Assembly (NCBI GenBank): GCA_030655535.1
Contig: JAURVK010000026.1
Span: 1 to 51,284 of the forward strand
Source: Methylobacter sp.
GTDB lineage: Bacteria; Pseudomonadota; Gammaproteobacteria; Methylococcales; Methylomonadaceae
Direction: 5' to 3'
DNA length: 51,284 nt
The stretch's first letter is position 1. Every line of letters starts with the position of its first letter. The notes beneath the pieces were generated by a model that worked only from the letters and a program-made list of their open reading frames with translations, ran no database searches and was not told where the DNA came from. A program made the translations under genes and the position numbers. Below are positions 1 through 51,284 of the stretch, piece after piece.

Positions 1-165
1 AGGGGCGTGAGCAGGAGCGGAAGCTTCGCCTGCAGGACGTAGGTAAGGGCCGTGAGCAGGAGCGGAAGCTTCGCCTACAGGACGTAGGCGAGGGGCGTGA
101 GCAGGAGCGGAAGCTTCGCCTGCAGGACGTAGGCGAGGGGCGTGAGCAGGAGCGGAAGCTTCGCC
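1..165. repeat. 45-bp tandem repeat, about 4 copies (cgtgagcaggagcggaagcttcgcctgcaggacgtaggcgagggg)
   Basis: Unit starts at 6, 51, 96 and 141 with exact 45-bp period and only a few substitutions. A frame stays open through the array to a stop at 249-251. The array begins at or before the window edge. Confidence 0.95.
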
Positions 166-299
166 AGCTATTGCCCCGGTCGATAGGCACAGTAAAAATA
201 CGGCAGATACCGAATATTTTTTGCCGGACAACGTGCTTGGACGACGCTTAAAATAGATATTTGTTAAGATCATATGTTTTTTCCGGTATTTAAGTTGCG

Positions 300-1412
300 C
301 TATGGCAGTTGCTGCTCTTTTATTTGCTGCTGTTTGCCCGCTATCAGAATTCGTGCCAGTCTACGCAGTCCATCGGATGAAATATCCAGGCCGAACGGTG
401 CGCCCAGTTTTTCAAGTTCGTAAATGACATCGGTTGCCGCGATAAAGGTTATATAGCGTAAGCCCTGTATACCGGGCAATTCTTTGGCGATGGTTTTTAA
501 TGCCGGAGCCAGACGCTCCCAGGTATCGGCAAAAAATACCCGCACCGGATCGGCGCTATCCGCATCATGGTTTTGTAAGCCTGCCTGAAAGGCCGTACGG
601 GAATCCATCAAAATTCCCATCAGGGTTTCACGCAGTTCCGGTGATTGGGTATCGCGGCTTGCCTGTTCGATAGTTGAGCTCAAAAACACATCCCATTGCT
701 GCCAGGCGGATTGCCATTGTTTTTGTTCGGACTCGCTAAAGGCAGCGGCAGGCTTGGCAATAACTCTTTTGGCGGGGGCATTAAAATCGAGCTTAATGCC
801 GATGCCATTGTTTCCGGCAGTAATACTGTTGAATTTGAGCGACTTGAGTATCTCTTTGACTTCTGCCGCATTATCCTTGGGTAAAAAATGCGCCAGCGTT
901 CGTTCAATATTACCACGGGATTGGTTTAAATCAATTTTTACGGAGGCAAGCTTGGGTTCGGCAACGCGTTTGATCAACTCCTGAAGTTTGTTGATGGTCA
1001 GATGATGTCCGTCACGATCATAAGCGGTCACGCGGGTGATCGGAAAACTCAGCACCGAATGAGCTGAATCGAGCGTCGGCTGCTGAAATGTTTCCAGTAT
1101 TCCGGTCCATTCCAAAACCGTTAGGCATTGTCCGCCCAGGCCGGTTCCGAAGCGTGCCTGAACTTGGTTTAACAGCTGGATTTGGCCGTTTTTGCCGTTA
1201 ATCTCAGGATTGGACAGTCTTAAATAACTGCATCCTTGCTGGTCATTCCACAGTTCGGCAGTCGTATTTTTTCCGGTATACAGCTGGGAGACCAATACTT
1301 TTTTAATCAGACTGTAATCAATTTGCACGGGAACGCTGAGTTGATCGGCTGCGCCGTTTCTTGCAAACAGCAGCAATAGGCCGAAAACGGTCGTTATGAA
1401 ACTTTTAGGCAT
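300..1412 (-). CDS. Hypothetical exported protein with N-terminal signal peptide
   Basis: 370-aa ORF starting MPKSFITTVFGLLLLFARNGAADQ, a signal-peptide-like N-terminus. Family not recognised. Confidence 0.75.
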   Translation of the reverse strand: MPKSFITTVFGLLLLFARNGAADQLSVPVQIDYSLIKKVLVSQLYTGKNTTAELWNDQQGCSYLRLSNPEINGKNGQIQLLNQVQARFGTGLGGQCLTVLEWTGILETFQQPTLDSAHSVLSFPITRVTAYDRDGHHLTINKLQELIKRVAEPKLASVKIDLNQSRGNIERTLAHFLPKDNAAEVKEILKSLKFNSITAGNNGIGIKLDFNAPAKRVIAKPAAAFSESEQKQWQSAWQQWDVFLSSTIEQASRDTQSPELRETLMGILMDSRTAFQAGLQNHDADSADPVRVFFADTWERLAPALKTIAKELPGIQGLRYITFIAATDVIYELEKLGAPFGLDISSDGLRRLARILIAGKQQQIKEQQLP

Positions 1413-1649
1413 AAATTTTCTCCGGTAGGTCTATTGGCTTACAGTTATGGCTTGCGGAACTGAAACAGGTTCCGGCTGTTTCTTTAGGGAAGATCTGTTT
1501 TGGAAATTAAGTTCATATTATCATGGAATTTATTTCGTCCCGCTACATCGCAGTGCACGGCTGAACCCGGCCTTGACGCTCGCGCCTTGCGTGTTTAGCT
1601 GTATCCATCATAAAATGCCGCTTTTTGTTATTCTTTTTGGGGATAGGTA

Positions 1650-2201
1650 ATGTCAGATACAATTTGGTTCAGAACCGGCGAAGCGACGGTGTTTTCCAGC
1701 AATGGACAAGGCACGGACGCGATGCCGGAAATATTGATAGGCAGCGTAAAAGGCCCGGCCGGCAATGCTTTTGCCAATCTGATGGGACAAACCGAAGGTC
1801 ATACTAGAATGTTCGCGATTCGAGCCTGCAATCAGCAAGTGAAGCCTGCGACGATCATGGTGCCTAAAGTCACGATCAAATCGACTGCCTATGTGGAATT
1901 ATTTGGCGGTCCCGTGCAGTCTGCGGTCGCGGATGCGGTTCTGGATAGCGTGATCGCCGGTGTGATTCCTGCCGATCAGGCTAACGATTTGTGCATCATT
2001 GCGATGCTCTGGATTGCGCCCGAATGCGCCACCAACCCTGATCTGGATCGTAAAGATTTATATCGCACCAACTATGAAGCGATGAAGCTGGCTATTTCCC
2101 GCGCAATGAGCAATTCACCCGGCATTGAAGAGTTAATCGCCAATCGGCACAAAATTGTCCATGAAATGTACGATCCTGAAACCGGCGAGTCTCAGTGGTA
2201 A
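1650..2201 (+). CDS. Formaldehyde-activating enzyme (Fae) family homolog, divergent
   Basis: Motifs KPATIMVPKVTIKS, FGGPVQSAVADAVLDSVIAGVIPADQANDL and YRTNYEAMKLAISRA match the Fae family pattern. The N-terminal active-site region is divergent. Confidence 0.75.
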   Translation: MSDTIWFRTGEATVFSSNGQGTDAMPEILIGSVKGPAGNAFANLMGQTEGHTRMFAIRACNQQVKPATIMVPKVTIKSTAYVELFGGPVQSAVADAVLDSVIAGVIPADQANDLCIIAMLWIAPECATNPDLDRKDLYRTNYEAMKLAISRAMSNSPGIEELIANRHKIVHEMYDPETGESQW

Positions 2202-2333
2202 GGAAAAAACAGCTTCGTGGTCGGATTAAGTTAAGCCGTATGGGGCGAGCGGCCTCATTGAGCTTTTATGAGCGCTTATTATAAGCGAACCCTATAATAT
2301 TCACGCCTTTTGTGGATGACAAAGATAGTTATC

Positions 2334-2846
2334 ATGAGTCTATTAATTAAATACCTTTCGCTGTGTTGGTTCAGAAATAACCCTGCCGACTTTGTTCCCA
2401 CAAAATCGTTTATGTGGAAAACAGTAGCGTTCTACCTGGTTTCAGGGATTATTGTTGAAAGCCTGATTGCCGATCCTGCCGACGGGACGCTGGAAGTTTC
2501 GCTGCGAGCTGTGATGGCTTTTTCATCGATCGCCACCTTATTGCTGATTCTCAGAAAATGGCCGTATTTTAATCAGCTGTTCACGGCTATTTTTGTCTGT
2601 GAAAACTTTATTATGGCATTGGCGATTTTGACCGAAGCGCTGTATTTTTTGATGGTAATTAAGCAGGTAGAATACTCGGAAGAAATATCAATCGGTATAG
2701 GCGTAATGCTGCTTTGTTGGTATTTAGCGATAGTCAGCTATATTTTACGACAATTTTTTTCGTACAAAACAAGCGTTAGCGTTATTTTAGCGATTAGCTA
2801 TTTTGTTTTAACCTACGGCATTCCGATGCTGTTTATGGATATTTAA
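2334..2846 (+). CDS. Hypothetical multi-TM membrane protein
   Basis: Several hydrophobic helices. ORF track start is 2310; an internal ATG at 2334 (MSLLIKYLSLCW) is a plausible alternative start. Confidence 0.6.
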   Translation: MSLLIKYLSLCWFRNNPADFVPTKSFMWKTVAFYLVSGIIVESLIADPADGTLEVSLRAVMAFSSIATLLLILRKWPYFNQLFTAIFVCENFIMALAILTEALYFLMVIKQVEYSEEISIGIGVMLLCWYLAIVSYILRQFFSYKTSVSVILAISYFVLTYGIPMLFMDI

Positions 2847-2892
2847 AAAACTAATCAGCCGAACTACCAGCTAAACTGGGGCAGTTGAGACT

Positions 2893-2940
2893 ATTGTGGG
2901 AGCGATGCCATCATCGCGACGAGGGCGTCGCTCCCACAAT
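2893..2940. repeat. Palindromic intergenic repeat (attgtgggagcga ... tcgctcccacaat)
   Basis: Inverted arms of about 13 bp. A related copy lies at 41547-41589. Confidence 0.85.
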
Positions 2941-2998
2941 GATATAACATCAGTGCCATCAAACTTTAACGGGTTGTCCCAGCTTAAATAGAAGCCCA

Positions 2999-4285
2999 CT
3001 ATGTGTCTTCCCCCTGTTTTTTCGCAGCCTTTATCGCCAATTGCAGCTCCAGGCGTTGTTTTTCAAGTGCGAGCAATTCGATTTCCCGGCGAAGGTAAAC
3101 ATCGGATTCCTTGTTTTTGTTATAGCTTTGTTGCTGCATTTTCAGGCGCTGCTGTTCACGGTGTTTTTGGGACTCGACATCGGCATCGAATTCCAGTTGT
3201 TTTTGGCGTTGTTCAAAGGCTATTTGTTGGCTATGGATTTTATCCTTGGATTCTCTCCATCTGGCCTGCTGGAACTCATATTTGGCAATATCGGCTTCCA
3301 GATCCTGGGCTTTTAATTGGGCTTGGTGTGCCAATGACGCCATGTGGGTTTGTTGTTCTGCCATTCTCAGGCGGGCTTCTTGTTTTTGCTGTTCCTGGAG
3401 ATCCGCTTCCAGGGTTATTTCCTTAAGGCTATTATCATGTTTCACTTGTTCGGCATGGAGCCGCCGTTCAATTTCAAACTGTTCCAGTAGCTGTTTTTCT
3501 TTTTCTTCAAGCAACAGCTTTTTATTGAATGCATCCTGGGCCTGCTTTAAACGTTCCTGTTCAGCATCGCGATTTAATTGATCTAGCTGTCTTTGTTTAT
3601 GTTCCAGTTTTTGTTGTTCAATGTCTTGTTCCTGACGAAATAATTCTTCTCTTTTCGCATCATTAACCTCAAAGCTTTTTTTAAGGACGCATAAATAAAC
3701 ATTTTCTTGGGGTAGTTGTACGTCGGGGAAGCCTTCAAACGCGGGCTTTAAGGTGCATAAAGTTTGCGATTGGATATTCTGCAATATCAGCATTTCACTG
3801 ACCGCCAAAGAAATCTTCTTTTCAATGTCGGTTACGCCTTTTTGTACCCATGATCCATCCGATAAATTAACTAACTCTTTATCGATTAAATTGATCACTA
3901 AATCTTCATAGGCGGTTTTTATATGCTCATTAATGTCAGGCAAAATATCCATGTTGCTGAGGGCATATTTCAATGTCGCCTGAAAATGAATGTACAGCTC
4001 TACATCAATGGTACAAAAACCGTCGTAAAGCTTGATTTGTTCGGTAACGTGCCAGATTTCAACCGGTAATGGATAAATACGGTGATAAAAGCGCTTAACA
4101 AAGCCTTCCGGGCGTAAAAATAGTCTCCAATAAGGGCCGATTTTGGTATGGACAAGCCGGCGGTCGGCATCAAAAACGGGATCCCAAACTTCTGAGATAG
4201 CGAGATCATCGCTTGCTAAGGTGCCGTCAATAAACCATTTGTCGATTTCAGTTCTTGGACTATGCATTATCTGCTTGCCTGGCAA
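2999..4285 (-). CDS. SPFH/band-7-like N-terminal region followed by a long Gln/Glu-rich coiled coil
   Basis: 428-aa ORF. N-terminal part resembles SPFH-type domains; residues from about 210 on are heptad-rich (EELFRQEQDIEQQKLEHKQRQLDQLNRDAEQERL...). May start at the internal ATG 4267. Overlaps the upstream gene. Confidence 0.6.
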   Translation of the reverse strand: MPGKQIMHSPRTEIDKWFIDGTLASDDLAISEVWDPVFDADRRLVHTKIGPYWRLFLRPEGFVKRFYHRIYPLPVEIWHVTEQIKLYDGFCTIDVELYIHFQATLKYALSNMDILPDINEHIKTAYEDLVINLIDKELVNLSDGSWVQKGVTDIEKKISLAVSEMLILQNIQSQTLCTLKPAFEGFPDVQLPQENVYLCVLKKSFEVNDAKREELFRQEQDIEQQKLEHKQRQLDQLNRDAEQERLKQAQDAFNKKLLLEEKEKQLLEQFEIERRLHAEQVKHDNSLKEITLEADLQEQQKQEARLRMAEQQTHMASLAHQAQLKAQDLEADIAKYEFQQARWRESKDKIHSQQIAFEQRQKQLEFDADVESQKHREQQRLKMQQQSYNKNKESDVYLRREIELLALEKQRLELQLAIKAAKKQGEDT

Positions 4286-5516
4286 TGTTGGATTCGGCTT
4301 TTAATTGGTTAATCTTATCGCCCATTTTCTCGGCAATCAAGGGATAAAGATTAGGCGCGAATTCGACGGTTTTGTCATCGATTTTTCTTAAGAAACCTCG
4401 GCTTAATAACAAGCCTACGGCAAACATTCTTGACCAGTCGGAGTAACGTCTGGCTCGTTCTATTTCGGTTTTCTCTATGGTCATTTCAAGTTCGTCGTTT
4501 CTATTGATTCGAAACTCGGTAAATTGTCTTAAGCATTCAAAAACAAGCTCTTCTTCCTCGTCGGTCAATGGGCCGGGAGCCGTGAACTCAAGGCGGTATG
4601 ACAGTAATACGGTGAAGAAATCAACCATGGCCGCACAAACAAAAGCGAACAATGAAAAATCGGACCACATGGCGGCCGAAGGCTGAACATCGGCGGTAAA
4701 TTGTTTGTAAGTCATCAATAACGGCGCTTCCGGTAAAGATTGCCCGATATTGCCGGATAACAGGTTGATCTTCAATTGTACGCTCTGGAAGTTCTCCAGC
4801 ATCGCATAGTAGGCATTTTCAATATTCGACGCGACATCCAGGTCATTGATACTGGCTTGCAGTTTTTGAATGTCTTGGTCTAATGCAGAAAAATCATGAT
4901 CGAATTTTACCTGTTGCTGTTTTTTCTCTTGGTAAATCTGGTTGTAGTGTTTCCAGAACGGCCCTTCACCTACTTGATGCTTATAGCCTTCGACAATTTG
5001 CGGGTGCGTGCCAAAATAGGCCTGAGACACCTCTAGCGAGGCTTTTTCCAGATCGGCACGCTGTTGTTTTAAAACATCGCCTTTAATGACTAAGACACGG
5101 TCTACATAGGTTTTTATATCGGTTCTGATTCGATTCAAGCGGTTAATGTGCTGAGTGTCCTGCTCGGAAATTTCATAAAACTTGAAATAAGAGAATGAAA
5201 TTGAAGCGCTCAGCGCAATTAACAGCGAACAAACCACCGCAAAATAGCGCATCCGGTTGGCTTGCCAATGAATGCCTGCAATTTCCAGCGAACAAATAAC
5301 AATGATAGATTGGATTGCAATGGTAATAACCAGTGCAATCCACGGGGTAATAAAATGAGACAAGCCGTAGTAGGTGGTAAAACCCGAAGCGACGCTCAAC
5401 ATCAATACAATGGGGATAGTCCATATCCTTAACATGCCGACAAATAAAGTCTGGATACTGTTAATCAAATATCCCACGCCGGAAGCTCTTATTTTTGAGA
5501 ATTCAGAATTTTTCAT
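4260..5516 (-). CDS. Membrane protein with N-terminal TM helices, extracytoplasmic coiled coil, further TM and C-terminal cytosolic region
   Basis: 418-aa ORF with TM segments (IPIVLMLSVASGFTTYYGL, WIALVITIAIQSIIVICSL, YFAVVCSLLIALSASISFSYF, FSLFAFVCAAMVDFFTVLLSY). Overlaps the SPFH-like gene start. Confidence 0.65.
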   Translation of the reverse strand: MKNSEFSKIRASGVGYLINSIQTLFVGMLRIWTIPIVLMLSVASGFTTYYGLSHFITPWIALVITIAIQSIIVICSLEIAGIHWQANRMRYFAVVCSLLIALSASISFSYFKFYEISEQDTQHINRLNRIRTDIKTYVDRVLVIKGDVLKQQRADLEKASLEVSQAYFGTHPQIVEGYKHQVGEGPFWKHYNQIYQEKKQQQVKFDHDFSALDQDIQKLQASINDLDVASNIENAYYAMLENFQSVQLKINLLSGNIGQSLPEAPLLMTYKQFTADVQPSAAMWSDFSLFAFVCAAMVDFFTVLLSYRLEFTAPGPLTDEEEELVFECLRQFTEFRINRNDELEMTIEKTEIERARRYSDWSRMFAVGLLLSRGFLRKIDDKTVEFAPNLYPLIAEKMGDKINQLKAESNIARQADNA

Positions 5517-5697
5517 TTTAAGGTAGCGGGTTTCAGACTTGTAGCGTTGAGTTGAAGAATGTTTTCATCTTACATTCAAATCCGGTCGGGGTTATCCTCG
5601 TTCCCACGCTGGAGCATGGGAACCAGAAAACAGCGGGCAACGTGTAGGGACGGATTTATCCGCCCAAGGCGAATGAATTTGCCCCGACAGTCGACTG

Positions 5698-7323
5698 CTA
5701 ATAGATAATTTTTTGATCTTTCAGCGCGCTGTAAATAGTATCAATATCCAATACCTCGGAATCAAAACCAATATCCGCCAGATTGGCGCTGTAATTGACG
5801 CATAAACAAATCAGTCCGGCATTTTTAACGGCGACTATCAGCGATGTATTTTGAGTTTCTAAAACGGTCGCTGCATGACCGTTATCGAATAATTTTCGCT
5901 CCAGTTGATAGGCGATGTCTTTGGCATTTGAACCAGTCAAAGCAATCGCGGTCGCCGTTTGACTAAAACGTGCGGCCCGTTCTTCGGGGCTGACCGGTTG
6001 CAGGTTTTCCTGATCAATGCCGCCGGTAATCATGCCGGCGCCGACCGTGCTGTTGGTCAGGCGGTCTATGATGATGAAGGCGCCGGTGCCTTTATGGGTT
6101 TTATAGGGATCGAAAACTATCGGCGCGTTGACTGAAACCGTGCAGGAACCGATCTCATTTAATTGCAGTTCGACAGCATCATGGTGTTCCAGGGTATTGA
6201 CGTCGATGCGATGATGAATCATGTTGATCGAACCCGATACGCTACGCGTCGCCAGTTTAATAACGTATTGTTTGCCCGGTGTCAGCGCGTTTTCGGCCAT
6301 CCAGACGATAGTGGCCTTAAATTTGTCGGAGACGGTTGGGGCTGTTTTTTCGGCGCCGATCAGCATATCGCCCCGGCTAATATCGATCTCGTCTTCCAGC
6401 GTCAAGGTGACCGCCATCGGCGGAAAAGCCTGTTCCAGCTCTTCGTCATAAGTCACGATAGACTTGATTTTGCTGCTTTTTCCTGAGGGCAGGGCGGTAA
6501 TCTTGTCGCCTTTTTTGAAAACGCCGGAAGCGACCGTGCCGCAAAAACCGCGAAAATCGAGGTTGGGGCGGTTAACGTACTGCACCGGAAAACGGGCATC
6601 GTCAAAATTGCGGTCATTAGCGATTTCGATGCTGTTGAGCGCTTCCATCAACGGTTGGCCTGTAAACCAGGGCATGTGTGCGCTGGGATTAACTACATTG
6701 TCGCCGTCCAGCGCCGACATCGGGATAAAGGTGATGTCCTGCAAAGCCAGCGACTTTGTAAAATCCAGATAATCCTGTTTGATTTTTTCAAAGGTGGCTT
6801 CGCTGTACTCAACCAGGTCCATCTTATTGATCGCGACGACAATGTGATGAATGCCCAGTAACGAGGCGATAAAGCTGTGCCGCTTGGTCTGGGTTTGCAC
6901 GCCGTAACGGGCATCGATCAGGATAATCGCCAAATCGCAGGTTGAAGCGCCGGTCGCCATGTTGCGGGTGTACTGTTCGTGTCCCGGGGTGTCGGCAATA
7001 ATGAACTTGCGTGTGGCGGTAGAAAAATAACGATACGCCACATCAATGGTGATGCCTTGTTCGCGTTCGGCTTGCAGGCCGTCAACCAGCAACGCCAAGT
7101 CGATCTTGCCGGCGCCGGTAGTGCCGGATTTGACGCTGTCGGCCTGAACTGCGGCCAGCTGATCTTCATAGATCATTTTGGAGTCGTGCAGCAGACGGCC
7201 GATCAGCGTACTTTTGCCGTCATCGACATTGCCGCAGGTTAAAAAGCGCAATAATTCCTTGCGTTCATGTTGCGCCAGATAGGCGTCAATATCGGTGCTG
7301 ATTAAATCGGATTGGTGGGACAT
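5698..7323 (-). CDS. cysN: Sulfate adenylyltransferase subunit 1 (GTPase)
   Basis: [42 protein letters not shown] motifs. 541 aa, no fused APS kinase. Confidence 0.95.
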
Positions 7324-7328
7324 GGGTT

Positions 7329-7373
7329 AGGTTCAAGGTAAAAGGTTTAAGGTAAAAGGTTCGGTGTTCAAGG
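7329..7373. repeat. Left flank repeat (ggttcaaggtaaaagg...ggtaaaaggttcggtgttcaagg)
   Basis: Imperfect inverted match to 7718-7752 across the four-helix ORF. Related sequence at 51093-51120. Confidence 0.7.
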
Positions 7374-7709
7374 CGTGCGGGCTTTGATTAAGCCTGATAG
7401 CATTTTTGATATTTCTTCGGCTTCTTGTATCCAGTTTAGTCCGGTTTGTTTGTAAATATAGCCAATTTCTATGCCGATATAAATCTGAGTGCGTAGCTCG
7501 CCTGCTGAGCCTTTGGCGTAATAGAAAAATTTGATTGCGTCTTTGTTAGTATTTCGTTCATAACCTTCGGCAATATTGCTAGGTATAGATGACGCACTAC
7601 GGGTGATTTGGTCTTTAAAGCCAGGGTCTCTGCATGCTTTAAGGGCTTTATAAATATCCACGCACAATCTACATGCGCGTTTCCATACCTCCAAATCCTC
7701 AAATCGCAT
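7368..7709 (-). CDS. Four helix bundle protein (23S rRNA intervening-sequence protein family)
   Basis: MRFEDLEVWKRACRLCVDIYK..., DQITRSASSIPSNIAEGYER, F.YYAKGSAGELRTQIYIG are characteristic of the family. Confidence 0.92.
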   Translation of the reverse strand: MRFEDLEVWKRACRLCVDIYKALKACRDPGFKDQITRSASSIPSNIAEGYERNTNKDAIKFFYYAKGSAGELRTQIYIGIEIGYIYKQTGLNWIQEAEEISKMLSGLIKARTP

Positions 7710-7717
7710 GCTGATTC

Positions 7718-7752
7718 AATCCTTGAACCTTGAACTCTTGCCCCTTTTACCT
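7718..7752. repeat. Right flank repeat of the four-helix ORF cassette
   Basis: ccttgaaccttgaactcttgccccttttacct is an imperfect inverted copy of the left flank. Confidence 0.7.
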
Positions 7753-7756
7753 GCTC

Positions 7757-8665
7757 TTAAAAATACCCTTCGCGTTTCTTTTGCTCCATAGACCCGGATT
7801 GATCGTGGTCTATCAAGCGTCCCTGACGTTCGGAGGTTGTGGTCAACAGCATTTCCTGAATGATTTCCGGCAGCGTCGTTGCAGTCGATTCGACGGCGCC
7901 GGTCAACGGATAGCAGCCTAAAGTACGGAACCTGACCATTTTCATTTCAACTTTTTCATCGGTGCCGATCGGCATACGCTCGTCGTCAACCATGATCAAC
8001 ATGCCGTCGCGTTCAACAACCGGGCGCTCCTTGGCGAAATACAAAGGCACGATGGGAATGTTTTCCAGATGGATGTATTGCCAGATGTCCAGTTCCGTCC
8101 AGTTGGACAGCGGAAATACCCGGATGCTTTCGCCTTTGTCGATTTTGCCGTTGTAGATGTTCCATAATTCGGGACGCTGGTTTTTGGGGTCCCAACGATG
8201 ATTTTTATCGCGGAACGAATAAACCCGTTCCTTGGCGCGCGATTTTTCCTCGTCACGTCGTGCGCCGCCGAAAGCTGCGTCAAACTGGTATTTGTTCAGC
8301 GCTTGCTTAAGTGCGTCAGTTTTCATCACCTCGGTGTGTTTTTTACTGCCGTGCGTAAAAGGCCCGACGCCCTGAGCCACACCGTCCTGATTGGTGTAAA
8401 CCAGTAACTCCAGACCTAGTTTTTTAACCAGCTGATCGCGAAACTCGATCATTTCCCTGAACTTCCAGGTGGTATCGATGTGCATCAAGGGAAACGGCGG
8501 TTTTCCGGGATAGAAGGCTTTCATGGTTAAATGCAGCATCACCGCAGAGTCCTTGCCGACAGAATACAACATCACCGGACGCTCAAATTCGGCTGCAACT
8601 TCACGAATAATATGAATGCTTTCAGCTTCCAGTTGTTTAAGGTGGGTCAGTTTATAATCAGTCAT
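7757..8665 (-). CDS. cysD: Sulfate adenylyltransferase subunit 2
   Basis: [57 protein letters not shown] motifs. Confidence 0.96.
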
Positions 8666-8959
8666 TAAAAGTCCGTCAGGTTTGAGGTCGCGCTATGTTT
8701 ATTGAATGCGTACGATAATAAGTCGGTTATTTTAATTTGAACGGGCTTTTAATGCCAGATTTCTTGGAATTTATTGATAGTTGAGCAGCTTATGAAGGTG
8801 CATAGTGAAACCTGAAAACACTCAAGAGGGTTATTTGAGCGGTTTGTTGCCGATAAATTCATCTGAATGCATTCGGCGTTTTAGTGGGGGGACTGGATTT
8901 TAGTTAATGGTGCCTTGATGATATTATTGGTCGGCTAATGCGTATATTAAAGAGGATAC

Positions 8960-11485
8960 ATGAACAATTTTGATTTCAATGGCATTTCGATAAAGGATAT
9001 TACCCAAACCAATTTGTTGACTTGTTTGCCCAATGAGACGATGCATGACGCAGCCGTCAAAATGGCGGAGCGAAACTGTAGCGCTATTTTGATCGAGGTA
9101 GGCAATGAAATTATTGGTATCTGGACAGAAAGAGATGTATTGAAATTTGACTTCTCATCGCCTGATGAACGCTCTAGGCCAGTTTCTGACGGTATGAGCA
9201 GTCCGGTTATTTGTGTTAACGAAAATGAGAGTCTGGAAGAAGTTTCGCTTAAATTTAAAAAAGATGGCGTCCGCCATTATGTCGTAACTGATGATCGTGG
9301 CAAACAGCAGGGCATCATTTCTCGAACGGATGTGATTAAGAAGCACAATTTTGAGTTTTTCCTGGTTTTAAAAACGGCGGGTAGTGTATTAAAAACTATT
9401 CCACCGATTATTCAGTCAACGCAGAGCATGGCTCAGGCAAACAAGCTTATGAATTCTTCGCATTCAGATGTGCTACGGGTTGAATTTTCCGATGAATCAG
9501 TCGGCATTTTGACTGAGCGAGATGTGGTCAAAGCGCTGGCTTCTTTGACGCTGAATCCAATTGTTGCGGATTATGCCAGCCGGGATTTGCTTACCGTTAA
9601 CGAGAGCGAAAGCCTTTATCAAGCCAAGAAAGTTATGCTCAAAAACGGTTTTCGGCATCTCGGTGTTAAAGATTATAAAAATAATTTAATCGGCATTATT
9701 AATCTGGCAGACATATTGGCGGGATTTCGCGGTACTTATGTTGAAGAGCTTAAAGAATCTTTGGCGCATAGGGATGAGTTGTTAAGAGGCTCGTTAAAGA
9801 GCCTGGGCTTAGCGAAAAAGATTATCGATAATGCCCAGGAAGGTGTTATCACCACCGATAAATATATAGTCATTCAGACCTGCAACGCCGGCTTTACTCG
9901 AATTACCGGTTATACCGAAGAGGAAGTCGTCGGTAAAACACCCGCAATTATCAGTTCCGGGCGGCATGATAAAAAGTTTTATAATGCTATGTGGCAAAAA
10001 ATCAACAAATACGGTTTCTGGCAAGGCGAAATCTGGAACCGGCGCAAAAATGGCGAGGTTTATCCTGAGTTGCTGACCATTACCGAAATTCGGGATGATG
10101 AAACTAATGAGATCAGTAATTACGCCGCTATTTTTAGTGATATTACTCGGTTGAAAAATGATGAGGAAGCGATTAAACGGCTGGCTTTTTATGACCCTTT
10201 AACTGAATTGCCCAATCGACGGTTATTATGCAATCGCTTGGCTCAGGAGTTGGCGATTACCGGAAGGTCGGGGAAGAACGGCGCGCTTTTATTTATCGAT
10301 CTTGATCATTTCAAAAATATTAATGAAACCCTTGGACATTCGGTTGGGGACAGGGTTCTGGTGGAAGTCGCCTATCGATTAAAGCTCGGTATCAGGGATT
10401 GCGATACGGCCGCCCGTATCAGTAGCGATGAGTTTGCGGTTATTTTGACCGAACTGAGTGAACGAGCAGAACTGGCAGGCAATGAAGCCCGGTATATTGC
10501 GGAAAAGCTGCAACGGACTATTTGCCAGGTTTATCCGGTAATGAACCACAAACTCTATGTTTCTTCCAGTATCGGCATTGCGCTATTTTCGGAGAGTGCC
10601 GGTCTGCCCGACGACTTGCTTAAACAGGCCGGTACAGCCATGTATCGCGCTAAAGACAGTGGCCGCAATATGTTGCAGTTTTTTCAGCACAGTATGCAGG
10701 AAGCTGTCATGGAAAGAATGCTGATTGAAAAAGAGTTGCGCCAAGCGCTGGATGAAAATCAGCTGTCCCTGTATTATCAGCCTCAGGTTGATTATCACGG
10801 CAATCTTACGGGGGCTGAAGCTCTTATTCGCTGGAATCACCCTCAAAAAGGTTTTATTCCGCCCGAAAAGTTTATTCCTATCGCGGAAGAGTGCGGGTTG
10901 ATCCAGGCGGTGGGTACTTGGGCGCTTGAGCAGTCATTTATTTATCTTAGGCAGTGGGATAGGCAACAGGTACATTTGCCTCATTTGGCGATTAATATCA
11001 GTCCAAGGCAATTTTATCATGAAGATTTTATGGGGATAATTGCGAATCTTTCCAGTCAATACCAAATAAGTCCGTCAAGAATCATGCTGGAATTTACCGA
11101 AGGTATGTTGATGAATGATGTTGATGCCGCCATTGATAAAATCAAACAATTGAAAGCGTTGGGTTATACTTTTTCAATAGATGATTTCGGCACCGGATAT
11201 TCATCTTTGAGTTATCTAAAGCATTTGCCGGTAGATCAGTTGAAAATTGACAAATCTTTTGTTGAGGATATTACTAAAAATGAAGACGATGCCATTTTTG
11301 TGGGTACCATTATTGCCATAGCCCGACACATGAATTTGGGGGTTGTTGCGGAAGGTGTCGAATCAAAAATGGAACTGGAATTTTTACAAGAAAACGGCTG
11401 TCTTTGCTATCAAGGTTATTATTTTAGCAAACCTTTGCCGGAGGATCAGTTTTTTGAACATTGGTTGAAAAAGGTAAAATACTAA
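8960..11485 (+). CDS. CBS-CBS-PAS-GGDEF-EAL c-di-GMP protein (GGDEF degenerate as SSDEF; EAL intact)
   Basis: Repeated CBS-type motifs, PAS segment (AQEGVITTDKYIVIQTCNAGFTRITGYTEEEVVGK), RISSDEFAVIL in place of GGDEF, GAEALIRWNHP and DDFGTGYSSLSYL. Confidence 0.92.
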   Translation: MNNFDFNGISIKDITQTNLLTCLPNETMHDAAVKMAERNCSAILIEVGNEIIGIWTERDVLKFDFSSPDERSRPVSDGMSSPVICVNENESLEEVSLKFKKDGVRHYVVTDDRGKQQGIISRTDVIKKHNFEFFLVLKTAGSVLKTIPPIIQSTQSMAQANKLMNSSHSDVLRVEFSDESVGILTERDVVKALASLTLNPIVADYASRDLLTVNESESLYQAKKVMLKNGFRHLGVKDYKNNLIGIINLADILAGFRGTYVEELKESLAHRDELLRGSLKSLGLAKKIIDNAQEGVITTDKYIVIQTCNAGFTRITGYTEEEVVGKTPAIISSGRHDKKFYNAMWQKINKYGFWQGEIWNRRKNGEVYPELLTITEIRDDETNEISNYAAIFSDITRLKNDEEAIKRLAFYDPLTELPNRRLLCNRLAQELAITGRSGKNGALLFIDLDHFKNINETLGHSVGDRVLVEVAYRLKLGIRDCDTAARISSDEFAVILTELSERAELAGNEARYIAEKLQRTICQVYPVMNHKLYVSSSIGIALFSESAGLPDDLLKQAGTAMYRAKDSGRNMLQFFQHSMQEAVMERMLIEKELRQALDENQLSLYYQPQVDYHGNLTGAEALIRWNHPQKGFIPPEKFIPIAEECGLIQAVGTWALEQSFIYLRQWDRQQVHLPHLAINISPRQFYHEDFMGIIANLSSQYQISPSRIMLEFTEGMLMNDVDAAIDKIKQLKALGYTFSIDDFGTGYSSLSYLKHLPVDQLKIDKSFVEDITKNEDDAIFVGTIIAIARHMNLGVVAEGVESKMELEFLQENGCLCYQGYYFSKPLPEDQFFEHWLKKVKY

Positions 11486-11538
11486 TTTAGTGATGTGTCG
11501 AATATCACGATATTTTTTAAATAATATGGAGTGTAAAA

Positions 11539-11892
11539 ATGAAAATTGATTTTTTGGGTTCAATACGTATTGCCGGGTCGCTACGGAAAACGTTAGGCGG
11601 CTTGGTTGTGATGATGATCCTGTTGACTTCAGGCTGTGCTACGGTTGGCCATGAGTTTCCGGCAGGTCAGGTTTCAACCATCAAAATAGGGGAAACCACC
11701 CAGAATGACATCTATACCACGTTCGGAAATCCCTGGAGAACCGGTCTTGATAACGGCATGAAAACATGGACTTACGGTAACTACTATTACAGTTTGTTTA
11801 GTGACGGCAGTACCGAAGACCTGGTTATTAAATTCGACAACCGTGGTGTTGTTGCGTCTTTTGTATTCAATACTACCAAGCGTTCGAAATAA
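11539..11892 (+). CDS. SmpA/OmlA (BamE-like) lipoprotein
   Basis: Lipobox LLTSGCA. GETTQNDIYTTFGNPWRTGLDNG and DLVIKFDNRGVVASF resemble this family. Confidence 0.75.
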   Translation: MKIDFLGSIRIAGSLRKTLGGLVVMMILLTSGCATVGHEFPAGQVSTIKIGETTQNDIYTTFGNPWRTGLDNGMKTWTYGNYYYSLFSDGSTEDLVIKFDNRGVVASFVFNTTKRSK

Positions 11893-11931
11893 GCTGATAC
11901 TCTTTTTAAAATCTGACCAGCTGGCATAAAA

Positions 11932-11954
11932 AAACCCGCTTTCAAAGCGGGTTT
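11932..11954. terminator. Bidirectional rho-independent terminator
   Basis: aaacccgctttcaaagcgggttt hairpin with A/T tails between convergent genes. Confidence 0.9.
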
Positions 11955-11984
11955 AATGTTTACAGCATTAAGAAAAACTCTTTA

Positions 11985-13028
11985 TCAGTATTCGATCCAG
12001 ATCAATTCGACACGACGGTTTTCAGACTTACCCGCTTCCGTGCTGTTATCGGCAATAGGTTGAGTTTCGCCGTAACCTTTAGCAATCAGTCTGTTGGTAA
12101 CGCCTTTCATTTTGAGGTAATCGACAACTGACTGTGCACGTTTTTGCGACAACCTCATATTATAGTCATCGGCTCCTTCGCTGCTGGCGTGCCCTTGGAC
12201 CTCGATATCATTTTTCAGAGGATGGGAAACAAGGTTTTCCGCGACGACATCAAGAATATGCTCGGCATTCAAGGTTAACTTCGCAGAATTATATTCGAAG
12301 TGCTGACCTTTCAATACAAGCTTGACCGGGCATCCGGTATGATCAACCGTGGTGCTTTTGATGGTATCGGGGCAGAGATCCAGGCAGTTGTTAACACCGT
12401 CAGAATCCGAATCAAGAGTGGAACAATCCGCAACTGCGGCAACTGCGACAGGAGCCTCATACTTTTCCGCAGGTTTTGGCTTGTCACCGAATGGAATGAC
12501 AAAGCCGACGTTAACCGTCATATCATGAAATTCGTCGGTACCGGGCTGTACATGAGCATTGAGATTATTATTGTAACGATAACGCACATCGCTGCGAAGC
12601 AAGAAATTGTCATGAAGTTCGTAGGTAAAACCGGCGCCTGCTTCGCCAATGATGCCGGCACCGCAATTAGCGGAAGCGCAACTGTTCATGCCGCCTAATC
12701 CGATTACAGTGTAAGGTGAGAATTTGTCGCGGGAGAAGTAATACTGTAAATCAGCGGTGCCGCCGGTCAGACTCCAGGGGCCGTTTGCGCCGCCAAATTC
12801 TTCATAAAAGCCTTTCACCTCGACGTTGAAATGTTTGTCGAGGATCTTGCCGATACCCATGCCGCCACCCCAACCGTCGCTGGAATTCCGGTCGCCACCG
12901 GTTCTGACGAATGAAGCGAAAGGCGCTATATACCAACGATCATCCTGGATTTGATCGGCGGCTTGTGCCAACGGCAGGAAGCCCGCGCTGGTTAATGAGG
13001 CAATGGCGAGTAAGTTTTTTTTCAACAT
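11985..13028 (-). CDS. OmpA family outer membrane protein (beta-barrel plus peptidoglycan-binding domain)
   Basis: Thrombospondin type 3-like DSDSDGVNNCLDLCPDT and OmpA C-terminal domain (IEVQGHASSEGADDYNMRLSQKRAQSVVDYL). Start at MLKKNLLAIASL (13028) preferred over ORF-track 13067. Confidence 0.9.
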   Translation of the reverse strand: MLKKNLLAIASLTSAGFLPLAQAADQIQDDRWYIAPFASFVRTGGDRNSSDGWGGGMGIGKILDKHFNVEVKGFYEEFGGANGPWSLTGGTADLQYYFSRDKFSPYTVIGLGGMNSCASANCGAGIIGEAGAGFTYELHDNFLLRSDVRYRYNNNLNAHVQPGTDEFHDMTVNVGFVIPFGDKPKPAEKYEAPVAVAAVADCSTLDSDSDGVNNCLDLCPDTIKSTTVDHTGCPVKLVLKGQHFEYNSAKLTLNAEHILDVVAENLVSHPLKNDIEVQGHASSEGADDYNMRLSQKRAQSVVDYLKMKGVTNRLIAKGYGETQPIADNSTEAGKSENRRVELIWIEY

Positions 13029-13403
13029 AATATTTTCCTTCAGAGTAATAAAAAAAATGGATTCCATAAAAACACATTAATGTGTTGCCAAATCCAGGGA
13101 GCATTCTTGACTAGCTAATTTTTGAAACTGCGCTAACTTAGCGGCCGTCGGTAATCAACAGACACTAACCAGACCCATGATCAAGTATGGATTGAACTAG
13201 CGTTTCCTAATAGAAACAAGCTGCGTCTGTTAAGGTCATCCCAGAAACATTATCCCCTGTCCCTTTAGTCTATCAGGCACACATCGCCAGCTATTCATTA
13301 AGTACTTTCTATGAGTCATTGCTTAGAAAGCATACCTTATTAATAAATCAATGTTGTTAAAAAATCTTAAATGTAGCTTAACTGCAACATTAACATCCAG
13401 TCC

Positions 13404-13417
13404 GTGCGGTACCGCAC
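13404..13417. promoter_or_regulatory. Perfect 14-bp palindrome gtgcggtaccgcac, possible operator
   Basis: Exact self-complementarity in a gene-free 1-kb region upstream of the OmpA gene. Confidence 0.3.
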
Positions 13418-13618
13418 ATAATTGCCTTACAAAGGAAAATATTTTCTAAATTTTAAGTTCAACGCACACCTTGATTGTAGCGCGTTCCAATCATAAAGCC
13501 AGTTACCTGGGATGTGGCAGATCTACGGTGTTCAATATTGCATGCCGCTTTGTTTAAGTAACCGTATCACGAGTTACGCGGTTGGTTCGTTGGAATACTG
13601 GAATTTTCAAGTCTCTGC

Positions 13619-13888
13619 GTAACTACTCAGCAGTTAGAAAAATGGAACGCAGATGACGCTGATAAATTATGATAAACGCGGATAACTCGAAAAAAATCTT
13701 ATTTGATCTTAATGATCAGCGTCGCCTACAGGGACAGATATTTGCTCCTGCATGACTCTACTACACGCCATCCATGGCGTTATGCAATATCTGCATTCGC
13801 CACATCCATGTGGATTATGTAGGTGCTTAGCGTGAGCAGGAGCGGAAGCTGCATCTGCGTTCTATTATATTGATGGCTGAGTAGTTAC
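13619..13888. mobile_element. 270-bp MITE-like element with TIR gtaactactcagc/gctgagtagttac and 8-bp TSD gtctctgc
   Basis: 13-bp perfect TIRs. Direct repeats gtctctgc at 13611-13618 and 13889-13896. No ORF. Confidence 0.85.
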
Positions 13889-14104
13889 GTCTCTGCTACT
13901 TTTACCGCTCCAAACACGCTTCTTTGTTGAGTCCGTGTGTATAGAGACCAGTCTGCATTTTCCCACTTAGAAGCTTCAGTCAATTTGGAATAGCGGTTTT
14001 AAAATCAGGTTTTTTTGAGTTGAAGAAATTGTTTCCCCCCACAGCTTATAGGATCCACTCTGTCTATATGTATTCTACCGTACCGACTGAGGCTAGCTTT
14101 GCAA

Positions 14105-15346
14105 TTAGAGTTTTTTCAAGGGTTTAACATAACCCAGCCTTGCTTCCATAGCCTTCGGAAGATTGCGGGCTATTGCCTCAACCAGACCCTGAATATCTTC
14201 GACAGAGAGATGTGTTGTTAAAGTAAAGCGAATGCCCGATTTCCGTCGGGATACTGCCGGATAAACAGCGTGGCTAGTGTAAAAACCATCATTAAGCAGG
14301 TATTTGGCCATTTCACCGGCAACCTCGGGATGTCCTAACTTGACGTAAAAAATCGGCGACTGCGAACTATTTGCTACCGGTATGTCGTAGGCTCTAAGCA
14401 GGTGATTGCAAAAGGCAATGCGATCTTGCAGCTCCCGTTGCAGGCGATTAATCTCGGGTGACAGATGGATGCGGGCCGAGACAATAGCCGCGCCCAGCAT
14501 GGGGGGCTGGATAGGGCCCGAAAAAATCATCGGCCCGCCGCAGTTTTTAACCTGTCGATGCATCTGTGCATTCGGAAAAATAAGCGCCCCGCCTCCGGCC
14601 GCATAAGCTTTGCACAGGGATGTCGCCACCACCATCCGTTCCTGAATGGGCAGGCAATCGAGAACATAACCCCGGCCATGTTTGCCGATCCAACTCATGC
14701 CGTGGGCGTCGTCAAAATACAGATGCAGTTGTTCGTAGCGGTTTAATAGTTTGCCTAATTCCTTGACCAGAGCCGGATCGCCAAACATGCTGTAAACGCC
14801 ATCGGTCAGATACCAGACATGGCGATACTGTTTGCTCAGGGCGTTGATTCGTTCCTCAAGCAATTCCAGGTTACCGTGAACCAGCATTTCGACCGGAACG
14901 CCTTCGGCCTGCACCAGCTTGGCAGCTGTTTGGAGGCTGTTGTGAGCCATCTGGTCGATGAGTATCGCATCGCCTTTTTTAATGAGCACCGGCAAGGCAG
15001 CGATATGGCCTAATGTCGTGGTTGGGGTCGCCAGTACATGACCCTCGAATAATTCGTCAAGCAGGTTTTCCAGTTCGGTATAAGGCGTTGCCGACATATA
15101 GGCTCTCGATATGGCGAACTGGGTGCCGTAGCGAGTCACGGCGTCAATGGTTCCTTGCTTGAGTCGGGGATCCAGTTCTAATCCCAGGTAACTGCACAGG
15201 GCAAAATTCAGCACATGCCTGTCGTTTAAACAGATAGTGCGTCCGTTGAAAGCCTTGTCTTCAGTTGTACGCTGCACCAATCCATGGCTCAAGCCCATAT
15301 CGACTATGCTGTCAATAGTGCTTGTCCAGTCTGATTGAGGTTTCAT
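14105..15346 (-). CDS. Alpha-oxoamine synthase family PLP-dependent enzyme (KBL/BioF-like)
   Basis: LNFALCSYLGLELDPRLKQGTIDAVTRYGT, YFDDAHGMSWIGKHGRG, SLCKAYAAGGGALIF (candidate PLP lysine). Start moved from ORF-track 15427 to MKPQSDW at 15346, which has a good RBS (aggag). Confidence 0.85.
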   Translation of the reverse strand: MKPQSDWTSTIDSIVDMGLSHGLVQRTTEDKAFNGRTICLNDRHVLNFALCSYLGLELDPRLKQGTIDAVTRYGTQFAISRAYMSATPYTELENLLDELFEGHVLATPTTTLGHIAALPVLIKKGDAILIDQMAHNSLQTAAKLVQAEGVPVEMLVHGNLELLEERINALSKQYRHVWYLTDGVYSMFGDPALVKELGKLLNRYEQLHLYFDDAHGMSWIGKHGRGYVLDCLPIQERMVVATSLCKAYAAGGGALIFPNAQMHRQVKNCGGPMIFSGPIQPPMLGAAIVSARIHLSPEINRLQRELQDRIAFCNHLLRAYDIPVANSSQSPIFYVKLGHPEVAGEMAKYLLNDGFYTSHAVYPAVSRRKSGIRFTLTTHLSVEDIQGLVEAIARNLPKAMEARLGYVKPLKKL

Positions 15347-15639
15347 AAATACTCCTGATTGAATGGTCATTTTCCCATTAGGTAAAAGTAGAAATGAGGC
15401 ATGAAAAACTGAATGATGTCGGAACAATATAGCTTTTTATAGCTTAACCATAACTTAATGGTTAAAGACGGGAGGTTTTTGAAGGCAAGGGAGCGGTTGT
15501 TGGGTTATAAAATTATTTACCCTCAAATTTAACTGTCAACCCATTTGGAAAATCAAAATCGGCATTTCCTGTTTGTCATATTTACGTCATAAATCTGTCA
15601 TATTATGAGTGCATTTTAATATTTTGATCAGTACATTAC

Positions 15640-17436
15640 ATGTCAAATCTGCACAATGAACTAACCACAATACTCGATGGCAGGCAATTAACACCTTATT
15701 TTCAGCCTATTGTTTCTTTATCTAAAAGAAAAATAATGGGCTACGAAGCCTTAATTCGCGGCCCTTTCGGTAGTCCATTACACAGTCCGTTTAATTTGTT
15801 TGGTATGGCTGAACGTTTTGGTTTAAGCACAAAACTCGAATACATTTGCCGAGAACTAACGATAAAACGTTACGCCGACTTGAATATTAAAGAGAAGTTA
15901 TTTATTAACGTAAGTCCTTCTGTACTATTACAACCCGACTTTAAAAAAGGTGAAACGCTCAAGCTTCTGGATCAATTCGGTGTTGATCCTCGCTCAGTCA
16001 TTATTGAATTAACTGAACATCAACCGACTGATGATTATCCATTAATGCTTGAAGCGGTCACTCACTACAGAAAAATGGGCTTTGAAATAGCCATTGACGA
16101 TCTGGGTGCAGGTTACTCGGGATTAAGGCTCTGGTCGGAGTTGCAGCCTGAATATGTCAAAATAGATATGCACTTTATTCAAGGCATTCATAACGACCCC
16201 GTCAAACTTAACTTTGTTCGATCCATTCAAAATATTGCCAGTTCGCTTAATTGCAATATTATCGCTGAAGGCATCGAAACCGAAGATGAATTTAAAGCCG
16301 TAGAACAACTGGGGATTACTCATGCTCAGGGCTATTATTTTGCTCGGCCAACGGCGATTCCTTTAGAAAAAGTCGACAAATCATTATTCATTGTCAGCAG
16401 CCAACCCACTCAATTTAACGTTACCAAAGCCGCTCATATCGCTAAATTTATCGTGCCCGTTTCATCAGAAACTCCGATCAGTGAAATCATGAGCCTGTTT
16501 CATAGCAACCGTGATTTAACCATTTTGCCTTTGGTTGACGACAACGAGGCTTACGGTATTATTTTTCGCGGCCACTTCCTATCTAAGTTGTTTTCCAGTC
16601 GTTATGGCATGGAATTGTATGGAAAAAAACCGATAAAATTGTTCATAGAAAAAATGCCGTTAAGTTTCGATCAAAACACCCCCATTGAATTAGTCAGTAA
16701 ACAACTGACCTCAGCGATGTGTAATGATCAGGCTTTTATTATTACTAATGACGGGGAATATATGGGCGTAGGAACGATACTGAATGTACTTGAAGAAATC
16801 ACCAGCCAGCAAATCCATAATGCCAAACACGCCAACCCTCTTACGCTATTGCCGGGTAGCGTCCCCATCAATGAACAGGTCAACCAATTACTGGCTGCCA
16901 AAATACCTTTCAGTTTCGGCTACTTCGATCTCGATCACTTCAAACCTTTTAATGATGTATACAGCTACAGTGCCGGCGACGATATTATTAAAGCCGTTGC
17001 CGATACATTGACGCATTATATTCCCGCAGAAAGCGGTCTGGTCGGTCACATAGGCGGAGATGATTTTATCGTCATTTTCTTGGGTAATGACTGGTTAAAG
17101 CGCTGTGAAAATATTCTGAATGCCTTTGAAAAATCCGTCCCGAATTATTACAAAGATGAAGATATGAAAGCAGGCGGTATTCATACTGAAAACAGAGTAG
17201 GAGAGAAATGTTTTTTTCCTGTAATTAGCTTGTCGGTAGGCTTGGTAGACTCGGATTCAACCAGCCAGTGTGAATCCCATGTTGATATAGCCGATTTAGC
17301 CTCCGAAGCTAAAAAGCAGGCTAAAAAGATTGAAGGCAACAGTTTCTTTATTCATCATCAAATAGCAACAAAAAACCGGGAAAACCTTCAATCCTGTGCG
17401 CATACATCAGTTGCAAAACGGCATACGGTTAATTAA
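15640..17436 (+). CDS. EAL-CBS-GGDEF c-di-GMP protein (GGDEF variant GGDDF)
   Basis: GYEALIRGP, DDLGAGYSGLRLW, CBS-like centre, HIGGDDFIVIF. Confidence 0.9.
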   Translation: MSNLHNELTTILDGRQLTPYFQPIVSLSKRKIMGYEALIRGPFGSPLHSPFNLFGMAERFGLSTKLEYICRELTIKRYADLNIKEKLFINVSPSVLLQPDFKKGETLKLLDQFGVDPRSVIIELTEHQPTDDYPLMLEAVTHYRKMGFEIAIDDLGAGYSGLRLWSELQPEYVKIDMHFIQGIHNDPVKLNFVRSIQNIASSLNCNIIAEGIETEDEFKAVEQLGITHAQGYYFARPTAIPLEKVDKSLFIVSSQPTQFNVTKAAHIAKFIVPVSSETPISEIMSLFHSNRDLTILPLVDDNEAYGIIFRGHFLSKLFSSRYGMELYGKKPIKLFIEKMPLSFDQNTPIELVSKQLTSAMCNDQAFIITNDGEYMGVGTILNVLEEITSQQIHNAKHANPLTLLPGSVPINEQVNQLLAAKIPFSFGYFDLDHFKPFNDVYSYSAGDDIIKAVADTLTHYIPAESGLVGHIGGDDFIVIFLGNDWLKRCENILNAFEKSVPNYYKDEDMKAGGIHTENRVGEKCFFPVISLSVGLVDSDSTSQCESHVDIADLASEAKKQAKKIEGNSFFIHHQIATKNRENLQSCAHTSVAKRHTVN

Positions 17437-17520
17437 CGCTTAAAACAGATACTCCAATTTTTCTCATTCCCATACATAAAGTGTGAGAACTAGAGAAAAA
17501 CACTTCAAAAGGATATTAAA

Positions 17521-19914
17521 ATGTTTGGTTACATAAGTTTCAAAGTTCGCATATTGCTCGGTTTTCTTGCGATTATCAGTTTGATGATAGTCATTGTTGC
17601 CATGGTTTTGTTTAATTTTTCTCAGACTCAGCGTGACGTGGCGAAAGTGGATGAGGTTTTTCTGCCCAATGCGCTGCTGGCAGAGCGAATGGCGGTTTAT
17701 ACCGTACAAGTACAACAACTTCTTACTCAAGCTTCAATCAGTCGGGATCCTGACAGTTTTCAGGATGCACAGAGGGCTGCCGAAGACTTTAGACAGGGCG
17801 TTGCACAGTTTCGTGAGCGCCTGGCCGGGGAAAACTCGGCAAAAATCACAACAGAATTAGCGTCTATTAAGAACGGCCGTGTTGCAACGCTGGATAATGT
17901 CACTTCGCCGGTAGTAAAAATGACAGAATTGGCGGCACTTGAAACCGGCTTTGACTGGTATTACAGCGAAGGCCGGCGCATGGCCACGGTTTATGCCGAC
18001 GAGGGAGTCGAGGCCGGCAATCTGGTCATGAAGGATTTCAATAAATTGGCGAAAAACTTACGGACACAACTGAATCGGATTAAAAACCAGGGGGTGAACG
18101 ATGCAAAAAACAACGCCCACGCCATCACCGAATCGACCAGGCAAGCATCTATGATCATGCTGGCCATATCTTCGATCGGTATCAGTCTGGGACTAGGTAT
18201 TGCCATCTACTTGACACGTTATCTAGGCAAGCGATTGGGTATTGATCCTTACTTTGCGAAAGGAATTGCCATGGAAATTGCCGAAGGCAATTTAACTCGA
18301 GATATTCAGGTTGATCAGAAAGACAACAGCAGTTTGCTCTATGCGATGAAGCACATGCAACAACAATTGCTGGCGCGCATAACGGCAGAGCGCAAAGCGG
18401 CTGACGAAACCCTGCGCGTCAAGATTGCGCTGGACAACGTCAGCACCGGCGTCATGATTGCCGATAACGACCGCAACATTATTTACGCCAATCAGGAAGT
18501 GATCGATATACTCGACAAGGCCGAAATGGAAATCAGTCAGCGTAGCGGTGCATCAAAACTCTCGATTGAACATCTGGTCGGCGCCAAGATGGATGATTTT
18601 CATGCAAACCCCACAACTCAGGCAAACATATTGACCGCCTTAACCGGTACCTATGAAGCCAGCATGATGGTAGGAGGACGTTCGATGGTAGTGATCGCCA
18701 ATCCGGTCATCAACGAGCAAGGCAAGCGACTGGGCACGGTAGCCGAATGGCACGACCGCACCGAAGAGGTAAGGGCGGAGAATGAAGTCGCCCTCATTGT
18801 GGAAGCCGCTGCCAGAGGCGACTTCAGTATGCGTTTCGATCTGGAAGGTAAAGAAGGTTTTTTACGTCACCTGGGCGTAGACATCAACCAGCTTATGCAA
18901 ACCAGCGAAACCAGCCTCAATGAAGTCGTGCGCGTTCTTAATGCCCTGTCCCGTGGCGACTTGACCGAAACCATCGCCAACGACTATTCCGGTATCTTTG
19001 GGCAACTTAAAGATGATTCCAATACCACGGTAGAAAAACTTAAAGCTATTATCAGTCAAATCAAGGATGCTGCTGCCGGTATTGACACAGGAACTCAAGA
19101 AATTGCTTCGGGCAATAATAATCTGTCGCACCGTACCGAACAGCAAGCCGCCAGCCTGGAACAAACCGCCGCCAGTATGGAAGAGCTGACCTCCGCCGTG
19201 CGGCATAATGCCAAAAACGCCCAACAAGCCAACCGGCTCGCCGTTGATGCCACGATCATAGCGGGCAAAGGCGTTGAAGTGGTCGGTCAAGTCGTCATGA
19301 CCATGAATGACATCAACGAATCTTCAAGAAAAATCGGCGACATTATCTCGGTGATCGACGACATCGCTTTCCAGACCAATATCCTTGCTCTCAACGCTGC
19401 GGTAGAAGCCGCCCGTGCCGGCGAACAAGGCCGAGGTTTTGCCGTTGTCGCCGTGGAAGTACGCAACCTTGCGCAACGCGCCGCGACGGCTGCCGGAGAA
19501 ATTAAAGACCTGATTAGCGATTCGGTCGATAAAGTCTCGGACGGCAGTAAGCTGGTTACCCAGGCAGGGCGGACTATGGAAGAAATTGTCGCCTCCATCC
19601 GTGGCGTTACCGATATGATGGCCGAAATTTCCGCCGCTTCAGCCGAACAAGGTTCCGGCATCGAACAGGTTAATCAAGCTATCGCTCAAATGGACGATGT
19701 AACCCAACAAAATGCCGCCTTGGTGGAACAAGCCGCAGCGGCAGCGGAATCGTTGGAAGAGCAGGCGCAAAACCTGGTAATCACAGTGAGCGGTTTTAAG
19801 GTGGATGGCAACACAGACAGTTTTTGCCGCCCTATCCCTCATTCGACAATGCCCGCAAGCAGACATAAAACGCCATTGGCGACAGCCGGTTTCGGCGACT
19901 GGGAGGCGATTTAG
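17521..19914 (+). CDS. Methyl-accepting chemotaxis protein with HAMP, PAS-type region and MCP signalling domain
   Basis: N-terminal TM, second TM near 200 aa, [52 protein letters not shown]. Confidence 0.95.
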
Positions 19915-20135
19915 GACATACAGGTCGGTTTGCGCTCGTTCCCAATCTCCAGATTGGGGATGCAGTCTTGGAAGATCCAGCTTCCTGCCCAGAGAAAGAA
20001 AATCCAGTCACAGGGATGTGAAAGGTTGCAGACATCATCGAAGTTCTGGAAAGTTTCCATCCATGATGCCGGTATGACTACTTTGGGACAGCTGCATGTA
20101 TAACAATGAACGCCTAAAACACCAGCTCATTGTCG

Positions 20136-20780
20136 TCAATTTTTCATCACCCCCAGCACTATCGCAATATGCGCCAGCTCGGCAACCGTCGACACCTTGA
20201 GCTTGCTTTTTATTTGGGTACCGTAATTGGCGACGGTTTTATAGCCCAGACAAAGTTCATCGGCGATTTTATGCGCGGTTAAGCCTTTCGCCAGCAGCAA
20301 AAACACGTCGAATTCCCTGGCGGACAGGCTATTTATAATGGTCTGATAATCGGTTTTGCTATTTTGCAGGGGCAGGTTTTTCATCAAGCCCTGTTCTATA
20401 TAAATCTCGCCTGCGGCTATTTTCTGTATCGCTGTTACCAGGATTCCGGGAGCGCTGTTTTTGGTGATATAGCCTTTCGCACCGGCCTTTATGGCTCTGT
20501 CTACATAAACCATTTCATCATGTACGCTAAACACAAGTATTCTGGCGTTGCTGTCGCGGTTGCAGATGCGGCGTATGCTTTCCAGTCCGCCGATGCCGGG
20601 CATGGACAAGTCCAGCACCATTACATCCGGTTGTTGTTCCAGATACAACTGGCAGGCCGCTTCGCCCCGATCGGCTTCGGCGATTACGTCAATATCGGCC
20701 TCGGTCGATAGCAGCATCCGGAAACCCGCGCGTACCACGGCATGGTCGTCAACCAGAATGACTTTTATCTTGTCTTTCAT
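20136..20780 (-). CDS. NarL/LuxR-type response regulator, paralog of the MxaB-like regulator at 33418
   Basis: VILVDDHAVVRAGFRMLL, VLDLSMPGIGGLESIRR, C-terminal HTH (SAREFDVFLLLAKGLTAHKIADELCLGYKTVANYG). Confidence 0.93.
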   Translation of the reverse strand: MKDKIKVILVDDHAVVRAGFRMLLSTEADIDVIAEADRGEAACQLYLEQQPDVMVLDLSMPGIGGLESIRRICNRDSNARILVFSVHDEMVYVDRAIKAGAKGYITKNSAPGILVTAIQKIAAGEIYIEQGLMKNLPLQNSKTDYQTIINSLSAREFDVFLLLAKGLTAHKIADELCLGYKTVANYGTQIKSKLKVSTVAELAHIAIVLGVMKN

Positions 20781-22159
20781 GGCAGCGGAATAGTCGCGAT
20801 GATGCTCATGCCTTGGTGCGGCCGGGTCTGTATGGCGAGTTCGCCGCCCAGGCTGTTGATTCTTTCCCTCATACCCAATAAGCCGAAACCGGTTTTAATC
20901 TTGTCAATTGCACAGCCTTGTCCGTCGTCGGTTACCTGTAGCCGTAGCGTTCTGCCTGTCTTGGCCTGATGCTCGATTTCCAGGCTGATGGCGGCTTGCT
21001 TGGCCTGGGCATGACGAACAATGTTGGTCAGGCATTCCTGCACGACTCTAAATAGCTGGATGGTGATTTTTTGCTCCATGTCATCGACTTCGTCAGGGCA
21101 GGTGATGCTGAGTTTTAACTCAGGATTCCTGATCGACCAGTGGTTTAACAGGTCTTCCATGGTGGCTTTCAAGCCCAGTTCGGTTAATACCAAAGGATGC
21201 AGTTGATGCATCATGGAGCGCACCACGGTCATCAAATGGTCGCAGATATTGATAATGGAATCGGTGGTTTGTTTAATGTCGGCCTTGGCGTGGGCGGCGG
21301 TAACGGCCATGACCTTGATGGCAGTCAGCGATTGCCCCAGTTCGTCATGCAGTTCCTGCGAAAGCCGCTGCCGCTCGTCTTCCTGTATTTCCAGCGAATG
21401 TTGGGTTAATGCCCGATTTTCCTGTTGAGTTGCATTCAGCTCAACGGTCATGTGATTGATGGCTTTGGCGATACTGTCGTATTCCTGAATGGAAAAATCG
21501 GGTAGTTTTGGGCTGTACTGCCCGGTTTCAATGACTTTTAGCGCGTCAACAATGACGGCAATGGATTTAAGGGCTTTGTTAAAAGCCAGGTTGACGGCCA
21601 AAAAAGTAAATAGTGTCAGCAGAAAAAGCGAGCTGAAAAAGGCAACGCTTTCCTGCCAGACCTCGGTGATTTCATCCAGCGGGTTGGCCTGAATAATCAG
21701 GGTGATTTGTTCGCCGTTGAAACTGGTGATTTGGTGCTCAACCTTAGGGTAGTGAACGGCAACCAGATTGATAAACCATTGCGGCGGCTTTTCGTCATTA
21801 TTGGTTTGCTGGTTTTTGTGGACAAAACTGATGATTTGCCCTGAAGGTTCTTTTAGTTGAATACTTAAATGTCGGGTTTGATTCAGTGAATTAAATTTCG
21901 GCAACCAATCGGTTTCATTAAACGGAGTTTGTGAGGCTTGTGAAAAGCCGAAGGTTATCAGTTGTACGGCCAGATTGATCGATGAATCGACTTCTTTATT
22001 CACCGCATCGCGCGCCTGCCAGACGGCTATCGAGCTACCCAGTAACAGAATGCACAGAGAAGAGATAAAAATTCGCAGGTTGATTTGGTAGCGCAGACTC
22101 ATTGGTTTTGAAAACTCGACACTTGCAACATCGGGTTGATAGGTTGCAAAACATACCAT
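20777..22159 (-). CDS. Membrane sensor histidine kinase (HisKA_3/NarX type)
   Basis: QEDERQRLSQELHDELGQSLTAIKVMAV dimerisation motif, VTDDGQGCAIDKIKTGFGLLGMRERINSLGG ATPase motif. 4-bp overlap with the RR gene. Confidence 0.93.
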   Translation of the reverse strand: MVCFATYQPDVASVEFSKPMSLRYQINLRIFISSLCILLLGSSIAVWQARDAVNKEVDSSINLAVQLITFGFSQASQTPFNETDWLPKFNSLNQTRHLSIQLKEPSGQIISFVHKNQQTNNDEKPPQWFINLVAVHYPKVEHQITSFNGEQITLIIQANPLDEITEVWQESVAFFSSLFLLTLFTFLAVNLAFNKALKSIAVIVDALKVIETGQYSPKLPDFSIQEYDSIAKAINHMTVELNATQQENRALTQHSLEIQEDERQRLSQELHDELGQSLTAIKVMAVTAAHAKADIKQTTDSIINICDHLMTVVRSMMHQLHPLVLTELGLKATMEDLLNHWSIRNPELKLSITCPDEVDDMEQKITIQLFRVVQECLTNIVRHAQAKQAAISLEIEHQAKTGRTLRLQVTDDGQGCAIDKIKTGFGLLGMRERINSLGGELAIQTRPHQGMSIIATIPLP

Positions 22160-22312
22160 TATTGATGCGCGCAGAATTATTTGCTATAGGAAAAATTCTT
22201 TTTTTTCTGCAATGCGGGGCTTTTCGATTAAAAACCGGTTTTTATTTTTGTGGATTAACGGTTATGCGGAGGATTCCCGTTCCAGCGAGTACTGGAACGA
22301 GGGGATTATAGA

Positions 22313-22834
22313 TTACCTTTTTTCATCGGCTTCTTCGCCGATTTCCCATTCTTCTGTAGATACTTCAATGATCTTGCCGGTAGCAGCACTGACTTCAACT
22401 TTGGTTTCTACGCCTTTGTCGTTGATTATATCGAATTCATAGCTGGCATCGCCGTTATCTTCTATCTCGTATTCAACTTCCTGGACGGTGCCAGGGTGCG
22501 CTTTAAGCGCGGTGGCTATGGCTTCTTTTTCTGCCACTTTAGCGTTTTTCTTGAAAGCTTCGTTATCAACACTACTGACTTCGCTTTCCGTTTCGGTAAT
22601 TTTTCCGGTTTTGGCGTCACACATGAATTCCCATTCAATACCTTGGGGGTCTCTTATTTCAAATTCATAAAAGGTTTTTCCGGCTACGTCCAGTTTTTCC
22701 AGCTTAATGAATTCGCCGGTTTTTTGTTTTTGTATGGCAGCGATACAGTTATCTATAGACTGCTCAGCCGCATAACCGGAAGCAGATACGGCAAGACCAA
22801 GAGCGAATACACAGGTAAGGGGTGTTGTTTTCAT
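22313..22834 (-). CDS. Secreted PepSY-domain protein (two PepSY-like repeats)
   Basis: Signal peptide (CVFALGLAVSASGYA). Two repeats of the FYEFEIRDPQGIEWEFMCDAKTGKI / SYEFDIINDKGVETKVEVSAATGKI type. Confidence 0.82.
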   Translation of the reverse strand: MKTTPLTCVFALGLAVSASGYAAEQSIDNCIAAIQKQKTGEFIKLEKLDVAGKTFYEFEIRDPQGIEWEFMCDAKTGKITETESEVSSVDNEAFKKNAKVAEKEAIATALKAHPGTVQEVEYEIEDNGDASYEFDIINDKGVETKVEVSAATGKIIEVSTEEWEIGEEADEKR

Positions 22835-22906
22835 GGTTTTCTCCTAAATTTAAAGAATACATGCAATAGAACGTTCGCTTGGCTTGGAAAAGCAGTTAAT
22901 GGCAGC

Positions 22907-23455
22907 TCAGCTCACTACGTCTGAATTCCAATGGTAGCTAACGGCAACGGCCGCTGCCGACAATACTACAAGTTGCCAGACATAGCTATCGAAATAAGCC
23001 ACACAAATAGCGATAAGACCTAAAAATAATCCTGTAAAAATACACCGCCACCCTGTTTGTATGCCGTCCAGATAAGTCGTTAATGCCAGTATTAACAGTA
23101 CTATCAAACCGGCTTCTTCATGGAAAATTCTTCCCGAACTGTGGTAAGCGTAAACGACAATGGCCGCACCCAAGCCGCCTGTCCAATGCAGCAGTCGACT
23201 GGTCAATGCCTTATCGCCAGGGATGGTGTGTATGCCGGAAATCTGCCGGGAGCAGATTCGGCGGAGATTATCGCCGTCTTGTTTGAACTGATAATAGCCG
23301 GGAGCGATAGCGATAACGGTAAACAAGAACATCATGGTAAACCAATAATCGTGGCTCGTATGCCGATAGCTATAGCCAATGTAAGTGCCGAGCAGCGACA
23401 AGAGTAAACGCAGCGTAAAAAGATTATGAGTTGATAGCAGGTTTTGCTTATTCAT
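22907..23455 (-). CDS. Hypothetical multi-TM membrane protein adjoining the mxa cluster
   Basis: 182 aa, multiple hydrophobic helices, same strand as the mxa genes. Family not recognised. Confidence 0.6.
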   Translation of the reverse strand: MNKQNLLSTHNLFTLRLLLSLLGTYIGYSYRHTSHDYWFTMMFLFTVIAIAPGYYQFKQDGDNLRRICSRQISGIHTIPGDKALTSRLLHWTGGLGAAIVVYAYHSSGRIFHEEAGLIVLLILALTTYLDGIQTGWRCIFTGLFLGLIAICVAYFDSYVWQLVVLSAAAVAVSYHWNSDVVS

Positions 23456-23504
23456 GAACTGTTCTCAAGAGGGTAGATAACGAAGGGGGGTGCCGGTTCC
23501 CAAG

Positions 23505-24482
23505 CTAGAGCTTGGGAACTAGCGAACTAGCGAAAAATCGGCGGTATTTATATATTCTGGGCAGATAGACGAGGCTTAACATCAGCAATGCCAACAATGC
23601 CGGTTGCCGGCGAATATCGGTCTGCACAACTTTTTCAGTCGCCAGTTTCGGGTTTTTTAATGCCAGACTCAGGTTTTGCAAGTCGGTTAATCGGGCGTAA
23701 GCCAAACCGGATTCTGCGCCCAGTTTTTCTAAATAAGTTTCGTGCAAAGCGGTTAAATGCTCGTTTCCGGCGGCGGCTTCACTGCCGAACGGGGCGTTAC
23801 GCGCGTTGTAGCCTTTGATTTGCGACGGATCCAAATTCGACTGTCCGAACGAAGAACGGTGCGGTACCTCGTCCTGGGCATAAAATCCGGTTTGCTTGCC
23901 TTGACTGTCGAACTTGGGGATAGGCACAGCCTGCAAACCGCCGACGCCGATAATCATGCCTTTTGCTTGTCCCTTTACACTTGAAAAATCAGCCTGGTAA
24001 TTGGGATTAACAGGCGGCGCTTCCTGTCCGTCGGTAATAAAAATCACCGAACTTTCGCTTTTTTGCAGCATTTCAAGCGTGCTCAGCAAACCCTTGGCAA
24101 TATTGCTGTCTGCCGCCCAAGCCATGCGCCAGTCGATTTTACTGATGGCGGTATCTATTTCCGTGTAGGCGGAACAAACTTCCAGCGGTTCGAATAATAA
24201 GGTTGAGCGCCTTTCGGTGAATAGGCCCAGGCCGACTTTGGATTGACAGGGCAGGTTCCGCAACAATTCGCGCAGGGTTTGTTTGACAAACTGCAATCGG
24301 CTGACGGACTGGTTGTCTTGTTGGTAGTCGGTTGCATTCATGCTGCGGGTAATATCGATAACAAAGGTGTAGTTGTAGGTTGGGCTTTTTTGTTGCTTGC
24401 TGGGGTACATAAACAGCACCAGCATGGCTAGAAGCGCCAGCAGCAGGCACCCGATTCGATAATCTTTTAATGTATTGCTCAT
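23505..24482 (-). CDS. mxaL: VWA-domain protein MxaL (methanol dehydrogenase calcium insertion/maturation)
   Basis: VWA (YTFVIDITRSMNATDY...SVIFITDGQEAP), TM at both ends, position after mxaK. Confidence 0.88.
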   Translation of the reverse strand: MSNTLKDYRIGCLLLALLAMLVLFMYPSKQQKSPTYNYTFVIDITRSMNATDYQQDNQSVSRLQFVKQTLRELLRNLPCQSKVGLGLFTERRSTLLFEPLEVCSAYTEIDTAISKIDWRMAWAADSNIAKGLLSTLEMLQKSESSVIFITDGQEAPPVNPNYQADFSSVKGQAKGMIIGVGGLQAVPIPKFDSQGKQTGFYAQDEVPHRSSFGQSNLDPSQIKGYNARNAPFGSEAAAGNEHLTALHETYLEKLGAESGLAYARLTDLQNLSLALKNPKLATEKVVQTDIRRQPALLALLMLSLVYLPRIYKYRRFFASSLVPKL

Positions 24483-24512
24483 TGTTTTCTCGTTTACGAG
24501 GGGCTAGATATT

Positions 24513-24570
24513 GTGGGCGCGAATTTATTCGCGCTTTTAACACCTGTCGCGCGAATGAATTCGCGCCCAC
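24513..24570. repeat. Hairpin repeat, mxa family copy 1 (gtgggcgcgaatttattcgcgc ... gcgcgaatgaattcgcgcccac)
   Basis: 22-bp inverted arms; between mxaK and mxaL. Confidence 0.92.
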
Positions 24571-24587
24571 GGTATTTCCATGGAAAA

Positions 24588-25148
24588 TCAAGGCAAACCG
24601 CGCGGAAACCCCGGCACTGTCGTCCACAACTGCGATTTCTGGTTATTAGGTTCGTCGTCGGGCATGTCGACCCTGTCCATTTCCGGCAATAAACGCATGG
24701 CGACTTCAAGGTTGTATTTGGCATCCCAGTTGCCGCTGTCCAATGCCAACGCTTGCCGGTAGGCCTGTTTTGCCAATCCCGCCAAGGGCAAGGCTTCATT
24801 GATATTCATGGTTTTTGCCTGCTGCACGGCTTGCTCCAGGTACAGATTGCCGAGGTTATAGCGGGCTTTGGCCTGAAATTTCCGGTCGCCTTTATCCATA
24901 ATCAGGCTGAGGGTCGATAAAGCCTCATCGTAGCGGTGTTTTTGCTGGAAATAAAAAGCCCGCGCCAGTCTCAATTCCGGTTCGCCGCTGATCACTTTAT
25001 TAACGGCCACATCCTTTCCCGACGTTAATTGCCGGATTAAGTCGTTGTCGTGATGAATGCCGTACAACGCGCCGGCGCTGTAAACGAAAGCCGCTAAACT
25101 GGCCGCCAACGCGGCCCACAGCGTCATATGCCTGATTGTTCTTATCAT
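24588..25148 (-). CDS. mxaK: MxaK-like TPR protein
   Basis: TPR-like (LRLARAFYFQQKHRYDEALSTLSLIMDKGD...YNLGNLYLEQA); syntenic. ORF track start is 25202; the original start is probably 25148 (see finding). Confidence 0.85.
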   Translation of the reverse strand: MIRTIRHMTLWAALAASLAAFVYSAGALYGIHHDNDLIRQLTSGKDVAVNKVISGEPELRLARAFYFQQKHRYDEALSTLSLIMDKGDRKFQAKARYNLGNLYLEQAVQQAKTMNINEALPLAGLAKQAYRQALALDSGNWDAKYNLEVAMRLLPEMDRVDMPDDEPNNQKSQLWTTVPGFPRGLP

Positions 25149-25211
25149 CGTTTGACCATTAACGCGCGAATAAATTCGCGTCCACAGATGCCTTCTTATC
25201 ATCGTTCGACC
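25139..25211. repeat. 19-bp direct repeat (ttcttatcatcgtt[t/c]gacc) flanking hairpin-repeat copy 2
   Basis: Copies at 25139-25157 and 25193-25211 with one mismatch. Central 35 bp contains gcgcgaataaattcgcgtccaca. Confidence 0.92.
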
Positions 25212-26209
25212 TCACAGAATTTAACGCCCAGCAGAACCAGCAGCAAGAAGGCCGCTACGCTGTAGCAAGCGGCCGATAAATCCTGTTTGGGGATGCGTTC
25301 GACATAGTGCATGGGCAGGTTTTCCAGTTGGTTGATGTCGGCAATCGCCTGTTTTAGCGCGTCCGGGCTTTCCGCTTCATAAGCCTGATAGGGACTGCCC
25401 AGCCCCAGAAAAAATTGATGCAGATAAAGTTCGGGCATGGCCCCAGCGTTATCGTCCCGGCTGTCTTCAGGCTGGTCGAAAATACCGGGGCTATTGGCGG
25501 TGCGCAGAAAAATCCAGTACAGGCGGACTTGTTGCTGTTTAAACCAAAATCGCAATTTCTGCTCGCTGTCGTGATCAATCGCCGCCGCGCCGTCCGAAAC
25601 CAACAATACAATACGCGAGCCGGTGACGGGTTGTTGCTGGAAAAACGATAAGGCCATGCCCAAGCCTTTGCTGACATGGGTAAAGCCGAGCGCCGGTGTC
25701 GCGGTCGCGGCAATCGCCGCTTGCACTGCGTTTTTGTTTTCGGTCAGCGGCATTACGAATAAGGGCGAAGTGCTGTATTCCGCGACCCCGATTAAATCGT
25801 TTTGCCGTTGTTTGACAAAATCGGTCAATAACCGCCGCGCCGCTGTGGCCTTGGATTCATCGGAGCCGTTCGGTGCGCGTCCGGCAAATGTGTCATCCAT
25901 GCTGCTGCTGCGATCCAGCAATAACACGATATGCGCGCCGTGACCGATACGCTCCCTGCTTTGTTCGGTGCGATGCAGGCCCGCCATGCCCAGCACTAAT
26001 CCGGCGATTGCCGCCACCCCGCACAGCCGCAGACAGCAGACGATAAAAACCGACAGCGTGTCGCCGGGTATCAATGTCAGCCACGGAGCCGGGCTTGAAC
26101 GCATGCCGTTATTGAACAGCGGCAACAGGGCGAGTAACAGGCCGGTCAAAGCCCAAGGGGTATCAACCGCCAAGCTCATCATTGACTGCCCCGTTCGATT
26201 TTTCGGCAT
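25199..26209 (-). CDS. mxaC: VWA-domain membrane protein MxaC
   Basis: HIVLLLDRSSSMDDTFAGR, C-terminal TM, syntenic. Start may be 26182 or 26179. Confidence 0.88.
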   Translation of the reverse strand: MPKNRTGQSMMSLAVDTPWALTGLLLALLPLFNNGMRSSPAPWLTLIPGDTLSVFIVCCLRLCGVAAIAGLVLGMAGLHRTEQSRERIGHGAHIVLLLDRSSSMDDTFAGRAPNGSDESKATAARRLLTDFVKQRQNDLIGVAEYSTSPLFVMPLTENKNAVQAAIAATATPALGFTHVSKGLGMALSFFQQQPVTGSRIVLLVSDGAAAIDHDSEQKLRFWFKQQQVRLYWIFLRTANSPGIFDQPEDSRDDNAGAMPELYLHQFFLGLGSPYQAYEAESPDALKQAIADINQLENLPMHYVERIPKQDLSAACYSVAAFLLLVLLGVKFCEVER

Positions 26210-27054
26210 TGCTCGCAGAGGTCTTTTAGTTGTTGCAAATCCTGTGTTACAACAATCATGCCGTCAGAAAAAAAATAACGGTTGGAGTAGTTGAAAAACC
26301 AATCCAATCGGGAACTTACTTGAAGATACTGCGGGTTACGCCGGTAAAACTGACTCAACCGGTTATGAAACAGGGGCTGTCCGTTGAGGCTGTTTAAGAC
26401 GCGATGGACAAGGGTCAAGGCTTGCTCCATGTCGGATTTAGATAGCCCCGCCAGTTTTCGTAATGCCTGCTTAAACAAGGTGCGTCGCAGCCTATCGGGA
26501 AAACAGCCGTATAAGTAACTTAAGTAAGCCGCTATCAACGCTGCAACGCTCAGGCTGGCGGCCAAGCCGTATAACGTCTGGGTGTTCGCCAATAACGACG
26601 GCGGACTGTCGGGGCGCATGTATTCGCCTTGTTCGGTTTGGCGCGCCACCAGCTCTCTGAGCGGGGAGAGGGTAAAAGTCCAGGCGGGTACGCTTTGGCC
26701 GATGCTTTTTTCTCCCTGGCTGAACTGCACGGTAAAACCGGGCAGGGTTAACGATTTAACGGCCAACGGCGCGTAAAAAACCTGATAACGCAAGTCGATT
26801 TGATAACGCCGGCCGCTTTGTTTAACCGTGACCTGATTCAGGTTCAGCCAACGGTTGATTTGTCCTTTGGCGGGTAAACTGCCGGGTTGCAAGCTGATGC
26901 CCGAACGGGTTTCGATGACAATGCGCTGGGGGATTTCATCGCCGATAACGTAACCGAACGGGCGGGGCGTTTCGACGTTAAAGTAACTGACCGGCTCATC
27001 AATCGAGCCGGAACAGCCCAGCAGCGACAACACCAGAATTAACACGATTCTCAT
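26179..27054 (-). CDS. mxaA: MxaA-like protein of the methanol dehydrogenase cluster
   Basis: Membrane-anchored protein (lipobox-like LLGCSGS), one internal TM, position between mxaS and mxaC. Confidence 0.82.
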   Translation of the reverse strand: MRIVLILVLSLLGCSGSIDEPVSYFNVETPRPFGYVIGDEIPQRIVIETRSGISLQPGSLPAKGQINRWLNLNQVTVKQSGRRYQIDLRYQVFYAPLAVKSLTLPGFTVQFSQGEKSIGQSVPAWTFTLSPLRELVARQTEQGEYMRPDSPPSLLANTQTLYGLAASLSVAALIAAYLSYLYGCFPDRLRRTLFKQALRKLAGLSKSDMEQALTLVHRVLNSLNGQPLFHNRLSQFYRRNPQYLQVSSRLDWFFNYSNRYFFSDGMIVVTQDLQQLKDLCEQCRKIERGSQ

Positions 27055-27887
27055 ACGGCCCTCTGCTGCAAATAACGATTAATGGTTTGGGTGCTGTAGC
27101 CTTCCGTAATAAACAACGGCTCGCTGCCAAAGGCCCTGAAGATGTGTTTCAAGTCGTGTTGGCGTTGCCGATAGGCGTCCATTATTTTTTGTCGCAATGC
27201 CGGACGCATAAACAGCATGCGGGTCGCATTGTTTTCCATGTCCTGAAAAGAAATAAGGCCCCAGTTGGGCAAGGCGGCGTATTCGTGCTGATTCCATAAC
27301 ACCAACGGGATGACATCGTGACCTTGCAGTGAACCTAACACAGCACGCAACTGAGGGAGCGGAAAATGACAGTCGGATAACAAAAACACCAGCGAACGCT
27401 CGGCGGGCAGATAGGCTGCGGCGTTTTGAAGTCCGTTTGCGCTGCCGCTAAAGCTAAGGCGTTCCAGTTGTTTTGTCAGTGCCGACACGCTTCCCATGTG
27501 TCGGCAGGCGGGGAGCAGCCAGCGATGCTCGATACGTTCGGTACAGCCGATAAAGCCGAATTTATCGCCGTAATCGAAAGCCGAGTTGGCAGCGGCCAGC
27601 AAAAACCGAATCAGGGTTTGTTGTTTGTCGGCATAGCCCATCGATGCCGACATATCGGCAAGCACATAGACGTTGACGGTGCTTTGCTGTTGATAGACGC
27701 GCACTCGATACGACGAAAACGGGTCGAGTACGCTGGCGCGCAAGTCTATGCGTCTGGGGTCGGGGCTGGCAATCAGCGGCTCATGGCGTTTGAACAACTG
27801 TCCGGCGCCGATCATTTGTCCGGGGTGCGCTCCCGGATAAACGGAACTGGATTGCCAGGGTAAGCGATAATGGAGCGTTTCGGTCAT
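27051..27887 (-). CDS. mxaS: DUF58/VWA-like protein MxaS
   Basis: FKRHEPLIASPDPRRIDLRASVLDPFSSYRVRVYQQQ, VYVLADMSASMGYADK; 4-bp overlap with mxaA. Confidence 0.88.
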   Translation of the reverse strand: MTETLHYRLPWQSSSVYPGAHPGQMIGAGQLFKRHEPLIASPDPRRIDLRASVLDPFSSYRVRVYQQQSTVNVYVLADMSASMGYADKQQTLIRFLLAAANSAFDYGDKFGFIGCTERIEHRWLLPACRHMGSVSALTKQLERLSFSGSANGLQNAAAYLPAERSLVFLLSDCHFPLPQLRAVLGSLQGHDVIPLVLWNQHEYAALPNWGLISFQDMENNATRMLFMRPALRQKIMDAYRQRQHDLKHIFRAFGSEPLFITEGYSTQTINRYLQQRAV

Positions 27888-28029
27888 GGGTTGGTTTTTT
27901 AGTATTTAATGTTACGCTTCGTCCACGAAAAGCACGAAATAAAGCAATGGGTTGTTACGTTGGCTGCTGATTCCCAAGCTGGAGTTCTCATCTTTATACA
28001 CAAATGTCAGCGATACACTGTCATTATCC

Positions 28030-28250
28030 CTCGTTCCCACGCGCTGCGCCGCGAGTCACGACCAGCGTTTTGCGTATACGGGACGCAGCGCGTCACTGCC
28101 ATTAAGTTAGGCTGAAAAGAAAGTGATGGCTGAACAGTGTGGGCGCGAATTTATTCGCGCAATGACTGCTAAATGCGCGAATAAATTCGCGCCCATGTAA
28201 CGACTAGCCCTTAACTTAATGGCAGTGACGCAGCGCGTGGGAACGAGAGT
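28030..28250. repeat. Composite nested inverted repeats in the mxaR-mxaS gap
   Basis: Outer arms tcgttcccacgcgctgcg / cgcagcgcgtgggaacga; 20-bp perfect arms gcgtcactgccattaagtta (28090-28109 / 28212-28231); mxa-family hairpin inside (28138-28195). Confidence 0.9.
28138..28195. repeat. Hairpin repeat, mxa family copy 3
   Basis: tgtgggcgcgaatttattcgcgc ... gcgcgaataaattcgcgccca. Confidence 0.92.
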
Positions 28251-28323
28251 CATTGCCGAGCTATAGCGTAACCCAACATATTCGTAGTGTTGTCGGGTTA
28301 CGTTGCACTAACCCGACCTACAT

Positions 28324-29340
28324 TCAAGGCGCGGCCACCTGATTCAAAATCCCCTTGATCAATTCGGGTAACAGCTGTTCTTTTCTATAGGCAACCATCG
28401 GGTTTAAAAACAGTCGATGCGTCATGCAGACTGGAAAAATCGCTTGCAGATCTTCAGGCAATACATGATCCCGACGTTCCAGCCAGGCGCGGGTTTTGGC
28501 GGCGCGGATTAAATAACTCATACCGCGCGGACTGGCGCCCGCCATTAACAATTGAGGCATTTCGACATCGGTTAATTGAACGCCGTATTGTTGCGGCTGA
28601 TGCGTGGCTTTCCATAAACTCAGCGCGTAAGCATGGAGTTTAGGGCTGGTCTGTATGCGTTGTTGCAAGGTTTGCGCCAACTCATTAAGCCGATAGTAAA
28701 TGCCGCTATTCGTGACACCGGCGATAAGCTGGTCGGTATCATGGAAGCGCGGATTGAACATCAGTTCATCCAATACGGTATCAGCGCTAGGCATATCGAT
28801 GTTGATTTCCATCATAAAGCGGTCTTTGGCGGCGGCGGGCAGCTCGAAGGTTTCTTCCTTCTCGACGCGGTTGCGGTCGGCAAAAACCTGAATATGCGGA
28901 AAATGGTAGTCGCGGTTAAACGCGTTAATGCTGCGTTCGGCCATTGCCCTTAACAGCAAGGCATGGACTTGCGGACGGGCGCGATTGATTTCGTTGAAGA
29001 AGAAGGTGGCGAGCGTGTTGCCGTGTTTCAGCAAAGGCCCCGGATCGACACACGGACGGCCTTGGTCGTTTAAATAGGTGTAATAGATCAAGTCGGCGGG
29101 CATCAGGTCGATGGTGCCTTCAATCCGTTGGTAATCGCCGCCCAAGCCTTGTGCAACCGCTCTTAACAGCGTGGTTTTGCCGACGCCGACATTGCCTTCC
29201 AGCAATACATGGCCTCTGGCAAATACGGCCAGAATGATATTCCTGACAGCAGGCTGTAGACCGATAACGGTTTGGTTGATTTGTCGTTCAAACTGTAACG
29301 CTAGTTCGCGCCAGTCGGTAAGTTGAGTGTCTGTGTTCAT
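28324..29340 (-). CDS. mxaR: MoxR-type AAA ATPase MxaR
   Basis: LLEGNVGVGKTTLLRAVAQGLGGDYQRIEGTIDLMPADLIYYTYL, FFNEINRARPQVHALLLRAMAE. Confidence 0.93.
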   Translation of the reverse strand: MNTDTQLTDWRELALQFERQINQTVIGLQPAVRNIILAVFARGHVLLEGNVGVGKTTLLRAVAQGLGGDYQRIEGTIDLMPADLIYYTYLNDQGRPCVDPGPLLKHGNTLATFFFNEINRARPQVHALLLRAMAERSINAFNRDYHFPHIQVFADRNRVEKEETFELPAAAKDRFMMEINIDMPSADTVLDELMFNPRFHDTDQLIAGVTNSGIYYRLNELAQTLQQRIQTSPKLHAYALSLWKATHQPQQYGVQLTDVEMPQLLMAGASPRGMSYLIRAAKTRAWLERRDHVLPEDLQAIFPVCMTHRLFLNPMVAYRKEQLLPELIKGILNQVAAP

Positions 29341-29419
29341 TGGCTATATAAAAAACATGTGTGCCGGAGCTGTAGAGTTTTTCCAGCTGTGTTTGCACGG
29401 AAACCGTTACTGCCATTAA

Positions 29420-29480
29420 TTGTGGGCGCGAATTTATTCGCGCTTTTAAATCTACCGCGCGAATAATTTCGCGCCCACAA
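29420..29480. repeat. Hairpin repeat, mxa family copy 4
   Basis: ttgtgggcgcgaatttattcgcgc ... gcgcgaataatttcgcgcccacaa; between mxaI and mxaR. Confidence 0.92.
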
Positions 29481-29584
29481 CATCTATTTCCGGCCTAATC
29501 ACCAAAAAGAAAAAAGGGGCATAAGATACAAACAGACTCACAGGGGGAAGGAGGGTGGAATGTATTTATGCCCAAAACAAACCG

Positions 29585-29869
29585 CTACTCGATATCGTCT
29601 ACGTCAAAAACAAACTTGCCGGTCTTGGCCAGATTTTCCTGGCGAATTTTATTGCGCGCTTCCATTTCTACAATCGATTGCGCTTGTTTATTGAGTTCAT
29701 TAACATCATGTTTCGGGTCGTACTTGCTGCCCGCCACTTTTTCCGGATAACCCGGTTTGGGTTCCCAGCAAACACCCGGTTCGCTGCAATTTTGGCCGTC
29801 GTAAGCGATAGCCGTATAGGACATCACTGCCAATACTAACCCTGCATTAATTAAAAGCATTTTTTTCAT
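29585..29869 (-). CDS. mxaI: Methanol dehydrogenase small (beta) subunit
   Basis: YDGQNCSEPGVCWEPKPGYPEKVAGSKYDPKHDVNELNKQAQSI is characteristic of MxaI. Confidence 0.95.
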   Translation of the reverse strand: MKKMLLINAGLVLAVMSYTAIAYDGQNCSEPGVCWEPKPGYPEKVAGSKYDPKHDVNELNKQAQSIVEMEARNKIRQENLAKTGKFVFDVDDIE

Positions 29870-29882
29870 GGGTTTTTCCTCT

Positions 29883-30356
29883 CTATTTTAACCACTTGGC
29901 TTTTTTCGGATTACCGGTATAGACGTCCCGTATCCAGGACATGATCAACAGCATTTCATCGGTTGATAAATTGACATATTGCGGCCCCATCATGCCGTTG
30001 GCGCCGCCAAACAAGATTTCAAACAAGCCTTGATCGGTAGCGGCAGCCGGATACGTCCAGTAATCGTCAGCCAGCCCCGGCCCCAATTTTCCTTCGGCTT
30101 CATGACCGTGACAGCCGGAGCAGGCGGTCAAATAAAGGTCGTGACCTTTTTGTACGGCTTCTTTATCGCCGTTGTAAGGGTTTTTTCCTGTCTCCTTAAA
30201 TTGCTTGAAAACTTCTTCGTTGCCGCCCGACTTGGCGACACTCATATCCAGCGGTTCACCGGTAATGGTATTACGAAAGGTTATTTCCGCTAAAGCCGCC
30301 GTGCCGGTCAGCGCAAGGCTGACAGCCGATACGGCCAATAATTTTTTTTTGTTCAT
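29883..30356 (-). CDS. mxaG: Cytochrome c-L, MDH electron acceptor
   Basis: Signal peptide, CSGCHGHEAEGKLGPGLADDYWTYP heme-binding motif, position between mxaJ and mxaI. Confidence 0.93.
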   Translation of the reverse strand: MNKKKLLAVSAVSLALTGTAALAEITFRNTITGEPLDMSVAKSGGNEEVFKQFKETGKNPYNGDKEAVQKGHDLYLTACSGCHGHEAEGKLGPGLADDYWTYPAAATDQGLFEILFGGANGMMGPQYVNLSTDEMLLIMSWIRDVYTGNPKKAKWLK

Positions 30357-30380
30357 GTTAAGACCTGTTGTTTATGATTT

Positions 30381-31274
30381 TTAAGGCGCATCGGGTTCAG
30401 GAACCAAAGGGATGCCTTCTTCTTCCAGCAATTCGGTTATTTCATCCCGGTTGTCTTCAATAACCTTGTTCAGCTGAGCCAGTAAGGTCGGATCGTTTTT
30501 TCGAACGCCCATTGATGTACTGTAATGAAAGCCGACTTTTTGCCCGTCGGCACGAACGTTGTCGTCAGGAATCATCGTCATCACCAACGGTTCGGTCGAT
30601 GCCTTAATATAACGCGCGGCAGACGGCCCCCAAAGGGCGGCAATCTCGGCATGACCCGATGAAATTTCAGAGACCAGCTTCGATGGCTCGTATTTAACAT
30701 ACTGGTTGCGTCGGGATTTAAAGCCCACCAACTCCTGGGAATAATTGAACATGTCGTTATAACGCCCGATAGCCCGCAGCATCACTTCCGGCGGCGTACC
30801 GGGCACAACAGCGATGCGTTTTGCCTTGCGTAACACCTCGCTATCCCAATTTTCCAAGTCCAGGTTATCGGTTTCACGCGAGATGAAGACATAGCCGGAA
30901 CGGTAATAAGGCTGAGTGGTTAAAACACTCGGATCGCCTTTATCAACGCCTATTGCCACATCGCACAGTCCTTTGTCCAGCGTGTCCCGTATGTAATAAC
31001 GCGGGTCGCTCCAGCCAACGTATTCGACTTTTCTGCCCAGAGCAGAGCCTACCAATTCCGCTAATTTATTCTCGAAGCCTTCGCCCGCCTTATTGGAATA
31101 AGGCATTTCGTTTTCCGCAGCGCAGACTTTTAACGCATTGCTTTGTTCAGCCTTGGCTTGGGGTATTGCCAAACTGCTTCCCAAACATAAAGCCGTTATG
31201 AAAAACCTGTTTATGTGCATATTTGCTCTCGTCAATGCCGGTTTAAATAAGTGCGGATAAATCCGCACCTGCAT
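30381..31274 (-). CDS. mxaJ: Periplasmic solute-binding-like protein MxaJ
   Basis: ALKVCAAENEMPYSNKAGEGFENKLAELVGSALGRKVEYVGWSDPRYYIRDTLDKGLCDVAIGVD; position next to mxaF. Confidence 0.93.
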   Translation of the reverse strand: MQVRIYPHLFKPALTRANMHINRFFITALCLGSSLAIPQAKAEQSNALKVCAAENEMPYSNKAGEGFENKLAELVGSALGRKVEYVGWSDPRYYIRDTLDKGLCDVAIGVDKGDPSVLTTQPYYRSGYVFISRETDNLDLENWDSEVLRKAKRIAVVPGTPPEVMLRAIGRYNDMFNYSQELVGFKSRRNQYVKYEPSKLVSEISSGHAEIAALWGPSAARYIKASTEPLVMTMIPDDNVRADGQKVGFHYSTSMGVRKNDPTLLAQLNKVIEDNRDEITELLEEEGIPLVPEPDAP

Positions 31275-31280
31275 GTAGTT

Positions 31281-33095
31281 TTAATAGCCCAATGCAAAGA
31301 CCATCACGCCACCGCCTTGTTGCGTGTAGTGCGCCAGTTCTTTAAACGCACCGACTGCGCCCAAACCCGCGGTAGGATCCTGCAAGTCGAACACTAAACC
31401 GACGCCGGGCCAGCCGCCGACGCCGTAGTAAATCGCCACATATTGCCTGCCCTTATGTCCGAAGGTAATCGGATGGCCGATAACGCCGGAAGGCAGTTTG
31501 AATTTCCACAATTCCTTACCGTTTCGGGAATCCAGCGCTTTGATGTGACCGTCCAAGGTACCGTAGAAAACCAGGTCGCCTGCTGTTGCGGTGGTACCGC
31601 CCCAGACTGCAAATTTTTCCTGAATTTCCCATTCGAATTTACCGGTAACGCCATTCATCGCTTTAACTTGCCCCAAGGTGCCTTTAGGCCCCGGATACAT
31701 GTTCAACGTCGCGCCGACAAAGAATTGGCCGGCACGATAAGGCAGCATGAACGGTTCCCAGTCCATGCAAATATGGTTGGTTCCCATGAAGAACAGTTTT
31801 TTGGTGGGATCGTAAGATTCGATGCCCTGGTTGTGATAACCCATGGCGGACGGGCAAATCCCTTTGGCTTCATGATCCATGTGGGTGGAAAACTCAGGAT
31901 CGCGAACCGGCAAGCCGGTTTTTAAATCGACTTTTTTAACCCAGTTGACGGTATCGTCGATTTTAAAGGCGTTGACCAAATCGCCGTTTTCCCGGTTCAG
32001 GGTATAAACCAGACCGTTGCGGTCGGGATGGGTCAGCAGTTTGGTCATTTTGCCGTCAACGAGCTGCTCCGATAAGCCCATGTAGTTGACGCCGGCGTAA
32101 TCCCATTCGTCATGGGGCGTTTTCTGATAACCGAATTTCGCCTCGCCGGTATTGATGTCGCGGCCCCAGATGGTCATCGTCCATTTGTTGTCGCCCGGAC
32201 GCATGGTTTCATTCCACGGCGCGGGGTTGCCTGAACCGTAATAGAGCATGTCCAGATCGGGATCGAAGGCATACCAGCCCCAGTTGGTGCCGCCGCCGAT
32301 TTTCCAGGCATCGCCTTCCCAGGTTTTAAGGCCCAAGCCGAACTGGCCGTAATGCGGGTTGGCGCTGTTAAAGTCTTTGGCGAGTTTTATATCGGCATCG
32401 GGACCTGTTGCATAAACGCGCCATGCCTGTTTGCCGTCTTTAATGTTATAGGCGGTGGCATAACCTCTGACGCCCAATTCCGCGCCTGAGCTACCGACAA
32501 TGACTTTATCTTTAGCCACAAAAGGTGCGACGGTTAGCGTAGAACCCATCGCAATATCGGAATTCTCCATTTTCCATAATACTTCGCCGGTCTTGGCATT
32601 TAAGGCAACGATATGGCCGTCCAGTTGATTCTGGAAAATAGTCGCCGGATAACCATCGCCGGCGGGTGCGTAAGCCAAGCCCCTGTTGACCACGTCGCAA
32701 CAGGCTACTGCGCGGGCAGCCGGATTTTGTTTGGGTTTGTGTTCCCATAAAATTTTGTCCGGCTGATCCAGATCAATCGCAAAAATATTGTTGGGGTAGG
32801 GCGTATGCACATACATAATGCCGTCAACGACCAGCGGTCCGCCTTCATGTCCGTTCAATACCCCTGTGGAAAACGACCAGACCGGCTGTAGATGCTGAAC
32901 GTTGTGCGAGTTAATCTGGGTCATTTCACTAAAGTGACTGGCATTGTAGTCTTTAGTCTGCATGACCCAGTTAGTGTCCTCTTTCGACAGTCTATCCAAG
33001 GCTTTATTAGCCTGTGTCGGCATCGAAACCGTCAATAAGACACCGCTACAAACAGCTGACGCGACAGCGGTGCGGGTGAATTTGGAAATCCGCAT
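31281..33095 (-). CDS. mxaF: Calcium-type PQQ methanol dehydrogenase large subunit
   Basis: Vicinal cysteines [21 protein letters not shown] (DYA, not the DxD lanthanide signature of XoxF); [25 protein letters not shown]. Confidence 0.97.
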
Positions 33096-33244
33096 AGTTC
33101 CTCCAGGGTTATGATTGTTGTATTTATAAAGCCCAGTCCGTGCGTATCAATAAAGTTTCTGTATGACAACCCGCTTATTTGATCAAAACGTTTGCAATGC
33201 CTCATTGAGATGCAGGGCTGAGCAGGAGATCATAGTACCGGAGT

Positions 33245-33346
33245 CGTTGCGTGCAACGTTACGGAATAAGCCCGGAAATCGGCGGGAAAAATACCGGAAA
33301 TAAACCAAGAAAACTTCCTGTGCTGTTTGGCGGGATAGAACAGGAA
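33245..33346. promoter_or_regulatory. Candidate operator region in the divergent mxaF-mxaB promoter
   Basis: Dyads cgttgc-gt-gcaacg (33245-33258) and ttcctgt ... acaggaa (33315-33321 / 33340-33346). Confidence 0.35.
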
Positions 33347-33417
33347 AAGCTCCTATCGATTTAGCGTTTATAAACAGGCATGATGTTTCGTTTTGATGCG
33401 TTTTTGGAGCAAAAGCA

Positions 33418-34074
33418 ATGGCGGGTAAGATTAGTGTGTTATTGGTAGATGATCATGCCGTGGTGCGGGCAGGTTACAAAGCCTATCTTTCATTATCCGA
33501 TAAAATCGGCCGGATTTATGAGGCGGATCGGGGCGAAACGGCTTGTCAAATGTACAACCAACACCATCCTGATATTGTAGTGGTGGATTTATCGATGCCG
33601 GGCATAGGCGGTTTTGAGAGTATCAGAAGACTGATCAACCGTGATCAGCACTGTAAAATCCTGGTATTCAGCATTCATAATGAACTGGTCTATGTGACGC
33701 GGGCGCTTGCGGCCGGCGCCAAGGGATATATCACCAAAAGCAGTGTGCCTGAAACGCTGGTTACCGCAGTGTATAAAATAGCTCTTGGCGGTACTTATGT
33801 CGATCCTGAAATTGCTCAGCAACTGGCTGTTTCTATGGCTGGCGAGCAGGATGAATCGGAAAAAATCAAACTGCTTTCGCCCAGAGAGTTCGATGTATTC
33901 TGTTTATTGGCGAATGGCTATACCGCCCGAAAAGCGGCGGAAAAGCTGTGTTTGAGTTACAAAACGGTGTGTAATCACGGTACTGTCATCAAGGAAAAAA
34001 TGGGCGCAAAAACGCTGGCCGAGTTGACCTTGCTGGCAAGCCGGCAAGGTCTTATTGAAGCGCGCGAAAATTAA
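33418..34074 (+). CDS. mxaB: MxaB-type LuxR/NarL family response regulator
   Basis: VLLVDDHAVVRAGYKAYL, VDLSMPGIGGFESIRRL, C-terminal HTH; divergent from mxaF. Confidence 0.88.
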   Translation: MAGKISVLLVDDHAVVRAGYKAYLSLSDKIGRIYEADRGETACQMYNQHHPDIVVVDLSMPGIGGFESIRRLINRDQHCKILVFSIHNELVYVTRALAAGAKGYITKSSVPETLVTAVYKIALGGTYVDPEIAQQLAVSMAGEQDESEKIKLLSPREFDVFCLLANGYTARKAAEKLCLSYKTVCNHGTVIKEKMGAKTLAELTLLASRQGLIEAREN

Positions 34075-34081
34075 TCATAAT

Positions 34082-34130
34082 AAAAGGCGAAAGGCGAAAA
34101 ACATCTTTCGTCATTTGCCTTTCGCCTTTT
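34082..34130. terminator. Inverted repeat between convergent mxaB and mxaD-like genes, possible terminator
   Basis: aaaaggcgaaaggcgaaa ... tttgcctttcgcctttt. The left-arm motif also occurs at 51102-51118. Confidence 0.55.
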
Positions 34131-34144
34131 GCCTATAATGTCTT

Positions 34145-34675
34145 TTATTTTTCCAACTTTTGTTTTAGCCCAACCAAGCCGCTCTTAAAAAACGCATTCA
34201 TGGCTTTAACTGCGGCTTCATCATTCAATTTTTCGGGTGGGGTATTGCCGGTATCGCCACGGTAGAAACGGCTTTTTAACGTAACCACGCTGGTATTGGC
34301 ATCGTCCCCGGCCGTTACCTGAAGGTTGGTGGTGTAAGAACTGACCGGAAATGCCGTTACATTTTCGGTTTTAAGCCGGTAATTGTATTCATGATCTTTA
34401 TCGCTGTAATAATCCAGGCTTTCTACCAGTTGACCGTCATTTTGCAGGGTAAGGGTTCTGCTGCCGTCGGAGGCGTTGTTTCCATCGCCTGAGCTGGCTT
34501 TGACATCGGGATGCCAGCCGGCAATGGCATCAAATTGCTTGATTACATTCCATACCGCATCAACAGAGACATTAATCGTGATGCTTTCTTTGGCTTTTTG
34601 CGGGGTTGGTCCGTGAGCAAGAGAGGCAATGGGGAATAATAGGAAGCTCAATAATATTAAGGGTAAACGGTTCAT
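34145..34675 (-). CDS. mxaD: MxaD-like SRPBCC/polyketide-cyclase-family periplasmic protein
   Basis: Signal peptide, ESITINVSVDAVWNVIKQFDAIAGWHPDVKASSGDG. Confidence 0.78.
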   Translation of the reverse strand: MNRLPLILLSFLLFPIASLAHGPTPQKAKESITINVSVDAVWNVIKQFDAIAGWHPDVKASSGDGNNASDGSRTLTLQNDGQLVESLDYYSDKDHEYNYRLKTENVTAFPVSSYTTNLQVTAGDDANTSVVTLKSRFYRGDTGNTPPEKLNDEAAVKAMNAFFKSGLVGLKQKLEK

Positions 34676-34914
34676 GTCAGTAATGCCATTAATTAAAATA
34701 GTTTATTATTCATAAATTCGAGTAAAAGGGATTGAGTAACTTTCCTGATAATGGTCGGGAATCTTTCACTTTTTAAAAGACTTTCGGTTTTTTACTGCGT
34801 TCTGAACGAAAAATTAATAGACTTAAAATGTCCTTTTCCTGATATTTACAAAGATTGATCAAATTTACAGTTGACAGGAGTGGAAGTAAAAAGCATAATA
34901 CGCGTCTCAGTACG

Positions 34915-34991
34915 GCGCCTGTAGCTCAGCTGGATAGAGTACTCGGCTACGAACCGAGCGGTCGGGAGTTCGAATCTCTCCAGGCGCACCA
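34915..34991 (+). tRNA. tRNA-Arg (ACG), CCA encoded
   Basis: gcgcctg acceptor pairs with caggcgc; anticodon loop ctACGaa; gttcgaatc T-loop. Confidence 0.96.
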
Positions 34992-35007
34992 CACTGAAAA
35001 AGTTTAT

Positions 35008-35083
35008 TCCCCTGTAGCTCAGTCGGTAGAGCGGATGACTGTTAATCATTAGGTCGGCGGTTCGAGCCCGTCCGGGGGAGCCA
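35008..35083 (+). tRNA. tRNA-Asn (GTT), CCA encoded
   Basis: tcccctg acceptor pairs with cggggga; anticodon loop ctGTTaa; ggttcgagccc T-arm. Confidence 0.96.
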
Positions 35084-35091
35084 AGTAAATC

Positions 35092-35123
35092 AAAGCCTTA
35101 CATGCAAATGTAGGGCTTTTTTT
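35092..35123 (+). terminator. Rho-independent terminator after the tRNA pair
   Basis: aaagccttacatgcaaatgtagggcttttttt. Confidence 0.85.
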
Positions 35124-35520
35124 ATGTCCGGAGTTTTTCAGGTCATGGCGGGGTCATGTTTCAATCGGCGCCAACAGTCGGCGTATTGGAATACATAGAG
35201 CAACAAAAACTGTCACGCGTACTGTTAGCCCGTCTTGAAGATATAACGCTGCGCATCAAAACAGCGTCTGCTTGGGAAATATGGCTGGATCAACACGAAA
35301 TCAAAGCCAAGCGGTATCGGAGAATCATCACCGAAGGCGCTTTAACGGGAGGTCTGTTAGCCCAAGGCATTCCCCGTTAACTTCAGTATTGTCAGCGATG
35401 ATGCCGGACAGCTTAATGTCTTTGACCATGCGTTATGCTGGGTTCGCTACGCGGTCTTCGGCTCATGCCGAACGTATCATCAATCGCCTCATTCCTTATA
35501 AATGACGAACATGTTATCAA

Positions 35521-35860
35521 CAGTAGGCACTTTAGGCGAAGCCGTTGACGACGTGTGCGATCAACTCTGGCGGCTTTACCGAGACCTGAAAGGCTATAAA
35601 CTTGATCCAACGGCAATTAGACATCAAATTCCGTTTTCAAGCGATGTGTAGTACCAAAACGGCCTATGCAACACTCAATCTGGCCTCCTTGAAGCGGATG
35701 GGGAATAATCGACACGAACTGCTTCGGGTGCTCGATAAACCTTACCTGCCGCTCCACAACAACTTAAGTGAGCGGGATGTACGGGATTACGTCAAAAAAC
35801 GAAAAATAAGCGGCAGCACATGCAGTGAGGCGGGTCAACCGTCCATCCTTTTTCTACCGG
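35521..35860 (+). pseudogene. Degenerate transposase fragment (IS66-like, frame broken)
   Basis: VGTLGEAVDDVCDQLWRLYRDLKGYKLDP then, after a frame change, SLKRMGNNRHELLRVLDKPYLPLHNNLSERDVRDYVKKRKISGSTCSEAG. Confidence 0.65.
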
Positions 35861-35933
35861 TGCATCGTACACCACCTTTGCCGTCATATCGGTGTACAGC
35901 AAGGTTGTACGCAGACTGGATTATTCGGATTCA

Positions 35934-36209
35934 CTATGCGGCTCCATGATAGCGCTTATGTCTGCCAGCAGTTTGGGGCGCTTCATTTCTGTTGCAGAAT
36001 TGAGCCGGAGGGATATGTCGTTTATGCAGGTAATGCCGGTTCCAACTAAATACATTCTCGGCAACACGGTGCTTGCCATTCAACAACGACAACGTCACAT
36101 CGCCCATTGCACAGCGCCGCTCAGACCCAGGTATCAAATCAATCAAGCGCGATATTAAATCCACTATTTCCGTGTGAATTCCATTTCGTACAAGGATGCT
36201 TGTTTTCAT
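35934..36209 (-). pseudogene. N-terminal transposase fragment (ISAzo13-like?), truncated
   Basis: ISRLIDLIPGSERRCAMGDVTLSLLNGKHRVAENVFSWNRH; no downstream catalytic region. Confidence 0.5.
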
Positions 36210-36646
36210 TGGTGAGTCTCAGTTTTTGCAGTAGGCCATTATTATATGGGGTATTTTCGTGATTGCGGTTTCCCTAAGCAAAAGTAAAAAATGGGTCGGC
36301 AATAAAACAGGCATTAGATATCCAGTCGAATGACAAATAACAATCCCAGGTAAAAATATAGCCGTAACAACCAGAAGCATCTTGAACGACAGCGAGTTCG
36401 ATGCTATATTGACAAACCACAATATCCTATTGGGAAGTGGTTGTTCAAGTGACGGGAACGCATATAAGATAAGGCTTTATGGAATTAAGCGGCTGCGGAG
36501 CAGTAAAAAACTGATTCGATAAGAACGTCAATTTCTTGCCTTTCAATTATTCACCCTTGAATCGATGCGATTGTGCAAGATTTAATAACCGAACCATATG
36601 TCGGGTAATTTTAGGGTCGTCGACCAAATAAAGGGATATATCACTT

Positions 36647-37093
36647 TTGTTCAATAACATACTGGTTGTGTGTGTAGGTAACATATGCCGTAGCCCCATG
36701 GCGGAAGCAATTCTTAAAGATGCTCTTTCCAAAATAAAGAAGAATGCTTGTCATGTTGGTTCTGCGGGAATCGGAGCTTTAGTCGGTCATAAAGCGGATG
36801 TAAAGGCGAGCCAGCTTATGATGGCAAGAGGATTGGATATTTCCTCGCATCGTGCTTGTCAGCTAAATAAAGAAATGATTCGAAGGGCTGATCTAATTCT
36901 GGTTATGGAGTTGGCTCATAAAATGGATATCGAAACCAAGGAACCAAGCGCCAAAGGGAAGATTTTTAGATTGGGCGAATGGGGGGGGTATGACATCCCC
37001 GATCCCTACCAGTTGGATCTAAAAGCTTTCGAGTCTGCGCTGACTCAAATTGATCAAGGTATAAGCCAATGGATCAAGAAACTTCCTGATTAG
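36647..37093 (+). CDS. Low-molecular-weight protein-tyrosine-phosphatase
   Basis: CVGNICRSPMAEAIL P-loop and DIPDPYQLDLKAFESAL acid loop. Confidence 0.93.
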   Translation: MFNNILVVCVGNICRSPMAEAILKDALSKIKKNACHVGSAGIGALVGHKADVKASQLMMARGLDISSHRACQLNKEMIRRADLILVMELAHKMDIETKEPSAKGKIFRLGEWGGYDIPDPYQLDLKAFESALTQIDQGISQWIKKLPD

Positions 37094-37443
37094 CAAAACA
37101 CCCCAGACCATCAGAAAGCGCTGAACAACCTGAAGTAAGGTTGGTTTTCGCCCAGTCGGCAACGGCTTTATTGGTAAAGCCGGGGCGGGTGTTAGCTTAA
37201 CGCGTAAAGGATGGCCTTCTTCATCAAGCGACAGCGCTGCAGCAAAAGGCAGCTTGTTTTCAGAATCCCGCCCTGCCTTACCGCAGCTGAGATAGGCATC
37301 ATCGACTTGGACTGGACCGCTGAGGATATAATTCGTTTCGCGCCCAGACATCGCTTCCATCAGTTTGTGCTGAACAAGCCAAGCGGTGGGATAACTGACT
37401 CCCAGATACCGCGTCAGAGCCCCAGCGCGGATAAACCGGCCTT
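37019..37443 (-). pseudogene. IS1595/ISXO2-like transposase remnant
   Basis: Reverse-strand reading GALTRYLGVSYPTAWLVQHKLMEAMSGRETNYILSGPVQVDDAYL...SENKLPFAAALSLDEEGHPLRVKL; lacks the rest of the domain. Confidence 0.75.
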
Positions 37444-37674
37444 TGTATTTGAGTATAGTGATTTTGCTTTACCAATAATAAGTCTATTTGGGAGTATGTA
37501 GACAATAAAAAAACTCCCACCCAATACAGCCTGCCTTGTGTAGGCTTTTTTGCGTCTGGTGGATTGATTTATAGTAGAATTGTCTCAATCTGGATCATTG
37601 AGAGACTCTATCAGAAATATATAGCGTCTCTTTAAGTGATTGACTTATAACGATTATTTAATATAGCGAATAAA

Positions 37675-40491
37675 ATGGAACAGTTTATCCCCGGCCAACG
37701 CTGGATTAGTAATACTGAGTCGGAGCTCGGTTTAGGTCTTATTCTCGATGTGGCGCACAAGCGGGTCACCGTGCTTTTTTTGGCTTGTGACGAAAAGCGT
37801 ATGTATGCGCAAGATAACGCGCCGTTAACGCGCGTCCGGTTTTCGGTAGGCGACGTTATCGAGTCGATTGACGAAGATAAAGTGACCGTCACCGGTTTAA
37901 CTGAGCACGACGGCTTGATTACTTATCAGGGCATAGACGAGTATGGACAGGAAGTTCAGCTGGATGAGGTTGAGCTGAATCATCACATTCAATTTAACAA
38001 GCCTCAGGATCGGTTGTTTATCGGGCAAGTCGATCCTTCCGCCTGGTTTTTGTTGCGCTATGAAACCTGGCTTAGATTGCAACAGCATCAGCAATCGCCG
38101 GTTAAAGGCTTGCTGGGCGGCCGTGCATCGCTGATTCCGCATCAGTTGTTTATTGCCCATGAATCGGCTAACCGGTCGGCACCCAGAATTATGCTGGCCG
38201 ATGAAGTGGGCTTGGGAAAAACGATTGAAGCCGGTTTGATTTTGCACCACCGGCTGATTAACGGCTTGAGCAACCGGGTGTTGATTATCGTACCGGAAAC
38301 GCTGTTGCATCAATGGTTGGTTGAAATGCTGCGGCGGTTTAACCTGCGTTTTAGTATTTTTGACGAGGCGCGCTGCCTCGATACTTATGCTGAAGACGAC
38401 ATGCTTGCTGAAGCGGGTGAAGCTGATGCAGAAGCCGATAACCCGTTCTTAACCGAACAACTGATTCTATGCAGTCAGGGCTTTTTTTCCAATTATCCGC
38501 GTCGCCAACAACAGGCTATAGCAGCGGGTTGGGATATGGTGATTGTCGACGAAGCGCACCATCTGGAATGGAGCGAACAAGCGCCCAGTCCCGACTATCT
38601 GTTTGTCGAACAGCTTGGGGCTATCTCCCCCAGTCTTATCTTATTGACCGCTACGCCGGAGCAACTGGGCAAGGAAAGTCATTTTGCCCGATTAAGATTG
38701 CTCGATCCCGACCGGTTTTACAGTTTTGCCGCTTTTGTCGAAGAAGAGCGCTTGTTTGAGCCGGTGGCTAACGCGGCCAAGTTGTTGCTGGCAGATACAG
38801 CGTTGAATGAAGAGGCGCAGCAACATTTAACTGCGCTGCTGAAAGATGACAACGTCGACGGCTTGCTGAAAAACCTGAACGATTCTGAACAATCGGCGGC
38901 GGCGCGAGATGCGCTGGTTAATGTGCTGCTCGATCATCATGGCACCGGGCGGATTTTATTTAGAAATTCGCGGCAAACCGTGCAGGGCTTTCCAGAGAGG
39001 GAGCGTTACGGCTATGCCTTAAGCGGGCAAGCAAATGCCGACGACTTGCAACAAGACCCGCGCTATTTGTGGCTGGTGGACAAGGTTAAACAGTTGACTG
39101 GCGATAAAGCTTTGGTGATCTGTAAGCAGGCGCAAACTGCGATTGATTTGGAGCAAGCTTTGAAAAACCGCGCCGGTATCGCGTCGGCGGTGTTTCATGA
39201 GGGCATGAGCATTATCGAGCGCGACCGGGCGGCAGCTTATTTTGCCGATCCGGAAAGTGCGGCGCGGCTATTGATTTGTTCTGAAATCGGCAGTGAGGGC
39301 CGGAATTTTCAGTTTGTGCATCATTTGATTCTGTTGGATTTGCCGACCAATCCCGATTTATTGCAGCAACGTATCGGCCGTCTGGATCGTATCGGACAGA
39401 AACATATTATCCAGATTCATGTGCCGTATCTGGAGCATACCGATAATGCGGTGTTGTATCGTTGGTACGATGAAGGCCTGAATGCGTTTGCCTGCAACAG
39501 TTCATCGGCCCAACGGGTTGCGGATATTTTGCATGATGAGCTGGCGGCGGTTTTGGATAGTGGTAGCCCAGCAGATATTGACGCCCTTATCGCCAAGACC
39601 CAAGCGCTCGGTGCCGAACTTGAAGCGCAAATGCATAACGGTCGCGATCAATTGCTGGAGTTGAATTCCTGTCGCAAGGAATTGGCCGATGAACTGATCG
39701 GGCAGATGAGTGCCTACGAGAAGGAAGGTGTGCTTTGGCCTTATATGGAAGATGTCTTTGAATGTTACGGCGTGGATACCGAGTTCCATTCGCCGGATTG
39801 CTTTATTATTCGTCCCAGCGGTCATTTGCGTGTTTCGCATTTCCCCGGATTAACGGAAGACGGCATGACCATCACCGTTGACCGGCAGATTGCTCTGGCG
39901 CGGGAAGATATGCAGTTCATGACTTGGGAACATCCGTTGGTTACCGCGTCCATGGATATGGTGCTGTCCTCTGAGACCGGCAACGCCGCGATCAGTGTGA
40001 TCAAGCATAGCGATCTGAAAGCCGGACAGTTTTTTCTGGAGTGTTTGTTTATTGTTGAATGTAGCGCGCCTGCCGAATTACAAATTGGACGGTTTCTGCC
40101 GCCTACCCCGATTCGGGTATTGATCGATCAAAATCAAAAGGATGTCAGTGCGGACATCGAGCACCGCGACTTGGTTGAAGCCGGTATCAAATTTGATAAA
40201 CACCGAATTATTGCCTTTTTGAACAGTCAAAGGCCGTATATTATCAATATATTGGGCGTGGCTGAGCAAAAAGCCAAAGCCGATATGCAAGCGTTAGTCG
40301 ATCAGGCGACTCAAGCGATGTTGGAATCGCTAAGCAATGAGATAAAGCGTCTGGTCAGATTGAAAAAAGTGAATCCTAGTATTAGGGCCGAAGAAATCGA
40401 GCAACTAAAGGATATGACCATGTTGGCGCATGAAAATATCCAGGCCGCGCAGTTAAGACTGGATGCGGTGAGGTTTGTGATTACCAGTTGA
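37675..40491 (+). CDS. rapA: RNA polymerase-associated ATPase RapA (SWI2/SNF2)
   Basis: FIPGQRWISNTESELGLGLI, LADEVGLGKTIEAGLILH, VDEAHHLEW, IGSEGRNFQFVHHLILLDLPTNPDLLQQRIGRLDRIGQ. Confidence 0.96.
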   Translation: MEQFIPGQRWISNTESELGLGLILDVAHKRVTVLFLACDEKRMYAQDNAPLTRVRFSVGDVIESIDEDKVTVTGLTEHDGLITYQGIDEYGQEVQLDEVELNHHIQFNKPQDRLFIGQVDPSAWFLLRYETWLRLQQHQQSPVKGLLGGRASLIPHQLFIAHESANRSAPRIMLADEVGLGKTIEAGLILHHRLINGLSNRVLIIVPETLLHQWLVEMLRRFNLRFSIFDEARCLDTYAEDDMLAEAGEADAEADNPFLTEQLILCSQGFFSNYPRRQQQAIAAGWDMVIVDEAHHLEWSEQAPSPDYLFVEQLGAISPSLILLTATPEQLGKESHFARLRLLDPDRFYSFAAFVEEERLFEPVANAAKLLLADTALNEEAQQHLTALLKDDNVDGLLKNLNDSEQSAAARDALVNVLLDHHGTGRILFRNSRQTVQGFPERERYGYALSGQANADDLQQDPRYLWLVDKVKQLTGDKALVICKQAQTAIDLEQALKNRAGIASAVFHEGMSIIERDRAAAYFADPESAARLLICSEIGSEGRNFQFVHHLILLDLPTNPDLLQQRIGRLDRIGQKHIIQIHVPYLEHTDNAVLYRWYDEGLNAFACNSSSAQRVADILHDELAAVLDSGSPADIDALIAKTQALGAELEAQMHNGRDQLLELNSCRKELADELIGQMSAYEKEGVLWPYMEDVFECYGVDTEFHSPDCFIIRPSGHLRVSHFPGLTEDGMTITVDRQIALAREDMQFMTWEHPLVTASMDMVLSSETGNAAISVIKHSDLKAGQFFLECLFIVECSAPAELQIGRFLPPTPIRVLIDQNQKDVSADIEHRDLVEAGIKFDKHRIIAFLNSQRPYIINILGVAEQKAKADMQALVDQATQAMLESLSNEIKRLVRLKKVNPSIRAEEIEQLKDMTMLAHENIQAAQLRLDAVRFVITS

Positions 40492-40527
40492 TGTTATTTT
40501 CGGTCCACGAAAAACACGAAAAATAAT

Positions 40528-40632
40528 CGTTCCCACGCTCCGGCGTGGGAACGGATCTGGCAACGCTCCAGCGTTGCCAATCGTGACGCCGGAGCGTCAC
40601 TAGCTGCATTCCCACGCTGGAGCGTGGGAACG
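40528..40632. repeat. Array of four consecutive hairpin palindromes
   Basis: cgttcccacgctccggcgtgggaacg (40528-40553); ggcaacgctccagcgttgcc (40559-40578); gtgacgccggagcgtcac (40583-40600); attcccacgctggagcgtgggaacg (40608-40632). Confidence 0.92.
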
Positions 40633-40647
40633 ATGTGTGTATAAATT

Positions 40648-41481
40648 ATGATAAATATCGGCAAAATAAATAAGCTGAATGTAGTTAAACAACAAGGTGC
40701 TGATGTCTATCTTGATGACGGAACCTCGGGAAAAGTGCGGCTGGCGGACAGAAGACTGCCCGCAAACTGCCAGGTTGGTGATAGCCTGGACGTATTTGTT
40801 TACGTGGATTCGGAAGGCCATCTGGCCGCCACCAGCAAAAAGCCCTTGGCCGAAGTGGGCGATATAGCCTGGATGAAAGTGGTGTCGCTCAATTATGTGG
40901 GTGCATTCCTGGAGTGGGGACTGCCTAAAGATTTGCTGGTGCCTTTTAGCGAACAATACCATGAGATGGAAGTAGGGCGGTCTTATTTGGTTAAGGTGTT
41001 TCTCGACGAGCAAAACCGCATTGCGGCAACCACCAAGATTGATAAATTACTCAGCGATGAATCGGTCGATTTTGAAGTCGGCCAAAAAGTGTCGCTGATC
41101 ATCGCCGATGCTTCCGATCTGGGTATTAAAGCCATTATCAATAACAGCCATTGGGGCATGTTGTATCAAAACGAGTTGTATCAGCCGGTCAGAAAAGGCC
41201 AGAAATTGGACGGTTACATTAAGCAGATAAGGGAAGATCGCAAGATTGACCTGAGTTTGCACCAGCCGGGATACGCTAAGGTTGTGTCGTTGACCGACAG
41301 TATTATAGCCAAACTGAAAGCCAATAACGGCGAGTTGATGCTGAGCGATAAAAGCCCGCCGGAAGCCATTTATGCGGCATTCGGGGTCAGTAAAAAAGTA
41401 TTCAAACAGGCCATCGGCGCGTTATACAAGCAACAATTAATCACTGTTGATAAAAATGGAATTAAGCTTGTTAATCCGTAG
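40648..41481 (+). CDS. S1 RNA-binding domain protein, CvfB-like
   Basis: DDGTSGKVRLADRRLPANCQVGDSLDVFVYVDSEGHLAATSKKP; C-terminal winged-helix-like FGVSKKVFKQAIGALYKQQLI. Confidence 0.88.
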   Translation: MINIGKINKLNVVKQQGADVYLDDGTSGKVRLADRRLPANCQVGDSLDVFVYVDSEGHLAATSKKPLAEVGDIAWMKVVSLNYVGAFLEWGLPKDLLVPFSEQYHEMEVGRSYLVKVFLDEQNRIAATTKIDKLLSDESVDFEVGQKVSLIIADASDLGIKAIINNSHWGMLYQNELYQPVRKGQKLDGYIKQIREDRKIDLSLHQPGYAKVVSLTDSIIAKLKANNGELMLSDKSPPEAIYAAFGVSKKVFKQAIGALYKQQLITVDKNGIKLVNP

Positions 41482-41546
41482 GTTGGGTTGATGCCGTTCT
41501 AACCCAACGATCATGGCTTGGAGCCATCCAGGAACATGAAAGTCGG

Positions 41547-41589
41547 TTGTGGGAGCGACGCCTACGTTGCGACGAGGGCATCGCTCCTG
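41547..41589. repeat. Palindromic repeat related to 2893-2940
   Basis: ttgtgggagcgacgcctacgttgcgacgagggcatcgctcc. Confidence 0.8.
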
Positions 41590-41881
41590 AGAAATTTGTT
41601 TTCTCGTCCACGCGGGAGAGTTGAGAGTGACGGCATGCAGAGCCACACATTCTGGTTTCCACGCTTCTGCTGCGTGGTAACCTGTGTCGACTTGCAAGTC
41701 CTATGCATTCCCACGCGGGAGCGTGAGAATGCAGTTACCCCGGCCCGATCGTATGACATAGGCTATTCACACTGTCCCGCTTTAAATTGGTAGCCTGCAG
41801 GTCAGCAGGAGTTGATTGAGGTGATTCGAGCGTGGTGAGGTGCTCGGGAAGCAGGAGCTTCCAAGACCGGATTCCCAAGCT

Positions 41882-42049
41882 GGAGAGACTGTGAAAGTAT
41901 TATCCAAATCGAGCTGAAAAAATGTTTTACCACAGAGAATACGAAGGACACGGAGAAAATAACAGCATTAATTCAAGGCATTAAAAACTTCGTGCTCTCC
42001 GTGTTCTTCGTGGTTATTTTCTGAATACGAATACTTTCACAGTCTCTCC
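41882..42049. mobile_element. 168-bp MITE-like element with 20-bp perfect TIRs, copy 1
   Basis: ggagagactgtgaaagtatt ... aatactttcacagtctctcc. Flanked by halves of a ttcccacgct/gcgtgggaa palindrome. Near-identical copy at 51141. Confidence 0.92.
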
Positions 42050-42337
42050 CGCGTGGGAACCCATACTGACTCTGTATGTCGTTATGCTTCCGGTATGCAT
42101 TCCCACGCGGAAGCGTGGAAACGAGGAATTGGGCAATAACGGCAAGTTGCTTGCCGAATTTGAAGCATGTGCATCCAAGCCTCTGCCGGCTAAGCAAAGT
42201 CTTTCCTGCCTGTTTCTTTATGAAAATGCACGATCAAATCTGGTAAAATTCCCACAGAAGAAATTGCATCTGTTTTAGTTTTTTCCGTCCATACAAAACC
42301 CTAAACAAACAAGGTTATAACACTGAGAGAAAATGCC

Positions 42338-42553
42338 ATGAAATTCAACCCCTGTATCGATAAATGTACTTACGAAGGAACTCACTGTGAAGGTTGCGGC
42401 CGAACACACGTTGAAATTGCAGGAACTAAAAAGATAGTCATGGCCTTAGTCGATTTTGCCCAAGAGCAGGCGTATGAAAATATCGATGATTTTGTCAACG
42501 CTGTCGGGCAAAGCGCCCTTAAAAAACTAAACAAAGCGGCTGCTGAAAAATAA
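42338..42553 (+). CDS. DUF1289-family small Cys-rich protein
   Basis: NPCIDKCTYEGTHCEGCGRTHVEI pattern. Confidence 0.8.
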   Translation: MKFNPCIDKCTYEGTHCEGCGRTHVEIAGTKKIVMALVDFAQEQAYENIDDFVNAVGQSALKKLNKAAAEK

Positions 42554-42574
42554 TGGCTATAGGCTAAAATATTT

Positions 42575-42847
42575 ATGACAACTCCCGAAATTTTTGGCTA
42601 TTTAGCCGCGACACTGACTACCGCCTCATTTGTACCTCAGGCAATATTGACGATAAAAACAAGGGATACCGCCTCCCTTTCATTGGGCATGTACAGCACT
42701 TTTACCTTGGGCGTGTTATGTTGGCTTATTTACGGAATCCATCTTTGCGATAAGGCAATTATCCTAGCAAACGCAATAACACTGCTGTTGGCCGCATCAA
42801 TACTGTTCTTCAAGATTTACAATATGACGCTCAAGAAAAAAACATAA
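42575..42847 (+). CDS. SemiSWEET / PQ-loop (MtN3) sugar transporter
   Basis: 90 aa, 3 TM, GYLAATLTTASFVPQAILTIKTRDTASLSLGMYSTFTLGVLCWLIYGI. Confidence 0.92.
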   Translation: MTTPEIFGYLAATLTTASFVPQAILTIKTRDTASLSLGMYSTFTLGVLCWLIYGIHLCDKAIILANAITLLLAASILFFKIYNMTLKKKT

Positions 42848-43125
42848 TCATTATTTGATTTTTTGTTAGATTTTCTGCTCTGTTATCGACCCATAATTAA
42901 CCTTGGGGCGATAGTAAAACCATCTCCTTACACACCGATTAATTGATCGGTACGGATTTATTCTTTGCTGCTCCTTGCACAAAAAGTTTGTAAGGAATGC
43001 GTATCGTCCCCGACTGATTAGGAGCCTGCCCGAGAATAGAGAACCTACTGCATTGTTGCAGCCCAACGAACTGCGAACAGGTTTCCGCCATTTACGGCGA
43101 CATTTGGTTTCCCCAAGGATTAATC

Positions 43126-44088
43126 ATGCACGATACCCGCCCCCTCCTACTGGCCAACAGCGACTTTCCGTCCATTTCTCGCAAACCGCTGGAAATCCTG
43201 CAAGTCAATCTTGGCTATCTGTGCAACCTCAGTTGCGTACATTGTCATGTCAACGCCGGGCCGAAACGCACCGAAATGATGAGTCTGGAAACGCTGGATC
43301 AGGTGTTGGCATTGGCGCAGGCGGCCAATATTCATACCTTGGATTTAACCGGCGGCGCTCCGGAAATGCACCCGAATTTTCGCTATCTGGTAAAGGCGGC
43401 ACGCGACCGGGGGATTAAGGTCGTCGATCGCTGTAATCTGACCATACTGGAAGATGAGCATTATGTCGGCTTGGCCGAATTTCTGGCCGATCAGCAGGTC
43501 GAAATTATCGCTTCTCTGCCCTGTTATCTGGAAGAAAATGTCGACAAACAGCGCGGCAAGGGCGTGTTTAAAGTCAGCCTGAACGCCTTGCAGCGCCTGA
43601 ATCTATTGGGTTATGGTCGGCAAGACAGTCTGTTGCAGCTTAATCTGGTTTTCAATCCGCAAGATGCGGTATTGCCGCAGGATCAACAATCCCTGGAACA
43701 ATCCTATAAAGAGTATTTACAACAACAATACGGCATCGTTTTTAACCGTCTCTATGCCCTCGTCAACATGCCGATCCAGCGTTTCGGCAGCATGCTGGTC
43801 AGTCAGGGACGGTTTGACGCCTATTTAGACTTATTGCGCAGCAATTTTCGCGAGGACAATCTTACCCGGCTGATGTGTCTTAATGCGCTGAGCATCGATT
43901 GGCAGGGTTATGTTTACGATTGCGACTTTAACCAAATGCTGTCCATGCCGCTGGGGGCAACGACAAAGCCGCGTGTGCATATCGGCGATCTAACCCTGAA
44001 CACTTTGAACGGTTCGGCAATTGCCACTGCGGCACATTGCTACGGTTGCACGGCAGGACAAGGCAGCAGTTGCGGCGGCGCTTTATAG
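43126..44088 (+). CDS. ArsS-like radical SAM/Cys-rich (DUF3641) protein
   Basis: LGYLCNLSCVHCHVNAGPKRTEMM, DLTGGAPEMHPNFRYL, Cys-rich C-terminus AAHCYGCTAGQGSSCGGAL. Confidence 0.92.
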   Translation: MHDTRPLLLANSDFPSISRKPLEILQVNLGYLCNLSCVHCHVNAGPKRTEMMSLETLDQVLALAQAANIHTLDLTGGAPEMHPNFRYLVKAARDRGIKVVDRCNLTILEDEHYVGLAEFLADQQVEIIASLPCYLEENVDKQRGKGVFKVSLNALQRLNLLGYGRQDSLLQLNLVFNPQDAVLPQDQQSLEQSYKEYLQQQYGIVFNRLYALVNMPIQRFGSMLVSQGRFDAYLDLLRSNFREDNLTRLMCLNALSIDWQGYVYDCDFNQMLSMPLGATTKPRVHIGDLTLNTLNGSAIATAAHCYGCTAGQGSSCGGAL

Positions 44089-44100
44089 ATAACAGCCTGA

Positions 44101-44778
44101 ATGAAGCCTCAACTCAGCATTATCATCCCTGTCGTCAACGAGGCCGGACACCTTGCCGCCAAACTGCAAGCCTTGCAAGTGTTGCGAAACCGTTGTCAAT
44201 TGCTGCTGGTCGATGGCGGTAGCGACGACGGCAGTGCGCAGATTGCCGAACCGCTGGTCGATCAAGTATTACCCAGTCCTCGCGGTCGAGCCCAGCAGAT
44301 GAATTGCGGCGCGGCGGGGGCTCAAGCCGATGTGCTGTTGTTTTTACATGCCGACACCCGCTTACCGGATAACGCCGTAAACCTGATAATACAGGCAATT
44401 GATAATGGCTACCACTGGGGGCGATTCGATGTCAGCTTCGACAATACGCAGCCGATATTCCGGCTGATCGCCTTTATGATGAACCGGCGTTCGCGGCTAA
44501 CCGGCATCGCCACCGGCGATCAGGCCTTATTCATGACACGCCAGGCTTTTCAGGCTGTTGCCGGATTTCCCGACATCGCACTGATGGAAGATATTGCCGT
44601 CAGTACGCGCCTGAAAAAGTTGGGCAGACCTTGCTGTATTGACGCCAAGGTCGTCACCTCGGCGCGTCGCTGGCAGCAACAGGGGGTTTTCAAAACCATC
44701 TTGCTGATGTGGCTGCTACGGCTTCGTTATTTTTTCGGTGCCGACCCCAACGATCTGGCAGCCCGTTATTACCGATGA
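44101..44778 (+). CDS. TIGR04283-type family 2 glycosyltransferase
   Basis: LSIIIPVVNEAGHLAAKLQAL, LLVDGGSDDGSAQIA, GRAQQMNCGAAGAQADVLLFLHADTRLP. Confidence 0.9.
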   Translation: MKPQLSIIIPVVNEAGHLAAKLQALQVLRNRCQLLLVDGGSDDGSAQIAEPLVDQVLPSPRGRAQQMNCGAAGAQADVLLFLHADTRLPDNAVNLIIQAIDNGYHWGRFDVSFDNTQPIFRLIAFMMNRRSRLTGIATGDQALFMTRQAFQAVAGFPDIALMEDIAVSTRLKKLGRPCCIDAKVVTSARRWQQQGVFKTILLMWLLRLRYFFGADPNDLAARYYR

Positions 44779-44836
44779 GCCATCCGTTTCCCGACAGCGT
44801 AAGCGGCCGTTCAAAAGTCTTTTCACATTTCTTATT

Positions 44837-44999
44837 CACCACGAAGAGCACGGACGACTGCAAGGACAGATATTTGCTCCTGCAATATCTGCATTCACCA
44901 CATCCATGTGGTTTATGCAGGAGGTAGAGCAATGCAGGAGCAATTGCCGAGAACACGAAGTTACTGCTTTTCTTCGTGATCTTCGTGTCCTCCGTGGTA
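44837..44999. repeat. Composite repeat: ccacgaagagcacgga-type repeat interrupted by a gacagatatttgctcctgca-type repeat
   Basis: Outer arms caccacgaagagcacgga / tccgtggta. Interior 44865-44925 matches 13733-13826. Confidence 0.75.
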
Positions 45000-45209
45000 A
45001 ATATTTTTTTCGCTTTGTTAAAAAACTTTCGGTTTCCTACTTACTGCTGATCTTCTGTAAAGCTCCGGTAACCGGTCAGGTCGAAATCCGCCTGCTTTGC
45101 TTGCTCACCGGCAACATAACGAATTCCAAAAACCCGAATCCTGCCTGCCAAAATTAGGTATGATAAAAATCGGAATGAGAAAACCTTTCACCCTCTAAAT
45201 TAATATGGA

Positions 45210-47351
45210 ATGGACATGACAGGTAAAACAAATTCACTTTATTTACTGCTGATTAGTGTTCACGGCTTAATTCGCGGGCATGATCTGGAACTGGGTCGCG
45301 ACGCCGACACCGGCGGTCAGACCAAATATGTCGTCGACCTGGCCAAGGCTTTAGCGCAACAAAAAGCGGTCGCCCGCGTTGACTTGGCAACCCGTGAGCT
45401 TATCGATCCCGCAATCAGCCCCGATTACGCCAATCCTTGCGAACAGCTCAGCGAACAAGCCCGCATTATTCGCATTACTGCGGGGCCGGACGGTTATCTT
45501 AAAAAAGAGGAACTTTGGGATTATCTGGATATTTTTACCGATAATCTGCTGCACTGGCTAAACCTGCAACCGCGAATGCCGGATATACTGCACAGCCATT
45601 ACGCCGATGCCGGTTATGTCGGCATGCGCTTGTCGCATCTTACCGGTATCCCGTTGGTTTTTACCGGACATTCATTAGGCAGGGACAAACGCAGCCGGTT
45701 GCTGGCGATGGGGCTTAACAGCGGAGTGCTGGAGCAGCGCTATAACGTCTCGCGTCGCATTAATGCCGAAGAGGATGTGCTCGCCACTGCGGATCTGGTA
45801 ATTACCAGCACCCGCAATGAAATCGCCGAGCAGTATGAGCTGTATGATTATTATCATCCTGAACGCATGGTAGTGGTGCCGCCGGGTACCGATCTGGAAC
45901 AATTCCATCCGGCGGATGGCCAAGTTGATGCCGTTCCGTTTAAACGCTGTCTGAAACATTTTTTAAAACATCCGAAAAAACCGATGATACTTGCGCTGTC
46001 GCGGCCCGATGAGCGCAAGAATATCGTGTCGCTGGTACAAGCTTACGGTGAATCAACCGAATTGCAGGCCTTGGCCAATCTGGTCATCGTCGCCGGTAAT
46101 CGGGACGATATTCGCGAAATGGACGAGGGCGCACAATCGGTATTGACCGAAATCCTGTTATTGGCGGATTGCTATGATCTCTACGGGCGCGTCGCCATTC
46201 CCAAACACCATAACCAGGAAGAAGTGCCGGATATTTACCGGCTGGCCGCGCTGTCAAAAGGAGTGTTCGTTAATCCTGCGTTGACTGAGCCGTTCGGTTT
46301 GACGCTGCTGGAGGCTGCGGCCTGCGGTGTGCCGCTGATAGCCACTGAAAATGGCGGGCCGGTGGATATTATCGGTAATTGTCATAACGGTTTGTTAGTC
46401 GATCCCCTGGATACCCAGGCTATTGCTCAAGCGTTGTTAGCGATCCTCAAAAATCCGAAGCAATGGCAGACTTTCTCTCAAAACGGTTTGAAAAATGTCA
46501 GTAAATTTTATTCCTGGCAGGCCCATGCCAAGAGTTATTTAAAAAAAATCAAGCCCTTGCTTGAACAGCAAACCTCAATTCATAAAATAAAGCGCGAACC
46601 CAACCCGTTGCGTTACCAAAACCGCGCTATTTTTACCGACATCGATCAGAGTCTGCTCGGCAATGCCGAAGGATTGCAGAAATTTGCCCAGCATCTGCGC
46701 ACTCAGCGTAAAAATGTCTTTTTCGGCATTGCGACCGGGCGCAGGCTGGATACTGCGTTAGCCATCCTGAAGAAAAACGGCCTACCGGCGCCGGATGTAT
46801 TGATAACCAGTCTGGGTACGGAAATTTACTATACCCCGCATATTACCGCCGATACCGCCTGGGCCCGGCATATCGACCACCACTGGAATCCTAAAGCCAT
46901 ACGCCGGATTTTAACCGAAATTCCGGGTTTGGTTTTACAGCCGAAAAGCGAACAAAGCCGTTTCAAAATTTCCTACCATTACGATACTGAACGTGCGCCC
47001 AGTCCTGATGAAATCAACGCCCTGTTGCGACAGGAAGATCAGGCAGTCAATGCCCATCAGGCCTTTGGGCAATTTTTCGATATTGTCCCGATACGCGCTT
47101 CCAAAGGTCTGTCCCTGCGCTATTTTGCCCAGCAATGGAATATTCCGTTGGAACGCATATTGGTTGCCGGCGGTTCGGGCGCCGATGAAGATATGATGCA
47201 AGGTAACACCCTGGCTGTGGTCGTTGCCAACCGGCATAGGGAAGAGCTGTCGCAACTGTATGAACCGGAGCGGATTTATTTTGCCGAACAACCGCATGCA
47301 TTGGGCATTATTGAAGCCATAGAACATTACGATTTTTTCAATAACGCCTGA
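45210..47351 (+). CDS. sps: Sucrose-phosphate synthase with C-terminal SPP-like HAD domain
   Basis: SVHGLIRGHDLELGRDADTGGQTKYVVDLAKAL, EPFGLTLLEAAACGVPLIATENGGPVDI, C-terminal FTDIDQSLLGN. Confidence 0.95.
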   Translation: MDMTGKTNSLYLLLISVHGLIRGHDLELGRDADTGGQTKYVVDLAKALAQQKAVARVDLATRELIDPAISPDYANPCEQLSEQARIIRITAGPDGYLKKEELWDYLDIFTDNLLHWLNLQPRMPDILHSHYADAGYVGMRLSHLTGIPLVFTGHSLGRDKRSRLLAMGLNSGVLEQRYNVSRRINAEEDVLATADLVITSTRNEIAEQYELYDYYHPERMVVVPPGTDLEQFHPADGQVDAVPFKRCLKHFLKHPKKPMILALSRPDERKNIVSLVQAYGESTELQALANLVIVAGNRDDIREMDEGAQSVLTEILLLADCYDLYGRVAIPKHHNQEEVPDIYRLAALSKGVFVNPALTEPFGLTLLEAAACGVPLIATENGGPVDIIGNCHNGLLVDPLDTQAIAQALLAILKNPKQWQTFSQNGLKNVSKFYSWQAHAKSYLKKIKPLLEQQTSIHKIKREPNPLRYQNRAIFTDIDQSLLGNAEGLQKFAQHLRTQRKNVFFGIATGRRLDTALAILKKNGLPAPDVLITSLGTEIYYTPHITADTAWARHIDHHWNPKAIRRILTEIPGLVLQPKSEQSRFKISYHYDTERAPSPDEINALLRQEDQAVNAHQAFGQFFDIVPIRASKGLSLRYFAQQWNIPLERILVAGGSGADEDMMQGNTLAVVVANRHREELSQLYEPERIYFAEQPHALGIIEAIEHYDFFNNA

Positions 47352-47359
47352 GTGACGAA

Positions 47360-48208
47360 ATGACCGAACGAGTACTGATCTGTACGGATCTCGACCGTAC
47401 CTTATTACCGAACGGCAGCGCTCCAGAATCGACTCAGGCGAGGCCGCTGTTTGCAGCGTTAGTCGCCCGGCCGGAAATTACGCTGGCTTATGTTTCCGGT
47501 AGGCATAAGGCACTGATAGAAGACGCAATAACCGAATTCGATTTGCCGCTACCCGATTTTGTCATTGGCGATGTCGGCACAACTATCTATGCAGTCAGCG
47601 CACAAGGATGGCAGCCATGGCCGCAATGGGCCGAGGAAATTGCACCGGACTGGGCCGGCAAAGATCATGCCGGGCTGCATGGATTATTCGAACAGTTGCC
47701 CGGATTAACGCTGCAAGAAAGCGCCAAACAAAACCGTTTCAAGCTAAGCTATTATTTGCCGCTGGATATTGATTTAACGCAATTACTGACAAACATGCGC
47801 AGCATATTGTCGATGCATGCCATCAAGGCGGAATTGATTTACAGTGTCGATGAGCCTGAACATATCGGCTTATTGGATGTGCTGCCTGCTCGCGCCACCA
47901 AATTTCATGCGGTCGAGTTTTTAATGCATCAGCTCGGTATTGATCTGGATCATACTGTTTTTGCCGGTGATAGCGGCAATGACCTGCCGGTCATGACCAG
48001 CGCCATCAAATCGGTATTGGTCGCCAACGCCAGCGCCGCAGTCAGTCAGGAAGCCAAACACCTGGCGAAGTTGCATAACACCGAAGATGCGCTTTATTTG
48101 GCTCAAGGCGGCTTTATGGGGATGAACGGCAACTACAGCGCCGGACTATTAGAAGGCGTCGCTCATTATCTGCCGCAAACACAACAATGGGTGAAGCTTC
48201 ATGACTAA
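47360..48208 (+). CDS. spp: Sucrose-phosphate phosphatase
   Basis: ICTDLDRTLLPNG, AGDSGNDLPVM HAD motifs; operon position. Confidence 0.93.
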   Translation: MTERVLICTDLDRTLLPNGSAPESTQARPLFAALVARPEITLAYVSGRHKALIEDAITEFDLPLPDFVIGDVGTTIYAVSAQGWQPWPQWAEEIAPDWAGKDHAGLHGLFEQLPGLTLQESAKQNRFKLSYYLPLDIDLTQLLTNMRSILSMHAIKAELIYSVDEPEHIGLLDVLPARATKFHAVEFLMHQLGIDLDHTVFAGDSGNDLPVMTSAIKSVLVANASAAVSQEAKHLAKLHNTEDALYLAQGGFMGMNGNYSAGLLEGVAHYLPQTQQWVKLHD

Positions 48209-49085
48209 CCCGATTCTTATTTTTGGCGAAGTGCTGTTCGATCATTTTCCCGACGGCAGTTGTGTGCTGGGCGGCGCACCGTTCAATGTCGCCTGGCATT
48301 TGCAGGCGTTCGGACAACAGCCTTGTTTTATCAGTCGGGTAGGGCTTGATGCTATGGGCGATGCCGTACTAACAGCCATGCAGGAGTGGCAGATGGATGT
48401 ATCCGGCTTGCAACGGGATAGGCTGCACCCGACCGGCACCGTGCAGGTGTCTATCGAGCAGGGCGAACCCAGTTATGCGATTGTGCCGGAACAGGCCTAC
48501 GATTTTATTGCTGCTAGTGAGTTGCCAATGAACGGCGCTGACGGCCTGCTTTATCATGGCAGTTTAGCGCTGCGCCATGAGGTTTCAAGGCGGGCGCTGG
48601 CGGCTTTAAAACAACAGCATCGCGGCAAGCTGTTTATGGATGTCAATCTTCGCGAACCCTGGTGGAATAAAACCGACATTGTTGCGCTGGTTGACGATGC
48701 CGACTGGGCCAAGCTCAATCATCACGAGTTGCAGGCCCTGCAACCGGAACCGGCCGGTTTGGACGTTGCGATGAGCCTGTTTTTAACGGCACATAAGCTG
48801 GAAGGGCTGATTGTCACCCTTGGCGAACGCGGAGCCTTGGCGATCAATGCGCCGGGAGAATCCGGCCTGGTCACGCCGACTCAAACAGTAGAAATAGTCG
48901 ATACCGTAGGCGCCGGAGATGCGTTTGCGTCGGTATTGATGCTGGGCATCAATCTGGGCTGGCCGCTCCAATTGACCCTGGAACGGGCGCAAGCTTTTGC
49001 GTCGGCGCTGGTCGGCAGGCGCGGCGCGACCATACAGGATATTCGATTTTATCGACCTTTTGTCCAGTCCTGGATGTTGCGGTAA
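48201..49085 (+). CDS. fruK: PfkB-family fructokinase
   Basis: FGEVLFDHFPDGSCVLGGAPFNVAWHL, DTVGAGDAFASVLMLG; 8-bp overlap with spp. Confidence 0.94.
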   Translation: MTNPILIFGEVLFDHFPDGSCVLGGAPFNVAWHLQAFGQQPCFISRVGLDAMGDAVLTAMQEWQMDVSGLQRDRLHPTGTVQVSIEQGEPSYAIVPEQAYDFIAASELPMNGADGLLYHGSLALRHEVSRRALAALKQQHRGKLFMDVNLREPWWNKTDIVALVDDADWAKLNHHELQALQPEPAGLDVAMSLFLTAHKLEGLIVTLGERGALAINAPGESGLVTPTQTVEIVDTVGAGDAFASVLMLGINLGWPLQLTLERAQAFASALVGRRGATIQDIRFYRPFVQSWMLR

Positions 49086-49126
49086 TTGACAACCCTCCCC
49101 TTTAAAAAACTTCTATAAGAAAAAAC

Positions 49127-51082
49127 ATGTACGAACAAATTTCACATTCCTTATTGAATGAAATCCTCGATAATTTGAAGCCCGAAATCAGAAGACAGGA
49201 TTTAAGGCATTTTTATACCCGCCTGGGCGCTAATTTTTACGCCATTCATAATCTTTTTCATCATTTGTACGGTCAGCGGGATGATTTTAAAGAACAGATG
49301 CTGCGTCTGGTCGAGACTCTGGCCCGGCAATACATTAAACGACCCAGGGTTCTGAAAAATCTCGATATTACCCGAGAAAACGATCATAACTGGTTTTTGA
49401 GCCAACAATTAGTCGGCATGGCTTTATACAGTACCGGCTTTGCCGACAACCTGCGCGGCGTTGCCGAAAAAGCAAGTTACTTCCAAGAACTCGGCATTAA
49501 TTTTGTGCATATCATGCCGATTCTGCAATGCCCTATCGGTAAGAGCGACGGCGGTTATGCAATCAGTAATTTTCGCGAAGTCGACGACAGGGTCGGCACA
49601 CTGAAAGATTTGCAAGTAGTCGCCGAAGAATTCAGAAAACGCGGAATTTTGTTGGTGCTGGATGTCGTGGTTAACCATACCTCGAACGAGCATGAATGGG
49701 CCAAACAGGCGATAGCGGGGAATCAAACATATCAGGATTATTATTACATTTTCGATAATCGTGAGATTCCCGACATGTTCGAACAGAGTTTGCCGGAAAT
49801 TTTTCCGGAAACCGCGCCAGGAAATTTCACCTGGAATGCGGACATGGAAAAATGGGTGATGACGGTTTTTAATGACTTTCAATGGGACTTGAATTACGGC
49901 AATCCGAGCGTATTTATCGAAATGCTCGACGTGATCATGTTCTGGATCAATCAGGGCGCCGATGTCATCCGGCTGGATGCGGTGGCTTTCTTATGGAAAA
50001 AAATAGGCACAACCTGCCAGAACGAGCGGGAAGCGCATTTGATCCTCCAGCTGATGAAAGATTGCTGTCAGGTGACCGCGCCGGGTGCGCTGTTTATCGC
50101 GGAAGCCATTGTTGCGCCGGTAGAAATCATTAAATACTTCGGCGAAGATGCCATTATCGCCAAAGAATGTGAAATCGCTTATAACGCCACGCTGATGGCG
50201 CTGTTGTGGGATACCATTGCCACCCGAAACAGCAAACTGCTTTATCAGGGTTTAAAGAGCCTGCCCGACAAACTGGAACGGGCAACCTGGCTGAATTATG
50301 CGCGTTGCCATGACGATATCGGCTTGGGTTTTGATGACAACGATGTACGCAAAGTCGGTTATGAACCGGCCCCGCACCGGAAGTTTTTAGTCGATTATTA
50401 CACCGGAAATTTCGAAGGTTCCTTGGCAACCGGCGTGCCCTTCATGCGCAATGAAAAGACCGGGGATGCTCGAATTGCCGGATCTTTAGCGTCGCTGGTC
50501 GGACTCGAAAAAGCCTGTCAATGGGGCGATCAGGATCAAATTAATCTGGCCATCGATAAAATTCTGTTGCTGCATAGTTTGATTTTTTCCTTTGGCGGTA
50601 TTCCATTGCTTTATTACGGCGATGAAATCGCAACCTATAATGATTACAGTTATCTCGATCAAGCCGATAAATCCAACGATAGCCGCTGGATTCATCGCCC
50701 GACAATTAATTGGGAAAGAGCGGAATTAAGACATAAACAGGGGACTATCGAATATACCGTGTTTAACGCATTAAAGAAAATGATCGCGATACGCAAAGAA
50801 ACTTCGGCGTTTGCCGATTTTAACAACCGGTATTTGATTGATACCGATAATGAACATTTGTTCGGCTTTATCCGTTTCGATCATAGCCGTCCTTCCGAAC
50901 GGGTCTTAGTGATTTGTAATTTCAGCGACCACCCGCAGCATATCGATTTGCAAACCCTGAGCACCTCGGGATTCGGTCTTTATGGGCAGTTGACGGATTT
51001 GTATTCCGGCAAAAGTCCGACAAAATTTAAAGATCAATTGGTACTGCAACCTTATCATTTCTACTGGCTGAGCGAGCATTGA
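49127..51082 (+). CDS. ams: Amylosucrase (GH13)
   Basis: MYEQISHSLLNEILDNLKPEIRR, LVLDVVVNHTSNEHEWA, GADVIRLDAVAFLWKKIGTTCQNEREAH, LNYARCHDDIGLGF. Confidence 0.95.
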   Translation: MYEQISHSLLNEILDNLKPEIRRQDLRHFYTRLGANFYAIHNLFHHLYGQRDDFKEQMLRLVETLARQYIKRPRVLKNLDITRENDHNWFLSQQLVGMALYSTGFADNLRGVAEKASYFQELGINFVHIMPILQCPIGKSDGGYAISNFREVDDRVGTLKDLQVVAEEFRKRGILLVLDVVVNHTSNEHEWAKQAIAGNQTYQDYYYIFDNREIPDMFEQSLPEIFPETAPGNFTWNADMEKWVMTVFNDFQWDLNYGNPSVFIEMLDVIMFWINQGADVIRLDAVAFLWKKIGTTCQNEREAHLILQLMKDCCQVTAPGALFIAEAIVAPVEIIKYFGEDAIIAKECEIAYNATLMALLWDTIATRNSKLLYQGLKSLPDKLERATWLNYARCHDDIGLGFDDNDVRKVGYEPAPHRKFLVDYYTGNFEGSLATGVPFMRNEKTGDARIAGSLASLVGLEKACQWGDQDQINLAIDKILLLHSLIFSFGGIPLLYYGDEIATYNDYSYLDQADKSNDSRWIHRPTINWERAELRHKQGTIEYTVFNALKKMIAIRKETSAFADFNNRYLIDTDNEHLFGFIRFDHSRPSERVLVICNFSDHPQHIDLQTLSTSGFGLYGQLTDLYSGKSPTKFKDQLVLQPYHFYWLSEH

Positions 51083-51140
51083 GATAAAAATATAGGTTCA
51101 AGGTAAAAGGCGAAAGGCGAAAATTCCTCGTTCCCACGCT

Positions 51141-51284
51141 GGAGAGACTGTGAAAGTATTATCCAAATCGAGCTGAAAAAATTATTTACCACAGAGAATA
51201 CGAAGGACACGGAGAAAATAACAGCATTAATTCAAGGCATTAAAAACTTCGTGCTCTCCGTGTTCTTCGTGGTTATTTTCTAAA
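51141..51284. mobile_element. Second copy of the 168-bp MITE-like element, truncated by the window end
   Basis: ggagagactgtgaaagtattatccaaatcgagctgaaaaa... near-identical to 41882 onward, preceded by cgttcccacgct. Confidence 0.9.

Follow-up and report, generated by a model that had tools for sequence, protein, structure and literature searches.

How did a palindromic repeat come to lie between two copies of a 19-bp sequence, exactly where mxaC ends and mxaK begins, and is the duplicated sequence a footprint left by movement of that repeat? The locus is found on the minus strand of a 51,284-nt stretch of Methylobacter sp. DNA (contig JAURVK010000026.1), the whole of which is referred to here as the window. 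The junction, GGTCrAACGATGATAAGAA, is present twice; the copies differ at 1 of 19 positions, start 54 bp apart and are separated by 35 bp, as a sequence-only reading had described, and its placing of the site exactly at an ATGA coupling overlap also holds. When up to three mismatches are allowed, these are the only two matches in the window, compared with 0.04 expected from shuffles. The mxaC gene terminates as ...GAGGTCGAACGATGA, and the same ATGA begins a frame. The features of the locus are listed in Table 1. The GGCATC next to the hairpin is probably the remnant of an extended upstream copy, derived from CAGGCAT..CTGTGGGC of mxaK minus 6 bp. A search for RNA families at the junction gave none, and junction RNA does not fold more strongly than shuffled sequences (z 0.04).

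Table 1. Features of the mxaC-mxaK junction and of the REP pairs in the window
Feature	Position	Strand	Remark
mxaC	25199..26209	-	reading frame
Shine-Dalgarno-like GAGGT preceding the coupled ATG	25209..25213	-	sequence
Upstream junction copy GGTCGAACGATGATAAGAA	25193..25211	-	contains the mxaC TGA and the coupled ATG (25202-25200)
GGCATC remnant (then T)	25187..25192	-	putatively derived from mxaK
Single REP, GTGG head and CGCGAATTTATTCGCG hairpin	25165..25186	-	lone copy, no inverted pair
Downstream junction copy GGTCAAACGATGATAAGAA	25139..25157	-	contains the ancestral mxaK ATG (25148-25146)
mxaK as in relatives	24588..25148	-	open frame extends upstream as far as 25202 (18 added residues)
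Inverted REP pair (BIME/REPIN), mxaK-mxaL gap	24512..24571	.	hairpin-core matches
Inverted REP pair within a larger composite palindromic repeat	28138..28197	.	hairpin-core matches
Inverted REP pair upstream of an AAA ATPase gene	29421..29479	.	hairpin-core matches

Empty and filled alleles in the genus

The junction is readable in 18 genomes of the genus, 13 of which have a single-copy, empty site (mostly GGTCAAACGATGATAAGAACAATCAGGCAT), as do 2 outgroup genomes. Because one-copy sites occur in both sets, the clear reading of this comparison, which the sequence-only reading had proposed, is an insertion and not the loss of a universal double junction. The filled allele measures 54 bp in the studied genome, 53 bp in G021, G015, and G019, and 66 bp in G014, whose hairpin has diverged. 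The 66-bp allele also occurs in a contig labelled Crenothrix polyspora TrH, which is close to G014 across the mxa cluster. This TrH MAG (L115), with its Crenothrix label and Methylobacter-like mxa cluster, is probably mislabelled or a chimera. A duplicated junction without the hairpin was detected in no genome compared.

The insertion is old and patchily inherited, and it is the 54-bp in-frame length that is peculiar to the studied genome. The idea of a recent scar could not be maintained, since six genomes or MAGs share the insertion and are scattered on both flank and rpoB trees. In AU tests, a clade of all six filled alleles was rejected for mxaC (p = 0.0025) and mxaK (p = 0.0017), and in the rpoB-region tree filled G015 is sister to empty G007 (full support) while filled G019 groups with empty G011. 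The three 53-bp carriers have derived letters in common in the downstream copy (CCATGATTAG) and are themselves non-monophyletic (mxaC, p = 9e-7; mxaK, p = 6e-4). Exchange of the allele between species would be the simplest reading of this pattern, because precise deletion from the 53-bp allele should leave ATGATTAG, whereas the empty sites read ATGATAAG except in G001. A sliding comparison of the flanks gave a recombined mosaic with no clear transfer tract. The G014/TrH hairpin is so diverged that a common origin with the other inserts is suggested mainly by the site of insertion and by AACAGGCATC as a common sequence.

Membership of the hairpin in a REP family

REPs have been defined by a GT(A/G)G head, an imperfect palindrome, a number of copies usually above 100, and the occurrence of inverted REPs beside a cognate RAYT gene (PMC2817692). 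The hairpin between the two junction copies (TGTGGACGCGAATTTATTCGCG) belongs to a RAYT-associated REP family, because head, palindrome, abundance, and RAYT flanking all fit this definition. Head and palindrome at the junction read GTGGACGCGAATTTATTCGCG, the palindrome having a lower GC content than the published examples (PMC2817692). Its core, rightly said to recur elsewhere in the cluster, has six further copies in the window (up to three mismatches; chance expectation none), which form three inverted pairs. Most other copies carry the variant GTGGGCGCG, in comparison with GTGGACGCG at the junction. Genome-wide, 122 copies were counted in the 2.76-Mb draft genome (up to two mismatches), and a reversed control pattern gave 0. 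In addition, inverted REPs (L106 12959-13023 and 13519-13587) flank an ORF (13170-13505) that matches NCBIfam NF047646, the REP-associated tyrosine transposase (RAYT), with 121.6 bits against a cut-off of 80. This RAYT frame is broken in the studied genome by a stop near the N-terminus; the homolog in G015, which is 88% identical, has an intact open frame of 153 codons.

Inverted pairs were found at 58 of the 75 distinct REP sites read in the studied genome and its relatives. The junction has a single REP and is thus not a REPIN, in which two inverted REPs make up one long hairpin. The family is unevenly distributed, with 111 copies (up to one mismatch) in the studied genome, 137 in G021, 152 in G015, 6 in G019, and 0 in several others. 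A literature search on REPs in Methylobacter found nothing. Taken as a whole, the polymorphic REP insertion at this coupling overlap is real.

Other repeats were noted in the same region. The gaps of the mxa cluster (window 24482-24590, 27890-28320, and 29340-29500; orthologous gaps L107-L124) are occupied by palindromic repeat families that differ from one Methylobacter genome to the next in almost all cases, which indicates that the region accumulates palindromic elements generally, and the mxaK-mxaL gap is almost empty in G016 and G060. At L106:7885-8041, an inverted REP pair is found inside a composite palindromic repeat of ~157 bp, which G021 has in more than 20 copies. Another pair (L106:16244-16298), apparently inside a reading frame or at its end, is present in G015 and G021 and absent from G019, G018, and G009. 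MxaC itself has an in-frame extra segment near residue 112 (DDGKDAGG...RAMHGAIAE; L101-L104), with 16 residues in G019 and G010 and 32 residues in G007 and G009; these were considered as REP insertions and rejected, as they have no match to the REP.

Translation of MxaK from the filled alleles

In the empty allele, mxaK starts inside the ATGA overlap, behind GAGGT. In the studied genome the coupled ATG is in frame with MxaK and adds 18 residues (MIRRHLWTRIYSRVNGQT), and in G014/TrH it is also in frame and adds 22. In G021, G015, and G019, on the other hand, it opens an 18-codon mini-ORF whose TGA lies within the ATGA of the mxaK start. The earlier statement that the addition is in frame and provides two mxaK starts is thus correct for the studied genome, including its 18-residue extension, and fails for the three filled relatives with 53 bp, in which the upstream start belongs to a separate mini-ORF. 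All six filled alleles show either an in-frame fusion or a stop exactly on the mxaK ATGA, and all appear to preserve a coupled path into MxaK.

Before the downstream start, the 53- and 54-bp alleles have the weaker AATGGT in place of GAGGT, and this loss would favour the upstream start or reinitiation. Ribosomes ending mxaC may re-start at the first ATG and then either read through in frame into MxaK (54 bp; 66 bp, two genomes) or translate the mini-ORF, which stops at the mxaK ATGA (53 bp, three genomes). It was reported that reinitiation across 38 nt is reduced by 80-100% in E. coli, and that the 15 nt at the end of the upstream gene are enough for coupling (PMC10666635). Judged by these data, insertion of a bare REP should uncouple mxaK, whereas coupling should survive if the overlap is duplicated along with it; this may be why a duplication accompanies precisely the REP that lies in such an overlap.

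The conservation of a coupled path in every filled allele, reached in two different ways, together with the persistence of the allele across species, could also mean that selection maintains the insert as a translational device, with the mini-ORF or N-terminal extension tuning MxaK output, and that it is not a tolerated accident. This appears very improbable, since 13 of the 18 scored genus genomes do without the insert, the encoded peptides are unconserved between alleles, and the duplication alone accounts for the preserved coupling.

Origin of the duplicated overlap and comparison with known systems

The sequence-only reading took the duplication for a transposition footprint of a mobile hairpin family and proposed a search for other copies with flanking duplications. 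In a survey that compared 60 bp on either side of the 75 distinct REP sites, the only REP-adjacent direct repeats of such length were those of four alleles of the mxaC-mxaK junction; none of the ~71 other sites has one, which contradicts the proposal, and general target duplication by the REP family was rejected. The remaining high scores came from a unit of the RAYT flank that is arranged in tandem in G015 and from self-complementary pieces of composite palindromes 27-45 bp from the REP. The RAYT-flanking REP pair of G015 occurs in tandem copies that include 21 bp of adjacent sequence (L151:2023-2260). At other REP pairs, few clean empty sites could be used for pairwise comparison, since the palindromes found there differ from genome to genome. 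It is known that IS200/IS605 elements, the relatives of RAYTs, insert without larger target duplications (PMC2817692). Since the other REP sites surveyed have no such duplication and enzymes of this type do not produce larger ones, the duplication is particular to the mxaC-mxaK site.

That the hairpin transposes as a rule with a target site duplication of ~19 bp, leaving a recent scar, would agree with the empty site, with the direct duplication adjoining the REP on both sides, and with the intact RAYT homolog of G015, by which the machinery exists. This is decidedly improbable in view of the ~71 other sites, the lack of larger duplications in the IS200/IS605 family (14-19 bp are seen at the junction), and the occurrence of the allele in divergent species. 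Moreover, the duplicated length varies, being 14 bp in G021, G015, and G019 and 19 bp in the studied genome, and a constant-length duplication at independent insertions of the family was not observed in the 75-site survey. In a related but still improbable version, the duplication would be the real footprint of replicative REP integration by hairpin-primed template switching, and would usually escape notice, since retention of both target copies is forced only on insertions in overlaps under tight constraint.

The inserts themselves carry further traces. Those of G021 and G014/TrH start with AACAGGCATC, whose CAGGCAT is in common with the mxaK sequence just downstream (chance sharing, shuffle p 0.007; background 1.7%). 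The REP head GTGGGC, found in 0.7% of 45-bp stretches, is also present in mxaK codons 11-13 (CTGTGGGCC). When the GGCATC flank was sought on other REP copies, it was found only at the junction, and two other hits lacked the flank; a donor REP copy bearing GGCATC was rejected because the flank is confined to the junction.

The favoured explanation, to which a probability of about 0.55 was assigned, is that a REP was captured in a one-off event together with local duplication, and was retained as the duplication restored the overlap. Briefly, a single event in the Methylobacter lineage would have brought a REP from the RAYT-associated family of the genus into the mxaC-mxaK overlap, and the error responsible would have duplicated this overlap at the same time. 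Most probably it would have been a template switch at the GTGGGC that mxaK has in common with the REP head, with a subsequent jump back upstream. The original duplication may have been 30-44 bp long, with GTGGGC as the point at which it met the REP, and its upstream copy, free of coding constraint, would then have lost 7 bp in the relatives or 6 bp in the studied genome. The allele presumably survived, as a matter of survivor bias, because the duplication provided mxaC with its own end and mxaK with its own start, and later transfer between species or loss would have produced the patchy distribution.

Alternatively, slippage might first have duplicated the overlap in tandem, and a REP might later have entered the spacer via the usual RAYT route without target duplication. 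A separate cause for the duplication is indeed called for by the behaviour of IS200/IS605 kin (PMC2817692) and of the other REP sites, and the intergenic gaps of the cluster are hotspots for palindromic repeats. However, no genome has the duplication without the hairpin, the unit mobilized by RAYTs is probably an inverted pair (PMC3116915) whereas the junction REP is single, and the extended CAGGCAT remnant lies directly against the REP, which suggests one event. Two separate steps are therefore considered unlikely, though of appreciable probability. Some points weigh against the one-off capture as well: the microhomology was recognized post hoc and is modest, the G014/TrH hairpin is strongly diverged, and the alleles compared include no intermediate that could place the duplication before the REP, after it, or together with it.

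With its empty, 53-, 54-, and 66-bp alleles, a single genus offers a matched test set for the origin of single REPs and their entry into new sites. The entry of a REP into a tightly coupled operon can be tested with this allele series, as can the idea that duplication of the overlap makes the insertion tolerable, and the predicted N-terminal extension or mini-ORF of MxaK, in a methanol dehydrogenase cluster, is testable.

The family shares with the REP/REPIN and RAYT systems of Pseudomonas and Stenotrophomonas (NF047646) the GTGG head, a short palindrome, more than 100 copies, a predominance of inverted pairs, and pairs flanking a RAYT gene. The junction copy differs in being a lone REP within a gene overlap, surrounded by a duplication of 14-19 bp, whereas RAYT-type movement is not known to make such a duplication. 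With the REPs situated within reading frames (GTAG and CGTC families) and the Rickettsia palindromic elements (PMC3733652), it has in common that residues translated from a palindromic repeat are predicted to be added to a conserved protein; here, however, the REP lies at the protein start and is accompanied by a second copy of the stop/start overlap, and only half of the carriers have it in frame. Finally, the empty allele, with the mxaC stop and mxaK start overlapping as ATGA, corresponds to ATGA-overlap translational coupling by termination-reinitiation (PMC10666635), whereas a filled allele has either two overlaps or one overlap plus an in-frame fusion.
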